From Terriglobus sp. TAA 43 (GTDB taxonomy: Bacteria > Acidobacteriota > Terriglobia > Terriglobales > Acidobacteriaceae): a DNA stretch of 64,000 nucleotides. The translations under genes were made by a program, and so were the position numbers. The stretch spans positions 1,426,001 to 1,490,000 of the forward strand of contig NZ_JUGR01000001.1 in NCBI RefSeq assembly GCF_000800015.1, written 5' to 3'. This document shows, piece by piece, positions 1-64,000 of this stretch; the first letter of the stretch is position 1, and the number at the start of each line of letters is the position of its first letter. The notes under the pieces were generated by a model that saw nothing but the letters and a program-made list of their open reading frames with translations, searched no databases and was not told where the DNA came from.

Positions 1-81
1 CTGATCCAACTCCATGGTGTCTCCGCAAGCGCCGTACTCCAATCCACTTCAGCGCAGGAAGCCCTGGGAAAGGTGATTTGA
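1..81 (+). CDS. possible 3' end of an unidentified gene
   Basis: Frame 1 is open from the window edge to a TGA at 79-81 (26 codons, ending ...QEALGKVI). It would converge on the histidine kinase whose stop lies at 121. The piece is too short to assign to a family, and an open stretch of this length can occur by chance. It is listed only because a gene may continue off the left edge. Confidence 0.25.
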   Translation: MIQLHGVSASAVLQSTSAQEALGKVI

Positions 82-120
82 AGAAATAGGTGCAAGCCGT
101 AATGCGCAATGGTTACATCA

Positions 121-1707
121 TCAAGCCGAAGTCAGGCCTGAGGCCACCCCGTCAGGAATAGACGCCCATATTTCAGTGCCGCGGCCTTTCATGGAATGGA
201 CCCTGAATTCGCCGTTCAGCAGCTTCACCCTTTCCGTCATACTGATCAAGCCGAGTCCGGCCTTGGCAATTCCTGTGTCGAATCCGCAGCCCGCGTCCTG
301 AATGGACATGTAGTAGGTTGAACCAAGCTTCGTGACTACAACACACGCTTTCTCCGTGTTCGCATGATGGAGCGCATTGTTCAGTGCCTCCTGCGCTATG
401 CGGTAGAGGCAGAGTGCAATATCTTCTGATACGGATTCGGCGAAGTCATCGATATGCAAATCGACATGAAAGACAGGACGCTCGAAGTCTCTGCACATTG
501 CCCTCATCGCGGGTGCCAGACCAAGGTGTTGCAACTTATAGGAATGAAGATTGTGCGACATCTCATGCAGGTCCGTGCAGAGAGCGTCGAGTTCATCGTG
601 AATATGCTTTAGCTGCCCTGAACAGGTGTCTGGTAGCAGTAAAGAATCATCTGTCAGTGAAGCAATCTGACTCGTCACCAATGAAAGCCGCTGCCCGATA
701 TCATCGTGCAGTTCACGCGAAAGACGCTTCCGTTCATCTTCCTGCGAACGAAGCAATTGAGCTGTAAGCACACGGATCTGGTGCTTCCGCTGTTCGATTT
801 CTCGTTCCCTTGTCTCAATGCCAGACGCTGTCTTCAACGCGACAAGCTGTCGACTTCCAAGGCCATCCATGGTTGTCACAGCAACATGCGCATGCAGCGG
901 AGACCCATCTTTGCGAGTTAGCAACTGGTCCTGGGGATCACCTAAAGAATGATCGCTTCCCTTCTTGCGCATCGCGGCACCTGAATGCCATGCGGCGAGC
1001 TGGCTGTATTGCATGGCTGCCAGTTCCTGCTGTGAATAGCCCAGAGCTGTTTGGAAGTGCGGGTTTGCTGAAAGAATTTTCCCGGAAGCATCCAGCATAG
1101 CCAGCGGAAACGGAACGGACGCGAGCAGCAATTCTTCGGTGTAGGTCGACGAATGAACCATTTCAACAGACCGGCGCGCCTGCTCCGCGTTAACCATAAG
1201 GTCAAGCAATAGATTGGCCTGGGCCGCGAAGTCTTGAGAACATGCGATCTCCTGGTGACGGGAAGCAAGGATGAGAACCGTCTGGCCAAACCCGTCCTGA
1301 CTGTGTGGGAAAACAGTCATCGAGTTGATGGGAGCACACTGAACGTTCTCAGTGGAAACGGGCGCAGTTTCTTTACGCTGCCAGTATGCTGGAATGCTCT
1401 GGCCCACCTTTTCCAGAAGTCCTGGAAAACCATTCAGGCTGCCATGTAAGAAGCGCAGAAGAACAGACTTTGGCGAGGAAGGATGTACCGGCTCAAGGCG
1501 GCCCCCATCCAGAAGATGTAACCATGCTACGTATTCACAGTGATGGAGGCGCGCGAATGCATCGATGCCCTTGCGAACTGGGTCATATGCATCCTGGCTA
1601 TAAAGCGGTGAGCGATTGGCCAGCTTGTTAAACCCATGGTCTGTTTGCTTCAGTGACCCTGGAACAAACGATCGATGATTGGGATGTACCTTCGCAGACT
1701 TGTCCAT
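121..1707 (-). CDS. PAS sensor histidine kinase, HisKA_3 (NarX/DegS-type)
   Basis: Predicted soluble sensor kinase that autophosphorylates on His and passes the phosphate to a response regulator. In the frame counted from an upstream GTG (1728), a GAF-like region spans about 50-185, a PAS domain about 198-300, and a coiled linker leads to HisKA_3 with the RELHDDIGQ box (phospho-acceptor His near 341). A HATPase_c domain follows (ALNNALHHAN, DAGCGFD, GLGLISMTERV). No membrane segment is evident. ATG 1707 is preferred because GAGG sits 5 bases upstream; GTG 1728 adds seven residues. HisKA_3 kinases normally pair with LuxR-type regulators, and candidates here are the receiver-only protein next door and the regulator at 6399. 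The pairing is inference. Confidence 0.9.
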   Translation of the reverse strand: MDKSAKVHPNHRSFVPGSLKQTDHGFNKLANRSPLYSQDAYDPVRKGIDAFARLHHCEYVAWLHLLDGGRLEPVHPSSPKSVLLRFLHGSLNGFPGLLEKVGQSIPAYWQRKETAPVSTENVQCAPINSMTVFPHSQDGFGQTVLILASRHQEIACSQDFAAQANLLLDLMVNAEQARRSVEMVHSSTYTEELLLASVPFPLAMLDASGKILSANPHFQTALGYSQQELAAMQYSQLAAWHSGAAMRKKGSDHSLGDPQDQLLTRKDGSPLHAHVAVTTMDGLGSRQLVALKTASGIETREREIEQRKHQIRVLTAQLLRSQEDERKRLSRELHDDIGQRLSLVTSQIASLTDDSLLLPDTCSGQLKHIHDELDALCTDLHEMSHNLHSYKLQHLGLAPAMRAMCRDFERPVFHVDLHIDDFAESVSEDIALCLYRIAQEALNNALHHANTEKACVVVTKLGSTYYMSIQDAGCGFDTGIAKAGLGLISMTERVKLLNGEFRVHSMKGRGTEIWASIPDGVASGLTSA

Positions 1708-1922
1708 AAGATCCTCGATTTCGCTCACACGTCATGTCGACGCGTAACCCGGGGGGATTGAGTCGGAGGACTTCAGATCATTCAGATTCTCAGCTATCAC
1801 CAGATGCAAAAGGCACTGTGGATTACGGACACTTACGATCGTTCCATTGCTTCCAGACAGATGCGCTCGCGAATAGCCTACACGAAGTACTTAGCATTTG
1901 TGCGTGAAATCAAAAGGATAAC

Positions 1923-1944
1923 TACCTGTCAAAGAAGACAGGTA
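1923..1944. repeat. inverted repeat upstream of the sensor kinase
   Basis: TACCTGTC, a 6-base loop, then GACAGGTA form a perfect 8-bp inverted repeat in the 277-bp gap between the receiver-only gene and the kinase gene, both read leftward. It could be an operator for the kinase promoter or a weak terminator of the upstream gene. No T-run follows, so regulation is slightly more likely. Nothing else was recognised in this gap. Confidence 0.3.
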
Positions 1945-1985
1945 AGGTGATATGTCAGCGGTCTATGAAAATCAGTAACATATCA

Positions 1986-2408
1986 CTATTTACTGTTCGA
2001 TATGGAACAGTAAAATTGCCCTCGGGAAGCGTACTGTAGCGCCTGAACTAAGTCACTACTGATTTTCTTCTTCAGGACATATCCGTCTCCAATTATTCTG
2101 GCGATGGATATATAGTCTTCATCCTGTATTAGTGTTAGAAAAATAATTTTCGTAAGACATCCCGCATCTTGTATAGCTCGCGCTACCATCAAGCCGTCCA
2201 TGCGAGGCATGGATATATCCAGGATGGCAAAATCGGGGCGGAGACGAAGTACTTGATCGAGAGCTTCTAACCCATCGCCGGCCGTTGCCACGATGTCGTA
2301 GGCGTCAGACAACATAGTGCATACGCGCGAGGTCACGCTTGCGTCATCGTCCGCACACACCAATGTCGCTCGATGCAAAACTTCTTGCACGCTATACAGC
2401 CTCCGCAT
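1986..2408 (-). CDS. receiver-only response regulator (CheY-like)
   Basis: Single REC domain without an output domain. Visible features are the acidic cluster (CADDD), the phospho-acceptor Asp in FAILDISMPRMDG, a Thr in IIFLTL, and the conserved Lys in VLKKKI; the chain ends about 15 residues later, so no HTH follows. It lies just upstream of the HisKA_3 kinase on the same strand and may act as phosphate sink or protein-interaction output. The frame extends to a TTG at 2441, but ATG 2408 has AGGA five bases upstream and places the receiver close to the N-terminus; ATG 2414 is an alternative. Confidence 0.8.
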   Translation of the reverse strand: MRRLYSVQEVLHRATLVCADDDASVTSRVCTMLSDAYDIVATAGDGLEALDQVLRLRPDFAILDISMPRMDGLMVARAIQDAGCLTKIIFLTLIQDEDYISIARIIGDGYVLKKKISSDLVQALQYASRGQFYCSISNSK

Positions 2409-2546
2409 CCTCATCCTGCTGGGACGGAACTTCGTCCGCAACTGTGCACAAATACAGTCCGCGAACTGTGAATCACAGGGACCGACCGAGGAATGTTTTT
2501 AGGGAACGTAGTGAAGCATATCGGATTCTGACACGGCTCGAAAGGG

Positions 2547-3599
2547 TTATGTGTCACCGTCGCGACTTTCGACGGCTTCGTCGGTTGCATGGCGATCTTT
2601 TCCCGCCTCGTGCTGTTGAGGAGTCTTAAAAATCCAGGTCCAGGCCAGTGCAATGGCCGATAGCGCAACCAGGAGCGACGCCCAGATAAACGACACATAA
2701 TCACCAAGCACGCCGACACCGGGCACCCCTGGCTGCGTATTGCGGAGCGCCGGCAGACCGAAAATCAACGAGATGGATAACGAAAGAGGAAGCAGGTCAA
2801 ACTGCATACCTGGGCGCGTTGCCTTAATCGCCATAGCTGTAATGCTGACGGCCAGGCCCATCATCGTAATCATGATCACCAAGGACGAGAAGATGACATT
2901 GTTCGCACGACGCGCGGAAATTTCGGTACGCGTCAGCTTATCCGCATCGTCATGCGTTATGGATCCTTTGAATTTGAATTGCGGAATAGACGCGCTCACT
3001 CTCTCCAGAACCGGTACAGGAATATCTTTTTCCAGATCGCCTGCACTCACCACAAGCCCTCCTGGCTCTATTGGATCCGATAGCACGTCCGGGCCGCCGA
3101 ACGGTATTTTTACGGGCGCGCGTGCCGCCTTTTCGCTCACCAGAACATCGAGGTCTGCGTGGTATACGTCGAAGGGATATTTATTGCTATCTCCCACAAG
3201 ACTGACAGCCGCATCAATTGGCTCGATTCGCTCTCCTTTTGGGAAGCGGATTGTCTGCTGACCAGTTACGGAATTCAGCAGCAGCGTCAAATCCTGTGCG
3301 GGCCGGTTACGATCAATCGCGAATTTCCCCCTTGGAATCAGGCGAATGCGTTCATAGAGCAACGCCTTCACGGGATCGATATCCGTGACATGAACGTCCA
3401 TCTGCACATAATCCTCGGATGATGCTGCTTCCGTCAGCGTTATCGATCTCCGACTCTCCTCTGTGTGGCTCGACCAGAGCGAAAGGAGGTACAACGCGCC
3501 CAGTGCCAGCAAAACAATGGCCCGCGTTGTTCTGCTGATCCAATATCGATGTGCTTTCTCAATTTTCGGGCCAGGTGATGTTGGATTGTTCTTCGACAT
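2547..3599 (-). CDS. DUF4436 family membrane protein
   Basis: 350 residues. There is one N-terminal hydrophobic segment (AIVLLALGALYLLSLW, about 28-43), a long extracytoplasmic part (about 50-235), then about three C-terminal membrane segments (VIFSSLVIMITMMGLAV, LSLSISLIFGLP, FIWASLLVALSAIALAW). The VHVTDIDPVKALLYERIRL region and overall topology fit the DUF4436 family, whose function is unknown. Its ATG overlaps the stop of the upstream Omp85-like gene by one base (TGATG), indicating translational coupling and a functional link with an outer-membrane barrel. Confidence 0.75.
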   Translation of the reverse strand: MSKNNPTSPGPKIEKAHRYWISRTTRAIVLLALGALYLLSLWSSHTEESRRSITLTEAASSEDYVQMDVHVTDIDPVKALLYERIRLIPRGKFAIDRNRPAQDLTLLLNSVTGQQTIRFPKGERIEPIDAAVSLVGDSNKYPFDVYHADLDVLVSEKAARAPVKIPFGGPDVLSDPIEPGGLVVSAGDLEKDIPVPVLERVSASIPQFKFKGSITHDDADKLTRTEISARRANNVIFSSLVIMITMMGLAVSITAMAIKATRPGMQFDLLPLSLSISLIFGLPALRNTQPGVPGVGVLGDYVSFIWASLLVALSAIALAWTWIFKTPQQHEAGKDRHATDEAVESRDGDT

Positions 3600-4822
3600 C
3601 AGAAGGCCTCGCCCAGACTGACATAGGCTGCATGGCTGTTATCACCCCATGCGTAGTCGGCTCGGAGATTGATGTGGTTATGTTTGGCGAGGACAAACCG
3701 CAGACCAAACCCTCCCCCCGGTTCCGCATGTGAATTGCCAAAGCCACTCCAGTCATGCGCAACGGCCCCCGCTCCAGCAAATGCCGTGGCTCCGAGCCTC
3801 CAGAACAACTCTCTGCGGAATTCCATCTGCCCTACCAACATGCGGTCATCGCGAAACTCTCCAACCTGGTAGCCGCGAAGGTCTTTGGACATGCCCAGCA
3901 GGCACACATCGTAGAACGGTGCTCCCTCCGTCACCATGCAGGCAGAAGCACGGATGGCAAGGACGTTCTTCGGTCCCAGAGGAAGATACTTGTCATACGC
4001 TAGCGTCAGATTCTGATACGTTCGCGCGCCCCCCAGTTGCGGCGCATAGAAATCTGCGAGTACGTCGAACAATGAGCCCTTCTTGGGATAAAACGAGCTA
4101 TCGCTGGAGTCACGCTGCAATCGGATTCCCAACGCCGCCGTTCGAAGATCGATCGTAGACGGCAGCGGAACGGGAAGTTTGCTGGGATCCAACTTGGGTG
4201 AATTCAAGCCAGCAGTGCTGCTAATGATGTGATAACGCGGTCCCAAATACCAGTCTCGATAAACGCGCATCTTCGGCTCTAAAAGGAAGGCTTTCGATGT
4301 CTGCGTGAGCGGAATACTCTTGCTGCCACTATCGGCCCCAATACCGAAGAAGTTGTAATTGAATTTGCCACCGCCTAATGCAACCAACGTTCGATATTTA
4401 TCGTTGCGGAGGTGGATCTGCCCGCCAACACCGGCGAACCAACTTCCAGTTTCAGTGATAAAACCTGCGGCCCCAAATGCTGATGGCGGTGATTCCGCAC
4501 TCCCATCCAGATCGACGGCGTAAATGACACCAAGGCCGCCTCCATTCCCGATGGAAGGATTTACCAAAGGAATTGGAGCAATCGCGAATTCACCACGATG
4601 CTTTTTCTTCTTTTGATCCTTCTTCTTTGAATCGTAAGCACCCAGACCAAGACTTGCTCCTCTGCTCTCTGTACCTTCATCGGCATCCACATTCGTTCCA
4701 AAGAGAATTGGTGAACCTTTGCTCTCAGATGGAGGAGGCGTCACGGGAGCGGCATTCTGCGCGCTTAACACGCGAGAAAGCAACACTATCGCCAGGACGA
4801 GTCCAGAACGAATTCCTGCCAT
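3599..4822 (-). CDS. Omp85/BamA-superfamily outer membrane barrel (surface antigen D15-like)
   Basis: A signal peptide (GLVLAIVLLSRVLSAQN) leads into a low-complexity Lys-rich linker and a C-terminal beta-barrel of alternating aromatic strands. The LRGYQVGEFRDDR segment matches the conserved RGF/RGY loop of Omp85 proteins. No POTRA repeats are visible, so this resembles barrel-only patatin/D15-type family members rather than BamA itself. The open frame extends to 4924, but only ATG 4822 puts the signal peptide at the N-terminus, with AGGGGA upstream. Translationally coupled to the DUF4436 gene. Export or assembly of an envelope component is plausible but not shown. Confidence 0.8.
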   Translation of the reverse strand: MAGIRSGLVLAIVLLSRVLSAQNAAPVTPPPSESKGSPILFGTNVDADEGTESRGASLGLGAYDSKKKDQKKKKHRGEFAIAPIPLVNPSIGNGGGLGVIYAVDLDGSAESPPSAFGAAGFITETGSWFAGVGGQIHLRNDKYRTLVALGGGKFNYNFFGIGADSGSKSIPLTQTSKAFLLEPKMRVYRDWYLGPRYHIISSTAGLNSPKLDPSKLPVPLPSTIDLRTAALGIRLQRDSSDSSFYPKKGSLFDVLADFYAPQLGGARTYQNLTLAYDKYLPLGPKNVLAIRASACMVTEGAPFYDVCLLGMSKDLRGYQVGEFRDDRMLVGQMEFRRELFWRLGATAFAGAGAVAHDWSGFGNSHAEPGGGFGLRFVLAKHNHINLRADYAWGDNSHAAYVSLGEAF

Positions 4823-4967
4823 AGAGGGCGTCCCCTTTCTGATGGATCTCGGGATGTGTTCGCACGAGCGATAAAGGCGGGGCTGCTTTCTGCCACGGCA
4901 CCCTGTCAACGTATCGGCGCACACTGCTACATGCCACTGGCAGATTTGCCAGACATCGCCGCTCTCC

Positions 4968-6083
4968 TCACCGGAAGGACCACCCCACAGTCAACGAAGT
5001 GCCGAGATTGTTCGCGGGTGCTGTCACTGTAGGCTGGTTATCGTAGTTATCGTAGAAACTGCCGCGAACATAGAAGTCTTTATAAAACTTCACATACACA
5101 TCTTCGTTCAGTGTCATTCTCAGTCGGCCAGCCTGCGAGATGCTTGGGTAGAGCCAGATTGTGGTATCAAAGTCTGTTGAATCGAAGCGAAAGGTGGAAT
5201 ACTGAACGGCCCACGCGGTATCAACGCTATTGGAACGAGAATTCGTTTCCTCTATGGAATTCTGTTCAATCGTGTAGGCGACGCCGCCGATAAAGATGAG
5301 TTCCGTCTTGTTCGTCTTGATTCCCTGGAACGCAATCGCTCCTCCTACAGAGGTTCGCAAATTGATCTTCTGAGCTGAACTGGAGAGAAAATTAGCAATC
5401 GCACCATTTGCCCATCGTGATTGCCTGATCTGAGAAAAATACTCCGTCTTAATATCTGTTTCGCGAGTATTGTTTGTCTCTAACTGGCTGGTGAACTGCG
5501 TGCTCATCGTCGCTCCCAGGATATGCTTCACTGTTTGTGAGGCCAGACTTCCCTGTAAGGTCACCTGAGTCTGTGAATTGGATTGGGAAAAACTCATACC
5601 CAGATCTACATTGCCACGCAGCCTTCGAAAAAAATTCGGATTCGTCTCTTCAATGCTGACCACCAGATTGTGAGGTATGGCAGCCGATACAGGGCCCTCG
5701 ACTTGAAGAACAGAATCAACGGCATCCTGATGGATCGTCCCGCTAAATGTTTTTGTATTGGTATCAATGACAACGAACGATTGCTGCGATTGAATTTTTG
5801 CAATGCTCTTCCAATCCAAAACAACAGTGGAACTTGCATTGGGCTGCTTAATAGTCAGCTGCCCCTTTTCAAGGGAGCGAATTTCGCATGTGATAACGTC
5901 GCCGTTCTTCAACGTAATCGTGTCTGTACTCAGCCTGTTCCCAGCAAAGGCAGGGACTGCCATCATAATGATGACGAGGATCAGCCAAATCCAGCAGAAG
6001 CAGTATCTCGCATTCCACTCCCTATACTCCTTTGGCACAACACGATACTGCAGTCCACCGCTCCTGAGAACATTAAGTAGCAC
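4968..6083 (-). CDS. DUF481 (YdiY-like) outer membrane protein
   Basis: 371 residues. The start is GTG 6083, supported by GGAGGG five bases upstream. A long basic n-region precedes a hydrophobic signal (WLILVIIMMAVPAFA). An N-terminal SH3-like segment (TLKNGDVITCEIRSLEKGQ) is followed by the DUF481 barrel (NVDLGMSFSQSNSQTQVTL) and ends with an aromatic-rich ...SLTVGWSFR terminus typical of outer-membrane proteins. DUF481 proteins of known location are salt- or acid-induced outer-membrane barrels of unknown role. It is the first of three leftward envelope genes; the 145-bp gap to the Omp85-like gene leaves co-transcription open. Confidence 0.85.
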   Translation of the reverse strand: MLLNVLRSGGLQYRVVPKEYREWNARYCFCWIWLILVIIMMAVPAFAGNRLSTDTITLKNGDVITCEIRSLEKGQLTIKQPNASSTVVLDWKSIAKIQSQQSFVVIDTNTKTFSGTIHQDAVDSVLQVEGPVSAAIPHNLVVSIEETNPNFFRRLRGNVDLGMSFSQSNSQTQVTLQGSLASQTVKHILGATMSTQFTSQLETNNTRETDIKTEYFSQIRQSRWANGAIANFLSSSAQKINLRTSVGGAIAFQGIKTNKTELIFIGGVAYTIEQNSIEETNSRSNSVDTAWAVQYSTFRFDSTDFDTTIWLYPSISQAGRLRMTLNEDVYVKFYKDFYVRGSFYDNYDNQPTVTAPANNLGTSLTVGWSFR

Positions 6084-6398
6084 TGCTCCCTCCTATAGGA
6101 TTCGGCGGCCCACGATCACGCAGGTTGCTACGCGTGTAGCAGCATCACATTGGAATTTCAATCTAGTCGCCACTGCCAGTTCTTACAGGTGCATCTCTCA
6201 TCGTGGGTGCTATGCTCGGTGGTCAAGTAACGAGCAGTTCTATTGTGGGTTGGGAAGAACGGGGTGTTCCTCGTGAGACTTCTTATTCTCATCATGCATA
6301 TGGATCGCATGAGATTGAGAGCCAGCCCGGTTTCCTCTGACGTGTCTTGCAGGACAACGAACGCGGAATGATTTTGAGGTGGGAGAAAGGAGTACACC
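6084..6398. other. divergent intergenic region, DUF481 gene / LuxR-type regulator
   Basis: 315 bp holding the divergent promoters of the DUF481 gene and the response regulator at 6399. A short inverted repeat (GCTAC-GCGT-GTAGC) sits near 6128. No open reading frame or RNA was recognised. Direct control of the DUF481 gene by the adjacent regulator would be a natural guess but no NarL-type site is obvious. Confidence 0.4.
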
Positions 6399-7049
6399 GT
6401 GAATCGGCCTGGTGTTCTAATTGCAGACGACCATATCCTCATCGCGGAAGCCCTACGAGCGCTTCTGGAACCGGAATATCAAGTTTTGGACCTTGTGCAT
6501 GACGGCAAGAAACTACTGTCACGTGCTGTGGAATTGAAGCCGGAGATTGTGATCCTTGACCTTGGCATGCCTTTGCTGAACGGGATTGACGCTGGTCAAC
6601 AACTGAAAAAGATTCTGCCGCGAACCAAGTTTGTTGTCGTCACCATGAATGAAGATCCAGATGTAGCTTCGGTTGCTCTACACAACTGGGCCTCGGGCTA
6701 TCTTCTGAAGAAATCTGCGGGCACAGAATTAAAGCGTGCACTTGGCACGATCTTGCGTGGAAAAACGTACGTTACACCTTCCATTGCACAGCCACTCATG
6801 GATGAATTCATTCGCAATCCGAAGCCGGCCAAAGATAAAGAACTGACGCCGCGCCAACGCGAGGTTCTTCAACTTCTTGCCGAGGGACGTTCTATGAAAG
6901 AAGCCGCTGCAGTTCTCGATGTAGCAGTACGTACGATTGCATTTCACAAATACAAAATCATGGAAGAGTTCGGCCTGAAGAGTAACGCTGAATTAGTGCG
7001 CTTTGCCCTTCATGAACGCCTGGTCGCGGAGGATCCGCGTTTTTCTTGA
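6399..7049 (+). CDS. NarL/LuxR-family response regulator
   Basis: 216 residues. A REC domain (LIADDHILIAEALRALL; phospho-acceptor Asp in EIVILDLGMPLLNGIDAG; Lys in GYLLKKSAG) is followed by a LuxR-type HTH (LTPRQREVLQLLAEGRSMKE, VAVRTIAFHKYKIMEEFGLKS). The start is GTG 6399 with GAAAGGAG six bases upstream. No kinase is adjacent; the HisKA_3 kinase at 121-1707 is the nearest member of the class that usually partners with NarL-type regulators. The gene reads away from the envelope block. Confidence 0.9.
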   Translation: MNRPGVLIADDHILIAEALRALLEPEYQVLDLVHDGKKLLSRAVELKPEIVILDLGMPLLNGIDAGQQLKKILPRTKFVVVTMNEDPDVASVALHNWASGYLLKKSAGTELKRALGTILRGKTYVTPSIAQPLMDEFIRNPKPAKDKELTPRQREVLQLLAEGRSMKEAAAVLDVAVRTIAFHKYKIMEEFGLKSNAELVRFALHERLVAEDPRFS

Positions 7050-7238
7050 ATCACAGAAAGCTCTTACTTAGCTCTCTGTGTCTGCTCTTGATTCTCAGCC
7101 TGGACATTTTTCTTCGGGCCGCTCGCCGATCCCGCTGACCTGCAAGTTTTGACAGTATTGCTGCAAAGAAGTATCCCGATAGTGTTTGAGCACAAGAGGA
7201 GTTCGCTTCCGAGGAAGCAAATGGAGAGAGGCCCGTAC

Positions 7239-7922
7239 ATGAAAACATATCGCGCGCTACTGTTACTCATTCTTGGCACGGCGCTTCCCGCGTTTGCCCA
7301 AAACAAAATCGACGACCGACTCGGAAACTCAGCCGAAGTGCTGCGCCAGATGATCGCACACCCGGATTCCATCCCCAAGACCTACCTGGATCGATCCGTG
7401 TGCGTGCTTATCTTTCCTGCGGTAAAGAAAGTAGGCGTAGGTCTTGGCGTTACCTACGGTCGTGGTGTACTCGTCTGCAGAACCGGAACGGACATGAAAG
7501 GGCCCTGGTCTGCCCCCGCCATGTACAAGCTCGATGTAGGCAGTCTTGGCTTACAGCTTGGCCGCTCGGAGACGGACTACGTCATGCTTCTTGAAAACAA
7601 GAAGAGCGCTCTCAAATTGCTCACCGGCAAGCTGAAGCTGGGTGCCGATGCGAGCGCAGTTGCGGGCCCAAGCGGTGCCAAGGCCGTGGGAGCAAATGAC
7701 ACAAACTTCGATGTTCTGACATACACCCGCGCCAAAGGTGGCCTCTTCGCCGGCGCCTCTCTCGGTAGCGCATCAATGGTGACCGACGACGACGCGAACA
7801 AGGCCGTGTATGGCAAGGACATCACAGCAACAGAAATCGTTCGCGAAGGGGGCGCAACTGTCACACCCGCAGGTAAATCCCTCATCAAAGTCTTGACCAC
7901 GGCTTCGCCCAGCAGCCACTAA
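7239..7922 (+). CDS. SYLF/Ysc84-domain lipid-binding secreted protein
   Basis: 227 residues from ATG 7239 (GAGAGAGG upstream). A signal peptide (ALLLLILGTALPAFAQ) is followed by an SYLF domain: an N-terminal helix around DRLGNSAEVLRQM, then IPKTYLDRSVCVLIFPAVKK and the glycine-rich GVGLGVTYGRGVLVCR strands. SYLF proteins bind phosphoinositides in eukaryotes; bacterial members are periplasmic proteins of uncertain role. The reading frame extends 30 codons further upstream but without a signal-peptide-compatible start. A terminator follows directly, so this is probably a single-gene unit. Confidence 0.88.
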   Translation: MKTYRALLLLILGTALPAFAQNKIDDRLGNSAEVLRQMIAHPDSIPKTYLDRSVCVLIFPAVKKVGVGLGVTYGRGVLVCRTGTDMKGPWSAPAMYKLDVGSLGLQLGRSETDYVMLLENKKSALKLLTGKLKLGADASAVAGPSGAKAVGANDTNFDVLTYTRAKGGLFAGASLGSASMVTDDDANKAVYGKDITATEIVREGGATVTPAGKSLIKVLTTASPSSH

Positions 7923-7937
7923 ACCTACAACGCATGC

Positions 7938-7984
7938 AGCGCCAGTGAGGCGGGACGAAAGTCCAACCCACTGGCGCTTTCCTT
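7938..7984 (+). terminator. terminator after the SYLF gene
   Basis: AGCGCCAGTG pairs with CACTGGCGCT across a 21-base loop that itself contains a GGAC-GAAA-GTCC mini-hairpin with a GNRA-type tetraloop; TTTCCTT follows. It lies 16 bases after the SYLF stop codon. Confidence 0.7.
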
Positions 7985-8129
7985 GTGCCCACGACTCTGG
8001 CTCTTCCTTATGCCCCGTATAAAAACGTCTGGCTTGTGCGTGATTCCAGCCAGATGTCTATGCGTGTTTGCAACACCATTCCCTTTGATGCGATACTTGA
8101 CCTCTCGCCCACCGACCAAAGTAGCGAGC

Positions 8130-8216
8130 GCCGGGATGGCGGAACTGGCAGACGCAGCGGACTCAAAATCCGCCGAGGGCAACCTCGTGGGGGTTCGACC
8201 CCCCCTCCCGGCACCA
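8130..8216 (+). tRNA. tRNA-Leu (anticodon CAA)
   Basis: The acceptor stem GCCGGGA pairs with TCCCGGC and is followed by discriminator A and an encoded CCA. The anticodon arm is GCGGA / CTCAAAA loop / TCCGC, giving anticodon CAA (reads UUG). A long class II variable arm (CGAG...CTCG) and a T-arm GGGGG-TTCGACC-CCCCC are present. 87 nt. Confidence 0.97.
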
Positions 8217-8241
8217 TAGAAAACAAAGCACTTATACGAAA

Positions 8242-8267
8242 TTGGCCCCTCGCTAGCGAGAGGCCAA
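8242..8267. terminator. hairpin downstream of tRNA-Leu
   Basis: TTGGCCCCTCGC, TA, GCGAGAGGCCAA forms a 12-bp stem with one mismatch 26 bases past the tRNA. Only a weak T-stretch follows, so termination activity is uncertain. The rest of the 268-bp gap to the ClC gene shows nothing that could be confirmed; a 49-codon minus-strand open stretch around 8284-8430 is discussed among the rejected items. Confidence 0.4.
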
Positions 8268-8484
8268 AATTGTTTAGGTGGCTGTTTTTGTAGCTGGCCG
8301 TTTTAGGAAGCGGGCTTGTAGGAGGAACTTCTTCAGATTGTGGGAAACTAAATCGCCGACCAGCGGTTGCACATCGAACGACCGTCGAAGCGTGACGCGG
8401 TTCAAGGCTGCCTTTGGGCTTTAGTGCTTCGCAAGACGGGACCTTAACCTGGAGTGCGGAACTGTTTCTAACCTTCCCGATCTC

Positions 8485-9846
8485 CTACGCCGTGGCGTGG
8501 CTTTGACGTTCAGCGCGAGAATGCACGTGTTGCGCTGGTGAGATGGATGCGTCGCCAGAGATCACGTAGGCAATGGCCGCACCTACAAGAGCGGGAATTA
8601 AGAATCCATGACCGCCCGTTGTTTCCGCCATGAACACCACCGCCGCCAGCGGAGCTTTGTATGCTGCCGAGATGAAAGAGGTCATCCCCACCGCCTCATA
8701 TAGTCCCAGGGTCTGCGTGTGAACGACGCTTTGCCCAAACGCTGCGCCGAGACTGCCGCCACTTAGGAACAGTGGAACGAACATGGCGCTGACGCCGCCC
8801 ACTCCTAGTGTGCAGGCAGTTGCTGCGAGCTTCATCAAGGTAAAAAACAACAGTTCTGGCGTGGAGTGATTCTGCCCAATGATCATCCGAACTGCTTCGT
8901 AATTGGGGCCAAGCGGAACAAGTGTCCCAGGATAGAAATGCAGGAATGCAAGACCACATAGGGCCGTCGCCAACCCGCCGATTCCCATCTTGATCCAGTG
9001 CGCAACCGGGCACTCGACGACGAATCGACGGAGTCTGCGGAATGTGATGACAAAGGTCATGGCAATCAGACCAATCAACATGCCCAACAGCGCGCACCAC
9101 ACAAGGTCTTTCGGCACATACGAAGACGAAGCCGTGAATGCGAAGAGTGGTTCGCTCCCGAAAAAGACACCGAGTGTCATATATGAAACGACAGATGCAA
9201 TCAGAGATGGCACAAGCGCTTCGTGTGCCATGTCGTCTTTGTATGGCATTTCCAATGCAAATACGATGCCCGTGAGAGGTGCGCGAAATACCGCGGACAT
9301 GCCTGCCGCTGCGCCACAGAGCAACAGGATGCGACGATGACGCGGGGTAAGTCCGAGCCTTGAGATTTTGGATAATCGCGACCATACCCACGTGCCGATG
9401 GCCGCTCCGCCATAGATCGCGGGACCTTCCAACGCAGCGCTGCCACCAGAGCCAACCGTAGTGATAGCCGCGATTAACTTCACAGGCGTCGAACGCAGAT
9501 CGATCTTCCCATTGTTCTCGTGGTACATCTCGATCACTTCTTCTGTCGAATGCAGATTGGGATCCGGCGTTCCGAACTGCATCAGCAGGCCGGTAACAAT
9601 ACCCCCAAGAGTCAGGCCGGGAATGATGATCCAATGATGCGCAAGATATAGAGCAAGCACACGAGGCCAGACGTAGCGCAGCAGTACAGTTGCAACCGCA
9701 GTAATACCCAGGCCCGCTGTGATGCCAACGATGGGAGCTACGATCAACCAGCGATGGAGATTCCGCTCATAGGTACTGGAAAGGTCTTCGTGCACCAACG
9801 GAAGAGAACGGCTTAACCAACCTGCCCGGGGCTTTTCGATTGTCAC
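8485..9846 (-). CDS. ClC-family chloride channel/antiporter
   Basis: 453 residues with the ClC fold of about ten hydrophobic helices and no C-terminal CBS domains. The conserved second motif appears as SAALEGPAIYGG, retaining the gating Glu but with Leu where Lys or Arg is usual before it. The third motif is GVSAMFVPLFLSGGSLGAAFG. It starts with GTG at 9846, overlapping the marR-like stop by four bases (GTGA), so translation is coupled to that regulator. A role in Cl-/H+ exchange, acid tolerance or volume control is likely from the family. Channel versus antiporter mode cannot be told from sequence. Confidence 0.92.
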   Translation of the reverse strand: MTIEKPRAGWLSRSLPLVHEDLSSTYERNLHRWLIVAPIVGITAGLGITAVATVLLRYVWPRVLALYLAHHWIIIPGLTLGGIVTGLLMQFGTPDPNLHSTEEVIEMYHENNGKIDLRSTPVKLIAAITTVGSGGSAALEGPAIYGGAAIGTWVWSRLSKISRLGLTPRHRRILLLCGAAAGMSAVFRAPLTGIVFALEMPYKDDMAHEALVPSLIASVVSYMTLGVFFGSEPLFAFTASSSYVPKDLVWCALLGMLIGLIAMTFVITFRRLRRFVVECPVAHWIKMGIGGLATALCGLAFLHFYPGTLVPLGPNYEAVRMIIGQNHSTPELLFFTLMKLAATACTLGVGGVSAMFVPLFLSGGSLGAAFGQSVVHTQTLGLYEAVGMTSFISAAYKAPLAAVVFMAETTGGHGFLIPALVGAAIAYVISGDASISPAQHVHSRAERQSHATA

Positions 9847-10286
9847 TCTATGTCTCCTTCGAATTCGCCATCGAACAAGACAATCTTGTGGAGCGAGGCG
9901 ATGAGTTCAGGCGCCCACTGGCGCAGTTCGCGCGCGTGATCTCTGGAAAGTCGGCCCAACATCTTCTTACCGGAGGGCGTCAGCTGCAGAATCACAAAGC
10001 GGCGATTTTCTTTCAGCTTGTCGCGTATTAGGAAGCCGGCAGCTTCGCATCGCTTGCAGAGTTCCACCGCACTGTTGTGTTGCAACTGCAGACGCTCAGC
10101 GATATAGGCAATTGTGACAAGCGTATCTGCGGGTGCTCCTGCAACCTGCAGCAAAAGCTGATGTTGTTGCGGGAGGAGTCCTGCTTTTTCCGCAGCGAGC
10201 TCGCTGTAATGCAGAAAGCGGCGTAAATCTGCGCGAAAGGCTGCTAGCGCTACCGTCAGTTGCTTGTCTACGGAAGTCGGCTTCAT
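9843..10286 (-). CDS. MarR-family transcriptional regulator
   Basis: 147 residues. The fold contains LLPQQHQLLLQVAG, the recognition-helix region AERLQLQHNSAVELCKRCE and the wing RDKLKENRRFVILQLTPSGKKML. The ATG lies inside a perfect 16-bp inverted repeat, which strongly suggests autorepression. First gene of a leftward unit with the ClC gene. The ligand is unknown; by context it would control chloride/proton transport. Confidence 0.92.
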   Translation of the reverse strand: MKPTSVDKQLTVALAAFRADLRRFLHYSELAAEKAGLLPQQHQLLLQVAGAPADTLVTIAYIAERLQLQHNSAVELCKRCEAAGFLIRDKLKENRRFVILQLTPSGKKMLGRLSRDHARELRQWAPELIASLHKIVLFDGEFEGDIE

Positions 10287-10317
10287 ACATATATCGTATC
10301 ACGATATATGTATGAAG
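10281..10317. promoter_or_regulatory. MarR operator: perfect 16-bp inverted repeat
   Basis: CTTCATACATATATCG, spacer TATCA, CGATATATGTATGAAG: two perfect 16-base arms. The left arm contains the marR start codon (10284-10286), so binding would block both transcription and translation initiation. Location, length and AT-rich core are typical of MarR autoregulatory operators. The corA stop lies 22 bp to the right, so the marR promoter must be in or immediately right of this repeat. Confidence 0.85.
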
Positions 10318-10338
10318 CTGCATCGTTTTGTCCGCCGA

Positions 10339-11304
10339 CTAGAACCAGCGGCGCATGCGAAAGAACGCCAAAGGAAGAACGACTGATAAGAGCATTAAAC
10401 CGAGCGCAAAAGGGTAGCCATGGGCCCAGTGCAATTCAGGCATATGCTCAAAATTCATTCCGTAAACGGAACCAATTAGCGTGGGCGGCAGAAAGATCAC
10501 CGCCGCCACGCTCAGCGTCTTCATAATCGCATTCTGCTGAATGGAGATGAGCCCGATATTGGAATCAAGCAGAAATTGAATCTGCGTCTGAAGAAAGTTG
10601 TCGTGTTCCAGTAGCGACTGCACATCCAGCGTGAGCGTTTTCAGTCTTGTATCAAGAGCTGCATGGCTCTCAATTTCAAGCTTCAAGAAAGGAAGAGCGC
10701 GACCGATACTGTGGAGGCTTTGGCGTACGCGCGCTGCGAGTTCCCCTGCATTTCCAATGCGTGTCAGGACCTGGCTTAAATCCTTTGCTGCGATGCTTTC
10801 CATAGACGAAGACGTATCGCGCGAGAAGATCTCAAGCGAGATGGGATCCAGCGCATCGCCAATTTCTTCAAGGATGTCAGCATCACGGTCGACCATTGTT
10901 TCCAACAGACAGAGAAGCAACGACTGCGACGATGGAAAGGCCTGCTCAGGCTTGTGTGTCCGTGCGAGAAACTGCGCAAAGGATCTTGGTTCTGCATACC
11001 GCAGCGTGATGAATTGCTGCCGTACCAGGACGAGTGTAAAGCTCGTCAGTCCGGGCTCTCCCCTGCTTCCCCGCTCCACCGCACGGACCGTGATATAAGT
11101 GGCGTCGCCTTCGTGGTAGAGCGCACTGCTGCTCTCTACCTCACGCATCTCTTCGCGAGTCGGAATCGTGATCTTTAATTCTGCTTCTACGCGTTGTTCT
11201 TCTTCGGGAGACGGCGCATAGAGATCAATCCATGCAGCATCCTTCAAATCGCCTTCTGCACCGATCTCCAACTGACCCGCGCGATCGTAGTATGTCGTTA
11301 TCAT
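10339..11304 (-). CDS. corA: CorA-family Mg2+/Co2+ transporter
   Basis: 321 residues. There is a long soluble N-terminal domain with helical segments, then two C-terminal membrane helices. The signature GMN sits in IGSVYGMNFEHMPEL between them, and the chain ends in a basic RMRRWF tail. The ATG overlaps the stop of yhhQ by four bases (ATGA), so the two are translationally coupled. Mg2+ uptake is the family role; other divalents are possible. Confidence 0.93.
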   Translation of the reverse strand: MITTYYDRAGQLEIGAEGDLKDAAWIDLYAPSPEEEQRVEAELKITIPTREEMREVESSSALYHEGDATYITVRAVERGSRGEPGLTSFTLVLVRQQFITLRYAEPRSFAQFLARTHKPEQAFPSSQSLLLCLLETMVDRDADILEEIGDALDPISLEIFSRDTSSSMESIAAKDLSQVLTRIGNAGELAARVRQSLHSIGRALPFLKLEIESHAALDTRLKTLTLDVQSLLEHDNFLQTQIQFLLDSNIGLISIQQNAIMKTLSVAAVIFLPPTLIGSVYGMNFEHMPELHWAHGYPFALGLMLLSVVLPLAFFRMRRWF

Positions 11305-12014
11305 TCTGTGGAGGAAGCAGCCTTTCTCTCTGAAAACCGAAACGGATTGAAGGACGTGTGCCGATCGAAACTTTCCCCGCCTTCGATTCGCTTCAGAGCA
11401 TAGATGACGACATAGGTGAGCGGTGTTGCCAATACTTCGTATCCAACTTTCAACGCATAGCTACTGAGAATCATGAAGAACATCGTTCTTGCGGGAATGA
11501 TGCCACCAAACGTGAGCACTACCACCAGGCTTGTGTCGATCGCTTGTCCAACGACGGTGGAACCGACGGTGCGGGTCCACAGCCAGCGTCCGTTTGTCAG
11601 CAGCTTCAACCTGGCCATGACGTAACTATTTGCGAATTCTCCGAACCAGAAAGCCGCAAGACTCGCAGCAAGAATGCGAGGGATGAATCCGAAGACAGCC
11701 GAGAAAGCTTCCTGATTGTGCCAAGAGGGATCGGCTGGAAGCTTAATCGCCAATGCTGCTGCGACATAAAGCAAAGCCGTAGCAAAGAAGCCAAGCCAGA
11801 TAGCACGACGCGAAGCAGCGTATCCATACACTTCCGTGAATACGTCTCCAAAAATGTACGTGATGGGAAAGAGCAAAATAGCCGCTGAAACTGGCAGACC
11901 GCCAATGAGGCATATCTTCTGCGCGAGAAGATTCGACACCAGCAGAATGACGACGAATGCCACCTGCAATACATCCAACAAACGGCGAGAGGGCTGACTG
12001 TGCGTGTGAGTCAT
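11301..12014 (-). CDS. yhhQ: queuosine-precursor transporter, YhhQ family
   Basis: Integral membrane protein with about six helices. Family motifs include LLVSNLLAQKI, FPITYIFGDVFTEVYGY and the polar GQAIDTSLVVVLTFGG helix. The family imports preQ0/preQ1 for queuosine tRNA modification. ATG 12014 has GGA about nine bases upstream; the frame continues four codons to GTG 12026. No preQ1 riboswitch was recognised upstream. Paired with corA, which has no known queuosine connection. Confidence 0.9.
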   Translation of the reverse strand: MTHTHSQPSRRLLDVLQVAFVVILLVSNLLAQKICLIGGLPVSAAILLFPITYIFGDVFTEVYGYAASRRAIWLGFFATALLYVAAALAIKLPADPSWHNQEAFSAVFGFIPRILAASLAAFWFGEFANSYVMARLKLLTNGRWLWTRTVGSTVVGQAIDTSLVVVLTFGGIIPARTMFFMILSSYALKVGYEVLATPLTYVVIYALKRIEGGESFDRHTSFNPFRFSERKAASSTE

Positions 12015-12137
12015 TTTGCGTTCCACTGGAGACTAGCACCGTTCCACAGAAGAACATTTTGCAAATTTTGACATCGAGCGCAGATACGACTAATCTTGGA
12101 AATGGCACAGCGTGATCCCACGCTTGAGTGCAGGTGC

Positions 12138-12213
12138 GTCCCCGTCGTCCAGTGGCCCAGGACACCGCCCTTTCACGGCGGTAACACGGGTTCGAATCCC
12201 GTCGGGGACGCCA
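12138..12213 (+). tRNA. tRNA-Glu (anticodon TTC)
   Basis: The acceptor stem GTCCCCG pairs with CGGGGAC, followed by discriminator G and encoded CCA. The anticodon arm is CCGCC / CTTTCAC / GGCGG, giving anticodon UUC. The T-arm is CGGG-TTCGAAT-CCCG. 76 nt. An integrase relic starts 52 bp past its 3' end, consistent with use as an integration site. Confidence 0.97.
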
Positions 12214-12264
12214 TTTCCCATCAACAACTTAGCTTCATAAATAACTTCTCGTTTGAGAAGACGG

Positions 12265-12501
12265 TCACGCTGTGGTAACGGCTTTACTTCTTGGTGCCAG
12301 AGTCGTCCGATAGCGTACCAACGAATTCAGGATGTTCATCCCGAGGTCGTTCAAATAGACGATACGTGCGGCCCCGTTCTTTGTTTGAGAAAGAAGTATC
12401 CTTCGTCCCTTCAAAATCGGTGTGTCTCGAAGACGCGCAGCTCGTCTTTGCCGTTCTACGGCCTGGATGAGAATCAACAAAAAGCGCTCACTTATCCGCA
12501 C
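12265..12501 (-). pseudogene. tyrosine recombinase (phage integrase) relic
   Basis: About 78 codons remain. The segment ILLSQTKNGAARIVYLND matches the strand-turn region that follows the first catalytic Arg in tyrosine recombinases, and an out-of-place MRISE at the start resembles the G-M-R-I-S-E Arg motif. The material between is scrambled, and the HxxR and Tyr catalytic boxes are missing. The fragment lies just downstream of tRNA-Glu, the normal position for an integrase of an integrated element, so it is best read as the remains of a lost island. Confidence 0.6.
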
Positions 12502-12630
12502 ATTGAAGAAAAGCGACTTTGCGGAAACACAGCTTCTTATTGAGCTATGCCAATCTGCCTATCACACTGACTGGGTTTCGCTTTGCTGGATGTAACTTGA
12601 TCTGCTGCGAAGGTCGGAAGCAAGCGAGTG

Positions 12631-13362
12631 TTAGTCCTCGGGATTAGGATTCAGGCGATAGCCGACCCAGGGATCGGTAAGCAAATACTGTGGATGGTTC
12701 GGATCACGTTCAATCTTCTTTCTGAGCGAGGCCACAAGAACACGAAGATACTCTGGCTGATGCGTGCTGTGCGGTCCCCAGATCGATTGAATAATCGAAG
12801 AATGCGTCAGGACACGATCCACGTTTCGCAGAAAAAATAACAACAGGTCATATTCTCGCGGCGTGAGCTTCACTTCAATTTCGCTCACCGTCACATGACG
12901 GGTGAGAGTGTTGACACTGAAATCACCGGTGCGCAGCATCTTGGGTTCGGTTGATGTTGAATCTGACGTCCTTAAGGCGTCCAGGCGTCGAAGAGAACCT
13001 CGGACACGCGCCAGTAGCTCATCGATGCTAAAGGGCTTGGTCACGTAATCGTCCGCACCCGCATCAAGACCGCGAATCTTCGCACTTGTAGCGTCTTGTA
13101 CCGATAGCAGGATGATCGGAATGGACGAATAACTCCGAATTCGCTTGCAGAGTTCAACGCCATCCATTTCTGGCATGGTCAGATCTGTCACAACGACTTC
13201 AGGATCCCAGTCTTCCAAGACGTTGAGTGCGGAAACTCCATCGTGAGCAGTTCGCACGTCGTAGCCATTCGCCAGAAAGCTGGCGCGGAGAGTTCGTGTG
13301 ATGGAAGATTCATCGTCGACCACCAGCACGCGTCGCCGCACAGTCATTGGTTGGGTAGGCAT
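12631..13362 (-). CDS. KdpE-like OmpR-family response regulator
   Basis: 243 residues. REC domain (VLVVDDESSITRTLRASF, Asp in VVVTDLTMPEMDG, Lys in DDYVTKPF) plus a C-terminal winged helix (LTPREYDLLLFFLRN, YLRVLVASLRKKIE, YLLTDPWVGYRL). The ATG has GGAG upstream, and the gene overlaps the kinase gene stop by 19 bases. It is KdpE-type by sequence and by pairing with a KdpD-like kinase, but no kdpFABC potassium pump is present nearby, so the target may be the adjacent porin. Confidence 0.9.
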   Translation of the reverse strand: MPTQPMTVRRRVLVVDDESSITRTLRASFLANGYDVRTAHDGVSALNVLEDWDPEVVVTDLTMPEMDGVELCKRIRSYSSIPIILLSVQDATSAKIRGLDAGADDYVTKPFSIDELLARVRGSLRRLDALRTSDSTSTEPKMLRTGDFSVNTLTRHVTVSEIEVKLTPREYDLLLFFLRNVDRVLTHSSIIQSIWGPHSTHQPEYLRVLVASLRKKIERDPNHPQYLLTDPWVGYRLNPNPED

Positions 13363-14510
13363 ACATTCTCCTCGCGCACCGGGATATGAAACTTAATCGT
13401 CGTGCCCGTCGCTCCTCCTGGCTGATCTACCCAGATGACACCGCCGTGGGCTTCGACAATCGCCTTTGCGATCGCGAGGCCCACGCCAAGTCCGTGTGGT
13501 GTGCTGACACGCGTCTCGTCGCCTCGATAGAACTTCTGAAAGACCCGTGTTGCATCCGCGGCCGCTATGCCGATTCCTTCATCGTGAACCCAAACCTCAA
13601 TGCCCGATTCCGACATTCTTGCAGTGACAGTTACTTTCGACCTGGGAGGCGAGTATTTCTTAGCGTTGTCGATGAGCGTATACACCACTTCAGAAAGCGC
13701 GCGCTCATCAATATTCAGCAACGGCAACGTATCGGGAATCTCAACCACGATCGCGTGCTCCCCGCTCATTCTCTCCGCCCGTTTGATAGCAGCACCTGTC
13801 ACATCCTGAAGAGAGCTCCAACTTGTTTTAAGCAACATGTGGCCCGACTCCACGCGCGCCAACTCAACGAAGCTGCTAATCAGTTGGTCAAGATGCAGGC
13901 TTTCCTCATCGACCATACCGATCAACTCTTCCTCTAATTCACTCTCGATGTGCTGACCAGAGACGTATGCCTTACGCAAGGTTGTTGCGGCGGCGCGGAT
14001 CGATGTCAGCGGTGTCCGCAGGTCGTGAGTAACGGCATCCAGCAGCGCCGACTTCATTTGCTCGCTGCGTTTGATCGCTTCGGTTTGGCTTGCGATCTCA
14101 AAGGCAGAACGGAGTTCCCGGTAAAGGCGTTCGGACTCTAGTCGAGCTTCCTCTGCCTCCAGGGCACGCTGTCGCGCATGCGCTGAGAGTTGGCCGGTTA
14201 CGACTGCGGTGATCGAAAAGGCGGCAAGCGCCACCCAGTTCTGCGGGTCTTCAATCGTCAGCGTTAAGAGAGGTGGCAGGAAAAAGAAGTTATATCCGAG
14301 CATAGCGACGACGCTCGCAGCCAACGCCGGCTTGCTCCCCATATGGATTGAGATGAACAAGACACCGAGCAACAGAGTGAATCCAATGGTAGTCACGCTC
14401 AGCGCCCGGTGAAGAGGAGCTAGCGCCCCAATAAGACCAGAGATAAACAACACAGACAGGAAGGAACGAAGAGCGATGTTCTTACGAGAGAGGTAGGACA
14501 GAATCTGCAT
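13344..14510 (-). CDS. KdpD-like sensor histidine kinase lacking the KdpD N-terminus
   Basis: 388 residues. Four membrane helices of the DUF4118 type occupy about 10-105 (including LGYNFFFLPPLLTLTIED), followed by a coiled segment, a HisKA box (LLDAVTHDLRTPLTSIRAAA) and HATPase_c (LIDNAKKYSPP, HDEGIGI, GVGLAIAKAIVEAHGG). Classical KdpD is about 900 residues with an N-terminal KdpD/Usp region binding ATP and c-di-AMP; that half is absent. Divergent from the OmpL-like porin across 127 bp. Confidence 0.9.
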   Translation of the reverse strand: MQILSYLSRKNIALRSFLSVLFISGLIGALAPLHRALSVTTIGFTLLLGVLFISIHMGSKPALAASVVAMLGYNFFFLPPLLTLTIEDPQNWVALAAFSITAVVTGQLSAHARQRALEAEEARLESERLYRELRSAFEIASQTEAIKRSEQMKSALLDAVTHDLRTPLTSIRAAATTLRKAYVSGQHIESELEEELIGMVDEESLHLDQLISSFVELARVESGHMLLKTSWSSLQDVTGAAIKRAERMSGEHAIVVEIPDTLPLLNIDERALSEVVYTLIDNAKKYSPPRSKVTVTARMSESGIEVWVHDEGIGIAAADATRVFQKFYRGDETRVSTPHGLGVGLAIAKAIVEAHGGVIWVDQPGGATGTTIKFHIPVREENVCLPNQ

Positions 14511-14556
14511 GGTGAACCGCGCTCACGATAATTGTATGCAATCGGCGCAGTCAGCA

Positions 14557-14577
14557 TTCATATGACTTCCATATGAA
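14557..14577. promoter_or_regulatory. inverted repeat in the kdpD-like/porin divergent region
   Basis: TTCATATG, spacer ACTTC, CATATGAA: perfect 8-bp arms in the 127-bp region between the divergent kinase and porin genes. The 13-bp arm periodicity is compatible with a dimeric OmpR/KdpE-type site. Ownership by the adjacent regulator is inference. Confidence 0.45.
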
Positions 14578-14637
14578 CTTTTAACGTCTCTGATATGGCC
14601 TTCGGACCTGTAATGAGGCTGTAGTTGGAGGCCTTTG

Positions 14638-16230
14638 ATGCAAACTGTTCCCCTGGCCCAGGTTCTAGCATTCGTGTTGGGCCCGGTTGTACTTTCCTTC
14701 CTAATTTGGGTGTTGTACCACTTCCACGTTGATGGCAAGCGATTCAGGGCTTCGCAATATCACCAGAACGAAGCCACGATGGAAAACAACCACATTCCAG
14801 AGGGTAGAAACTATTCCTACCCAGTGCGAACTGCCGTCGTCACGCTGGCAATTCTGTTCACTTCTTTGTCCGCGTCCGCGCAAGGCAATTCGGCAAACGA
14901 CCAGGCGAAGGCTGCCAATGCGGTTGATCTCGAAAAGAAAGTCGAAGACCTGCAGAATGAGCTGGACCAGCTAAAGAAACAGCTTCTCGAGCTGCACAAT
15001 GCACATACACCCACGTCGCCCATTACCCAACGGACGACGACCAGCGCAACACTGGAACAACCCAAACCGGCGATCGATGCCGCACCCAAAAGCTCTTTGT
15101 CCTTGCCATTGGGAGCGACCGTCAACGTAATTTTGGATGGATATTACGAATACAACACCAACCATCCAGCGGGCCGCGTGAATTCATTGCGCGCGTATGA
15201 CGTTCTCAGCAACGCGTTCAGTCTGAATCAAGCAGGTGTGATCTTTGAGCTGCCGACGGCACCCGAAGAAGGTCGGCGCTTCGGAGGACGCGTGGATCTT
15301 CAGTTTGGACAAGCGACTGCCACATTACAAGGCAATCCCGCGAATGAGAATCGTCCGGATATCTATCGCAACGTCTTTCAAGCCTACGGCCGTTACGTCG
15401 CGCCGCTCGGAAAAGGGTTGACTGTCGACTTTGGAAAGTGGGCAAGCTCGCTGGGCTACGAGGCGAACTATACAAAGGACCAGCTGAACTACACCAGATC
15501 GTTCTACTTCTATTTCCTGCCCTTCTATCACATGGGCTTACGTGCGAATTATCAGCTCAACGACAAAGTCGCATTCAACTACTGGCTAACCAACGGCACG
15601 CAGCAGACAGAGCCTTTCAATTCCTTCAAGGACGAAATGTTCGGACTCAACCTGACACCGACTAAGTCGATCAATTGGACTGTGAACTATTACCTGGGCC
15701 AGGAACACCCCGACGTGGCGACCTCCAGCAACTGTGGCACTGCCCCTTTGCAACCGGGACTTTGCTTTACTCCGATTGCTGACCCGCAGAACGGCAAGAC
15801 TCACATCTTCGACACCTATGCCAGTTGGCAAGTGACGCCCAAGCTCCTGTTGGGTGGAGAAGCGGATTACGTGATCCAACGTCAATGGGCAAATGCTGCA
15901 CCGGGAGAATCCTCAGCACCGTCGCATACAGACGGCGGCGCGGCGTATGCAAGCTATCAGCTCACACCGTCTTCCTCGCTGGCGGCGCGCACCGAATATC
16001 TCTCGGACCGCGGCGGTCTGTTTAGCGGAACAACACAGGCGCTCAAGGAAGTGACGACAACTTACACCCATCATTTTGGTGACGGATTTCAAGCCATGCT
16101 GGAGTATCGGAGAGATTGGAGCAATCAGGCTTTCTTTCCGCGCGGCACCGCGGGAGCCCACGTGAATCATCAGGACACGGCGACTCTTGGCTTGGTCTGG
16201 TGGTACGGAGGAAAGAAAGGAGCGTGGTAA
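14638..16230 (+). CDS. OmpL-like outer membrane porin (BBP2 type)
   Basis: About 530 residues. ATG 14638 has a strong GGAGG six bases upstream. Translation from there gives a first hydrophobic segment (VLAFVLGPVVLSFLIWVLY), a basic turn, and then a second start-like Met (14779) followed by a normal signal peptide ending SLSASAQG. Then come a coiled coil (about 100-125, LEKKVEDLQNELDQLKK) and a 16-18-strand-type barrel (DGYYEYNTNHP, VDFGKWASSLGYEANYT). BBP2/OmpL-like porins are general diffusion channels. The double hydrophobic N-terminus is unusual. Flanked by two KdpDE-like systems, which may regulate it. Confidence 0.85.
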   Translation: MQTVPLAQVLAFVLGPVVLSFLIWVLYHFHVDGKRFRASQYHQNEATMENNHIPEGRNYSYPVRTAVVTLAILFTSLSASAQGNSANDQAKAANAVDLEKKVEDLQNELDQLKKQLLELHNAHTPTSPITQRTTTSATLEQPKPAIDAAPKSSLSLPLGATVNVILDGYYEYNTNHPAGRVNSLRAYDVLSNAFSLNQAGVIFELPTAPEEGRRFGGRVDLQFGQATATLQGNPANENRPDIYRNVFQAYGRYVAPLGKGLTVDFGKWASSLGYEANYTKDQLNYTRSFYFYFLPFYHMGLRANYQLNDKVAFNYWLTNGTQQTEPFNSFKDEMFGLNLTPTKSINWTVNYYLGQEHPDVATSSNCGTAPLQPGLCFTPIADPQNGKTHIFDTYASWQVTPKLLLGGEADYVIQRQWANAAPGESSAPSHTDGGAAYASYQLTPSSSLAARTEYLSDRGGLFSGTTQALKEVTTTYTHHFGDGFQAMLEYRRDWSNQAFFPRGTAGAHVNHQDTATLGLVWWYGGKKGAW

Positions 16231-16303
16231 CACCTCCTTCCCTGCCCTCTCCGTCATCGTCTTCCCATCCTCGCCATGAGTTGAAAGGTGCTTCGGGCCG
16301 ACA

Positions 16304-16555
16304 ATGTTTCTCTTGAACCTATACGCCTATTTTGGTATCGCGGCATTCGCATGTCTGTTGTTGACCCTCGGTTGGCAGATGATGCGAACTCAAACCATGG
16401 CTAAGGCATTAGCAGCTTTTCTTGGCGAAGAGCGAGCACTCAAAGTGATCAATCAAGGACAACTGAGTACCTCGACTCGTTGCGTGATCGGGGTACTCCT
16501 GCTCGCGACGGGACTTTTCCTGAGTGGTTGTGTCGTTCGCGGCCTTCTCACCTGA
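16304..16555 (+). CDS. small two-helix membrane protein, unknown
   Basis: 83 residues with two hydrophobic helices (about 3-25 and 58-80) separated by a short basic/amphipathic stretch (TMAKALAAFLGEERALKVINQG). It lies 73 bp after the porin on the same strand, so it is probably co-transcribed. No family is recognised. The length, high hydrophobic content and position suggest a membrane accessory protein, but the function is open. Confidence 0.6.
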   Translation: MFLLNLYAYFGIAAFACLLLTLGWQMMRTQTMAKALAAFLGEERALKVINQGQLSTSTRCVIGVLLLATGLFLSGCVVRGLLT

Positions 16556-16580
16556 CTATGAACTATCGCATGAACGAGCG

Positions 16581-16614
16581 GCACCAAGCCCTATAGATCA
16601 CATAGGCTTGGTGC
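16581..16614. terminator. hairpin between convergent genes
   Basis: GCACCAAGCC and GGCTTGGTGC form a perfect 10-bp stem between the small membrane protein and the convergent kdpE-like gene. There is no clear T-run on either side, so it may be a weak bidirectional terminator. Confidence 0.45.
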
Positions 16615-16645
16615 GACAAACAGATGAGCGAAGAGTGTCGGTTTC

Positions 16646-17341
16646 TCAGTCTTGAGCGCTGAATCGATACCCAACGTAGTTTTCAGTAAGTAGATATTCC
16701 GGGTTGGATGGATCTCTCTCAAGCTTTCGACGAAGTTGACTGATAAATGTACGAAGGTACTCCCGCTCATTTCCATACTCCGGTCCCCATACGGTGGATA
16801 AAAGCTTATGGTGAGACAAGGGGCTTCCGGCATACTGCATAAGCACGGATAGAAGCTCAAACTCTTTTGGCGTCAGGTGCACTTCCTCGTTGGCCTTCGT
16901 TACACGATGCGCAGTCAGATCAAGGTGGATGTCGCCTGACTTCAAGTGGGTCACAGGTTCATCTGTGGAGGTTCGAGAGCGACGTACCGCGGCCCGAATC
17001 CGAGCGGCCAGTTCAGGAATGCGAAAGGGCTTGGTCACAAAATCATCCGCTCCCGCATCAAGAGCTTGAATTTTGTCTTCCTCACGGTCCCTGACGGTCA
17101 GGACAATGATTCCGAGTCCGGGATAAGTTCCACGCATTTTAGCTGCCGCCTGCATACCTCCCATGCCAGGCATATTGAGATCCAGCAGCACAACTTCCGC
17201 TTGATGATGTCTCAATTCTTCCATCCCTGCTTCGCCACTCGACACGTCGCGTACTTCAAATCCCAGGGCACTCAGCGTGCTGGAGATGGTATGTCGAAGA
17301 GCAGAATCGTCTTCTACGATCAATACTGATCCTTGATGCAC
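16646..17341 (-). CDS. KdpE-like OmpR-family response regulator (second system)
   Basis: 231 residues. REC domain (VLIVEDDSALRHTISSTL, Asp in VVLLDLNMPGMGG, Lys in DDFVTKPFRIPELA) and a winged helix (LTPKEFELLSVLMQYAG, YLRTFISQLRRKLE, YLLTENYVGYRFS). It follows its kinase by 9 bp. Similar in layout to the system at 12.6-14.5 kb, suggesting duplication or recruitment of the same module on both sides of the porin. Confidence 0.9.
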   Translation of the reverse strand: MHQGSVLIVEDDSALRHTISSTLSALGFEVRDVSSGEAGMEELRHHQAEVVLLDLNMPGMGGMQAAAKMRGTYPGLGIIVLTVRDREEDKIQALDAGADDFVTKPFRIPELAARIRAAVRRSRTSTDEPVTHLKSGDIHLDLTAHRVTKANEEVHLTPKEFELLSVLMQYAGSPLSHHKLLSTVWGPEYGNEREYLRTFISQLRRKLERDPSNPEYLLTENYVGYRFSAQD

Positions 17342-17350
17342 AATGATCTC

Positions 17351-18778
17351 CTAGACGGGAATCGTGATAAGGAATGTTGTGCCCGCATCTTGATCGCTCT
17401 CCAACCAAATGCGACCGCCGTGGGCTTCGACGGCCTGTTTCGCCACAGACAGCCCAATACCTGTTCCGGGCGCACGATGCTGCATCGACTCGGTCCGGTA
17501 GTACCTCTGGAATACAAGCTCTCGTTCCGTTTGCGGAACGTACGAGCCTTCATTGTGAACGGAGAAGATCAAGGCATTGCCTGTTACCCCGACACGCATC
17601 GTGACCGCAGTCGCATCGACGCTGTACTTCAGAGCATTTTCTAACACGTGGACGAGGATCATCCGGAACAGCTCCGGGTCGACGGACACATCTAAATCGG
17701 TCTCGCCGACAATATGAATACGGGACGTATCATATGCCGTCCTCAATTCTCCGATGGCAGCATGAATCAAATCCTCAAGATGTGTCGGTTGGGGTTTGAG
17801 CAAGACAGCCGCGTTATCGAGCTTCGCAGTTCGCAGGAGACGATCCGTTAAATCGGCTAGATACGAGGCTTGCTCTTCGATCGCTCGGGCAAGTTCGTCT
17901 TGAAGAGTGGACAAACTGCCAATCTCGCGAAGACCGGAACTGGATGCAATAATCGTTGTTAACGGAGTCTTGACCGCATGAGCCAGGCCATCAAGCACAG
18001 CGGTACGCAAGCGCTCCGATACGGACTGCGATTCCGCTGCCACCTCCGCTTTCAGTGCGCGAATGCGTTCAAGGTGCGTGGCGACTAATGTGGCAATGGA
18101 ATCGGCAGTAAGCTGATCGATATCCCCACGAAAGAGCATCGCACCTACCGAGCGAACTCCAAATCGCAGGATACGAACACTTTCAAGATGGTTCGGAAGA
18201 TCATAGCTCCGCTCTGCTCGGAAGGCTGCTTGTAAACGATCCGAAGCGTGGCCAGTATCTCCAGAGGAAGTGAACGTAGCTTCACGTTCATCCCAAAGTG
18301 CAACACCCTTGAGTCTCATGCGCTCCTGAATCAGAAAACACAGTTGTTCATCAACAGACGTTTTCCAATCGAGAAGAAGTGCACTGCGAGATAACTCGTA
18401 GAGGGCACGCTGTTCTGCTTCTGAATGCCCAAGCCGATCGGCATTCGCTCGAATACGTCGGGACAGATGGCTTATGAGAAGGGATACAGCCGCAAAGATC
18501 AGGAGAGAGAATACGTCCTGTCTTGACGTGACCACAAAGGAAAATCGGGGCTCGGTAAAGAAGAAATCCAGACCCAGGGTGGCGCACGTTGCAACAGCGA
18601 CCGCAGCCCCAAAACCTGCCCGCCACGCGATGATAACCGTCAGTAGCAAGTACAACGGGATCGTGACCGAAGGCTCAAAGGCGCGGGCGAGAGAGAGAAA
18701 GCCCGTTACCAACACGATCAGACTGCCGCCCAGAGCCCAAACAATCGATCTAAAGGGCAGCTCTCTGATCGAGACCAT
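17351..18778 (-). CDS. KdpD-like sensor histidine kinase with GAF-like linker (second system)
   Basis: 475 residues. DUF4118-type membrane helices span about 10-105 (including LGLDFFFTEPRFSFVV). A GAF-like segment covers about 125-235, then HisKA with LDGLAHAVKTPLTTIIASSS and HATPase_c (VLENALKYS, GTGIGLSVAKQAVEAHGG). Like the first system it lacks the long KdpD/Usp N-terminal half. The H-box reads H-A-V-K-T-P rather than the usual H-D-L-R-T-P. Divergent from the large TonB-dependent receptor at 19041. Confidence 0.9.
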   Translation of the reverse strand: MVSIRELPFRSIVWALGGSLIVLVTGFLSLARAFEPSVTIPLYLLLTVIIAWRAGFGAAVAVATCATLGLDFFFTEPRFSFVVTSRQDVFSLLIFAAVSLLISHLSRRIRANADRLGHSEAEQRALYELSRSALLLDWKTSVDEQLCFLIQERMRLKGVALWDEREATFTSSGDTGHASDRLQAAFRAERSYDLPNHLESVRILRFGVRSVGAMLFRGDIDQLTADSIATLVATHLERIRALKAEVAAESQSVSERLRTAVLDGLAHAVKTPLTTIIASSSGLREIGSLSTLQDELARAIEEQASYLADLTDRLLRTAKLDNAAVLLKPQPTHLEDLIHAAIGELRTAYDTSRIHIVGETDLDVSVDPELFRMILVHVLENALKYSVDATAVTMRVGVTGNALIFSVHNEGSYVPQTERELVFQRYYRTESMQHRAPGTGIGLSVAKQAVEAHGGRIWLESDQDAGTTFLITIPV

Positions 18779-19040
18779 GACAACGCAAGAATAGCGATGG
18801 AGCGCATAAAAAGTCCGTAAAGAAGCCCCTTCCCGCTACACATCGAGCCTTGAAGCGATCCAACCCTCACTCGAAGACGAGGCATGCGGCGAGTGCCTGT
18901 CTTGCATACCGAAGTGCCTAATCCTGCTGCTCTGAAAATAGTTCACATTCTTTACGATTCCTACGACGATCCTTATGCCTTCCTGATCTCATCTGTCTTG
19001 AAATCGCCTTATCGGGGCCTTAACCCGAAGGAGGCTTTTT
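18779..19040. other. divergent intergenic region, kdpD-like / TonB receptor
   Basis: 262 bp with divergent promoters for the second KdpD-like kinase and the Oar-type receptor. GAAGGAGG at 19026-19033 is the receptor ribosome binding site. No convincing operator or RNA structure was seen. Confidence 0.4.
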
Positions 19041-22000
19041 ATGCAGAACTCAATTCAGAAGGAGGGCGATACGCACCGCACGGGCACGGTTTCGACGACC
19101 TCAGTCGCGTATCTTCGCTGGCTCATCCACGCAAAGCGTGCGAGCCACGGCTCATCGACCAAGTGCTCGCTCCGTAAGCACGGATTACAGGCTGTCGTAC
19201 TCTCTCTTGCCATGGCCGCTGTCGCCAATGCCCAATCGACCTTCGGAACCGTACGGGGCACCGTGCAGGATGCAACTGGTTCAGTCGTCCCCTCAGCTAC
19301 GGTAACGGTGCACTCCATGGCAGAAAACACCGACCACATTGTGACGAGTAACGGCGCTGGCGAATTCAACCTCGAAAACCTGAAGCCCGGTCAATACCGT
19401 GTGACTGTACACAGTGATGGATTTGCTGATTCGATCATGTCCTCCGTCACCCTTGCGGCGCGGCAGGAGCTTCGCATCCCGGTGACGCTCGCCGTATCCT
19501 CAAACGGCGAAGTGGTCAACGTAGAAGCGAGCAGTGCCGTCATCAATACGGAAAACGCAGCAATTGGTGATGAGAAAAGCAACCTGGAGTTGACGCAGCT
19601 TCCGCTGAACAATCGTGCCAGCACCACCAGCCCAATCGGCGCACTTGGTCTTTCGCCAAACGTACAGACAGATAGCTCCGGCAACATTGCCATTGGGGGC
19701 GCCAGCTCTTCCATGGTGAACTTCTCCGTGGACGGCATCTCAACCGCGAACGTGCGTTCGAACGGTGCTCTGCAGGACGCGTATCCCTCGCAGGAAGGCA
19801 TCGCGGCCATGAAGATTACGGCCTTCAACAACAATGCGGAATTCTCACAGGTGGGTGACGTAACCTTCGTTACGAAGAGCGGTGGCAACAGTTACCACGG
19901 AAGCCTGTTTGAGTATCTACAGAACGATGCGCTTGATGCGTCGCCTTACGGCTTCAGTGGCAAAGCTCCGAAGCGATTTAATACCTTTGGCGGCTCCATC
20001 GGTGGCCCAATCGCTCTACCGCATATATATGACGGCCACAACAAGACATTTTTCTTTGCCACCTACGAGGGCAATCGCCGCAGACTATCCGTTGCACAAC
20101 AATTCCTTGTACCTACGCAGACAGAACGCAATGGCGACCTTTCGGATCTTGGAGGCCCGCAGATTGCGGCAAGCAGGATCAGCCCAACAGCAAAGGCATT
20201 GCTCGCATACTATCCGTTGCCCAATGTCTCAGGGCAGTCCAACTATAACTACGAGCATTTCCAATCAACACCCGCCAGCACGGATGGCGCCGATCTCAGG
20301 ATCGATCAGACCATAAACAGCAAGCAGTCTATCTACGCACGTTTCAGCCGCAAAAACATCACGCAGAATGTTGCGAATCCGCTGCTGCCAAACGATGTGG
20401 ATAGCATTCACAACCGCAGCCTGCTCGTCTCTCACACCTACACCATCACGCCGCATCTGCTGAATGAGTTTCGCTTCGGCTTCACAAATGTCCTCACCAA
20501 CGTGAACTTCGGAATCAGGGGTATTGATGCATTGCATCAGCTTGACCTGCAGGGTGTTGACACCAGTCAACATCCCAATACCAACGCGTTTCCAACCTTC
20601 AACTTCAGCAACGGCACAGGCTTTACTCAGATCGGTCGCGATAAAACAGGCATAACGAAATCGAATACCATTCAGTTCTCGGATAACGTTACGCTTGCAT
20701 TGGGCAAACATACTTTCAAGGCAGGCATCGACATTCGCCGCGTGCGTTATCAGGATGTGGAATTGTTCCTTCCCTCCGACGACTTTGGTCAGTTCACGTT
20801 CCAATCCACGTTTACCGGCAATGCCTTTGGCGACTTCCTGATCGGAGCGCCAACCAACCTTTTCTTCGCGGTATCAAGCCCCGACGTTGCCGGCCGCGCA
20901 TGGCAGACGGGCGCATTTTTGCAGGATGAGTTTCAAGTCACATCGAAACTGACCATCAGCGCTGGCATACGCTGGACCGTCTTGCCACCCTTCTATCTCC
21001 TTGATGGCGATGCAGCCAACTTCGACCAGCGTACCAACAGCATCATTGTTCCTGATGCTCTTGCTGACACATTGAAGAAACAGAATCTTCAGAACTCAAA
21101 CCTTGCCTTTCAGCAGTCGTTCAACGCTTGTAACCTTGGCTATGGCGCGCTTCCCTGCACAAACTACAAGACGGCGAGTCAGGCTGGCGTTCCTCGCGGT
21201 CTACGCAACACGTATTGGGGCAACGTGCAACCACGCATCGCATTTGCTTATCGTCCTTTCAACGACACAAAAACAGTCATTCGTGGCGGCTTCGGAATTT
21301 TTACCATGACGAACCTTGGCCCGTTGTCCTTCAACAACAGCGGTAACCCCACGTCAAACCTTCACACCTACACCAACTCACTCGTGACGGACGCATCGGG
21401 AACGCATCCGGCCATTCAGTTCCCGCAAACTTCTCCCTCTACAGTCACAACACAATACGGCGGAGGCAGTCTCGACCAGGGTGTCGATCCGAACTATCGC
21501 GATCCGCAGTCGAATCAGTGGAACCTTACGATAGAACATCAGGTAAGCAAAGCCGATACGCTTCGTGCGAGCTACGTGGGCATGCATACCTATCGCCTCA
21601 GCATCACAGAGGACCTGAATCAGATCGCGGCAAGCAAGACTCCATACGCCACCACGACAGCAAGTCCCTATGTCGATCCACGTGCACCGTACCCTAATTG
21701 GTTTGAACTCTTCAGTACCTTCAATGCCGGCCGAGCCAACTACGATGCCCTTGAGTTGGAAGAGCGTCACACGAGTAGCAAGGGCTTGACGTTAGACGCC
21801 AGCTATACGATGGCAAAGAATCTTGCGGACAATCAAGGTGACACGCCAACAGCATTTGCCGGCGAAGTCAACTACGGCATCCCTATCACCGATCGCTTCC
21901 ACGTTGGCAACAACTATGGGAACGTCTCCGGTACCAGGCGGCATCGCGCACTGATCACTGGCGTATACCAGCTACCATTTGGACCCGGCAAAGCACATCT

Positions 22001-22571
22001 CAGCTCTGGCTGGATGAGCCGGGTGTTCGGAGGTTGGGACCTCAATACAGTGACGTTGTTAGAGACCGGCCAATGGCTCACACCCAGCATCAGCCCTGGT
22101 GGCTGTCAGGCAAATGCAAGCAACGATGGAAGTTGTCCAAACACCGGCGCTGGACAATCACAGACCAACGATCAGTCCAACACCAATGTCACCAACCGTG
22201 CGGCGACACTCCGTCCAGATGTGATCTCACGTGATCTCTATCGCGGCCAATCACGACAACAGTACTTCAATCTGTCTGCCTTCTCCGCAACACCAGTGGG
22301 AGCAGGACGCTTTGGAAATGCAGCGGTAGGCATGCTGCAAGGTCCAGGCACCATCGCTATCAGTCTTGGTACCGCAAAGGAGTTCGCGATATACGAAAAT
22401 ATCCATCTGCGATTCGAATCGAGCTTTACCAATGTGCTGAATCACACGAACTTCGCTCCTCCGGCAACACAGATCGATAACCCGTCAACCTTTGGTGTTC
22501 TGTCAGCGGCGCAAACCTCAGAGAACGCGGGTAATAGAACCGGACAAGCGGCATTGCGTTTGGAATTTTAG
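19041..22571 (+). CDS. Oar-type TonB-dependent receptor
   Basis: 1176 residues. A long N-terminal region with signal sequence (AVVLSLAMAAVANAQ) precedes a carboxypeptidase-regulatory-like domain (GTVRGTVQDATGSVVPSATV, FNLENLKPGQYRVTV). A plug domain follows (SSMVNFSVDGISTANV, VTFVTKSGGNSYHGSLFEY), then a very large barrel ending ...QAALRLEF with terminal Phe. This architecture is typical of Acidobacteriota and likely imports oligosaccharides or binds large ligands. Strong GAAGGAGG precedes the ATG. The 40-residue basic extension before the signal peptide is longer than usual, so an internal start is possible, but no better ribosome site was seen. Confidence 0.92.
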   Translation: MQNSIQKEGDTHRTGTVSTTSVAYLRWLIHAKRASHGSSTKCSLRKHGLQAVVLSLAMAAVANAQSTFGTVRGTVQDATGSVVPSATVTVHSMAENTDHIVTSNGAGEFNLENLKPGQYRVTVHSDGFADSIMSSVTLAARQELRIPVTLAVSSNGEVVNVEASSAVINTENAAIGDEKSNLELTQLPLNNRASTTSPIGALGLSPNVQTDSSGNIAIGGASSSMVNFSVDGISTANVRSNGALQDAYPSQEGIAAMKITAFNNNAEFSQVGDVTFVTKSGGNSYHGSLFEYLQNDALDASPYGFSGKAPKRFNTFGGSIGGPIALPHIYDGHNKTFFFATYEGNRRRLSVAQQFLVPTQTERNGDLSDLGGPQIAASRISPTAKALLAYYPLPNVSGQSNYNYEHFQSTPASTDGADLRIDQTINSKQSIYARFSRKNITQNVANPLLPNDVDSIHNRSLLVSHTYTITPHLLNEFRFGFTNVLTNVNFGIRGIDALHQLDLQGVDTSQHPNTNAFPTFNFSNGTGFTQIGRDKTGITKSNTIQFSDNVTLALGKHTFKAGIDIRRVRYQDVELFLPSDDFGQFTFQSTFTGNAFGDFLIGAPTNLFFAVSSPDVAGRAWQTGAFLQDEFQVTSKLTISAGIRWTVLPPFYLLDGDAANFDQRTNSIIVPDALADTLKKQNLQNSNLAFQQSFNACNLGYGALPCTNYKTASQAGVPRGLRNTYWGNVQPRIAFAYRPFNDTKTVIRGGFGIFTMTNLGPLSFNNSGNPTSNLHTYTNSLVTDASGTHPAIQFPQTSPSTVTTQYGGGSLDQGVDPNYRDPQSNQWNLTIEHQVSKADTLRASYVGMHTYRLSITEDLNQIAASKTPYATTTASPYVDPRAPYPNWFELFSTFNAGRANYDALELEERHTSSKGLTLDASYTMAKNLADNQGDTPTAFAGEVNYGIPITDRFHVGNNYGNVSGTRRHRALITGVYQLPFGPGKAHLSSGWMSRVFGGWDLNTVTLLETGQWLTPSISPGGCQANASNDGSCPNTGAGQSQTNDQSNTNVTNRAATLRPDVISRDLYRGQSRQQYFNLSAFSATPVGAGRFGNAAVGMLQGPGTIAISLGTAKEFAIYENIHLRFESSFTNVLNHTNFAPPATQIDNPSTFGVLSAAQTSENAGNRTGQAALRLEF

Positions 22572-22585
22572 GAGCGTCTAAAAGC

Positions 22586-22620
22586 AAAGAGCCGCAGGCT
22601 CGGCCTGCGGCTCTTTCTTT
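22586..22620 (+). terminator. strong terminator after the TonB receptor
   Basis: AAAGAGCCGCAGGC, loop TCG, GCCTGCGGCTCTTT: a perfect 14-bp stem with the T-rich tail TTTCTTT, 14 bases after the receptor stop. Confidence 0.9.
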
Positions 22621-22654
22621 GCCTGGGATCAAAGCATCAAAAGGGTTTTCACGC

Positions 22655-23176
22655 TTACGCGTCTAAACCGATGCTCCTCAGTTTCGACATCATTTTGAAA
22701 ATATGCTCACGGTGTTCCCATCGCCGCCAGCGTCCTACCTCCCTTGACCGCATTGGCATTTTTGTTTTCCAAGCCGCGTCGCCCTCGATATCTTTGTCGG
22801 ATAGCCGGTGGCCGACAATCAAACCCGATCGTTCACTCAGGACGAAATCAGGCCGATCATCCAGAGTGTCCACACAAAGCACATCGGGTATATAGCAGAA
22901 TGTGTCACAAACTGACCAACGCTGTTCATTTCTGCAACGATGACTTAACCGTGCGGACAACCGCGCACTCAATATCAGGTAACGCGCGTTCTGAGTACGA
23001 ATCACATTTGGGGACGAGAACTGGCAGTACTTACAGTCCGGATTGCCCGCGCGTATATTTTTTCGTATCCAACAAATTGCAGCGTACGGAAAAGAGATCG
23101 CCGGTCTTTCCCCCGGAACTCGGCGTTCTGGACATGTGACGAATACTTCCGGTTCCTCGCGTGGACTTTTAAACAT
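22655..23176 (-). CDS. doubtful hypothetical protein, possibly decayed
   Basis: A 173-codon frame in an otherwise gene-free 770 bp. The C-terminal half (TLDDRPDFVLSERSGLIVG... WRRWEHREHIFKMM) looks protein-like, with an R-P-D-F-V segment seen in some nuclease-like proteins. The N-terminal half is Arg/Cys-rich and unconvincing. It could be the remains of a gene or a chance frame. No ribosome site supports the start. Confidence 0.25.
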   Translation of the reverse strand: MFKSPREEPEVFVTCPERRVPGERPAISFPYAAICWIRKNIRAGNPDCKYCQFSSPNVIRTQNARYLILSARLSARLSHRCRNEQRWSVCDTFCYIPDVLCVDTLDDRPDFVLSERSGLIVGHRLSDKDIEGDAAWKTKMPMRSREVGRWRRWEHREHIFKMMSKLRSIGLDA

Positions 23177-23201
23177 TCACTGGCCATTCATGGCCAACTG
23201 T

Positions 23202-23221
23202 GCTTTCTACCAGTAGAAAGC
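23202..23221. promoter_or_regulatory. inverted repeat upstream of the GH63 gene
   Basis: GCTTTCTA, CCAG, TAGAAAGC: perfect 8-bp arms about 125 bp before the glucosidase start. A second short repeat (CTAACT...AGTTAG, 23314-23331) overlaps its ribosome site region. Either could be an operator; no regulator gene is adjacent. The remaining 22621-23344 sequence shows no other feature. Confidence 0.35.
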
Positions 23222-23344
23222 GCTCGCGTCACCGGCTACGTTTCATGTCGAACGCGATGCATATCGGCTATCTCGAAGACCGACATCCTGTGTGGCCGAC
23301 TTTCTATCAATAACTAACTTGTACCAGTTAGGAGCAGAGGCCTT

Positions 23345-26044
23345 ATGCCCATGGATCCGGAATCGGCGAGAGTATCAGAGGCGCGCACCGCAAATGTTCC
23401 CTGGCGCAAGTGGGGACCCTATCTAAGCGAACGGCAGTGGGGAACGGTCCGCGAAGATTACAGCCAGAATGGAGATGCCTGGGACTATTTCAGCCATGAC
23501 CAGGCCCGATCAAGAGCCTACCGCTGGGGTGAGGATGGACTGGCCGGTATCAGCGATGACAATCAGACCCTGTGTTTCAGCCTTGCTCTCTGGAATGGGA
23601 ACGACCCCATTCTTAAAGAGCGTGCTTTTGGCTTAACGAATAGTGAGGCAAACCACGGAGAAGATGTAAAGGAATATTACTTCTATCTCGATAACACGCC
23701 AAGCCATTCCTACATGAAGTATCTCTATAAATATCCGCAGGCGGCGTATCCTTACGAGCAATTGATCGAAGTAAATCGGGGCCGTAACCGTGGAGATATG
23801 GAATTCGAACTCCTTGACACCGGTATCTTTGCGGAGAACCGCTATTTCGATGTACTGGTGGAATATGCCAAGCAAGACCCCGAAGATATCCTGATACAGA
23901 TCACAGCCACCAATCGTGGGCCGGATACGGCCACGATCCATTTACTGCCAACGCTGTGGTTCCGGAATACCTGGTCATGGTCCAAAGATGCCACAAAGCC
24001 ATCCCTGCAGCAGGAGAAGGGGCGCGACGATGTGCAAGTCGTCACAATTTCACATGAGCAGTTAGGCAACGGATATCTATTCTGCGACGGTAATGTACCA
24101 CTGCTATTTACCGACAATGAAACCAATGAGGAACGCATCTTCGGGAAACCCAACCTCAATCCCTACGTCAAGGATGGGATCAACCGCTTTATCGTAAACG
24201 GAGAGCAGGACGCGGTGCGGCCGGCACAGACCGGCACCAAGGCTGCGGCTCATTATCACCTCAATGTGGAAGCAGGAACGTCAGCGGTAGTTCGTCTTCG
24301 GCTGTCTCCACATGCGTCTGGAATTATTCCCTCCCCTTTTGAAAAGTTCGATTCCACGATGCAGAATCGTCGCGAGGAAGCCGACCTCTTCTATAAGAAA
24401 GTCATCCCTGCAATGGCCAGCAGTGGTCAGGCTGCAGTGATGAGGCAGGCACTCGCGGGAATGCTCTGGTCCAAGCAGTTCTTTTATTTCGATCTAAGTG
24501 AATGGCTACGCGAACACGAAGCCAATCCCATGGCGGGGATTCCCACCGAAATGCGGAACAGCGATTGGTTCCATATGTTGAACCAGAATGTGATCTCCAT
24601 GCCAGACAAGTGGGAGTATCCCTGGTTTGCGGCATGGGACCTGGCATTTCATACCATCGCGTTGTCCCTGGTGGATCCCGACTTTGCCAAGAGCCAGCTC
24701 GACCTGATGCTTGAGGACAATTATCTGCACCCCAGCGGTCAGATACCCGCATACGAATGGAACTTCAGCGATGTGAATCCTCCGGTACATGCCTGGGCAA
24801 CTCTCTTTCTCTATCGAATGGGACAAAGCGCAGGGATGGAAGATATTGAATTCCTGAAGCGATCATTTGCCAAGCTCAGCCTCAACTTCAGTTGGTGGGT
24901 AAACCGGAAAGATCGTTTCGGAAATAATCTCTTCGGCGGTGGCTTCCTCGGTCTGGATAACATCGGTGTCTTCGACCGTAGCGCTCCCCTACCCACCGGC
25001 GGTTGCCTTGAGCAGGCGGACGGCACCGCCTGGGTTTCGCTTTTCTGTCAGAACATGTTGGAAATCAGTGTCGAACTTGCCAGCCATGACAGCTTCTTCC
25101 AGGACATGGCGACGAAGTTTGCGGAGCACTTCCTCTGGATCGCCAAGGCCTTAAATCAGACAGGGGCAGAGGGAATGTGGGATGAAGAGGACGGCTTTTA
25201 CTATGACATACTCCGTCTTCCAGACGGCAGTTGTCAGAGGCTAAAGGTCCACTCAATGGTAGGACTGTTGCCGCTGTGCGCTGTAACCATCATCGAACCG
25301 TGGCAACGGGAGCGCATTCCGAGAGTAGTGGAAGCTCTGCGAGAACGGCTGCGCCGTATGCCCGAGTTGCTCAACAACATTCATCCTACGGGCCTGGGCC
25401 ACCTTGGCTACGGTGAGCGCGGCATAGTTGCACTGGTAACCCCTGAACGCTTGCGGCGCATTCTAACGCGCATGCTGGATGAAAACGAATTTCTAAGCCC
25501 ATATGGGATTCGATCTCTATCCCGTTACCATGCAGAACATCCTTACCTGTTCGACGCTGGCGGACGCGAGTATGGCGTATGGTATCTTCCGGCAGAATCA
25601 GACACAGGCATGTTTGGTGGAAACTCCAATTGGCGCGGTCCGATATGGATGCCAGTGAATGGGCTACTGATTCGCGCTCTCCTTTCTCTCTACCTCTATC
25701 ACGGCGACGACTTCAAAATCGAATGCCCAACCGGCTCGGGAAAGCTGATGAATCTATATGAGGTAGCACACGAAATTACGAACCGGCTCACGAAAATATT
25801 TCTGCGCGATGAGAACGGTCGGCGTCCCGTGTACGGCGGCACAGAAACGTTCCAGAGCGATCCGAACTGGAAAGACCACATTCTCTTCTTCGAATACTTT
25901 CATGGAGACAATGGCGCTGGGCTGGGAGCATCGCACCAAACAGGATGGACCGGTATCATTGCCACGCTTATGGATATCTTCCAACGAACGACTGCAGCTT
26001 CCTTCTTAGAACGAGGCAAAAGCGATATCTTTACAAAGCAGTGA
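23345..26044 (+). CDS. GH63-type glucosidase
   Basis: 899 residues, no signal peptide. The N-terminal part (about 1-330) is a beta-sandwich domain starting near WGPYLSERQWGTVREDYS, with LWFRNTWSW. The catalytic (alpha/alpha)6 barrel follows (LWSKQFFYFDL, WEYPWFAAWDLAFHTIAL, GGFLGLDNIGVFDRS, NSNWRGPIWMPVNGLLI, HQTGWTGIIATLMDI). This matches bacterial MGH1-type/GH63 proteins related to mannosyl-oligosaccharide glucosidase, which act on alpha-glucosides. A cytoplasmic location implies hydrolysis of imported or stored glucosides such as mannosylglycerate-type or trehalose-like solutes; the substrate is not determined. GGAG lies upstream of the ATG. Confidence 0.88.
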   Translation: MPMDPESARVSEARTANVPWRKWGPYLSERQWGTVREDYSQNGDAWDYFSHDQARSRAYRWGEDGLAGISDDNQTLCFSLALWNGNDPILKERAFGLTNSEANHGEDVKEYYFYLDNTPSHSYMKYLYKYPQAAYPYEQLIEVNRGRNRGDMEFELLDTGIFAENRYFDVLVEYAKQDPEDILIQITATNRGPDTATIHLLPTLWFRNTWSWSKDATKPSLQQEKGRDDVQVVTISHEQLGNGYLFCDGNVPLLFTDNETNEERIFGKPNLNPYVKDGINRFIVNGEQDAVRPAQTGTKAAAHYHLNVEAGTSAVVRLRLSPHASGIIPSPFEKFDSTMQNRREEADLFYKKVIPAMASSGQAAVMRQALAGMLWSKQFFYFDLSEWLREHEANPMAGIPTEMRNSDWFHMLNQNVISMPDKWEYPWFAAWDLAFHTIALSLVDPDFAKSQLDLMLEDNYLHPSGQIPAYEWNFSDVNPPVHAWATLFLYRMGQSAGMEDIEFLKRSFAKLSLNFSWWVNRKDRFGNNLFGGGFLGLDNIGVFDRSAPLPTGGCLEQADGTAWVSLFCQNMLEISVELASHDSFFQDMATKFAEHFLWIAKALNQTGAEGMWDEEDGFYYDILRLPDGSCQRLKVHSMVGLLPLCAVTIIEPWQRERIPRVVEALRERLRRMPELLNNIHPTGLGHLGYGERGIVALVTPERLRRILTRMLDENEFLSPYGIRSLSRYHAEHPYLFDAGGREYGVWYLPAESDTGMFGGNSNWRGPIWMPVNGLLIRALLSLYLYHGDDFKIECPTGSGKLMNLYEVAHEITNRLTKIFLRDENGRRPVYGGTETFQSDPNWKDHILFFEYFHGDNGAGLGASHQTGWTGIIATLMDIFQRTTAASFLERGKSDIFTKQ

Positions 26045-26214
26045 AGGAACTTACATTCACGACGGGTGGAACCGTTTATTTGCCACGCAAATGCGGTTCC
26101 AATCGTCTTTCATTGATTCCGGGTTATCCAATTAGATCGATAGCCATACACTGTCGCGTGGCAGTCGTGTCTCGTGCCAGACGTAGAAGTCTCGGCGCAT
26201 CGGGCTCTCTGTTT

Positions 26215-26727
26215 TCAAGAAATATTTAAACGTCTGAAAAGAGATCTTCTGATTGCCGCCGCCGCGTCATAACATTCTCTTCGCGTTTCGGCATGAACTA
26301 ACTTCTCAGCGCATCGCTTTCCAACCCACACCATGAAGACATCATCCACCTGGCCAAGGACCGGGATAAAGTTTGGTATTAACTGGATAGGGGAACAGAG
26401 ATACATTACGGGAAGGAACAGCACCCCCCTGGCATACCATGGCGTTCCCGGATGACGCAGCAAGCGATAAAGGAAAATCACATCCAGAACTAAGATGCCA
26501 GCATGCGAAATTAATTTACTCGTAATTGCCACTAGAACGGGGCGCGCTTCTTCTGTACCTTGTTCACGTTCTGCCTCTTTCATATCGATGTCGGCAGCCG
26601 CGACATCGATATGGAACGATTGTTCTGATTTCTGCGCGGTCACGTCGGGAAGTATCTCCGGCATGTATGAAAACTGGGCAGGGATCAATGTCTCAATAGG
26701 CGATGAGCTTAACAAACTCACTGGCAT
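26215..26727 (-). CDS. DUF1232 (YkvA-like) membrane protein
   Basis: 170 residues. The C-terminal half carries the DUF1232 signature: MYLCSPIQLIPNFIPVLGQVDD within a hydrophobic hairpin, preceded by a helix (LISHAGILVLDVIFLY). The N-terminal 75 residues are a variable acidic region. Function unknown; the family occurs in stress and motility contexts. Read leftward from the region that contains two DosR-like palindromes. Confidence 0.82.
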   Translation of the reverse strand: MPVSLLSSSPIETLIPAQFSYMPEILPDVTAQKSEQSFHIDVAAADIDMKEAEREQGTEEARPVLVAITSKLISHAGILVLDVIFLYRLLRHPGTPWYARGVLFLPVMYLCSPIQLIPNFIPVLGQVDDVFMVWVGKRCAEKLVHAETRRECYDAAAAIRRSLFRRLNIS

Positions 26728-26905
26728 TCTCCCCGGCCTGGTTCGCAGGCAAACGCTGTTTCAGGAGGTTGAGTCGTAGACGTATCCGCAGAAAACCATT
26801 TCAACGTTACGAAAACCAAAGAACGCTGACGCTTTCGTATATGTGAATATGACCTGCATCTATGACCAATCCGCAAACAGTTTTCGCTATTCATCCGTGG
26901 TGCCG

Positions 26906-26927
26906 CAATTGGACTTTGGTCCCAATC
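26906..26927. promoter_or_regulatory. DosR-like palindrome, site 1
   Basis: CAATTGGACT, TT, GGTCCCAATC. The core TTGGACTTTGGTCCCAA closely resembles the mycobacterial DosR/DevR box (GGGACTTTNGTCCC type). It is about 180 bp upstream of the DUF1232 gene and 240 bp upstream of the sulfatase. Confidence 0.6.
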
Positions 26928-27043
26928 GTTGTAGTGCTGCCGCCCATTACTGCTACATAAACAAAACAGTGTTTGCATAAAGTGCCAGCTGCAATGCCCG
27001 CAAACTATCGCGGAAGCGTGATTTTCCCATCGAGCTAGTTTTT

Positions 27044-27065
27044 ATATAGGCCCAAGGTCCAATTG
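27044..27065. promoter_or_regulatory. DosR-like palindrome, site 2
   Basis: ATATAGGCCC, AA, GGTCCAATTG. The right half is identical to the consensus half-site and the left half matches in 6 of 10 positions. It lies 100 bp upstream of the sulfatase start. Confidence 0.6.
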
Positions 27066-27164
27066 CTCTACTGCCCACACGCGACTTAGAGTCCACTTCA
27101 GGCGAAGCCATGCTCATGCAGTAGGGTTTCTACGCCAATCCAAAGATTTATGGAGAGAACTAAC

Positions 27165-28736
27165 ATGCCCGAAGCCAAGAAGCCGAACATTATCTTGTTA
27201 GTGACCGATGACACAGGATGGGGAGATCTGGGTGCCTACGGAGGTGGAGAAGGACGAGGCATGCCCACGCCGAACTTTGACAGGCTGGCGGAAGAGGGCA
27301 TGACATTCTTTTCTTTCTATGGCCAGCCTAGCTGTACCCCCGGACGTGCGGCCATCATCACCGGTCGCATCCCGAATCGTAGCGGAATGACCACAGTAGC
27401 CTTCCAGGGACAGGGAGGAGGCTTGCCGGCGGCAGAATGGACAATTGCTTCCGTGTTGAAGACCGCTGGCTATCAGACCTTCTTCACCGGCAAATGGCAT
27501 CTTGGCGAAGACGACTCTGCGCTGCCCAATGCCCATGGGTTCGATGAGATGAAGTACTGCGGCCTGTACCATCTGAACGCATATACATATGCCGACCCAA
27601 CCTGGTTCCCTGACATGGGAGACAAGCTGCGGGCCATGTTTGCCAAGGTCACAAAGGGCGCGCTGTCCGGCAAGGCTGGCGAGAAACCCAAAGAAGAATT
27701 CAAAATTAATGGGCAATATGTCGACACCCCAGAAAAGGGAGTAGTAGGAATCCCATTCTTTGATGGGTATGTGGAGAAGGCTGCGATAGATTATCTCGAC
27801 CAGGCAGGTAAGTCCGACAAGCCGTTCTTCATGAACATTAATTTCATGAAGGTACATCAGCCGAATCTGCCGCACCCGGACTACATCGGAAAATCGCTGT
27901 CGAAGAGCAAGTTCGCCGACTCGGTGGTGGAGATGGATGCGCGTGTGGGACGCATCATGGACAAGGTACGTGAACTGGGGATCAGCGAAAATACCATCAT
28001 CTTCTGGACGACGGACAATGGCGCCTGGCAAGATGTGTATCCAGACGCGGGATATACACCGTTCCGCGGCACGAAAGGTACGGTCCGCGAAGGCGGAGCT
28101 CGCGTCCCTGCCATTGTGTGGGCGCCGGGCAGGATCAAGCCTGGGACCAAGAACCACGACCTTCTGGGAAGCCTCGACTTGATGGCAACGTTTGCTGCAA
28201 TCGCAGGCGTGAAACTTCCGACAAAGGACCGTGAAGACAAGCCGATCATCTTCGACAGTATCGACATGTCGCCTGTTTGGTTTGGAACTGGAAAGTCGAA
28301 GCGCATCTCCTGGTTCTACTTCACGGAAAGCGAACTAAGTCCCGGCGCAGCGCGAGTCGGCAACTACAAGGCCGTCTTCAACCTGCGCGGCGACAACGGC
28401 ATGGCCACTGGAGGCCTGGCCGTGGACTCCAACCTGGGCTGGAAGGGTCCCGAAAGTTACGTGGCGACAGTTCCGCAGGTTTTTGATCTGTGGCAGGACC
28501 CACAGGAGCGATACGACATCTTCATGAACAGTTACACTGAACGTACCTGGACGTTGGTCGTAATCAATGAGGCAATATCAGAACTCATGAAGACGTACAT
28601 ACAGTTTCCGCCCCGTAAGATCCAGAGCGAAACGTACACGGGCCCAATCACGATCCAGCAGTACGAGAGGTTTGCGCATATTCGGGAATCTCTTGCGACG
28701 AGTGGAATCGCTATCCCGCTACCAACCGGAAATTAA
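27165..28736 (+). CDS. sulfatase (arylsulfatase family), cytoplasmic-type
   Basis: 523 residues from ATG 27165, chosen because GGAGAG sits 7 bases upstream (ATG 27150 has none). Metal-binding NIILLVTDDTGWGD is followed by the formylglycine site C-T-P-G-R in PSCTPGRAAIITGR (Cys57). Other features are TGKWHLG, FWTTDNGAWQDVYPD and a C-terminal sub-domain. No signal peptide is visible, unlike the sulfatase at 43665. Cys-type maturation would need a formylglycine-generating enzyme, encoded 22 kb away. It could hydrolyse sulfate esters, or phosphonate/phosphate esters as some relatives do. Confidence 0.9.
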   Translation: MPEAKKPNIILLVTDDTGWGDLGAYGGGEGRGMPTPNFDRLAEEGMTFFSFYGQPSCTPGRAAIITGRIPNRSGMTTVAFQGQGGGLPAAEWTIASVLKTAGYQTFFTGKWHLGEDDSALPNAHGFDEMKYCGLYHLNAYTYADPTWFPDMGDKLRAMFAKVTKGALSGKAGEKPKEEFKINGQYVDTPEKGVVGIPFFDGYVEKAAIDYLDQAGKSDKPFFMNINFMKVHQPNLPHPDYIGKSLSKSKFADSVVEMDARVGRIMDKVRELGISENTIIFWTTDNGAWQDVYPDAGYTPFRGTKGTVREGGARVPAIVWAPGRIKPGTKNHDLLGSLDLMATFAAIAGVKLPTKDREDKPIIFDSIDMSPVWFGTGKSKRISWFYFTESELSPGAARVGNYKAVFNLRGDNGMATGGLAVDSNLGWKGPESYVATVPQVFDLWQDPQERYDIFMNSYTERTWTLVVINEAISELMKTYIQFPPRKIQSETYTGPITIQQYERFAHIRESLATSGIAIPLPTGN

Positions 28737-28772
28737 CCGAATTTCTCTGGGTATATCCCACCCAAGGAAATG

Positions 28773-28822
28773 CAATCAAGAAGTATGGCCACTCTTCGAA
28801 GGGTGGCCATATTTCTTGATTG
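28773..28822. terminator. long hairpin, bidirectional terminator
   Basis: CAATCAAGAAGTATGGCCAC and its near-perfect complement (one G-T position) enclose a TTCG-containing loop. It is placed 36 bases after the sulfatase stop and before the convergent DUF4239 gene stop, with T-rich sequence following on the plus strand (TTATTT). Confidence 0.75.
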
Positions 28823-28906
28823 TTATTTATAGGGAGAATACACACTAAGCGTTCGTGGCTTACGAACTACCCATCGGAAAACCGATGTGGCTCATGCCAC
28901 TATCAA

Positions 28907-29683
28907 TCATCTGTGGTCGGCGGGCTGCAACGACTGCGACAAGCTGATTAAATTCTTCGGAGATATGCGAACGACGCCTCCACGTGGACTGTCGATATCT
29001 GCGATGAGAAAGAATGAAATGGAGGCAATCAAAGGCAGAGCCAGTATGAGGAAGGTGCGTCTATTCGAGCTTCGTAGGCCGTAACCCATTAACAGATTGC
29101 TTCCAATACCAATGGCCAACATCAGAGCCCATGCCTCAACAGGAATGCGATCCCACCACGCAGCCTGCGTATAGCCTTGGCTATTCAGTACGTCGTTCAT
29201 GCCGGCGACGGCTAATGCAGAAACCGGCGTGGGCTGTGTTTGGACAGGCGCCTGGACGGCGGACCATAGCTCAGTCTGTAGCTGCACGGTACGTGCATTG
29301 ATCGGTATAAGCTGTCTCGCACTACGGGCTTCATAAAACAAGATTCTTTGGTTCACATAATCGGTCAGCAACTGCTTGACCTTTACAGCGTCTGCGGCAG
29401 GAAGAAGATCCGCGCGGACATATTCGGTCCCGATAGCATTTGCCTCAGCTTCTTCATAATTCATGCGCTGATCGTAACGGCCGGTTGCCATAGAAAACGT
29501 AAATCCGACAATTAGGCCAAAGAGAGTAAATGAGGCAGTCCGAATCAAATCGAGGTCATGACGGACATTGTCGTCAACGTTTCCCTGACGCGAGTGGAGA
29601 AGAAAACCAAGCCGAGCCGATAGCCACAGGATGACAAGTGAGCCGAAAAAAACGAGCAAAGGATAGTTCAAAAGATTCCTCAT
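28907..29683 (-). CDS. bestrophin-like DUF4239 membrane protein
   Basis: 258 residues. Two N-terminal helices (LLVFFGSLVILWLSARLG; ASFTLFGLIVGFTFSMATGRYD) are followed by a long soluble helical segment containing EANAIGTEYVRADLL, and two C-terminal helices (WALMLAIGIGSNLLMGYG; FLILALPLIASISFFLIAD) ending near the conserved DIDSPRGG. This pattern is that of DUF4239, a bestrophin-related family of unknown transport role. GAGAGGAAG precedes the ATG. Confidence 0.85.
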   Translation of the reverse strand: MRNLLNYPLLVFFGSLVILWLSARLGFLLHSRQGNVDDNVRHDLDLIRTASFTLFGLIVGFTFSMATGRYDQRMNYEEAEANAIGTEYVRADLLPAADAVKVKQLLTDYVNQRILFYEARSARQLIPINARTVQLQTELWSAVQAPVQTQPTPVSALAVAGMNDVLNSQGYTQAAWWDRIPVEAWALMLAIGIGSNLLMGYGLRSSNRRTFLILALPLIASISFFLIADIDSPRGGVVRISPKNLISLSQSLQPADHR

Positions 29684-29743
29684 GTACTTGCTTCCTCTCT
29701 ATCTGGGGATGCGTCGAGATGGATTCCATCACCGCGTGCGTAT

Positions 29744-30949
29744 CTACTTCACCGCATCCATCAATGCTTTGATCACGGTCATGAACGGTATTTCGGTGAG
29801 TACTACTGGGAGGATTGGTATCCCGACTGTGAGAATCAAGCCAAGGATTGCCATATGGTCGACCGGAAAGGGCTTCAGCTTCTCGACATTCTCATAGCTG
29901 CTTGCATAGTCCGTAAGCGCACTAATATCCGCTGAATCGAGGAATTCGCCCTCATGACCGGCCCGACGGAGTATCCACTTCTTATGAAAATCAACGCTGT
30001 GAATCTGGCCCAGAGTCCCATATTGGAGGATTCCTTGCCGGCGAAGACGTATTAACCGCGGAACAAAAAACACCAACGGAGCTGCAGCAACGAAAATGCT
30101 AATCAGGACCAGGACAATCGCTTGGACCTTAAAATCCATAAGGTGCGCATTATGGTGCAGGATCTCGCTCCGCCATGTAGCGCCGATTGCGGCTGTGGTG
30201 ACGAAGATTGTCGGGGAGAGTGCCAGCGGTGTCATTCCCAGGAAACCTATTCCACCATGTTGATCAGGATGGGTTGGAACAAGTTGTAGCTTCAAACGTG
30301 CAAGACGAAAGAGAAAGCAAATCCAGATGCACCACTTCCATAAACTAACTCCCCAAAGGAATTGGTACAGCGGGTGACCTACCAGGGCATAATAGTAGCC
30401 CGCTACCGAAAGAACAGATCCAGACCCCGGGGCTGCAAGCACCCAAGGCTGTGCAATGTTTATTCGGGTTACAAGTATATTGACGACGTGGACATAGGCG
30501 CCGGCAGCAATCACGATCTCCGCAAAGGCAGAGTTTCGCAGACGAACGAGCCAGGATAATGTGATGTCCATCTTGGCCTCTTCTGAAGGAGCCAGGAGGG
30601 CAGCGTCACGAATTTGATAAATGATCAGCCGGAACGCATTTTCCATAATGACTTGCCCTGCCAACAGCACAGGCAGAGCGATCAACATGCGTGTGTTGAC
30701 GGTGTAGTCGCTTAGAAGACTGCCGATGGCGGATGGTTGAAAAACAAGGGTAATAATAACCAGCGGAATCCAGGCTACACCGATCACGATTGCTACTCGA
30801 CGTCCAAGGTTCCAGCGCTGCGAACTGAGAAGATTGAAGGATTCCTGTCCGCGATAGAAGGGACCGCCGCGTATCAAGGAGACTTCACGAGCCCAGATCG
30901 CAGCCCATGATTCCTCTGATTGCCAAGTCGCTGTATCCCACTGATCCAT
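29744..30949 (-). CDS. polytopic membrane protein, unknown
   Basis: 401 residues with about seven hydrophobic segments (for example VAIVIGVAWIPLVIITLVF, AEIVIAAGAYVHVVNILV, AIVLVLISIFVAAAPLVFFV, ILGLILTVGIPILPVVL) and cytoplasmic-looking polar loops (RLIRLRRQGILQYGTLGQIH). I do not recognise the family. AGGAGCGAT directly precedes the ATG. The best DosR-like palindrome lies 45 bp upstream, shared with the divergent BASS transporter, so it probably belongs to the same stimulon. Confidence 0.75.
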   Translation of the reverse strand: MDQWDTATWQSEESWAAIWAREVSLIRGGPFYRGQESFNLLSSQRWNLGRRVAIVIGVAWIPLVIITLVFQPSAIGSLLSDYTVNTRMLIALPVLLAGQVIMENAFRLIIYQIRDAALLAPSEEAKMDITLSWLVRLRNSAFAEIVIAAGAYVHVVNILVTRINIAQPWVLAAPGSGSVLSVAGYYYALVGHPLYQFLWGVSLWKWCIWICFLFRLARLKLQLVPTHPDQHGGIGFLGMTPLALSPTIFVTTAAIGATWRSEILHHNAHLMDFKVQAIVLVLISIFVAAAPLVFFVPRLIRLRRQGILQYGTLGQIHSVDFHKKWILRRAGHEGEFLDSADISALTDYASSYENVEKLKPFPVDHMAILGLILTVGIPILPVVLTEIPFMTVIKALMDAVK

Positions 30950-30993
30950 ATCGCTCCTAGACTACGGACGATATTTTGTACGAGGTGAGCAGG

Positions 30994-31015
30994 CAATTGG
31001 ACCAAGGTCCTATTG
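30994..31015. promoter_or_regulatory. DosR-like palindrome, site 3 (best copy)
   Basis: CAATTGGACC, AA, GGTCCTATTG: arms match in 9 of 10 positions. Centred between divergent genes starting at 30949 (minus) and 31065 (plus), about 45-50 bp from each start. Confidence 0.75.
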
Positions 31016-31064
31016 TTTCAGCCAAACCACGAGTCGATAGTGATCAGAAGAAAGCAGTCGCCGA

Positions 31065-31940
31065 ATGACAACGCAAACAATTATCGTTTTGGCCCTCAAA
31101 GTGAGCATCATGCTCACCGTATTCGGCTTTGGGTTAGAAGCAGACCATAAAGATATCCTCTATGTATTTCGAAGGCCCGGGCTGCTGGCACGGTCGTTGA
31201 CGTCAATGTTCCTGGTCATGCCGATATTTGCCCTTCTGTTTACTCACTTCGTCTCACTCAACCCGCCCGTCGTTATTGCTCTCATTACTCTTTCCATATC
31301 CCCAGTACCGCCAATTCTTCCCAAGAGAGTAAAGAAAGCTGGCGGCCTGACGCCTTTTGGATTGGGACTGATGGTTACAGCCGCGTCGTTGTCCATCGTT
31401 TATATTCCGGCGGCGGTGTATCTGCTTGGAAAGTACTTCGGGCGTCCCTTTGCCATGGGACTCATCCCTGTGGCCAAACTGGTGGGTATTTCCATTTTGC
31501 TGCCGCTGGCCCTAGGCATGCTCGTTCGTGTGTGGGCGCCAAATCTCGCGGGCCGCCTCACAAGGCCGGCTATTCGTATCGGCGGAATCATATTGATTCT
31601 CGGTGCGCTTTGTCTCCTAACGGTCGCTCTCCCCGCCGTCTGGTCGCTGATTGGCAATGGGACAATTTTGGCTTTCCTCTGTTTTGTAGCCGTAGGTCTG
31701 GCCGCTGGCCATATTCTTGGTGGCCCGGATCCTGAACAGCGTGTATCGCTCGCGCTCTGCACCGCTTGTAGACATCCCGCGCTTGCGCTCGCGATCGCTA
31801 TGACCAATATTCCTAAAGAGCACCTTGTTCTGGCCGCAATCGTTCTCTACTTACTACTTAACATCGTGTTTACGATCCCTTATGTCGCATGGCAGCGTAA
31901 AAAGCGGATTGGGGCTCCACAGGACGCCAGCGTGGCGTAA
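31065..31940 (+). CDS. BASS-family (bile acid:Na+ symporter-like) transporter
   Basis: 291 residues with about nine to ten hydrophobic helices and the family's paired conserved regions (ITLSISPVPPILPKRVKKAGG; ALCTACRHPALALAIAMTN). Members move organic anions, often Na+-coupled; the substrate here is unknown. The stop codon lies only 3 bp from the stop of the convergent FixJ-type regulator, with no room for a terminator. Confidence 0.82.
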   Translation: MTTQTIIVLALKVSIMLTVFGFGLEADHKDILYVFRRPGLLARSLTSMFLVMPIFALLFTHFVSLNPPVVIALITLSISPVPPILPKRVKKAGGLTPFGLGLMVTAASLSIVYIPAAVYLLGKYFGRPFAMGLIPVAKLVGISILLPLALGMLVRVWAPNLAGRLTRPAIRIGGIILILGALCLLTVALPAVWSLIGNGTILAFLCFVAVGLAAGHILGGPDPEQRVSLALCTACRHPALALAIAMTNIPKEHLVLAAIVLYLLLNIVFTIPYVAWQRKKRIGAPQDASVA

Positions 31941-31943
31941 CGA

Positions 31944-32591
31944 TCAAGATCTTGGGACGGCCAGGAGTTCTGACTGAAGAAAGCCCGCAGACCGCAATCG
32001 ATCCACCAGCCTGACCACATCCGGCAGAGAATCCGCGCCCAGTTTCTGCATCACATGGGCGCGCTGAGCCTTCACCGTTTTCTCTGTAGTTCCCAGTTCG
32101 TATCCCACCTGCTTGTTTAGAAGACCCTGGACGATACGAAGACAGACTTGGCGCTCTCTTAATGTGAGGCTGGCGAACGCCATATGATCTCTGCGGATAC
32201 TGTCGCGTTTGCGCTTTGCTTGTTCCGAAAGAGACAGTGCCGTTTGCACGGATGCGAGCAACTGATGGTCGTCAAATGGCTTCAGCAGAAAATCCACCGC
32301 ACCGCCCTTGAGTGCCCGCAGTGAACTTTCGACATCCGCGTGACCGCTCATGAAAACAATGGGAGGACCATCGGCGTTACGAGAGATGATCTCCTGCACA
32401 TCCAACCCATCGACCTTAGAGAGCCTAAGATCGAGCAGGACGCATGCTGGTACGGGCGGCAACACTCGATTAATAAATTGAGCTGGGTGGGCGTAGGTTT
32501 CAACACCATATTCGTACGCCCTCAACAACCGCGACATGGCACGGCAAAGACTCGAGTCATCATCGACGATATGGACAGTGCAATCCGTCAT
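31944..32591 (-). CDS. FixJ-type response regulator (REC + LuxR HTH)
   Basis: 215 residues. REC domain (VHIVDDDSSLCRAMSRLL, Asp in CVLLDLRLSKVDGLDV, FMSGHADVESSLRALKGGAVDFLLKPF, typical of FixJ/TtrR) joined to a LuxR-type HTH (LTLRERQVCLRIVQGLLNKQ, GTTEKTVKAQRAHVMQKLGA). The likely partner is the PAS kinase at 33045. LuxR-type HTH proteins bind short inverted repeats, and the recurrent GGACC-AA-GGTCC sites around this gene are candidate targets (inference). Confidence 0.92.
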   Translation of the reverse strand: MTDCTVHIVDDDSSLCRAMSRLLRAYEYGVETYAHPAQFINRVLPPVPACVLLDLRLSKVDGLDVQEIISRNADGPPIVFMSGHADVESSLRALKGGAVDFLLKPFDDHQLLASVQTALSLSEQAKRKRDSIRRDHMAFASLTLRERQVCLRIVQGLLNKQVGYELGTTEKTVKAQRAHVMQKLGADSLPDVVRLVDRLRSAGFLQSELLAVPRS

Positions 32592-32680
32592 CGTTCCCTA
32601 CCCTCGTTTGTTTCGGAGTGGCAATCGCCATTCCTGAGCAGGACTATAAGACGAAATCGTCTGTCGCTTAGCTGGCAGAA

Positions 32681-32908
32681 TCAACAGTAGGGCTGAATGA
32701 AAACGATAAGCTGATTTTCTTCAAAGGGCTTGGTTAACAGCAAGATACCGTTATGATGTTCGGGAAAATCGGATTCTATATGAGCAGTTATTAAAATCCT
32801 GAGACACCTGGACTGAGCACATCGAGGCCGGTCGCTGAGCGAAAACCCACTCATCTCTTCCATCTCGACCTGTACTATTTGACAGTCCATCTGAGAAAAC
32901 GGGATCAC
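32681..32908 (-). pseudogene. truncated receiver domain
   Basis: 75 codons corresponding to the C-terminal part of a REC domain: QVEMEEMSGF in the position of the phospho-acceptor loop (Glu instead of Asp), then RILITAHIESDF and LLLTKPFEENQL with the conserved Lys-Pro-Phe. An in-frame TGA immediately precedes the GTG, and the N-terminal acidic cluster is missing. Either a decayed relative of the adjacent FixJ-type gene, or less likely a small phosphomimetic-type protein. Confidence 0.5.
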
Positions 32909-32967
32909 TCAGGGCAGCTTCAGGGTGCCACAAGTGACGCAACACTTAAGGAATGCAGCGTTTGCTT

Positions 32968-32989
32968 GAGTTGGACCTTAGACTCAGGG
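32968..32989. promoter_or_regulatory. DosR-like half-site, site 5
   Basis: GAGTTGGACC, TT, AGACTCAGGG. The left half matches the consensus half-site in 8 of 10 positions and the right half is poor. 65 bp upstream of the PAS kinase, the same distance as site 4 from its gene. Confidence 0.4.
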
Positions 32990-33044
32990 AGCTAAGCTGA
33001 ACCTCTACAACCTATAGAAGAGGAAAGACTGCAGAACTATACTC

Positions 33045-34361
33045 ATGGCCATGCCAAGGTTCGTTTCGCAGTGCATGTCCATCGTTGCCGCTGTGACACC
33101 AGGAACATTTATAGCCACAGCTCTAAACTCTCAGCAGGCCCATCAAAATTATCTTGTTAGTCTATTGCTCCTAGTGATGGTGGCGGGATGCTTCCTTCTG
33201 TATCGATTGTTCAAATGGAGAAGGCGGCACGCCTCCGAGGCCTTGCATGACAGCGAAGTGCTCAAAGAAGCCGTCCTGAACTTGATACAAGGCGATGTGG
33301 CTGTGCTAGACCGTTACGGCGTGATTCTCGAAGTAAACCGACGTTGGACCGAATTTTCCGAGAGAACTGACATCCCATCGCCCACCGACGTTAAAGTCGG
33401 GACGAATTATCTGCGCGCGCCCCGAAAGGATGTTGGCAGAGAGGAGGCATCGACCGTGTTAGCGGGGGTCCAGGACGTACTGGATGGCTCGCGAAATACA
33501 TTCGAAAGTGAATGCTCTTGCTCATCACCTGTCGAAACGCGATGGTTTCGCATTACCGCGGTGCAACTATCCCGACCTAGTGGTGGCGCACTCGTCATTC
33601 ATTTCGATATCACGGAATGTAAGCGGGCAGAGTTGGAGAGAAAACAATTACAGGAGGAGGCCGCTTTTCTAAATCGCGCCACCGAGATGGGGCAATTGGC
33701 GGCTACACTCGCGCATGAACTGGCACAACCGATGGCCGCGATCCTGACAAACGCGCAGGCTGCGTTACGGATTGCGTCGAAAGCTGAACCGGATCTGGCC
33801 GAGATCTGCGCAGCGCTGCACGATGTAGTTGAGGACGATCAGAGAGCGCGTACCGTACTCAACAATGTTCGAGCCCTGCTTAAGAAACAACCTGTAACAC
33901 TGCACAAGATAAGTCTGAATAAGGTTGTCACAGACGTGACTCTCATGATCAGAAGTTTGGCACAGGCGCACAGCATCCAAATCGAAACAGCATTGCCGAC
34001 AGAAGACGTCTATGCGTTTGGAGATGAGATTCCTCTACAGCAGGTGCTCCTCAACTTGGCTACCAACGCAATAGACGCAATGAGTGAAGCACCGATAGAA
34101 CGAAGGATTCTTACCCTTAGGCTTGCAGTGCATGCCGCAGTCAACAATGCCTCGATTATGGTGGAGGATCAAGGGCCAGGAGTTCGAACAGCGATTCGGG
34201 AAAGTCTTTTTCAACCCTTTGTTACAACGAAGAAGGATGGACTTGGCATGGGTTTGGCAATTTGTCGGCGTATTCTCGATACCCTCGGCGGCTCGATTGA
34301 ATTGCAAGACAGTGCGGCGGGCGGCGCAACATTCCAGGTTGATTTACCGTTGGCTCCATAG
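33045..34361 (+). CDS. PAS sensor histidine kinase (FixL/DctB-like)
   Basis: 438 residues. One membrane helix (NYLVSLLLLVMVAGCFLLYRLF, about 36-57) leads to a cytoplasmic PAS domain (about 75-190, GDVAVLDRYGVILEVNRRWTEF), a HisKA box with LAATLAHELAQPMAAILTNA, and HATPase_c (LLNLATNAIDAMSE, DQGPGV, GLGMGLAICRRILDTLGG). No heme-binding His signature of true FixL can be pointed out, so the signal is unknown. Likely partner of the FixJ-type regulator at 31944. Confidence 0.9.
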   Translation: MAMPRFVSQCMSIVAAVTPGTFIATALNSQQAHQNYLVSLLLLVMVAGCFLLYRLFKWRRRHASEALHDSEVLKEAVLNLIQGDVAVLDRYGVILEVNRRWTEFSERTDIPSPTDVKVGTNYLRAPRKDVGREEASTVLAGVQDVLDGSRNTFESECSCSSPVETRWFRITAVQLSRPSGGALVIHFDITECKRAELERKQLQEEAAFLNRATEMGQLAATLAHELAQPMAAILTNAQAALRIASKAEPDLAEICAALHDVVEDDQRARTVLNNVRALLKKQPVTLHKISLNKVVTDVTLMIRSLAQAHSIQIETALPTEDVYAFGDEIPLQQVLLNLATNAIDAMSEAPIERRILTLRLAVHAAVNNASIMVEDQGPGVRTAIRESLFQPFVTTKKDGLGMGLAICRRILDTLGGSIELQDSAAGGATFQVDLPLAP

Positions 34362-34399
34362 AGTTATCGATCTGGCATAACTCAAACGGTTTAGACCCG

Positions 34400-34421
34400 T
34401 TCTACGACCAAGGTCCAATTG
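34400..34421. promoter_or_regulatory. DosR-like palindrome, site 4
   Basis: TTCTACGACC, AA, GGTCCAATTG: perfect right half-site and a left half conserved at the GACC core. 64 bp upstream of the DUF1622 gene. Confidence 0.6.
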
Positions 34422-34485
34422 ATTCCGAATGGCGAGTACCTGAGAATCCTGCCAACAGAGTGGTGAACATCCAGGGATCAAAGCA

Positions 34486-34863
34486 ATGGAAGAAATTCTC
34501 AAAAGCTTCTGGGGTATCGCGGCGACAATCGTGGAGGGTGCAGCAGCGTTTTTGATTACCCTCGGAGCGGCTCAAGCATTCGTGATGTCCATATGGCGCT
34601 TTCGCGCGGCGACACGCGAAAAGATGCAAATATGGATGCACTTCGCGACGTGGCTATTGTTGGGACTGGAATTCGAACTTGCAGCCGATGTAATCCGCAC
34701 CGCAATTGCCCCGACATGGTCCGACATTGGTCAGCTGGCCGCAATCGCCGCTATTCGAACGTTCCTCAGCTATTTTCTCGATGAAGATATCGAAAAGGTT
34801 AATACTTCCAGAGAAGACTTTCGCCCACAGGAAGGCACGCTGGACAAAACCTCCTCTATCTAA
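34486..34863 (+). CDS. DUF1622 membrane protein
   Basis: 125 residues with about three helices (ATIVEGAAAFLITLGAAQAFVM; MHFATWLLLGLEFELAADVIRT; AAIAAIRTFLSYFLDEDIE). The LGLEFELAADVIRT and IRTFLSYFL motifs are those of DUF1622, an uncharacterised small membrane family. Followed after 73 bp by the DUF202 gene, probably one transcript controlled from site 4. Confidence 0.85.
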   Translation: MEEILKSFWGIAATIVEGAAAFLITLGAAQAFVMSIWRFRAATREKMQIWMHFATWLLLGLEFELAADVIRTAIAPTWSDIGQLAAIAAIRTFLSYFLDEDIEKVNTSREDFRPQEGTLDKTSSI

Positions 34864-34936
34864 TTTTTGGCACCATCATTTTCTCTATATGTGCCACGAA
34901 CCGAGATACGTGTTTCTTAGAAAGCAGGAGGACGTA

Positions 34937-35308
34937 ATGGATAGTTCGGTGCCAATGCTCAACAGCAATCAGTTGGCTTCAGACCGCACATGGCTAGCAT
35001 ATGAACGAACACTGATGGCGTGGATAAGGACCGCGACGTCAATGATCAGCTTCGGATTTACAATCTACAAGTTTTTTGAAGAACGTCCGCCAAATCCTCA
35101 CGCTCTCTTGAGCTCAAGAGATTTCGCCATACTGATGATTAGTTTTGGCCTTATCGCCCTGACTCTTGCAACAATTCAGCACGTACGTGAAATCACGTCT
35201 CTCAAGGGTCAGGAAAGCAGAACACATTTTTCGATTGCTTTGGTACTTTCTATCTTGATCGCATTGCTGGGGGCAATCGCACTGATATCGATTTTGCACC
35301 GCGAATGA
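34937..35308 (+). CDS. DUF202 (YidH-like) membrane protein
   Basis: 123 residues from ATG 34937, set by AGGAGG five bases upstream; the longer open frame has no such site. The N-terminal LASDRTWLAYERTLMAWIRT motif and three helices are diagnostic of DUF202. Function unknown; often found with stress-inducible membrane proteins. Confidence 0.9.
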   Translation: MDSSVPMLNSNQLASDRTWLAYERTLMAWIRTATSMISFGFTIYKFFEERPPNPHALLSSRDFAILMISFGLIALTLATIQHVREITSLKGQESRTHFSIALVLSILIALLGAIALISILHRE

Positions 35309-35347
35309 TACTGCCTATCAAGATGCCAACTTAGAAATTCCACACAT

Positions 35348-35734
35348 TTAACAGTGCTTGGCGTTCGGATTGTCAAATGTATCGACATTATCCGCATCAC
35401 TACGATCGATGCAGGCGAAATCCTTTTCAATTGTGATCTGCAACATCTCGCCCCCGTAAACGACTTGTTCGGCATACAAGCCGACGGCGCTATTGTCCTT
35501 TGCCCACCCAACAATATCCTCTGTGGGCGCAGTGACACGAATAGAAAGGCCATCTTGTTCCGCCATGATCACTCTGTAATGAGAGCCGTGTTCTATCGAG
35601 TAGGACAATCGACCAGCAGGATTACTGATACTTAATAGCGTGTGCGATTCGATTCTTCCCTCCTCCGCCAACGCTTGGACTTCGCTCCTTAGCAGGCGGA
35701 AACGTATGGAATTATCTTTGATTCTCAATTTCAT
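35348..35734 (-). CDS. DUF7009-like small protein
   Basis: 128 residues. It begins MKLRIKDNSIRFRLLRSEVQAL, the conserved opening of a small family (DUF7009) known mainly from Acidobacteriota and Bacteroidota, and continues with SYSIEHG and PTEDIVGWAKDN. Soluble, function unknown. ATG 35734 is chosen on family similarity, since AGGAG lies 13 bases away. Follows the small gene at 35751-35984 by 16 bp. Confidence 0.7.
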   Translation of the reverse strand: MKLRIKDNSIRFRLLRSEVQALAEEGRIESHTLLSISNPAGRLSYSIEHGSHYRVIMAEQDGLSIRVTAPTEDIVGWAKDNSAVGLYAEQVVYGGEMLQITIEKDFACIDRSDADNVDTFDNPNAKHC

Positions 35735-35750
35735 ACGATGCAACACTCTC

Positions 35751-35984
35751 CTAAAGATGCTTTTGGAACTTGTAGTTCAGCTCGAAGTAGCCGTAGTTCG
35801 AATCGCGATTACAGCGATAGATCGCAGCAATCACTGTCTTCCCATAAGCATGAGCATAATAGGCCGACAGTGATATTTGAGAGTAACGACATGGTCCGTA
35901 CTCATGTCGAAGAGTGAGAAGGAGGCCGTCCCGTGTAGCCAAACACTTTGCGATCAAACGCTCTCCGTCTCCCTGATACCCCAT
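35751..35984 (-). CDS. small hypothetical protein
   Basis: 77 codons, starting with ATG preceded by AAGGTGA, and ending in a TAG that overlaps the AGGAG upstream of the DUF7009 gene. The product is aromatic-rich (SLSAYYAHAYGK, YGYFELNYKFQ) with two Cys. No family is recognised. Good spacing and tandem position argue for a real gene; short length and lack of homology argue caution. Confidence 0.45.
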   Translation of the reverse strand: MGYQGDGERLIAKCLATRDGLLLTLRHEYGPCRYSQISLSAYYAHAYGKTVIAAIYRCNRDSNYGYFELNYKFQKHL

Positions 35985-36159
35985 GTATCACCTTCAGCTG
36001 AACCCAGGGCGAGCTGAAAGTATCGCGGTGGAGATCTCCACATCACCGAAAATTTTAGGCCTTCTCTTTTAAAGAGTTAGGCTCTCTTTGCACATTTGTG
36101 GGTGCATCTGTGACTTGACGGCGACCGGCATCGATAGGCGAATATATGGCGAAGACGCC

Positions 36160-37191
36160 ATGCCCTCCCCCAACACAATCCGGGTGCAAATCGAAGCCGC
36201 TTTAGCTTCCAGAATCCCCTCTGCACTGACACCTCCGCCGAAGATCATCCGGCCAACCAGCCCCGTCGGAATTGCTGCGCTGGATGATCTTATTGGTGGA
36301 GGTTTCCCAGTTGGCGCCGTGACGGAACTCGTGGGCGAAGAATGCACGGGGAGGACATCGGTCGCTCTTTCGTTCCTCGCATCAATCACGGCTACTGGAA
36401 AGGTTTGCGCATGGATCGATGTATCTGACACTCTCCATCCCGCTTCTGCAGCTTCGGTAGGTGTCGATCTCAAGCGCCTGCTCTGGGTGCGGTGTGGTGC
36501 ACGGGAACGCATAGCTGTTAAGGAGACGAAACAATTCTCCTTGACTGCGGCCTGCTTTGCTCCGAAGGTTGTGACAAAGGGATTGCATGGCGGTGGGCAT
36601 GGAACGCATCCACGCTCTGAAGCGAAGAGACTTTCTGCTGCTGTGGATCGATTCCTGAGTGACGAAGTCGTAGCTGCCCGATGTGCTGAGCCGATCGCGA
36701 AGCCTCGGCCTATTCCGCGGACATTCGAATCAAGCCTGACACCCGCAACAACCACAAAGCCAATACGCCGCCGTGCCCGTACCTACGATGCGATCGAACA
36801 GGCAATGCGAGCGACTGATCTCCTGATTCAGACGGGAGGTTTTAGTGCGATTGTGCTGGACCTTGGTGGCGTTGCACCGGAGTACGCCGTAAAGATCGAA
36901 CTATCGACGTGGCATCGCTACCGCCTGGCAGCGGAACAAACGCAGTCCAGCATTCTTCTCCTCTCGCAATATCCCTGTGCGAAAAGCAGTTCTGAGTTGC
37001 AGTTGCGTTTGCATCCGATGGATGACCTCCGTGAAGAGGGAACGGTATTCACAGGACTCAATACGCGTGTGGAGGTATTGCGTCAGCGATTCGCGCAGAC
37101 CCCTTCGAATGTCATTCCCATGCGTAAACCTCCGCAACGAGCGACAGAAGCTGGCTGGCAACAACGCACGAGTTGGGTGGGGAAGAAATGA
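36160..37191 (+). CDS. imuA: ImuA-like RecA-fold protein of the mutasome
   Basis: 343 residues from ATG 36160. A RecA-like core begins with PVGIAALDDLIGGGFPVGAVTELVGEECTGRTSVAL (Walker A degenerate), and SAIVLDLGG is a Walker B-like strand. First gene of the ImuA-ImuB-DnaE2 cassette that carries out damage-induced translesion synthesis in bacteria lacking Pol V. The frame extends 24 codons upstream without supporting signals. No LexA box could be identified upstream by eye. Confidence 0.85.
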   Translation: MPSPNTIRVQIEAALASRIPSALTPPPKIIRPTSPVGIAALDDLIGGGFPVGAVTELVGEECTGRTSVALSFLASITATGKVCAWIDVSDTLHPASAASVGVDLKRLLWVRCGARERIAVKETKQFSLTAACFAPKVVTKGLHGGGHGTHPRSEAKRLSAAVDRFLSDEVVAARCAEPIAKPRPIPRTFESSLTPATTTKPIRRRARTYDAIEQAMRATDLLIQTGGFSAIVLDLGGVAPEYAVKIELSTWHRYRLAAEQTQSSILLLSQYPCAKSSSELQLRLHPMDDLREEGTVFTGLNTRVEVLRQRFAQTPSNVIPMRKPPQRATEAGWQQRTSWVGKK

Positions 37192-38699
37192 AGATGCCTC
37201 CTGAACTCTATGTGTGCGTCTACGCGCGGGAGTTTCCTGCGCAAGCGTTGCTTCGCCTTCGACCGGAATTGCATGAGAGACCGTGTGTGATCGTCGAAGG
37301 AGAAGCACCGCAACAAGCCATATGCGGATTCAATACGCGCGCCAGACTTCTAGGTCTTCAATGTGGGATGACAAGAGTTGAGATAGACACTTTCGAAGGC
37401 GTCACAGTCCTGGATCGGTCCCTACGCACTGAAGATGCTGTGCGAACGATTCTCCTAGAGTGTGCAGGAAGTTTCTCGCCGCGTATGGAAGACCGCAGTG
37501 TCGACGGCATTTTCATCTGTGTTCTGGATGCATCGGGAACGGAAAGTCTCTTCGGGCCACCACTCATGCTTGGCAAGCAGCGTCGACAACGGCTCCGGGC
37601 AATCGGTATCTCAGCATCAATCACAGTCAGTTCGAACTTCCATACTGCGATCTGTCTCGCTAGGAGTTTGAGTGGCGGAATTCCGATTCAGGTAGTACAT
37701 CGAGGAGATGAAGCGAAAGCAATGTCTGTTCTTCCGCTGTCAGTGCTCGACATGAGCGAAACACAAGAAGAGACATTTCGTACTTGGGGCATTCGCACTG
37801 TCGGTGCATTATCGGCTCTGCCGGAGAAGTCACTGATTTCGCGAGTTGGGCAAGATGGAAAACGCCTACTTCAACTGGCGCGGGGAGAACATCCACATCT
37901 CCTGCAGCCAATTGATGTGCCGTTCATTCTGGAAGAACAAAGGGAACTGGATTCGCCACTCGATGACTTGGAGTCATTGCTCTTTGGCCTCTCCACAATG
38001 ATGGAGCAGTTGATTCTGCGAGCGAAGTCACGTGTCTACGCTCTGGCGTCGATCACAATCACTCTGTATCTCGAAGATGGTGGAAAGTACGAACGTACCG
38101 TGAATCCGCGCGTTCCCACAAATGACAAGCAGCTTTGGTTAAAGCTGCTTCATCTCGATCTACATAACCATCCTCCACAAGCTTCGATCCTGAGAGTTCA
38201 TCTGCACGCAGAACCGGGTCCCACCAGCAAAGTACAGCTTGGTCTCTTTTCACCACAATTGCCGGAGCCGGGAAGATTGGACATCACACTGGCTCGTATC
38301 ACTGCCATTGTTGGCGAAGGCAATGTCGGACAAGCCGTTCTCGACGACACGCGGCGCTCAGATGACTTCCATATTGAACCTTTTGTAATTGTGTCTACCG
38401 AGCCACTTCCCTTCACCGCCACAGAGCGCTTGTGTCTGCGCGTGTTGCGCCCCGCCGAACGGACAACGGTTGCTGTGAGATTGGGACGCCCCTGCGAGAT
38501 CTACTTCCGCTCTCGTCGTTATGCGGTGGAGAAAGCCTACGGCCCCTGGCTGAATGGTGGCGATTGGTGGAACGAAGCTATCTGGGGCAATGAACAGTGG
38601 GATGTGATCGCGAGATCCAAAGACAACGCATTTCTCGCATGCAGACTCGCGAGAGATTTCGTTCAAAACGAGTGGCGTATGGAAGGTCTGTATGACTGA
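37188..38699 (+). CDS. imuB: ImuB, Y-family polymerase-like mutasome subunit
   Basis: 503 residues from ATG 37188, which overlaps the imuA stop by four bases (ATGA). Y-polymerase-like fold: ICGFNTRARLLGLQCGMT, EDRSVDGIFICVLDASG, IGISASITVSSNFHTAICLAR, FRTWGIRTVGALSALPE. The catalytic acidic positions of Y polymerases are replaced (VCVYAREF in place of the first Asp motif), as is normal for ImuB, a non-catalytic hub that links DnaE2 to the clamp. Confidence 0.9.
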   Translation: MKMPPELYVCVYAREFPAQALLRLRPELHERPCVIVEGEAPQQAICGFNTRARLLGLQCGMTRVEIDTFEGVTVLDRSLRTEDAVRTILLECAGSFSPRMEDRSVDGIFICVLDASGTESLFGPPLMLGKQRRQRLRAIGISASITVSSNFHTAICLARSLSGGIPIQVVHRGDEAKAMSVLPLSVLDMSETQEETFRTWGIRTVGALSALPEKSLISRVGQDGKRLLQLARGEHPHLLQPIDVPFILEEQRELDSPLDDLESLLFGLSTMMEQLILRAKSRVYALASITITLYLEDGGKYERTVNPRVPTNDKQLWLKLLHLDLHNHPPQASILRVHLHAEPGPTSKVQLGLFSPQLPEPGRLDITLARITAIVGEGNVGQAVLDDTRRSDDFHIEPFVIVSTEPLPFTATERLCLRVLRPAERTTVAVRLGRPCEIYFRSRRYAVEKAYGPWLNGGDWWNEAIWGNEQWDVIARSKDNAFLACRLARDFVQNEWRMEGLYD

Positions 38700-41600
38700 T
38701 CGCTACATCGAGCTCCATTCGGCAAGCGCATTCTCGTTCCTTGAAGGAGGATCCCAACCGGAAGCGCTCGCCGAGCGTGCATTTGCGCTTGAAATGCCGG
38801 CACTGGCACTCATGGATCGCAATGGCTTTTACGGCTCGGCTCGGTTTCACAAGATCGCGTCAGAGAACAAGATCACCGCGCATGTAGGGGCTGAAGTGGC
38901 AGTCACGGGTTTTGGACAACGACTCGTTCCACCTGTATGGCTTCCTCATCAACACGTACCCGAGCCAGTTCGTCTCCCACTGCTTTGTGAAACGCGCGAG
39001 GGCTATCAGAACCTATGCCAACTCATTACACGCTTCAAAATGCGAGAACCCACGAAGCTGGAAGGCGCCGCCAAGCCTGGGGATTTTGAAGAGTACGGGC
39101 GAGGACTGATTTGCCTAACCGGTGGCGATGAAGGACCGCTAGCTGCTGCACTCATGCGAGGTGGTGAATCGGCAGGTCGCGAGACAGTCGAACAACTCGT
39201 TCGCATCTTCGGTCCGAACAATGTCTACGTTGAGTTGCAACGTCACCGAGAGCGCGCAGAGGAATGGAGGAATCAGGCTGCGATCCGAATCGCGGAGTCG
39301 CTTAGGCTGCCAGTGCTTGCAACGAATGGGGTCCGCTACGCCACCAGGTACGACCGTGAGATCTCAGACCTTTTCACTGCGGTACGCAACCACACGCGCC
39401 TCGACGATGCCGGACGCTTGCTCGCTTCGAACAATCAACGGCATCTCCGTCCAGCGAATCGCATGGCGGCGTTGTTTCGCGATGTGCCTGGCGCAATTGA
39501 AAACACGCTGGAACTCTCTTCTCGGTTGCAATTCCAGCTCTCGGATTTGGGCTATGAATTCCCGCGCTATCCCGTACCTGATGGCGAAACAATGGATAGC
39601 TTCCTTGAGAAGCGTGTTGCAGAAGGTGTTACACGGAGATATGGACCGAACCGTGACGCTGCACTCTTAGAAAGTGCGAAGAAGCAAGTTGCACATGAAC
39701 TGAAGTTGATCGCAAGGCTCGGCTTCGCTGGCTACTTCCTCATCGTTTGGGACATCGTCGAGTTTTGTAAAAAGAACGGAATTCTTATTCAGGGTCGTGG
39801 CAGTGCCGCGAATTCTGCGGTTTGCTACGCGCTGGAGATAACAGCAATCGATCCGGTTGGGATGGAATTACTCTTCGAACGCTTTCTGTCCGATAGCCGA
39901 GGCGAGTGGCCCGACATCGATCTCGACCTCCCTTCGGAAGAAAAGCGCGAGCAGGCCATCCAGTACGTGTACGAACGTTATGGTCAACTCGGCGCTGCCA
40001 TGACCGCTAACGTCATCACCTATCGTGGCAAGTCAGCAGCGCGTGAAGTCGGAAAGGCGCTTGGCTTTGACCCTGAATCGCTGCAGCGCCTCTCTGGATT
40101 AGTCGCAAACTATGAGTGGAAAGGCCCGAATGACACGATGGCTCGTTCTTTTCACAATGCGGGCTTCGACGTGCAGCATCCGCGTATCGCAAAGTATCTT
40201 GAGCTCTGTATGCGGGTTCAGGATCTACCACGTCATCTCGGGCAGCACTCGGGCGGCATGGTGATCTGTCAGAACGCACTCGATAAGGTAGTTCCGCTCG
40301 AACGTGCATCGATGGCTGGGCGTACCGTGGTGCAGTGGGATAAAGAAGACTGCGCGAACCTTGGCATTATCAAGGTTGATCTGTTGGGTCTTGGCATGAT
40401 GGCAGTGTTGAAAGACTGCCTTACCCTTGTGCCACAGCACTACGGAGAACCGCTCGATCTGGCGCAGCTTCCCGAGGACGAAGAGGTCTATCGCACGCTG
40501 CAACGTGCGGACACAATTGGAATGTTTCAGGTGGAGAGCCGGGCGCAGATGGCATCGTTACCGCGCAATTGTCCCAAGGAATTTTATGACCTCGTCGTAC
40601 AGGTCGCAATCATCCGACCAGGTCCCATCGTAGGAAAAATGATGCATCCCTATATGCGGCGGCGCCAGGAACAAGAAAAAGTGAGCTATCCGCATCCTTC
40701 TCTTGAATCCACGTTAAAGCGAACACTCGGGGTGCCTCTCTTTCAAGAACAGTTGTTGCGCATGGCAATGGTCGTCGCAAACTTCACTGGCTCCGAGGCG
40801 GAGGAGCTGCGACGTGCAGTTGGCATGCGTCGCTCATGGGAACGCATGAAAAATCTCGAAGGAAGACTTCGTGAAGGAATGACGGCGAACGGATTGGATA
40901 CCGAGACACAGGAGACGATCATCCAGAACATCAGTTCATTTGCACTGTACGGTTTTCCCGAGAGCCATGCCGCCAGCTTCGCACTGATTGCCTATGCGTC
41001 GGCCTTTATCAAAGTGAAATATCTGGCCGCGTTCACATGTGCCATGCTCAACAACCAGCCGATGGGCTTCTACAGCCCGTCAGTGCTTGTTGAAGACGCA
41101 AGGCGTCATGGCCTGCGCGTGAAACCCATCGACATCCAAAACTCCGATTGGCCCTGCTCGATTGAACATGAAGCCAATCATTCCTTATCGTTACGGCTGG
41201 GCCTCGGATACATCCGCGGACTACGAGGTCAATGTGCAGAGGCGATCGTACAAGCGCGAAGGCTCGCACGATTTACCACAGTGGATGATCTTGTCCTCCG
41301 AGTACCACAACTAAACCGCAAGGAACTATCACTTCTGGCAAATGTCGGAGCGTTGAACAGTCTCGATGGAGTGGAGCACCGAAGGGATGCACTATGGCAA
41401 ATCGAACGTGCAGGTAAGCTGGAGGGGCCACTGTTGATGCAACACAGCCGATGGCTACATGAGGAGGATGCCGAGTCGCCATTGCTTCCCATGACAGGAG
41501 AAGAGCGACTGGTAGCGGATTATGCCGTCAGTAGCGTAACAACGGGACCGCATCCGATGTGGTTTCGCCGTCAGGAACTTCAACGCAAAGGCTATCTGCG

Positions 41601-41919
41601 TGCGGTGGATCTCGCGCAGCAGCGTAATGGGGCATATGTCCGGACTGCTGGTCTCGCAATCGCTAAGCAGCGTCCCGGCACGGCATCAGGAGTAGTGTTC
41701 CTGTCAGTTGCCGACGAAACAGGGGTTTTTAATGTCTTCGTATCCCCGGAATTCTTTGAACGGAATAGACAAGTGGTTACGCGTGCAAAGTTCATTGCAA
41801 TAGAAGGCCCTCTGCAGAAAGAAGGTCCGATCATTCACGTCATGGCAAGTTCATTCAAAGAACTTTCACTCGACAGTAACGTCGGAAATCTTCAGGTGAC
41901 ATCTCACGATTTCCACTAA
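38692..41919 (+). CDS. dnaE2: error-prone DNA polymerase III alpha subunit DnaE2
   Basis: 1075 residues, overlapping imuB by 8 bp. An N-terminal PHP domain (YIELHSASAFSFLEGGSQPE) is followed by a C-family polymerase core (LIQGRGSAANSAVCYALEI; the catalytic DIDLDLPSEE; FQVESRAQMASLPR; GFPESHAASFALIAYASAF) and a C-terminal OB fold. The length is typical of DnaE2 and shorter than DnaE1. It replaces the replicative polymerase at lesions together with ImuA and ImuB. Confidence 0.95.
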   Translation: MTDRYIELHSASAFSFLEGGSQPEALAERAFALEMPALALMDRNGFYGSARFHKIASENKITAHVGAEVAVTGFGQRLVPPVWLPHQHVPEPVRLPLLCETREGYQNLCQLITRFKMREPTKLEGAAKPGDFEEYGRGLICLTGGDEGPLAAALMRGGESAGRETVEQLVRIFGPNNVYVELQRHRERAEEWRNQAAIRIAESLRLPVLATNGVRYATRYDREISDLFTAVRNHTRLDDAGRLLASNNQRHLRPANRMAALFRDVPGAIENTLELSSRLQFQLSDLGYEFPRYPVPDGETMDSFLEKRVAEGVTRRYGPNRDAALLESAKKQVAHELKLIARLGFAGYFLIVWDIVEFCKKNGILIQGRGSAANSAVCYALEITAIDPVGMELLFERFLSDSRGEWPDIDLDLPSEEKREQAIQYVYERYGQLGAAMTANVITYRGKSAAREVGKALGFDPESLQRLSGLVANYEWKGPNDTMARSFHNAGFDVQHPRIAKYLELCMRVQDLPRHLGQHSGGMVICQNALDKVVPLERASMAGRTVVQWDKEDCANLGIIKVDLLGLGMMAVLKDCLTLVPQHYGEPLDLAQLPEDEEVYRTLQRADTIGMFQVESRAQMASLPRNCPKEFYDLVVQVAIIRPGPIVGKMMHPYMRRRQEQEKVSYPHPSLESTLKRTLGVPLFQEQLLRMAMVVANFTGSEAEELRRAVGMRRSWERMKNLEGRLREGMTANGLDTETQETIIQNISSFALYGFPESHAASFALIAYASAFIKVKYLAAFTCAMLNNQPMGFYSPSVLVEDARRHGLRVKPIDIQNSDWPCSIEHEANHSLSLRLGLGYIRGLRGQCAEAIVQARRLARFTTVDDLVLRVPQLNRKELSLLANVGALNSLDGVEHRRDALWQIERAGKLEGPLLMQHSRWLHEEDAESPLLPMTGEERLVADYAVSSVTTGPHPMWFRRQELQRKGYLRAVDLAQQRNGAYVRTAGLAIAKQRPGTASGVVFLSVADETGVFNVFVSPEFFERNRQVVTRAKFIAIEGPLQKEGPIIHVMASSFKELSLDSNVGNLQVTSHDFH

Positions 41920-42049
41920 CAAGGGGGCACAAATGGTGGATTTAGAACGAAGTCGGTCAAAAGAAGCCTGCACCGCGGAGACGAGCCAAGCTTACCTTGA
42001 CGTGAGTCAGAAGCGTTGTGCGGTGCAGTTCGACGGTCTTTCACCAAGG

Positions 42050-43372
42050 TTAGTGCACGTGGAAAGCGACCACCTTTGAATTGCCAACGCCTCCGTGAAT
42101 GAAGTCACCGCTCAATAACACCTCAAAATCATGGAGGCGGCCGGAACTATCCGTGGCCTGCCGGAGGACGGGGGCATAGAGCCATTCACTTGTGAGGAAG
42201 TTCACAGCTCCGTACGTCGTTCCCATGGAAGTGCCTTCCACGATCAGTACGCGGCCCTGCCCCTGGGAATTTGTTAGCAGTGCAATGTGCGTATAGTTTT
42301 TTAGATTCGGCTTAATGCGTCGATAGATGTAAGACGCCTGCTCCCCCGCTCGGGGCGATTTGTTCTGGATGGTGTACACATCCGACACGTAATCATAGTG
42401 AGCGACGAAATCCATCTCTGGCTGATACAGCGTGACCCACGGGTCAAAGCTCTCTGGTCCGATGAGGATCAGATTATTGTCGTGCGTATCCGCCACGACG
42501 ATATCGCGCGCATATCGAACCTCAATGTTCTTTTCCAGCTCCGGCATTCCCATGTGTTCGGGTGCGCGAACGAGATTGGCAACGAGAGCCAGGTCAGCCA
42601 TGGGTGTAACAGATCGCGTGGCCAGAGGAACGTCTGTGTGTGAGGGGGGCACGCTCGCCTTCGACTCCCTGTCGTACGTGTGGGTGGCGTACCAGTCCAA
42701 TGGCACGGACTTCTGTTCCCATATGGTGAACATGTCGAGTGCGGCATCACCAGGCACAATCAAAGTCTTTCGGTCCGACGTAAACAGCGCCTGCCAGAGA
42801 GGAATGGGGCCTTTGCGTGCGACGGGAACAGAAGCGACGCGACGCTGCTGAATACAGATGTCTCCCAGAACCAAAACCGCAATACCCAGCAACGCAATCG
42901 CGAAGACGTATGGCTTTCGGCTTGGAGTCGGTGGCACAGGAACCGATGCGACTGACACAGATGGAGGCGGCGAAACCGGAGCAATAATCGCCGGAGCTTC
43001 CGAGACCTTCCTTACGGCCTGCCTCTCAACCACGGCGATGTAGCCGCCCTTCGGAATATCGATCCGGAACTCGTTTCCTGCCCCCTCGGACGAATAGTAG
43101 AGATCCAATCGCTGGCGCAGCTGCCGGACAGTCACGCGGACAATCGTGTCCTCTGAGGAGTTGTAACCAGGAGTCCGTCCGAAGACCTGGATACCGACCT
43201 GTTGCTCAGTCAGGTCTCCATGGGAGCCCCGAAGTGAGTGCGTTACTATGAACCCAAGGAGGGAACAGAGGCGCGGAGACTTGGCGAAAGAATGACTGGT
43301 TAGGACACGTTCCAGTTCCAGCAACTCTGCCGAACTTTCGGTATTTGCCACAGTCTCAGGCGTTATAGACAC
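42050..43372 (-). CDS. ToxR/CadC-like membrane-anchored winged-helix regulator
   Basis: 440 residues. The N-terminal winged helix (about 20-115) includes DLTEQQVGIQVFGRTPGYNSS, IVRVTVRQLRQRLDLYY and FRIDIPKGGYIAVV. A Pro-rich linker precedes one membrane helix (about 154-175). The extracytoplasmic domain (about 185-440) contains LIVPGDAALDMFTIWEQ and ends GGVGNSKVVAFHVH. The family senses outside signals and binds DNA from the membrane. Divergent from the sulfatase, with a 9-bp-arm inverted repeat between them. Likely regulator of the sulfatase-receptor unit (inference from position). Confidence 0.82.
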   Translation of the reverse strand: MSITPETVANTESSAELLELERVLTSHSFAKSPRLCSLLGFIVTHSLRGSHGDLTEQQVGIQVFGRTPGYNSSEDTIVRVTVRQLRQRLDLYYSSEGAGNEFRIDIPKGGYIAVVERQAVRKVSEAPAIIAPVSPPPSVSVASVPVPPTPSRKPYVFAIALLGIAVLVLGDICIQQRRVASVPVARKGPIPLWQALFTSDRKTLIVPGDAALDMFTIWEQKSVPLDWYATHTYDRESKASVPPSHTDVPLATRSVTPMADLALVANLVRAPEHMGMPELEKNIEVRYARDIVVADTHDNNLILIGPESFDPWVTLYQPEMDFVAHYDYVSDVYTIQNKSPRAGEQASYIYRRIKPNLKNYTHIALLTNSQGQGRVLIVEGTSMGTTYGAVNFLTSEWLYAPVLRQATDSSGRLHDFEVLLSGDFIHGGVGNSKVVAFHVH

Positions 43373-43516
43373 GTCATGCTTCTATCACCTTCCTCTTTCC
43401 ACTCACAAGTGCGACCCAAGCCTTGTACGGCAATGCGCGCAATTTCGCAGCGCATTCCGACCTGTTGTTGTTGTCGATAATCCTCCCAAAATGAAGGAAT
43501 AACCGGGATTTCTCGC

Positions 43517-43536
43517 GTGTTTCACACGTGAAACAC
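43517..43536. promoter_or_regulatory. inverted repeat (parS-like with 2-bp insertion) in regulator/sulfatase region
   Basis: GTGTTTCAC, AC, GTGAAACAC: perfect 9-bp arms. Removing the central AC gives the 16-bp chromosomal parS site, but the insertion changes half-site spacing, so ParB binding is doubtful. The position, about 145 bp from the regulator start and 130 bp from the sulfatase start, suits an operator of the divergent promoters. The rest of the 292-bp gap shows no other structure. Confidence 0.55.
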
Positions 43537-43664
43537 CGTGAATCTCCTGCTGACCCTTGCCAGTGGTATGCGCGGCCCTTCAGGGTTGCACTGTTTCCAT
43601 GCCTCCATATCCTTTGACCGCCTTCCCATAAATACGAAGGCCTTTTCCCCTCTTGAGAATGACG

Positions 43665-45170
43665 ATGAACAGACGTGAATTTGTAGGTCTTTCCTCTGCC
43701 GCTCTTGCCGCCACACAGGCACGAGCCGCAATGGCATCCACATCGGCGACCGCCGACAGCCGGCCCAACTTCCTCTTCTTCATTGCGGACGATCTGATGT
43801 TCCGCACGATTAACTCCATCAACAACCCCGAAGTCCATACCCCAAACATCGACCGGCTGGTTCGCGGTGGCATCCATTTCACCCATTGCTTCCACTCCGG
43901 TTCGTGGACAGGCGCCGTCTGCATCGCCAGCCGAACAATGCTCAACACCGGGCTGTCTCCGTTCAAAGCCCAGAAGGCGCTCGTGGACAACCAGTCCGGG
44001 ATGATTCCTGTGTGGGGTCAGACTTTGCGCAATGCAGGGTACCGGACATTCCAGACTGGCAAGTGGCATCTTGACGCCGTTTCCCTGCAGCGTTCGTTCA
44101 GCGATCTGAAGACGACCGGACCTGGCTATCTGGATTCCACTCACGATCCGAAAGATCCAGCCCACAACATGTACCTGCGGCCTGCGCCAGGAAACGTGTG
44201 GAGCCCGACTGACCGTTCTCTGAAAGGACACTGGCTAGACAAGCATCTTTGGCTCGATGGTCCCGAAGGTGAGACAAAGCATTCGTCCGAAGTCTATGCA
44301 GACTCCGCTATCGACTTCCTGAATGGGCAACGCGGGAAGCACGAGAAGCCTTTCTTCATGTACGTGGGCTTCAATGCACCGCATGATCCGCGACAGGCTC
44401 CTGAGGAATACCAGGCGATGTATCCGGTGGATAAGATCGCACTTCCGCCGAACTACCTTCCTCAGCACCCCTTTGATCAGGGCGACTTCCATACGCGCGA
44501 CGAGCAGCTTGCTCCCTTCCCCCGGACTGAACTCGACGTGAAGACGCACCGTAAGGAGTACTACGCCATCATCACGCACATGGATGCGCAGATTGGCCGC
44601 GTGCTGGATGCACTGGACAAGAACGGACAGGCGAAGAACACCTACGTGATCCTGACCGCCGATCACGGTCTTGCCGTTGGCGAGCACGGACTGATGGGCA
44701 AGCAGAACCAGTACGAATGCTCCATGCGTATGCCTCTGATCATGCGTGGCCCTGGCATCAAGGCCGGAACGCACGTGGACGAGATGGTCTACCAGCACAG
44801 CATGTATGCCACCACCTGCGAACTGGCGGGCGTCCCCGTTCCGAAGCACGTGGAGTTCCCCAGCCTGAAACCGATGGTGCTGGGGCAGTCCATTGCGCCG
44901 CTGCACGATGCGATGTTCGGATGGCTGAACGTCATCCAGCGCTCCATCCGCACGAAGAAGCACAAGCTGATCTTCTACGTGCCCATCAAGCGTTATCAAC
45001 TCTTTGACCTTGAGAACGATCCCTGGGAGATGCACGACCTCATCAACGATCCGCAATACGCGTCGGTGAAGACGGACATGATCGCAAAGCTCAAGGCCGA
45101 ACAAAAACGGCTAGGCGACCCGCTGGACATTGATGCTCCGCCTGCCGTGAAAACCGGCAATTCGTACTAA
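43665..45170 (+). CDS. Tat-exported sulfatase (formylglycine type)
   Basis: 501 residues from ATG 43665 (GAGA six bases upstream; ATG 43659 and TTG 43653 are alternatives). The Tat signal NRREFVGLSSAALAATQARA is followed by metal ligands in FLFFIADDL, a formylglycine site C-I-A-S-R (Cys86-Arg90, Ala variant of C-x-P-x-R), TGKWHLDAVS, LTADHGLAVGEHGLMGKQNQYE, and a C-terminal MFGWLNVIQRS domain. Tat export suits a sulfatase whose Cys is oxidised by a cytoplasmic formylglycine-generating enzyme before transport. Upstream of an Oar-type receptor by 59 bp, so probably co-transcribed. The sulfated substrate is not known. Confidence 0.93.
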   Translation: MNRREFVGLSSAALAATQARAAMASTSATADSRPNFLFFIADDLMFRTINSINNPEVHTPNIDRLVRGGIHFTHCFHSGSWTGAVCIASRTMLNTGLSPFKAQKALVDNQSGMIPVWGQTLRNAGYRTFQTGKWHLDAVSLQRSFSDLKTTGPGYLDSTHDPKDPAHNMYLRPAPGNVWSPTDRSLKGHWLDKHLWLDGPEGETKHSSEVYADSAIDFLNGQRGKHEKPFFMYVGFNAPHDPRQAPEEYQAMYPVDKIALPPNYLPQHPFDQGDFHTRDEQLAPFPRTELDVKTHRKEYYAIITHMDAQIGRVLDALDKNGQAKNTYVILTADHGLAVGEHGLMGKQNQYECSMRMPLIMRGPGIKAGTHVDEMVYQHSMYATTCELAGVPVPKHVEFPSLKPMVLGQSIAPLHDAMFGWLNVIQRSIRTKKHKLIFYVPIKRYQLFDLENDPWEMHDLINDPQYASVKTDMIAKLKAEQKRLGDPLDIDAPPAVKTGNSY

Positions 45171-45199
45171 GCCGGAACGAACGACAGCAACAACATTTC

Positions 45200-45232
45200 A
45201 GGAGGCCACGACCCCGGTCGTGGATAAAAATG
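45200..45232 (+). promoter_or_regulatory. Shine-Dalgarno separated from start codon by a hairpin
   Basis: AGGAGG (45200-45205) lies 24 bases before the only available ATG (45230). The intervening bases form a perfect 7-bp hairpin, CCACGAC-CCCG-GTCGTGG (45206-45223), leaving six bases before ATG. When folded, the effective spacing becomes normal. Confidence 0.7.
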
Positions 45233-48200
45233 ACATACCGATTAAGACACCTTCTTGCCTATGCGCCACTCCCGGCTCTGTTTCTTTCAGCCACGATGCT
45301 GCACGCCCAAAACTCAACCGGTGCCATCAGCATCACCGTGTTCGACGCGGGCGGCGCGGCTGTGCCGAATGCTCAGGTAGTAGTCACAGGTACAGACACA
45401 GGCGTGCAACTACGTACGCTCACCACCAACGACCACGGCATCGCGGAAGTTCCACTAGTGCCGCCGGGTAACTACAACGTCAGCATCACGGCGTCGGGCT
45501 TCAAGACGTATCAGCAGCAAGCGGTCAACGTGCAGGTGGGCGCCACCGTCACGTTGCGCCCGGCACTGGAACTTGGTTCAGCCAGCGACGCCGTCACTGT
45601 GACCGCACAGGCGCCACTGATTGAAGACAAGTCGCAGACCGTACAGCAGGTCATTGAGAACAAAGAACTCACCGACATCCCTTTGAACGGCCGCAACTAC
45701 ATCCAGGCGGCGAACTTCATTCCCGGTGTAGTGCCGCAGAACTCAGGCCGTGATAACTCCTTCGTTGCTTATGGCAACGATGGTTTGCAGAACTCGTTCC
45801 TGCTCGATGGCGCACGCAACGTGAACTACATCCGCGGTCTGGATAACGGCCAACGAGACATGGTGCGACCGCCGCTCGATGCACTGCAGGAATTCACCGT
45901 GCAGACATCGAACTATTCTGCCGAATTCGGTGCAGGTGCAGGTGCAATTCTTAACGCCATCACCAAGAGCGGAAGTAACAAATGGCACGGATCTGCCTAC
46001 GACTTCATCCGTAACAAGGTACTGGATGCCCGTCCGTACAATTTCACCACTACGCCTGTAAACAAGCAGCAATTGGTGCAGAACCAGTACGGCGGCAGCT
46101 TTGGCGGACACATCATCAGGGACAAGGTCTTCTTCTTTGGAGCGTATGAAGGCCGTCACACCAAGTCGTCTTCACAAAACAACGGGGCTGTACCCACAGC
46201 ATTGGAACGCTCTGGTGACTTCTCGCAATCGAAGTACATCATCTACGATCCAACAACCACTCGGTTGGTGAATGGCTCGTATGTGCGTACGCCCTTTGCG
46301 GGTAACAAGATTCCGACAGCGCAGTTGAACTCCATGGGACAGCAGCTCGCCGCTCTGTATCCGTTGCCCAATGCCACCAGCGCAACGGATCCATACACCC
46401 ACTACTACACGTCGTTTATTCCCAGTAAGACGGACGTTAAGAACGGTATTGGACGTGTGGACTACACCATCAGCAGCAAGGACAGCATCTTTGCACGCTA
46501 CGGCGAAACGCTGAGCAATACATACACAGGTGTAGGTCTTCCCGGTGCGCAGGATCCTGGCAACAGTCGTGTGGACTCCAAAGGCCTTGGCGCTGGATAT
46601 ACACGCATCATCACGCAATCCTTGCTGAACGAACTACGATTCTCGTGGACCTCACTTGCAGATGATGGATTGGGCACGGTGGCACGCAAGGAATTCATCC
46701 CTGGTCTGCTGGATCCAAACCTTACGGAAGGCTGGCCCACGTTCGCTGTCACCAGCCTTGGCACCATTGGCTCTCAGGCAGTTGGAAACTCGCCACTGCA
46801 CAAGACCTCAGGCGTATGGGACTGGGCAGATAACGTCTCCTGGTCGCACGGTAAGCACCTGACCAAGTTCGGTGGCGAAATGATGTGGATTCGTCCGAAC
46901 ACACAGGCTGCATCCAACGGGCGCGGCGGCCTTGGCTTCACGGGTGCATTTACCCAATCTCCAACAGCACGTTCCACGAGCGGCTACGGTGTGGCCGATC
47001 TGCTGCTGGGCTATGCCAACAGCGTCAACACAGGCACCATTCTGAAAAGCGAAGAGCGTGGCTGGTATTACGGCGGTTATGCCAATGACCAATGGACCAT
47101 TTCACCTAACCTGACCATCAACTACGGCGCTCGTTATGAAATCTTCATGCCGTTCTACGATGTGAACAACGGCGAAGCGAACTTCATCACCGATCCGGAT
47201 AGCCCGCTCTATCTGCAGTACATCAAGGCAGGCATCGATAAGCGTCTTCCCCGCGCGCTGGTTTATGCGGATAAGAACAATATTGCACCACGTGTCGGCT
47301 TTGCCTATCGGGTTCCCAATGTAAAAGACATGACGCTGCGTGGTTCGTTCGGCATGTTCTATTCACAGGATCAGGGTCTTGGTATCACCAGCCGCTTGTC
47401 CACCAATCCGCCTTACAACAACTACGGCGCCATCTCGCAGACCAGCGATCAGCTCAATACCAGCACGTCGTTCCAGCTGTCGCCAACGCAGTCTATTCCG
47501 CGCTCTCCGGCAGTTGATCCGGCAACCTTCACTCTTGATCCTGCCTATACCGGCACCATCACCAGCTGGGTAGAACACATGCAGTACGGCTATGTGTCGC
47601 AGTGGAGTTTGTCTGCTCAGAAGCAGCTTCCATGGGGCTTACTTGCGGAAGTGAATTACGTGGGCAACCATGGCGTTCACCTGTTGGGTCGCTCGAACCT
47701 GAATCAGCCCAAGGTGCTGAACAGCACGTCCGTCGCGTCGCGTCGTCCGTTCCTTGGCTACACTGCGGCCGCAACGCTCAACCAAATTGGCGATTGGAAC
47801 GCCTCGCAGTATGAAGGTCTCTCCACCAAGGTGGAGAAGCGTTTCGCACAGGGTGTCCAGTTCCGTAACTCCATTACCTATGGTCGTACCTTCAGCTTGC
47901 TAAGCCAGGCATTGGACGTCAACGACAATTCAACCGCAGGCGACACGCTACAGGATGCGTACAACCACGCAATCAACTGGGGTCCAGCGGATTTCGACAT
48001 CCCATTCCGCGAAGTGTTGACAGGCATGTTTGCCGCTCCTAGTGGCAGCCACGCCATCTTCAACAGCCGCATCGCATCGGCTGTCCTTGGTGGATGGGCT
48101 GCGTCTCCCGTGTGGGTGTGGCAGTCTGGTCAGCCGCTCACGCCAACGACCAGCTCTGACAACGCCAACTCCGGCGCCACGAACCGTCCGAACCAACTAT

Positions 48201-48529
48201 GCTCCGCCGTTCATACGGCGCCCAACACCCGGCAGCAGTGGTTCAATACAAGTTGCTTTGGGACAAATGCGCTGTACACATACGGCAACGCAGGCAAGGG
48301 ATCCATCCGGTCGCCAGGACAGAATCGTGTGGATCTGAGCCTGCAACGTAACTTCGGCATTCCCAAGTGGGAAGGCGCAAACCTGAACTTCCGTATTGAA
48401 GGGTTCAATGTTCTGAACCATCGCATGTGGGGCAGCCCAAATACCACGCTTGGAAACACGCTATTTGGCCAGATCACCAGCGCACAGGCTATGCGTACTG
48501 TGCAGATTGCAGGACGTATCACCTTCTAA
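45230..48529 (+). CDS. Oar-type TonB-dependent receptor of the sulfatase locus
   Basis: 1099 residues. The signal peptide (YAPLPALFLSATMLHAQ) is followed by a carboxypeptidase-regulatory-like domain (GAISITVFDAGGAAVPNAQV, GNYNVSITASGFKTY), a plug (ITDIPLNGRNYIQAANFIPGV-like segment, AILNAITKSGSNKWHGSAYDF) and a large barrel ending ...VQIAGRITF. It probably recognises or imports the glycan acted on by the adjacent sulfatase. No in-frame start exists upstream of ATG 45230, which makes the unusual ribosome-site arrangement real. A terminator follows. Confidence 0.92.
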   Translation: MTYRLRHLLAYAPLPALFLSATMLHAQNSTGAISITVFDAGGAAVPNAQVVVTGTDTGVQLRTLTTNDHGIAEVPLVPPGNYNVSITASGFKTYQQQAVNVQVGATVTLRPALELGSASDAVTVTAQAPLIEDKSQTVQQVIENKELTDIPLNGRNYIQAANFIPGVVPQNSGRDNSFVAYGNDGLQNSFLLDGARNVNYIRGLDNGQRDMVRPPLDALQEFTVQTSNYSAEFGAGAGAILNAITKSGSNKWHGSAYDFIRNKVLDARPYNFTTTPVNKQQLVQNQYGGSFGGHIIRDKVFFFGAYEGRHTKSSSQNNGAVPTALERSGDFSQSKYIIYDPTTTRLVNGSYVRTPFAGNKIPTAQLNSMGQQLAALYPLPNATSATDPYTHYYTSFIPSKTDVKNGIGRVDYTISSKDSIFARYGETLSNTYTGVGLPGAQDPGNSRVDSKGLGAGYTRIITQSLLNELRFSWTSLADDGLGTVARKEFIPGLLDPNLTEGWPTFAVTSLGTIGSQAVGNSPLHKTSGVWDWADNVSWSHGKHLTKFGGEMMWIRPNTQAASNGRGGLGFTGAFTQSPTARSTSGYGVADLLLGYANSVNTGTILKSEERGWYYGGYANDQWTISPNLTINYGARYEIFMPFYDVNNGEANFITDPDSPLYLQYIKAGIDKRLPRALVYADKNNIAPRVGFAYRVPNVKDMTLRGSFGMFYSQDQGLGITSRLSTNPPYNNYGAISQTSDQLNTSTSFQLSPTQSIPRSPAVDPATFTLDPAYTGTITSWVEHMQYGYVSQWSLSAQKQLPWGLLAEVNYVGNHGVHLLGRSNLNQPKVLNSTSVASRRPFLGYTAAATLNQIGDWNASQYEGLSTKVEKRFAQGVQFRNSITYGRTFSLLSQALDVNDNSTAGDTLQDAYNHAINWGPADFDIPFREVLTGMFAAPSGSHAIFNSRIASAVLGGWAASPVWVWQSGQPLTPTTSSDNANSGATNRPNQLCSAVHTAPNTRQQWFNTSCFGTNALYTYGNAGKGSIRSPGQNRVDLSLQRNFGIPKWEGANLNFRIEGFNVLNHRMWGSPNTTLGNTLFGQITSAQAMRTVQIAGRITF

Positions 48530-48542
48530 TCCATTTACCCCG

Positions 48543-48577
48543 AAGGGCACAGCCGCGTGCTGTGCCCTTTTCCTTTT
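48543..48577 (+). terminator. terminator after the TonB receptor
   Basis: AAGGGCACAGC, loop CGCGT, GCTGTGCCCTT, followed by TTCCTTTT. 14 bases after the receptor stop. It separates the sulfatase-receptor unit from the PPIase-FGE unit, although read-through is possible. Confidence 0.85.
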
Positions 48578-48621
48578 GGACAACAGAGAGCAAAGCACAA
48601 CACGAGAAGTACACTGTTGGC

Positions 48622-49494
48622 ATGGCAGTTCGCGTTAATGGAGAGATCATCAGCGACGAGCGATTTCATCGCGAATTCGTCGAGATTTCCGGTGGCCGTA
48701 CGCCGCAGCAGGTACAGGAACAAGCTCCTATGGAATACCACCGGATGCTGCAGACAGCGGAACGTAACACGCTTCGCGTGGTCCTTCTGCATCAGCTTGC
48801 AGTGTCAGAAGGGATAACTGCCACCGATGAAGAAGCGGGGGAGGAACGCCGCTCTACGTGGGGCAGTGCTGCGAATCAGTCCTGCGGTATTGGTATCACC
48901 GCAGATATGATGTCGCGCCTGATGGTGAAGAAAGCAGAGCAGTATCTAACGCGACATGTACAACGTCCTGACCGTCGCGAAGTGGAATCAGTCTATCGCA
49001 ATAACTCTGCGGCGTTCACACTTCCAGAACGCTGGCTGGTTTCACATATTGTTCAGATCGCCGAGACAGAAGCGGAACGCGTGAGAGCAACCGATGTTTT
49101 GAAACAGGCTGAGAACGAACTCAAACGTGGAAAATCATTCGTTGCGGTTGCTGATCGTTACTCCGATTGCAAAGGCAATGGGGGGTCGCTCGGTTGGATC
49201 AGCCGCGGCATGATGGTCCCCGAATTTGAAGCGCAGGTCTTCGCACTGGAACAACGCAAACTCAGCGACATTTTTGAAACGACATTCGGGCTTCATCTGG
49301 CCATGCTGCATGATTGGAAACCCGCGGGCGTTCAGCCACTGGATGAAGTCAGAACTGACCTTGCCCGACATATTTTTGAAGAGCGCAAGCAGGTGTTGCT
49401 GAATCAGATCACAGAAGACCTGATGCGTCGTGCAGAAATCGAAATGTTGCCGGAACCCGAACGCAGCATCGCTGCTGGGGAGAGAGTGCAATGA
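48622..49494 (+). CDS. parvulin-type peptidyl-prolyl isomerase (NifM/SurA-like), cytoplasmic
   Basis: 290 residues from ATG 48622; the upstream open frame lies within the receptor end. A helical N-terminal region (about 1-130) precedes a parvulin domain (about 134-233): WLVSHIVQIAETEAERVRA, FVAVADRYSDCKGNGGSLGW, MVPEFEAQVFALEQRKLSDIFETTFGLHL. There is no signal peptide, so it differs from periplasmic SurA and resembles NifM-like maturation factors. It overlaps the FGE gene by four bases (ATGA), suggesting it assists folding of FGE or of sulfatase substrates. Confidence 0.88.
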   Translation: MAVRVNGEIISDERFHREFVEISGGRTPQQVQEQAPMEYHRMLQTAERNTLRVVLLHQLAVSEGITATDEEAGEERRSTWGSAANQSCGIGITADMMSRLMVKKAEQYLTRHVQRPDRREVESVYRNNSAAFTLPERWLVSHIVQIAETEAERVRATDVLKQAENELKRGKSFVAVADRYSDCKGNGGSLGWISRGMMVPEFEAQVFALEQRKLSDIFETTFGLHLAMLHDWKPAGVQPLDEVRTDLARHIFEERKQVLLNQITEDLMRRAEIEMLPEPERSIAAGERVQ

Positions 49495-50456
49495 AGAAGA
49501 ATCCGTCTCCCTGCTGTGTTCCGAGCAAACAACACGGCGACCTGTGGCAGGGTTCGCAACAGGATTCATCCTCACGTATCCGCGCTATCAGCGGTAGTAC
49601 AGATGAAATGATCCTCCTGCCCGGTGGACCATTCCTGATGGGTTCCGAGTCAGCAGACACTTTTCCGAATGATGGAGAAGGTCCGGTGCGGCAAGTGACG
49701 GTCGATTCTTTCTGGATGGATCAGTATGCTGTTCGCAATCGCGACTTCATGAAGTTTGTGCAGGACACACAGTACATCACCGAAGCAGAACGCATTGGAT
49801 GGTCCTTTGTCTTTGCAGGTGATCTTCCAGAAGATTCTTCTGCAGTAGATGCACAATCGGTTCACGGAACAGAATGGTGGCGTGTCATCGAAGGCGCCAC
49901 TTGGCTATATCCGGAGGGCCCTGGTTCAAATCTCGCCGACCGCACAGACCACCCGGTCGTACAGGTTTCATGGAATGACGCCGCAGCATACGCCACATGG
50001 GCGGGCAAACGCCTACCGACCGAAGCTGAATGGGAATTCGCTGCGCGCGGAGGACTGGAACAGCAGGCCTACCCTTGGGGTAACGAACTTACACCGGGCG
50101 GAAAACATCTGTGCAACATCTGGCAGGGAGTCTTCCCTGCTTCGAATACGGCAGAGGACGGCTACGCTTCGACCTGCCCTGTGGATGCATTTCCACCTAA
50201 TGGATACGGGCTATTCGGCATCACGGGCAACACATGGGAGTGGATCGCAGACTGGTTTCACCCCACCTATCACCAGCTTGCAACTCGCCACAATCCAATC
50301 GGTCCGCCCCAAGGGACAGCGCGCGTGCTCAAGGGCGGTTCCTATCTGTGTCATCGTTCTTATTGCAATCGCTATCGCGTCGCAGCTCGCAGTTCTAACA
50401 CGCCCGACAGCGCGACGACGAACATCGGCTTCCGTTGCGTTCGCGACGTAGCTTAG
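49491..50456 (+). CDS. formylglycine-generating enzyme (sulfatase-modifying factor)
   Basis: 321 residues, no signal peptide. FGE-sulfatase domain: MILLPGGPFLMGSES, VDSFWMDQYAVRNRDF, HPVVQVSWNDAAAYATWAGKRLPTEAEWE, FGITGNTWEWIADW, and the active-site stretch GGSYLCHRSYCNRYR with both copper-binding/catalytic Cys, then NIGFRCVRDVA. This is a true FGE rather than an EgtB- or PvdO-like relative. It converts Cys of C-x-P/A-x-R to formylglycine in the cytoplasm, and the two sulfatases in this window are candidate substrates. The N-terminus contains C-V-P-S-K, resembling the substrate motif. Confidence 0.95.
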   Translation: MKKNPSPCCVPSKQHGDLWQGSQQDSSSRIRAISGSTDEMILLPGGPFLMGSESADTFPNDGEGPVRQVTVDSFWMDQYAVRNRDFMKFVQDTQYITEAERIGWSFVFAGDLPEDSSAVDAQSVHGTEWWRVIEGATWLYPEGPGSNLADRTDHPVVQVSWNDAAAYATWAGKRLPTEAEWEFAARGGLEQQAYPWGNELTPGGKHLCNIWQGVFPASNTAEDGYASTCPVDAFPPNGYGLFGITGNTWEWIADWFHPTYHQLATRHNPIGPPQGTARVLKGGSYLCHRSYCNRYRVAARSSNTPDSATTNIGFRCVRDVA

Positions 50457-50477
50457 AAAGACTCCGCGATCAAAAGC

Positions 50478-50510
50478 AAATGCGCATGGAGAACACCTCC
50501 ATGCGCATTT
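50478..50510. terminator. bidirectional terminator after FGE
   Basis: AAATGCGCATGGAG, loop AACAC, CTCCATGCGCATTT: perfect 14-bp stem 21 bases after the FGE stop, with A/T-rich ends that serve both the plus-strand FGE unit and the convergent Wzi-like gene. Confidence 0.85.
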
Positions 50511-50569
50511 ACGTTCCTTATTGGATCTATGTTCTTTCAGATGCCTCAGATGGTTTCAGACAGGCGCCC

Positions 50570-52348
50570 TTACTTTGCCTTTCCAATCCTGCGCAACACT
50601 GAGTTCTGCGGCGTCCACATCACTTGTATCCAGCCACTGCCGTTCTGTTGTGCCGTCGGCTGCAATACCGGAAGCAGCCATCGCTCGTACTGAACAAAGG
50701 CCTTGATGGTCCACTCTCTGCCAATGCCCGCCGTCACATTCCCGAAAACGTCCGAGACCGTACTCCCACCCGGGAGCATGTTTCCTCCCTTGGTTTGGCG
50801 GAAACCCCCACCAAAGGTGGTGTTCGCCGACTTCCAATACGTCACGCGACCTTCGATCGCCCTCGCATCACGACCAACCGCGTTCCCAAGCATGAAGCCT
50901 TTATTCGTGTTGCCATCTCTGTACTGATTGTTGGAAAAATTCCGAACTCGCCCTTCGTCCTCGCTTAACTCTTCAGAGCTGGCCATTTCTACCCGAAGAT
51001 CCGTATGCGGAATCAAAGGTAAGCGAGAGAAATATATACCCGGACTCCACACCGCCCGCCTGGGCGCATTGAGCGGACTCACATCATCATCAGAGTAGGA
51101 ATCGCTGTAAATGGTCACATATTTGCGCAGCCCCGGAACATGCAGCCGGAAATCAAACCCCGCCTTGCGGTCTCCTGGATCGGCACGATCTCCGTACGCG
51201 AAATTTGTCCCGGTAGAAGCATGGCTCGTGAGATTTCGCCAAAGGCTTCCGACTGTCATCGGGTGTCCCACCCCCCACAAGATCGACCATCGGGTGAAGC
51301 CTAGTTCAAGAGTGTCAAAGAAAGTGAACTCAGCTTTCTGTCCGTTGTAATAGGGCCGCGCAGGGAAATGATGGCCAGATAACTTTCCGAAATTAAGGTC
51401 GAAGCGATAGGTTACATGTCCATCAGTGAACGGGATGGAATGTGGACGTGTGGACAACAATCGCAGGTTGTAAGTGGGTTCCGCATTGATTGAAAACGAC
51501 AGAGGCCCCATATTCGTGGGTCCCCAATAGATAACCTGCTTGCCAAAGGAAAGCTGTGTCCCGGCAAACCCCAGTCCGGCGTACAGCTCAATCGGACGCT
51601 GGCGCACACCTGCCGGAGTATTCGGGGTCACAGGAGCATAACCCGGAATTTTAGTAGTTTCATCCAGATAGTTAATCAGACTGGAAAGTTGTGGTGTCGT
51701 GCCTTGAATCGTTGGATACTGCTGCAACTCCTGCCGAGCATAAAAAAAGAACCGGCTACGGTTGGCGCGCACGGAATAGCCAAGAATCGCACTGTTACCA
51801 CGACCAAGCGGCCTTCCATAATCGTTCCACCAGGTCTGTCCAAAATGGTAACCATCCGTCAGCGCTGGTCCAGCAATGGTTCCTTCACGGAAGTAGATCG
51901 ATTCAACGGCTGCTTCCGGCGTATCCGAGGGCAGATTGAACTCCCGTAGAAGGTCCGAGAGCAGACGTTCGACTTCACCGTCCGCATGTCCTGCGACCTC
52001 GCCCTTTAAATAAAGGTCGCGCGCTTCAAGGAGTTGCCGCAGGCATTCCTTACGCGTCCACGGGCGTATCGTGACACTCTGTGAACCGATGAAGCCTAGG
52101 TTGGCAAGACGATCCAGGGCCGGATATACCCAACTATCCATGGGAACATTCACTGATCCAAAACGATCAGTTTTTGACGATTCCTCATCGGCCGAGGATG
52201 GAGTAACAGCGATCTTGCTGGTTTCCTGTCCCCAGGTGCGGACCATCGGTGTCATGATGAGGCCCAGACTGAAAAGCCCCGTGACTCGCCGCATCACTGT
52301 CTTTTTGGGAAGAAGTCCCGTTGCATTGCGCGTCTTATTTAAGCTCAC
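50570..52348 (-). CDS. capsule assembly Wzi-family outer membrane protein
   Basis: 592 residues. The signal region (MRRVTGLFSLGLIMTPMVRTWGQ) is followed by a helical N-terminal segment beginning VPMDSWVYPALDRLANLGF, typical of Acidobacterial Wzi-like proteins. The beta-barrel contains RSRFFFYARQELQQYP, SFGKQVIYWGPTNMGPLSFS and LELGFTRWSILWGVGHPM. Wzi anchors capsular polysaccharide at the outer membrane. No other capsule genes are nearby. An internal ATG (near 52294) would shorten the n-region. Confidence 0.85.
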   Translation of the reverse strand: MSLNKTRNATGLLPKKTVMRRVTGLFSLGLIMTPMVRTWGQETSKIAVTPSSADEESSKTDRFGSVNVPMDSWVYPALDRLANLGFIGSQSVTIRPWTRKECLRQLLEARDLYLKGEVAGHADGEVERLLSDLLREFNLPSDTPEAAVESIYFREGTIAGPALTDGYHFGQTWWNDYGRPLGRGNSAILGYSVRANRSRFFFYARQELQQYPTIQGTTPQLSSLINYLDETTKIPGYAPVTPNTPAGVRQRPIELYAGLGFAGTQLSFGKQVIYWGPTNMGPLSFSINAEPTYNLRLLSTRPHSIPFTDGHVTYRFDLNFGKLSGHHFPARPYYNGQKAEFTFFDTLELGFTRWSILWGVGHPMTVGSLWRNLTSHASTGTNFAYGDRADPGDRKAGFDFRLHVPGLRKYVTIYSDSYSDDDVSPLNAPRRAVWSPGIYFSRLPLIPHTDLRVEMASSEELSEDEGRVRNFSNNQYRDGNTNKGFMLGNAVGRDARAIEGRVTYWKSANTTFGGGFRQTKGGNMLPGGSTVSDVFGNVTAGIGREWTIKAFVQYERWLLPVLQPTAQQNGSGWIQVMWTPQNSVLRRIGKAK

Positions 52349-52630
52349 GTTTTTCCCTGTGACGCCTATGCCAGCGCGCCGCCGACTGGTTTTTGAAAGG
52401 TTTATCCGCCGGCAAACGCACGTGAGGCACGGGGAAAGATCTTGGTAGGGTCGGAGGGTCGCCCTGGCTGTATTTTAGCGGTCATTCTGATTTCCAGGCG
52501 AAAAACATCGAACCTGGTGGGACAAACTGTCGTGTTCTGAACCTATGAAATCAGACATCTAGACATCCGACACACATCGTACGAAGATTTTCGTTGACAA
52601 CTACGAAGACCTTCGGATATGTTCCTCCTC
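52349..52630. other. divergent intergenic region, wzi-like / blaI-like
   Basis: 282 bp. The right third contains the BlaI-type promoter with two operator dyads. No gene or RNA was recognised in the remainder. Confidence 0.4.
52581..52623 (+). promoter_or_regulatory. BlaI-type promoter with two tandem operator dyads
   Basis: Dyad 1 is ACGAAGATTTTCGT (52581-52594) and dyad 2 ACGAAGACCTTCGG (52603-52616), 22 bp apart centre to centre, two helical turns. TTGACA (52594-52599) and TATGTT (52618-52623, 18-bp spacing) form a promoter. Dyad 1 abuts the -35 and dyad 2 lies in the spacer, ideal for repression. Transcription would start at or next to ATG 52631, predicting a leaderless transcript. Confidence 0.7.
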
Positions 52631-53014
52631 ATGAAGATGACCAAGCAAGTTCCGAAGCCGACAGAGGGTGAGCTTGAGCTCCTGACCATACTTTGGGAGC
52701 GAGGCGACGCTACCGTTCGCGACGTATTTGAAACCGTGAATGAACGGCGTCCCGTGGTGTACACGGGAGTGCAAAAACTTATGCAGATCATGCTGGACAA
52801 AGGCCTGGTTGAGCGCGACGTCACGGAACGTGCGCACGTTTATCGAGCTGCCATCGCAAAGGAAGATACAGAGCGCCGTTTCATGCGCGAGTTAAGCGAC
52901 AGGTTCTTCTCAGGTTCAGCAGCGCAGTTGGCACTGCGGGCGCTGGAGATGGAGCCCGCCAGCGAAGAAGATCTTCGCGAGATCCGCAGTCTCATTGCAA
53001 AGAAACTGTCTTGA
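52631..53014 (+). CDS. BlaI/MecI-family repressor
   Basis: 127 residues from ATG 52631. An upstream ATG at 52619 lies inside the predicted -10 and is unlikely; ATG 52637 is possible. Winged helix: KPTEGELELLTILWERGDATVRDVFE, RPVVYTGVQKLMQIMLDKGLVERD, then the dimerisation helices (FFSGSAAQLALRALEME). The family represses target genes until cleaved after activation of the cognate BlaR1-type protease, encoded 13 bp downstream. Confidence 0.93.
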   Translation: MKMTKQVPKPTEGELELLTILWERGDATVRDVFETVNERRPVVYTGVQKLMQIMLDKGLVERDVTERAHVYRAAIAKEDTERRFMRELSDRFFSGSAAQLALRALEMEPASEEDLREIRSLIAKKLS

Positions 53015-53027
53015 AAGGAGCTAAGAG

Positions 53028-55037
53028 GTGAGCGCTTACCTTGGGGTACACACGGACGAAGTTGTTGCGCTGGGATGGACACTTCTGCACTTCTGCTGGC
53101 AGAGCGCAGTGATCGCAGTGCTCTATGTGCTGATCGATCGACTCACACGCAACGCCTCTGCATCGATTCGCTATGGCATCGCGGTAATTGCACTCGCACT
53201 CATGCCGCTTGCCGCGATCGCAACCTTTGTGGAGCAGGAACGGCTGGTGGTTCCGGCGCTGCACAGCGTGCAGTCGTCTACGCAGGCGGAGCAACAACTC
53301 CCGGTCGTCGCCTCGCGCCTGGGCGGTATGCACACTGCGATTCTGGATGAGTTGCCTGCTGCAGCCCCTGTTGTAAGCGGGAGTGAACTTTGGATCGCAG
53401 AAAATGCCGGATTGCTACTGCCGTGTATGGATGCCGTATGGCTTCTGGGTGTGGTCTTGCTGGCAGTGCGCGCCGCCGGCGGATGGTGGCAGCTACGCGG
53501 ACTGAAGTTGCGAGCCAGCACCGCCGTACCAGCCGACGTCCAAGTTGCATTTGAACGATTGAAGCGCAGGTATGAATTGAGCCGTGGTGTCCTACTGCGC
53601 ATGTCTGACGAGGTGATTTCGCCGATGGTGTTTGGCGCGTGGCGCACCGTGGTTCTTGTACCACTGAGTGCCGTTGCGCAGTTGACACCCGAGCAGATGG
53701 AGGCCGTACTCGCGCACGAGCTCGCCCATGTACGGCGGTGGGATTACCTCGTCAACCTGATGCAAACAGTGACGGAGTGCCTTTTCTTCTTCCATCCGGC
53801 CGTGTGGTGGATCAGCCACCGTGTCAGAGATTTTCGAGAAGTGTGTTGTGACGAGGCTGCAGCGCAAACGTGCGCGGATCCTGCAATCTATGCAGCAGCG
53901 CTACTGCAGATGGAGGAACAACGCTTTCAGCCACGACTGGCAATGGCATTGAACGGCAATGGTGGGACGCTTTTGCAACGAGTACGGCGAGTTATGGGAG
54001 AGAAAGCAATGGAGCAAAGACAGATGAGCGGAATCCGAATGATGACGGCAGGGCTGGCGTTGGTGGGACTGTATGCAGTTCCGCACGTAGCGCACAGCAT
54101 GAAGATGGAAATAAAGCCAAAAGCTGCGGTTGCACCGATAGCAGAAGTTGCTCCACGCGTGGCTGCACAATCAACACCGGAAGTTTCTATCGCGGTAAAA
54201 CCGAGGGTCGACGTTGAAACAGTTCAATCGACGAACATAGACATTGCAGATGCAAATCCCGAGCCAAATCCTGCACCTGCTCCACGTGCAGTCAATCAGA
54301 ACTCTTCGCAAGAAGTGAAGCAGAACGGCATGCAATATCTCGACGGTATGAAGGCAGCTGGCTATCCGCTGGATCTCAACAACGATCTCGATGAGATCAT
54401 CCGCCTTCGCTCCGTTGGTGTAACGCCCGAATATGCAGGCGCGATGGCACAAGCGGGCATGGGCAAACCCACGCTGAAAGAACTGACCACGCTGAAGGCT
54501 GTCGGTGTGACACCTGACTATGTAAAGTCGCTGAAGGCTTCATCTTCTGCGCCGGCAAACTTTCACGATGTGATCTCGTTCAAGACGCTCGGTGTAACGC
54601 CAGAGTATGCGCAGCAGATGGAGTCATTGGGGCTCGGCAAGCCTACTATGCATGACTTAACCAGCATGAAGGCCGTGGGCGTCACTCCCGAATATGCTGC
54701 CGGATTGAAGAGCTCGGGCTTCGCACCGAAAGACTTCCATGAACTGGTAAGTATGCGGGCAGTAGGCGTTACACCGGAATATGCAAGTGCCATGGCAGCT
54801 GCAGGCTTCTCCGCAAACTCCGCACATGACCTGGTCAGCATGAAAGCACAGGGCATGACGCCGGAGTATGCGAAGTGGCTGAAAGCCAACTTCCCGAACG
54901 CAGACTTGCACGCCATGCGCCAGGCAATCACCTTCCACATTGACGACAAATTCGTCGCCGATGCCAAGGCGCACGGTTTTAACGGGACCGATCTGGATAA
55001 GCTGACGAAGCTGAAGATGTCGGGCTTGCTGAACTAA
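53028..55037 (+). CDS. BlaR1-like M56 metalloprotease with six-fold 29-residue repeat sensor
   Basis: 669 residues, GTG start with AAGGAG upstream. Membrane helices are near 12-36, 48-68, 133-153 and 340-356. The zinc protease motif is HELAH (230-234), with EVCCDEAA supplying the third ligand. After the last helix there is no penicillin-binding domain; instead a Pro/Ala linker leads to repeats of the form V-G-V-T-P-E-Y-A at residues 463, 492, 521, 550, 579 and 608, exactly 29 apart, and a degenerate seventh. The inferred role is sensing an extracytoplasmic signal and triggering cleavage of the adjacent BlaI. The repeat also occurs in the downstream secreted protein. Confidence 0.93.
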   Translation: MSAYLGVHTDEVVALGWTLLHFCWQSAVIAVLYVLIDRLTRNASASIRYGIAVIALALMPLAAIATFVEQERLVVPALHSVQSSTQAEQQLPVVASRLGGMHTAILDELPAAAPVVSGSELWIAENAGLLLPCMDAVWLLGVVLLAVRAAGGWWQLRGLKLRASTAVPADVQVAFERLKRRYELSRGVLLRMSDEVISPMVFGAWRTVVLVPLSAVAQLTPEQMEAVLAHELAHVRRWDYLVNLMQTVTECLFFFHPAVWWISHRVRDFREVCCDEAAAQTCADPAIYAAALLQMEEQRFQPRLAMALNGNGGTLLQRVRRVMGEKAMEQRQMSGIRMMTAGLALVGLYAVPHVAHSMKMEIKPKAAVAPIAEVAPRVAAQSTPEVSIAVKPRVDVETVQSTNIDIADANPEPNPAPAPRAVNQNSSQEVKQNGMQYLDGMKAAGYPLDLNNDLDEIIRLRSVGVTPEYAGAMAQAGMGKPTLKELTTLKAVGVTPDYVKSLKASSSAPANFHDVISFKTLGVTPEYAQQMESLGLGKPTMHDLTSMKAVGVTPEYAAGLKSSGFAPKDFHELVSMRAVGVTPEYASAMAAAGFSANSAHDLVSMKAQGMTPEYAKWLKANFPNADLHAMRQAITFHIDDKFVADAKAHGFNGTDLDKLTKLKMSGLLN

Positions 55038-55084
55038 ACGTTCAGCAGCACCGGGCAAACACCTAAACATTGCAAACGGTTTGT

Positions 55085-55108
55085 CGTTGCGGCGTATTCG
55101 CCGCAACG
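55085..55108 (+). other. hairpin in the M56 / repeat-protein gap
   Basis: CGTTGCGGCG, TATT, CGCCGCAACG: perfect 10-bp stem in the 134-bp gap between the M56 gene and the secreted repeat protein. No T-run follows directly, so it may act as an mRNA stability or attenuation element rather than as a full terminator. Confidence 0.5.
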
Positions 55109-55171
55109 GCGGAGCCACGCCTTTTTCCGGCGTGCATGACAAAGCACGCTTTAAACCAAGGAGACAACCTG

Positions 55172-55954
55172 ATGAAACGTACATGGATCGCGTTGGTAAT
55201 GATCGCCGCTTCTGCACCGTGCATGGCGCAAACCATGTCGGGAGTCTGCATGATCTCAGAAGGTCAGCACAAAGATGGAACGCCAGTAGCCAGAGTCATG
55301 CTGTCGGAAAACAATTGCGCAACCGATGGTCGCAACTGCATGGAGATGTCGAATACATCCACCGAGTGGCGCCAATGGACTGGCGTTTCGCCAGAGATAC
55401 TGCATCACGAAAGCTCAACTATCGACGCGAAGCTCAATGGTGACGCAGGCTCACTTACATGTAACGGCATCGTGCATGACGGCATTCTTTCAGGCCGTTT
55501 CAGCTTCGATGCTAATCCGACATTCGTTACGAACATGGCTGCGCTTGGCTTTGACGGCATTGTGCCGCGCAAGCAGTTGAGCATGCTCATGCTGGACATT
55601 ACACCCGCCTGGGCGAAACAGATGCAATCGCTCGGCATCACAGAACTCAACACAAACCGCCTGCAGGGACTGCGTGCTTTGCATGTCGATGCGGACTACG
55701 TACACGCAATGGCTGCGGCTGGTTATCCGGAATTGCGTGCAGGAAAACTGACAGAGATGAAGGCCGTTGGAGTCACACCAGAAAAGGTGCAAGAAGCAAA
55801 GTCACTCGGCTTTCAGCCCTCTGAACAAGACCTGATTCAGATGGCTGTCTTCAAAATCGATCGCCCTTTCGTGGAGCGCATGCGCGCTCGCGGGCTGAAT
55901 GACCTCACTCTAAAGAAGCTGATTCAGATCAAGATCTTCAAGCTGGATAACTAA
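55172..55954 (+). CDS. secreted protein with M56-type 29-residue-like repeats
   Basis: 260 residues from ATG 55172 (AAGGAGA upstream). A signal peptide (TWIALVMIAASAPCMAQ) precedes an N-terminal domain with several Cys (ICMISEGQ..., NNCATDGRNCMEMS). The C-terminal half repeats the same pattern as the upstream protease: ITPAWAKQMQSLGI, VDADYVHAMAAAGYPEL, LTEMKAVGVTPEKVQEAKSLGF. It may be a soluble partner, decoy or ligand-presenting form of the sensor. No enzymatic motif seen. The open frame upstream of this ATG lacks signals. Confidence 0.8.
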   Translation: MKRTWIALVMIAASAPCMAQTMSGVCMISEGQHKDGTPVARVMLSENNCATDGRNCMEMSNTSTEWRQWTGVSPEILHHESSTIDAKLNGDAGSLTCNGIVHDGILSGRFSFDANPTFVTNMAALGFDGIVPRKQLSMLMLDITPAWAKQMQSLGITELNTNRLQGLRALHVDADYVHAMAAAGYPELRAGKLTEMKAVGVTPEKVQEAKSLGFQPSEQDLIQMAVFKIDRPFVERMRARGLNDLTLKKLIQIKIFKLDN

Positions 55955-55982
55955 ACCCGAAAACACTGGAAGGAGCACACCA

Positions 55983-56354
55983 ATGGCACACAAGATACTG
56001 CTTGCCGTGCTTCTAAGTCAGGGAGCTTGCTCGCTGGCTATAGCAGCGCCGATGAATTCTGTAACACCCACAGTGAGACCCACCGACCTTACAGCGAAAT
56101 CGGGGCAAAAGAGCATTCAGAATATTCAAGGGCTGCATTTGATGATTCGCGGTGGAACGGCTCAATGGGCCTTCCAATTCACGTGTATAGATGCTCACTG
56201 TGAGTTTCGTCACACGCACGCGTCCCATCATACGCAAGAGCCAGAACACATCGACTTGTCCGTGCGCCTGACATGCTCACCAGCATGTACCGGCCATCAG
56301 GGTTCACCACTACAATCGGCTTCTGTCCCTGGAGAAAGCATCCGCGGCCATTGA
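55983..56354 (+). CDS. small secreted protein, unknown
   Basis: 123 residues. The ATG is preceded by AAGGAG. The signal peptide (ILLAVLLSQGACSLAIAA) is followed by a polar chain with four Cys (FTCIDAHCEF; LTCSPACTG) and several His. No family recognised. Closely follows the repeat protein (28 bp) and likely belongs to the blaI operon. The C-terminal 30 residues look less ordered, so the 3' end could be altered by a mutation. Confidence 0.65.
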   Translation: MAHKILLAVLLSQGACSLAIAAPMNSVTPTVRPTDLTAKSGQKSIQNIQGLHLMIRGGTAQWAFQFTCIDAHCEFRHTHASHHTQEPEHIDLSVRLTCSPACTGHQGSPLQSASVPGESIRGH

Positions 56355-56376
56355 CTCCTCTACGCGAAAGCTAGCC

Positions 56377-56490
56377 TCAATGAAATTGCTCTGTCGGCGT
56401 CACAAACCTATGTCCAAAGTAATTCTCCGTAAGCAAATACAATTGCACACCTTCCAAGACCAGATGATGCGAAACCGGTAGCTTCCTCAC
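56377..56490 (-). pseudogene. relic of an OmpR/PhoB-type regulator C-terminus
   Basis: The minus-strand frame reads ...VQLYLLTENYFGHRFV and then stops. This is nearly the terminal winged-helix wing of KdpE/PhoB-type regulators (compare YLLTENYVGYRF in the regulator at 16646). The upstream DNA-binding portion is not in frame. It lies in the 326-bp gap between the small secreted protein and the barrel at 56681; nothing else was recognised there. Confidence 0.45.
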
Positions 56491-56680
56491 AAGTACAGAC
56501 TACAGAGAGAGCGCATAAAGAAGTTGTAAGAACTGGCTTAGCACGATTTCAAACGAGATCAAAACCGCAGATCTTTTACGAACATCACGCACAATCTTTA
56601 TGGGTTCCTGATGGGTCGCCACATAGCATCGCCAATGGTGCATGCAGGTAGAGCAAGTGCGCGCACCAGGATGGAGAACC

Positions 56681-58117
56681 ATGATTTCGTTTCGTACCAA
56701 AGGCTGCATTTTATTAACCGGCCTTCTTCTCGCCAGCGCAGCCACACTTCATGCACAGACTTCGGACACCACACCATCGGACGCTCCCCTACAAAGCAGC
56801 GATCTGACGCAGGGTAATTTCTTTCAGCGGCTTGGTCACTTCTATCTTCATGACTGGAACGGAACTCTGCCATCTACGCCTACGCCGCAGCGGCGTGCAT
56901 TGGACCCACCACTCGATTCGCCGCCGTATCCCAGCAGCGATTGGGGCTATGGAGGATCTAGTCCCATCGGAGTTCCCGATGGCAATACATATCCGCTGAT
57001 GTCGGCACTCAAATTACAGAACAGCAGAACAAAGATTTACGGATGGGTTGCACCGAGTTTCAACTACAGCACCTCCGACAAGAACAACTTCCCTGTCTCT
57101 TACGACGTATTCCCCAACAGCGTCGTTCTGAATCAAGCCGTCATATACATCGAACGGCTTCTAGACACGGTGCAGAACAGGCATTTCGACTGGGGATACC
57201 ACATCACTGGATTTTTTGGGAACGACTATCGCTTCACAACGGCAAAGGATTATCTCAGTCAACAACTTCTGCAGAAGAACCGTCGCTACGGATTCGACCC
57301 AGTCCTTGAATATGCTGACCTCTACTTCCCCGTGAAAGAAGGTCTGAATATCCGCATCGGTCGTTTTCTTTCTGTACCCGGTATCGAAGCGCAGTTGGCA
57401 CCCAACAACTACAACATGACCCATTCGCTGCTATACACAATCGATCCATTTACCGACACTGGAATCATTGGCTCTCTGAAGCTGTCAAAGCAGTGGATGG
57501 TTCAGCTTGGCCTGTCCGCAGGGCATGACGTTGCGCCTTGGTCAGACGATCGCAAACCCTCAGCCATTGCGTGCGTCAACTACTCGACAGCTTCGAATCG
57601 CAATAACTTCTATGCCTGCGCGAATGGCATCAACGATGGCAAATACGCGTACAACAACCTGCAGCACTATGACGCCACTTGGTATCACAAGTTCGATGCG
57701 AAGTGGCATATGGCAACAGAGGCCTGGTACATGTACGAACGCGAAGTTCCAAACGTCGCCGAGAACGTGGCTAATCCTGTGCCAATAGAAACAGGCGCCA
57801 ATGGTGCGTATTGTGCTCCGGGACAGGTCCGTTGCACGGCACCCGAGTACGCGATCGTCAACTACATCAATCGCGAGGTCAATCCTCACCTTACTGTCGG
57901 TTTCAGGTCTGATCTGTTGAATGACAAGAAAGGACAGCGCACCGGCATCGCGACCAAATACACCGAAAACACGCTTTACGCGACAAAGTACTTTGGGACG
58001 ACGGTCATGTTGCGACCCGAGATTCGCTTCGATCATTCGTGGGATCGACCGGGCTACAACAATGGCACCGCAAGAAACCAGTTCTTTGTCGGTGCCGATC
58101 TGATCTATAAGTTTTAG
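56681..58117 (+). CDS. OmpL-like (BBP2) outer membrane barrel
   Basis: 478 residues from ATG 56681 (GGAG upstream). The signal peptide (CILLTGLLLASAATLHAQ) is followed by a periplasmic segment (GNFFQRLGHFYLHDW) and a barrel with LKLQNSRTKIYGWVAPSFNY, VEYADLYF-like strands (FDPVLEYADLYFPV), IRIGRFLSVPGIEAQ and terminal ...FFVGADLIYKF. Same broad porin group as the protein at 14638 but without the coiled coil. Terminator directly after, so a single-gene unit. Confidence 0.85.
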   Translation: MISFRTKGCILLTGLLLASAATLHAQTSDTTPSDAPLQSSDLTQGNFFQRLGHFYLHDWNGTLPSTPTPQRRALDPPLDSPPYPSSDWGYGGSSPIGVPDGNTYPLMSALKLQNSRTKIYGWVAPSFNYSTSDKNNFPVSYDVFPNSVVLNQAVIYIERLLDTVQNRHFDWGYHITGFFGNDYRFTTAKDYLSQQLLQKNRRYGFDPVLEYADLYFPVKEGLNIRIGRFLSVPGIEAQLAPNNYNMTHSLLYTIDPFTDTGIIGSLKLSKQWMVQLGLSAGHDVAPWSDDRKPSAIACVNYSTASNRNNFYACANGINDGKYAYNNLQHYDATWYHKFDAKWHMATEAWYMYEREVPNVAENVANPVPIETGANGAYCAPGQVRCTAPEYAIVNYINREVNPHLTVGFRSDLLNDKKGQRTGIATKYTENTLYATKYFGTTVMLRPEIRFDHSWDRPGYNNGTARNQFFVGADLIYKF

Positions 58118-58139
58118 TTGGTTTCCTATGTACCGAAGA

Positions 58140-58177
58140 AGAGAACGGCCGCTGGTAGAAACCAGCGGCCATTCTCT
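58140..58177. terminator. terminator after the OmpL-like barrel
   Basis: AGAGAACGGCCGCTGG and CCAGCGGCCATTCTCT form a 16-bp stem with a single mismatch, 22 bases after the stop. It can also serve the convergent small membrane gene. Confidence 0.75.
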
Positions 58178-58245
58178 AGGTAAACGAAGTTAAAATCTAC
58201 GGGCAATTCGCCTTGCGCACTCAATTGCCGGCATTATCTTTTGGC

Positions 58246-58416
58246 TTAATGCTTCAAAAGGAACATGCCCCAGCTCACTACGATCGCGGCAACCACAAAT
58301 CCGCCGAAGCAAAGTGCTCCGAACCGGATCATGTTCTTGGGTTCCGTACGCTGGGTGATTCCAAACACAATGGAAGCAAAGAAGGCATAGACGACAAGGG
58401 CTGCGAAGTGCGACAT
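58246..58416 (-). CDS. small two-helix membrane protein coupled to DUF6677 gene
   Basis: 56 residues: helix 1 FAALVVYAFFASIVFGI, a basic turn (TQRTEPKNMIR), helix 2 FGALCFGGFVVAAIVVSWGMFLL. The ATG overlaps the stop of the DUF6677 gene by one base (TAATG) with AAGGAG eight bases upstream, which supports a real gene despite its size. No family name recognised. Confidence 0.75.
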   Translation of the reverse strand: MSHFAALVVYAFFASIVFGITQRTEPKNMIRFGALCFGGFVVAAIVVSWGMFLLKH

Positions 58417-58829
58417 TACAGGCTCTCCTTGCGGCCGTTGGCCAACGACTGCGCATCCACCGCGGCCATTACGTTCAGCAGTCCGGCTACCACGGCAAAC
58501 TTGCTGCCGTAGTCGGAAACCGTGTCCGTCAACGCCTGGCCACCAAGACTGCCCGCGTGGGCGATCACGTACAGCAGCGGCGAACCCATCTGCCCCACGA
58601 AGCCCAGAAGATCCAGCACGTCGCCGTTGGTTGCAGAGTAGACCTTGCCGTGCATCATCATGCCCAGGAAGAACATGCTGACGATGGAAACGAACAACAG
58701 CGCCGCACGGATGGGCTTCTTCACAAGCACATGTCCAAGCCCCGGCACTAACCATCCAGCCAGCAACACCAGCGTAGGAGACACTGCACTCTGCCGTACC
58801 GGCACACTCGTTGTTTGGGTCACAGCCAT
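58416..58829 (-). CDS. DUF6677-like membrane protein
   Basis: 137 residues. The N-terminal PTLVLLAGWLVPGLGHVLVKKP motif (a W-L-x-P-G-x-G-H type helix) is followed by KPIRAALLFVSIVSMFFLGMMM and further hydrophobic helices. The pattern matches DUF6677, a small membrane family seen in Acidobacteriota. Function unknown. Translationally coupled to the 56-residue membrane protein and 19 bp from the M24 peptidase end. Confidence 0.75.
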   Translation of the reverse strand: MAVTQTTSVPVRQSAVSPTLVLLAGWLVPGLGHVLVKKPIRAALLFVSIVSMFFLGMMMHGKVYSATNGDVLDLLGFVGQMGSPLLYVIAHAGSLGGQALTDTVSDYGSKFAVVAGLLNVMAAVDAQSLANGRKESL

Positions 58830-58848
58830 TCGTTGTCGATCATATCAG

Positions 58849-60030
58849 TTAGATTCGAACCAGTTCCCGCTGAATCTTCCCGGTAACAACGGCGCTTCCC
58901 GGCTTCGTCATCATGTCAATCTCGCTTCGCACCCCAAAGCACTCGGGGCCGGGCGGGAGATAGATCCCCGGTTCCACGGAAAAACAGGTCATCGGCAGGA
59001 TCAGGCGCTCGTCATGCGTCTCAAAGTTATCCAGGTGCGCGCCGGCGCCGTGAAGCTCCGTGCCGATATTGTGCCCGGTGCGATGCGTAAACCACTGACC
59101 AAACCCGGCGTTGACGATCACTTGGCGAGCCGCGGCATCCGGTTCCCAACCCGCAATCGGCTTCCCTGCTGCAAACCGCTGTTCTACGAGTCGAATCGCC
59201 GCATCACGAGCGTCCACAACGGTGCGGAAGACGCGTCCTTCCAACTCCGTGGGATCGCGGTCCACAACACCGGTCCACGTGATGTCGTACCAGACCGCCG
59301 AAAGATCATCCTTCAGCTTGCCCCAGATGTCGATGAGCACAAACGAGCCGCGCTCAATCCGCGACGACTTCCCTGCTACCGGCTCGTAATGCGAGTCCGC
59401 TGCATTCGGTCCGACGCTGACGTTTGGCCCGTGTTCCCACACCAGGCCCTCCTTCGCCAACTCAGCCTGCAGCCACTCCACCATGGCGAACTCGTCCGTC
59501 CCTGTACCGCGTACGCGTGAGCCCATCTCACGCCAGCCATCTTCCAAGATGCGATCGATCTTTCGCTGTGCGATGTAGTGCGTCTCTACCTGGTGCTCCG
59601 TCAGAACCGCCTCAAATCGGCTAACGAGATTCGCCGAGGAAACAATCTCCTTGCCCATACCGTTGAGCACTTCGATGGTGCCCGCATCCACCATCGCCAC
59701 ATACATCACGGCGTTACGAGGCGAATACTGCATGGCAATACGCGTCGCGCCCTTGAGCATTTGCTCCAGCGCCGACTCCATCTCCTGCCACGTGGAGTAC
59801 AGCACACGTTCGCCCTGCAGCGTGTCCAGCTTGCCCGCCTCAATCCGATGGTTCAGTTTGCGTGGCTCACCCTTCGCAGGAATGAAATAGAACCAACGAC
59901 GCGTGACGTGCATGGATGGGTCAAGCCCAAGGATGCGATATGCCAACGGATCGCGCACATGGTGGTCATAGAACAACCACCCATCCACGCCCGCCTGCTT
60001 GAGAGCCTCCTGTACCTTCACAACGTCCAT
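58849..60030 (-). CDS. M24-family metallopeptidase (Xaa-Pro peptidase-like)
   Basis: 393 residues from ATG 60030, with GAGGTGG upstream (the TTG at 60045 is an alternative). A creatinase-like N-terminal domain precedes the pita-bread catalytic domain with five metal-ligand positions: Asp in VLIDIWG, Asp in WYDITWTG, His in TGHNIGTELHG, Glu in SVEPGIYL, and Glu in VRSEIDMM. Cytoplasmic; removes N-terminal residues before Pro or cleaves Xaa-Pro dipeptides. Confidence 0.92.
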   Translation of the reverse strand: MDVVKVQEALKQAGVDGWLFYDHHVRDPLAYRILGLDPSMHVTRRWFYFIPAKGEPRKLNHRIEAGKLDTLQGERVLYSTWQEMESALEQMLKGATRIAMQYSPRNAVMYVAMVDAGTIEVLNGMGKEIVSSANLVSRFEAVLTEHQVETHYIAQRKIDRILEDGWREMGSRVRGTGTDEFAMVEWLQAELAKEGLVWEHGPNVSVGPNAADSHYEPVAGKSSRIERGSFVLIDIWGKLKDDLSAVWYDITWTGVVDRDPTELEGRVFRTVVDARDAAIRLVEQRFAAGKPIAGWEPDAAARQVIVNAGFGQWFTHRTGHNIGTELHGAGAHLDNFETHDERLILPMTCFSVEPGIYLPPGPECFGVRSEIDMMTKPGSAVVTGKIQRELVRI

Positions 60031-60068
60031 CACACCACCTCGCAATTCATGCTACGCGCAAAAGCAAA

Positions 60069-60097
60069 AACGCAGCCCCCACTGAGGGTGCTGCGTT
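60069..60097 (-). terminator. terminator after the DUF2911 gene
   Basis: On the minus strand, AACGCAGC and GCTGCGTT pair (extended by CCC/GGG) and are followed by TTTTTGCTTTT. 13 bases after the DUF2911 stop. Confidence 0.85.
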
Positions 60098-60109
60098 CGT
60101 TCGCGTTAG

Positions 60110-60673
60110 TTACTTCATAAAGGTGACGGGAACCCACACGTCCGTGGTCTCCCACTTCACATGCATCTCCGTACCTTTCGCAGTCGTGTTCCCGAATTCG
60201 ATGGACATCATCTCCTGCGGCGAAGCCAACGATGCCTTCGTCATGGGCACTTTGCCAAGGTCATCGGCCTCGAAGCGATCTGTTCCCCACTGTCCAAGAT
60301 GCTTGCAAAACACCAACTGCCATTCGCCTTCAGACGGCAGCGTAACCAGCGTATATTTGCCTGCAGGAACATGCAATGAACCCACCATCAGATCGGTATT
60401 CGTTTCGAAAAGCGTGGCCTCATTTGCACCCGTACGCCACCAGGTGGTGTACGGCACCACTTCGCCCATGATCTTTCGTCCGCGCATGCTGGGTGCACCG
60501 TAATCCACCTTCACAGTGGCGCCATTGATGCTGGCCTCCGCCTGCTTCCGTGGGCTCGCCAATGGAGCGCCCGGCTTCTGGGGAGCCATTTCCATCCCAC
60601 CCTGCGCGATTGCCGAAAGGCTCAAGCCACAACACAGCAGTGCAGCGGCAACGACCAGCTTCTTGATCTTCAT
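60110..60673 (-). CDS. DUF2911 periplasmic protein
   Basis: 187 residues. A signal peptide (LVVAAALLCCGLSLSAIAQ) precedes the DUF2911 domain: VKVDYGAPSMRGRKIMGEVVPY, WRTGANEATLFETNTDL, VPAGKYTLVTLPSEGEWQLVF, and a C-terminal beta-rich MHVKWETTDVWVPV. Function unknown; conserved in Bacteroidota and Acidobacteriota. Single-gene unit with its own terminator. Confidence 0.92.
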   Translation of the reverse strand: MKIKKLVVAAALLCCGLSLSAIAQGGMEMAPQKPGAPLASPRKQAEASINGATVKVDYGAPSMRGRKIMGEVVPYTTWWRTGANEATLFETNTDLMVGSLHVPAGKYTLVTLPSEGEWQLVFCKHLGQWGTDRFEADDLGKVPMTKASLASPQEMMSIEFGNTTAKGTEMHVKWETTDVWVPVTFMK

Positions 60674-60738
60674 GACGAACTCCTTTTGCGCCTCACACGT
60701 TATACGAAACGAAGTATCGGAAGACAGCAGACATTACG

Positions 60739-61605
60739 CTATTTTTCAGACTTTTCCTTCGCCACTTCTGCTTCAAAGGCGGCCTTCTTCTCGTTTACGG
60801 CTTGGTGGTAACCAGCGGGATCAATCCAGACTGCATCGCCTTGCTGCGGCCAGCGCGCCATCTTCCCCAAGAGATCGAAATACACACCGTGCGCACCAAG
60901 AAATATGTCCACGGGAAGTGCGTTCAACGTTGCAAATGTTTTCTGAAAATCCTGCTCAATACCCGGATACGATGCCGGCTTGCCCGGCGAGGAAACCAGT
61001 CGTACAGCAGGGTTCCATGACATGCCGCCCACGATCACCACGTGTAGCGTACGTCCTTTCTCCTGCGTCTCCATCGTCCATGTAGTGCACCCCTGCGTAT
61101 GACCCGCCGTCTTGCGTGCAACGATGGTGGTGCCGCCCAACTGCACCTTGTCCATGTCATGCAATACACGATCGACATGTACCGGTGGAAAATGATCCAG
61201 CGTGTGGTCATAGTCTGATGCGCCGCCATCTTCCATCACCTTCACATCGCCATCCATCACCATCAACTTCGCGCCTGTCTCCTTCATCACCTCCGCGGAA
61301 CCAGCGGCATGATCGTAATGTGACTGGCTGCTAAGAAGAATCTTCGTATCACTCCACTTGAAGCCAAGCTTTTCAACACTGGCACGTATCTGCGGAGGCG
61401 ACGTCACAAGATTCGCATTGATTAGGATGTTGCCCTTTGGCGTCGTGATCAGGTAAGCCGCAAGATCGCGAGACCCGACGTAGTACAGATTGCCCGAAAT
61501 TCGAAACGGCGCAGTGGGCGCAACCCAGTCGGCTTTGTTCTGAGCCATTGCAGGCAGTTGCAGTATGGTTGCCACCAGTAGGGAACAGAGAACACGGAAA
61601 GTCAT
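60739..61605 (-). CDS. B3-type metallo-beta-lactamase fold protein with Gln at the first zinc position
   Basis: 288 residues. The signal peptide (LCSLLVATILQLPAMAQ) precedes the B3 fold. The metal motif reads Q94-S-H96-Y-D98-H99, i.e. the usual H116-x-H118-x-D120-H121 with Gln for the first His, as in GOB-type B3 enzymes. Other ligands are H169 (TAGHTQG) and H239 (LGAHGVYF). Periplasmic. It may hydrolyse beta-lactams or another substrate; activity is not shown. Two other units of the region encode BlaI/BlaR1-like proteins, but their operator motif was not seen upstream here. Confidence 0.9.
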   Translation of the reverse strand: MTFRVLCSLLVATILQLPAMAQNKADWVAPTAPFRISGNLYYVGSRDLAAYLITTPKGNILINANLVTSPPQIRASVEKLGFKWSDTKILLSSQSHYDHAAGSAEVMKETGAKLMVMDGDVKVMEDGGASDYDHTLDHFPPVHVDRVLHDMDKVQLGGTTIVARKTAGHTQGCTTWTMETQEKGRTLHVVIVGGMSWNPAVRLVSSPGKPASYPGIEQDFQKTFATLNALPVDIFLGAHGVYFDLLGKMARWPQQGDAVWIDPAGYHQAVNEKKAAFEAEVAKEKSEK

Positions 61606-61651
61606 GCGCCAAGATTAACGGCGACTGACATATCTGCACAAAACAAAATGG

Positions 61652-62146
61652 TCACGCCCCAGCAACATGATGCTGGAATTGCTGAAGAAGTTGAGTGACC
61701 ATGGAAGGCCACGGAAGGTCTTGCTGGGCTGTAAGTGTCTCCACCCATACCAAGCTCCGTTCGCCCTGCCCGCGCGAGGGATCATAGATATTCAGACGTG
61801 CCACCGCTACATCTCCCGGGCCAAAGTCAATACGTCCGCTGCGGTCAATCCATGCCAGTTCAAAGACGAGGTCTGGGCGTTGCTCCGGTGCTACAAGCTT
61901 TTTGCCGAGATCTGCCACCAGTTTCGTCATCTGCCTACGTCCGAAAGAGTCCATGCGGCCCGTGTCTACGCGGACAGTCTTTGATACCGCAAGCAGGTGT
62001 TGAAATGCATCGCCTTTGCACTGGTAGTAATCCGTCTTCTCAAGTGTGCAACCAGGCCCTGGCGCTTTCTGCGCACACAGGGGCAGCACGGTAAAAGCAA
62101 ACAGCATGGCGATAAGCAGACGGCAACAACGCATCCTTGTCCTCAC
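61652..62146 (-). CDS. secreted protein, DUF4136-like
   Basis: 164 residues (ATG 62134 would remove the first four). The signal peptide (LLIAMLFAFTVLPLCAQ) precedes a mature domain with two Cys and a RPDLVFELAWID ... DPSRGQGERSLVWVETL pattern somewhat like DUF4136 lipoproteins, ending in an amphipathic helix. Assignment tentative. 46 bp from the metallo-beta-lactamase start, so possibly the same unit. Confidence 0.6.
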   Translation of the reverse strand: MRTRMRCCRLLIAMLFAFTVLPLCAQKAPGPGCTLEKTDYYQCKGDAFQHLLAVSKTVRVDTGRMDSFGRRQMTKLVADLGKKLVAPEQRPDLVFELAWIDRSGRIDFGPGDVAVARLNIYDPSRGQGERSLVWVETLTAQQDLPWPSMVTQLLQQFQHHVAGA

Positions 62147-62188
62147 TCAACAATTAGATGCGCTTTGCTGCTGAATCTACACATCGCC

Positions 62189-63451
62189 CTAAGCTGTCAC
62201 CCTGGTTCCACGCTTCGCAACGATGGGTTCCATACGGCTGTACAGTTCCTGCAGTATCTTCACGCCTGCTTCGGCAGCAGCATGATCTGGCGACTCATTG
62301 CTATCGTTCCAGCCTTCTTCTTCGCCACCAATATTCGGCTGCACCACAATGCCATCACGCCGCGCAAGCAGGTTCAGGCCCTTGTATCCGATGCCATAGT
62401 TCACGCCCTCCTGTGGGATGAGCCAAGCAATCTGGCCACGCACCGGAACAATGCTTTGGTCGCTCCATAACGCCTTCGAGTCATAGCCTGTGCAGCAAAA
62501 CACAACGCTCTCTTTCAACGAGGCGAACTCATTGGGTTCATGGAACTCGCGCATCTCAAGGCGTCCGCCTGCAAGATAGAACTCCTGCATCAACAACTTC
62601 GCGTATCCGGCAACATTGAACGTCAGCGACGAATTACGACGCACATACTTCGTGGGGAACGGTGTCGAGCCGGACGGCATGTCTTTCGATTTCGGCGTGA
62701 TGTCCGCGATGCTTTGGCTGTAGCGCGCGAACTCGTGCACCTGTTTTGTTCTGTCAGCAGGATCGGCCGCGGTATTGGGATCAACAGGACGATTGCGATC
62801 GCGCGGCGGATCATCCGAGAGCTGATAACGATCGGTCCATTCAATCGGAGAGCCGGCCACGCCAAGATAGCTGTTGTACATAGTCCATGAGGTGCGCGCC
62901 ATGCGTTCCCACAGTGCAGCGAAATCTGCAGACGCATCCGTGCTGAGTGCCACGCGTGAATCCGGTGTCCAGGAACCAGTGGCACGTACGCTGCGAATAT
63001 ACGGCGCCGTCTCTTTCGCGTAGATGGTCACCTTGTAGCCCATGCGTTGCGCGGTCAACGCCGTCGTCAGCCCAAGCGCACCTGCGCCGATCACAGCGCA
63101 TTCCTTCACTCCCGGTGCGGCTTCCATCGCCTTGCGCACGACCACATCTGCCGCACCCCATGAAAGCGACCATCCGCTGCCACCATGACCGTAGTTCGTC
63201 ACGACGGTCTTATCGCCCACCTTCACCACATCCATTCGCGGTCCCACTGCACGAAACGGCCGCAGACATACAGTGATGCGAAAGATGCGGTCTACATCCG
63301 CGCGAATGGGAAGAATGTTTCCCGGCACATCATAAAAAGGAAGTGCGGGTGCTGTTGCGGCAGCAGGCGTTGTAACGTGCTTTGCGCACCCCTGCAGAAG
63401 GCTAAAGCCGGTAAGTGCTGCCGATCCATGAAGAAATGAACGACGGTCCAT
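62189..63451 (-). CDS. Tat/lipoprotein FAD oxidoreductase, apparently a circularly permuted D-amino-acid oxidase
   Basis: 420 residues from ATG 63451 (GGGAGAGAG upstream). N-terminal MDRRSFLHG is a Tat motif, and LLQGC (Cys22) is a lipobox. The order of oxidase elements is unusual. A segment corresponding to the C-terminal end of D-amino-acid oxidases (LRPFRAVGPRMD, then NYGHGGSGWSLSWG at about 87-100) comes before the Rossmann motif AVIGAGALGLTTA (119-131). The chain then continues as a normal oxidase (GSWTPDSRVAL, VVFCCTGYDSKALWSD, VPVRGQIAW) and stops where that C-terminal segment would normally follow. The substrate is unknown. Confidence 0.85.
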   Translation of the reverse strand: MDRRSFLHGSAALTGFSLLQGCAKHVTTPAAATAPALPFYDVPGNILPIRADVDRIFRITVCLRPFRAVGPRMDVVKVGDKTVVTNYGHGGSGWSLSWGAADVVVRKAMEAAPGVKECAVIGAGALGLTTALTAQRMGYKVTIYAKETAPYIRSVRATGSWTPDSRVALSTDASADFAALWERMARTSWTMYNSYLGVAGSPIEWTDRYQLSDDPPRDRNRPVDPNTAADPADRTKQVHEFARYSQSIADITPKSKDMPSGSTPFPTKYVRRNSSLTFNVAGYAKLLMQEFYLAGGRLEMREFHEPNEFASLKESVVFCCTGYDSKALWSDQSIVPVRGQIAWLIPQEGVNYGIGYKGLNLLARRDGIVVQPNIGGEEEGWNDSNESPDHAAAEAGVKILQELYSRMEPIVAKRGTRVTA

Positions 63452-63665
63452 CGAAATCTCTCTCCCTTCGTGGTTGAAAGAAAACCATGCAAGAAGCCAT
63501 GCGGATGCACGGCTATAAATGAAAATGTCTGCGGAATGAGCGAGGGTGTACTTCCTCACTTATAACCGAGATGTCTCGTTTTCACATGCAGAAACACTCA
63601 TTTTCCCCGGAATTGCCCACGGAGTAGCGCATCTTCCCCGCGTCTGCGAGACAATAGAAGCAGTC

Positions 63666-64000
63666 ATGGCATTGAACGTAGGCATCGTCGGTCTTCCCAA
63701 CGTGGGCAAGAGCACCATTTTCAGCGCACTCACCGCAATCGAAGCGGTTGCTGCAAATTATCCCTTCTGCACCATCGATCCCAATGTGGGCATCGTCACC
63801 GTGCCGGATCCGCGCATGAACCGTATCGTGGAGATGGTGAAGCCAAAGAGCATTGTCCCTACCACTATTGAGTTTGTGGACATTGCGGGTCTGGTGGCGG
63901 GCGCAAGCAAGGGCGAAGGCCTGGGCAACCAGTTTCTGGCCAACATCCGTTCGACCGATGCCACGCTGCACATCGTGCGCTGCTTTGAAGACCCTGAGGT
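63666..64000 (+). CDS. ychF: YchF/OLA1-family redox-regulated ATPase (partial)
   Basis: Runs off the right edge; 111 codons are visible from ATG 63666. The P-loop GLPNVGKST is followed by the family signature [12 protein letters not shown], the switch region [22 protein letters not shown], and [10 protein letters not shown]. Universal Obg-like ATPase that binds ribosomes and is inhibited by oxidative signals. Divergent from the FAD oxidoreductase. Confidence 0.95.

Follow-up and report, generated by a model that had tools for sequence, protein, structure and literature searches.

A circularly permuted D-amino-acid oxidase fold in a predicted Tat-exported lipoprotein of Terriglobus

We found that a gene of Terriglobus sp. 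TAA 43, lying in a 64,000-nucleotide stretch of the genome (hereafter the window, meaning the whole stretch that was analysed), encodes a protein in which the parts of the D-amino-acid oxidase (DAAO) fold follow one another in rotated order, with the block that ends canonical DAAOs placed before the Rossmann start. We regard it as practically certain that this order is a circular permutation of the DAAO fold. The whole reading, in which a lipoprotein with a naturally permuted DAAO fold is exported through Tat and catalyses the oxidation of an alpha-amino acid, appears likely to us. Judged from its sequence, the window protein is best described as a DAAO-family homologue in circularly permuted form and not as a proven DAAO. 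The gene, its parts and one of its neighbours are as follows:

62189..63451, minus strand: whole coding sequence of the permuted DAAO-like flavoprotein, 420 aa plus stop, with an ATG start
63386..63451, minus strand: twin-arginine signal with lipobox LQGC, residues 1-22, read from the sequence; the lipidated Cys22 is putative
63299..63385, minus strand: linker, residues 23-51, placed by alignment; pLDDT is low to about residue 40
63113..63298, minus strand: block equivalent to the canonical DAAO C-terminus, residues 52-113, holding the strand with R64, NYGHGG, SWG and the final helix (phmmer, hhalign, DSSP)
63260..63262, minus strand: codon of R64, the equivalent of pig DAAO R283 (alignment chain via L048 to pig DAAO 1dao)
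62192..63112, minus strand: residues 114-420, from the Rossmann FAD-binding N-terminus to the pre-block helix of canonical DAAO (Pfam, hhalign)
60739..61605, minus strand: subclass B3 metallo-beta-lactamase-type gene, the second frame downstream of the oxidase (NCBIfam NF033105, 305.6 bits, cut-off 240)

Rotated order of the oxidase fold

The permuted protein is encoded by a single uninterrupted frame within the window, which extends to 456 aa only with an upstream GTG start. A sequence-only reading of this DNA had placed a C-terminal-type DAAO block before the Rossmann start, and the motifs do stand in that order: R64-P65 in LRPFR, NYGHGG at residues 86-91 and GxGxxG at 122-127 (G122, G124, G127). 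Residues 52-113 include LRPFRAVGPRMD and NYGHGGSGWSLSWG, and AVIGAGALGL, the Rossmann start, begins at residue 119, after this block. The same reading expected the N-terminal block to align with the C-termini of DAAOs and the remainder with their N-terminal part. When the protein was compared with solved structures by phmmer, this is how it aligned: the C-terminal segment 320-376 of 7ct4 fell on query 56-112, and the N-terminal segment 7-81 of 1c0i on query 116-190.

Next we examined the effect of undoing the rotation. For the Pfam family DAO (PF01266), residues 52-113 were moved behind residue 420. In native order the protein scored 64.7 bits in two stretches (cut-off 27.9), the best of which paired profile positions 2-299 of 353 with query 118-406, while after rotation it scored 72.8 bits in one stretch spanning profile positions 2-351. 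In the PDB search, rotation likewise joined what had been separate segments into longer collinear alignments (7ct4: query 138-367 to 142-375), with a gain of only about 1 bit (43.5 to 44.7).

For a profile-profile comparison (hhalign), 62 permuted proteins, of which 57 were kept by hhalign, were set against 10 canonical bacterial DAAO-like proteins. In native order, family columns 78-345 matched canonical columns 4-259 of 330 (probability 100, score 306.9) and family columns 20-77 matched canonical columns 262-318 of 330 (probability 99.1, score 139.0). These two matches do not overlap and stand in swapped order, and a third match had a probability of 0.1%. On rotation, they merged into one match of 311 columns with a score of 438.9, near the sum of the two. 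Because no part occurs twice and hardly any is lost, the order is that of a circular permutation and not of a deletion or a fusion, which bears out what had been claimed from the letters alone. Furthermore, the block was present at both ends, as in a possible duplication-and-trimming intermediate, in none of the 72 rows.

When HMMER was run with a profile built from the 10 canonical sequences, the best-domain score improved on rotation in 56 of the 62 permuted rows (median from 101.0 to 143.5; coverage from 245 to 309 of 320), and all 10 canonical proteins scored lower after rotation, as expected. The window protein itself showed no gain (40.0 native against 40.1 at best), a scan that is uninformative with this small canonical profile because HMMER splits the alignment. 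The model of glycine oxidase ThiO (TIGR02352) gave 22.4 bits to the window protein in native order, compared with an NCBIfam equivalog cut-off of 250.8.

We also predicted the structure of the window protein with AlphaFold, using 17 family sequences as input. The model had a mean pLDDT of 84.1 and a pTM of 0.83, and residues 51-120 reached a pLDDT of 92-98 in ten-residue blocks; confidence was low at residues 1-40, at about 221-240 (50-63, the insertion) and at 411-420 (62). For a canonical acidobacterial protein used as control (L048, 6 sequences), the corresponding values were 86.5 and 0.88. The control begins with the Rossmann strand and, late in the chain, has helix 243-256 followed by three strands and a helix. 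In the window model (DSSP) a signal helix is followed by E56-67, E75-78, E81-85 and H97-111, then by the Rossmann strand, and the chain ends with helix 390-419. The model shows the main elements of the control in rotated order, though not exactly: control strand 48-50 is missing, and three extra short elements (231-234, 245-251 and 256-258) lie within the insertion. One complete fold with swapped connectivity had been anticipated from the sequence, and the prediction gave one confident fold with its main elements in rotated canonical order. We infer the placement of block 52-113 in this fold from the order of the elements, the confidence of the model and the short linkers.

Among the first 33 Foldseek matches, both models retrieved identical chains, all of them DAAO or D-aspartate oxidase. 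On those 33 chains the TMt of the sequential alignment was 0.51-0.66 over 300-347 columns for the permuted model, compared with 0.77-0.89 for the control; a lower value is expected for the permuted model if a sequential aligner cannot use one block.

Homologues and predicted export

Homologues with the same order, a prospect raised by the sequence-only reading, are common across genomes of Acidobacteriota and Alphaproteobacteria. The nearest named relative, from a Terriglobus MAG (Acidobacteriota), shares 75% identity in its best segment (query 1-418), and a further homologue in a named assembly shares 52% in its best segment (query 1-405). Used as a query, the window protein has matches in 19 of the 200 genomes of its own family. 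Its own genome (4.95 Mb, 7 contigs, 99.88% complete) holds one match at E ≤ 0.01, while three genomes of family f30 (G237, G433 and G454) have three or four matching places each.

Sampling was systematic for the phylum Acidobacteriota and for the class Alphaproteobacteria, to which the Rhizomicrobium relative belongs. With the family profile (E ≤ 1e-20), 38 of the 396 genomes of the phylum match: 35 in permuted order, two in canonical order (G213, G331) and one with a fragment (G166); sequence was read for 34 of the 35, G352 being left out. Among the Alphaproteobacteria, 15 of 385 genomes match, all 15 in permuted order. A canonical query matches 33 of the 396 genomes of the phylum, seven in canonical order and one partially (G337), and in the remaining 25 the match ends at query residue 239-295.

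The 62 permuted proteins are distinct, include that of the window and come from Acidobacteriota and Alphaproteobacteria, and the permuted gene is also present on plasmid records of Kozakia and Niveispirillum. No phage copies of the permuted gene were found. The canonical set consists of L048 and six others in Acidobacteriota genomes together with proteins from Streptomyces and Nocardia plasmid records. Left out of both sets were L043 and L044, together with their duplicates L113 and L110, and L061, all permuted by eye and outside the motif patterns, as well as L013 and L023 (masked letters) and L020 and L024 (fragments, G166). In the last two, which belong to the window's genus, only pieces of the gene gave a match, one of them with an internal stop, which looks like decay in a close relative.

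With a query from the other exported clade we found permuted proteins in which no signal peptide can be seen; they come from Bradyrhizobium elkanii, Rhizobium ruizarguesonis and Nonomuraea gerenzanensis. On a plasmid of Mesorhizobium onobrychidis (L127 2986-4049) the annotation splits the permuted gene into two neighbouring CDS, so that it may be interrupted there. The homologue in Mycobacterium lentiflavum has canonical order.

The Tat motif and lipobox that had been read from the sequence are present: the window protein begins with MDRRSFL...LQGC, comprising the twin-arginine motif DRRSF, a hydrophobic stretch and the lipobox Cys. A scripted search found a twin arginine with a hydrophobic stretch in 58 of the 62 permuted rows compared with 0 of the 10 canonical ones, and a lipobox in 50 of 62 compared with 0 of 10. 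R3, R4, L7 and C22 are at least 90% conserved among 21 aligned proteins. As for the four rows that lack the twin-arginine pattern, L070 begins at a contig edge, L074 has a twin-arginine start that falls outside the pattern, L091 has a Sec-like start and L014 shows none. L091 (G700) is permuted but highly divergent, with a terminal branch of 5.0 in a tree that included it.

The Pfam model TAT_signal stays below threshold in the window protein (14.4 bits compared with a cut-off of 22.7, E 0.039), so that we base the signal call on the motif itself and on the fact that relatives conserve it. The genome of the window has TatC and two matches to Lgt. Tat exports folded proteins, and it suits a flavoprotein because FAD must be taken up in the cytoplasm. 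We conclude that the window protein is very probably an exported lipoprotein. At one locus (L087 1981-3144) the permuted gene lies near genes that resemble TatB and TatC by eye. To judge from the rhizobial and Nonomuraea permuted proteins, which have no visible signal peptide, permutation and export are separable.

Active site, gene neighbourhoods and possible reaction

Following an alignment chain from the window protein through L048 to pig DAAO, R64 aligns to R283 and G91 to G313. In pig DAAO, R283 is the ligand of the alpha-carboxylate. The R283 equivalent is Arg in all 62 permuted and all 10 canonical rows, and the glycine of RGQ is found in all 62 permuted rows. The window protein has the NYGHGG loop with the G313 equivalent; counts of NYGHGG across rows are biased, as the same motif was used to pick the rows, and the presence of GxGxxG in 62 of 62 permuted rows is a biased count too, the rows having been picked partly by motif.

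Other positions differ. The equivalent of pig Y228 is Asn in the window protein, and it is Tyr in 20 of the 62 permuted rows compared with 9 of the 10 canonical rows. Among the permuted rows, Tyr is found in 3 of the 27 that share the window's GWSLSW motif and in 17 of the other 35. Furthermore, the first glycine of LGG is Gln in all 27 rows of this window clade. As the clade has changed at Y228 and LGG, which are near-fixed in canonical DAAOs, its substrate or chemistry may have changed.

We propose the following explanation. New termini would have opened between the last core helix and the strand with the substrate-binding arginine, and the old C-terminal helix would have been linked to the first Rossmann strand via about five residues. 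The chain would fold around FAD in the cytoplasm, after which Tat would export the folded protein, and Cys22 would carry a lipid anchor, with linker 23-51 lying between the anchor and the fold. R64 and the NYGHGG loop would rebuild the DAAO site, in which case the enzyme should oxidise an alpha-amino acid to a 2-oxo acid; the substrate would likely be a D-amino acid, for example one released from peptidoglycan. The electrons would pass to O2, giving H2O2, or in some relatives possibly to cytochrome c.

For the window protein we infer FAD loading, lipidation, location, substrate and acceptor. It can be predicted with fair confidence to oxidise an amino acid, a D-amino-acid substrate is somewhat favoured, and O2 as the putative acceptor is an even call.

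The gene neighbourhoods provide some context for these predictions. Downstream of the window gene and on the same strand lie a 164-aa frame, the B3 metallo-beta-lactamase gene and genes for a DUF2911 protein and an M24 peptidase. Genes resembling the last two are found nearby within the window's genus (L093 and L095 by eye, the window by Pfam). Beyond that genus, no recurring partner of the exported genes was seen in 11 + 21 loci, 2 of the 21 being unplaced, with the exception of one frame that is common, by eye, to the alphaproteobacterial loci L080 and L082 and is presumably DUF1993-like.

In Kozakia, a cytochrome c gene starts 5 bases downstream of the permuted gene, in a run that also holds two beta-lactamase-family hydrolases, an S9 peptidase and a D-amino-acid-dehydrogenase-like FAD protein (361 bits to NF001933, cut-off 383); genes of these three kinds precede the permuted gene. 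Among the 19 placed loci, a cytochrome c gene directly adjoining the permuted gene was found in Kozakia only.

In four of four loci, on rhizobial plasmids and in Nonomuraea, the gene immediately downstream of the unexported permuted one encodes a TPP enzyme (Pfam TPP_enzyme_N/M/C; gene and enzyme together: L128 2926-5690, L130 2941-5720, L127 2986-5848, L129 2926-5679), a position that fits a 2-oxo-acid product. This neighbourhood is possibly a small biosynthetic or catabolic cluster. In Bradyrhizobium and Rhizobium an FAD_binding_4/BBE-type oxidase gene precedes the unexported permuted gene. Taken by analogy, the Kozakia and TPP-enzyme neighbours are functional hints from relatives.

The lost Y228 and LGG signatures of the window clade and the cytochrome c gene directly downstream in Kozakia would also suit a permuted DAAO fold with another reaction, that of an exported amine or amino-acid dehydrogenase which reduces cytochrome c or quinone and not O2, and which might act, for example, on glycine or on N-alkyl or peptide-terminal substrates. 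CXXCH frames further off in L003, L049 and L062 (by eye) point the same way. However, no CXXCH frame adjoins the window gene (by eye) or the permuted gene of the other 18 placed loci, and the invariance of the carboxylate arginine argues for a substrate with an alpha-carboxylate. We therefore hold such a dehydrogenase to be rather unlikely, if worth keeping in mind.

Descent, significance and known systems

A tree of de-permuted sequences was built from 75 rows, namely 61 rows of the exported families, 3 unexported permuted and 11 canonical, with L091 left out. It requires one change between canonical and permuted order (support 100/99) and has an exported clade (support 99/94), and the unexported permuted clade falls between the exported and the canonical rows. 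This fits a permutation that came first and an export that came later, on a tree whose root is an assumption and in which long branches join. The intermediate position of the unexported clade, with joins on flagged long branches, could also be read as two independent permutations at the same cut site, one in the exported and one in the unexported clade. We consider this improbable, as cut site and block order are identical in both clades and one change suffices on the tree.

Another way to account for the moved block is a segment swap in trans, in which the N-terminal block would complete the active site of a second subunit in a dimer. A monomer prediction is compatible with such an exchanged dimer, but the spacing from GHGG to the Rossmann motif is short and hardly varies (31-34 residues in 57 of the 62 rows), and the model of a single chain has high confidence throughout the block, so that we regard a swap as very unlikely. 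An artefact, in which two genes, or a duplicate with a frameshift, had been taken for a single gene, has nothing in its favour beyond a moved block being a pattern that misassembly could produce, and it is ruled out by the 75% and 52% homologues, by plasmid records labelled complete and by many genomes whose uninterrupted homologues exclude the joining of two genes, the outcome that was to have overturned the original claim.

Returning to a natural permutation of the DAAO fold with later export, we tentatively suggest a wider scenario, which we think is possible but hold with little confidence. One ancient permutation may have given rise to a distinct branch within the DAAO superfamily, at first cytoplasmic and working with a TPP-dependent 2-oxo-acid enzyme (rhizobia, Nonomuraea), and later a Tat lipoprotein in Acidobacteriota and Alphaproteobacteria. 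With the N-terminus shifted away from the Rossmann core, a signal peptide and a lipid anchor could have been attached at the protein surface, so that D-amino acids would be oxidised outside the cytoplasm by an enzyme tethered to the membrane and coupled, in some lineages, to cytochrome c.

Classic enzyme folds are, to our knowledge, seldom met in naturally permuted form, and our full-text searches of an open-access library turned up no report of circular permutation in the DAAO family. Here the same active-site parts are carried on a rotated chain: a textbook enzyme fold has been rewired and its key active-site parts kept. The unexported sister clade lets permutation and export be told apart, while most of the family members read are predicted to be exported. 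The permutation explains why such genes appear in Pfam to be without the C-terminal part. Furthermore, it points to a predicted extracytoplasmic oxidation of amino acids by soil bacteria, and it provides engineers with a naturally permuted form of a widely used enzyme.

The closest case that we found in the literature is that of FMN-bind1 proteins (PMC11334425), extracytosolic flavoproteins for which a natural permutation has been predicted. These differ from the window protein in having a different domain, a covalently bound flavin and a multi-domain build, and in not being amino-acid oxidases.

D-aspartate oxidases (human 6rkf, Cryptococcus humicola 9vpf) have the same fold and block, with 6rkf_B as the best Foldseek match (E 1.1e-13); unlike them, the window protein is rotated and predicted to be exported. 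Canonical bacterial DAAO-like proteins are the nearest unpermuted relatives that we used in the profile and the tree; they differ in their normal order and in the export signal (0 of 10).

Unlike the DAAOs themselves (pig and human; Rhodotorula 1c0i-1c0p; Rasamsonia 7ct4), the window protein has a rotated order, a predicted Tat-lipoprotein export, Asn at the Y228 equivalent, a changed LGG in its clade and an insertion at about residues 213-250. With the DAAOs it shares the PF01266 fold, GxGxxG, the carboxylate arginine, NYGHGG and SWG, and the rotation accounts for nearly the whole of its fold.
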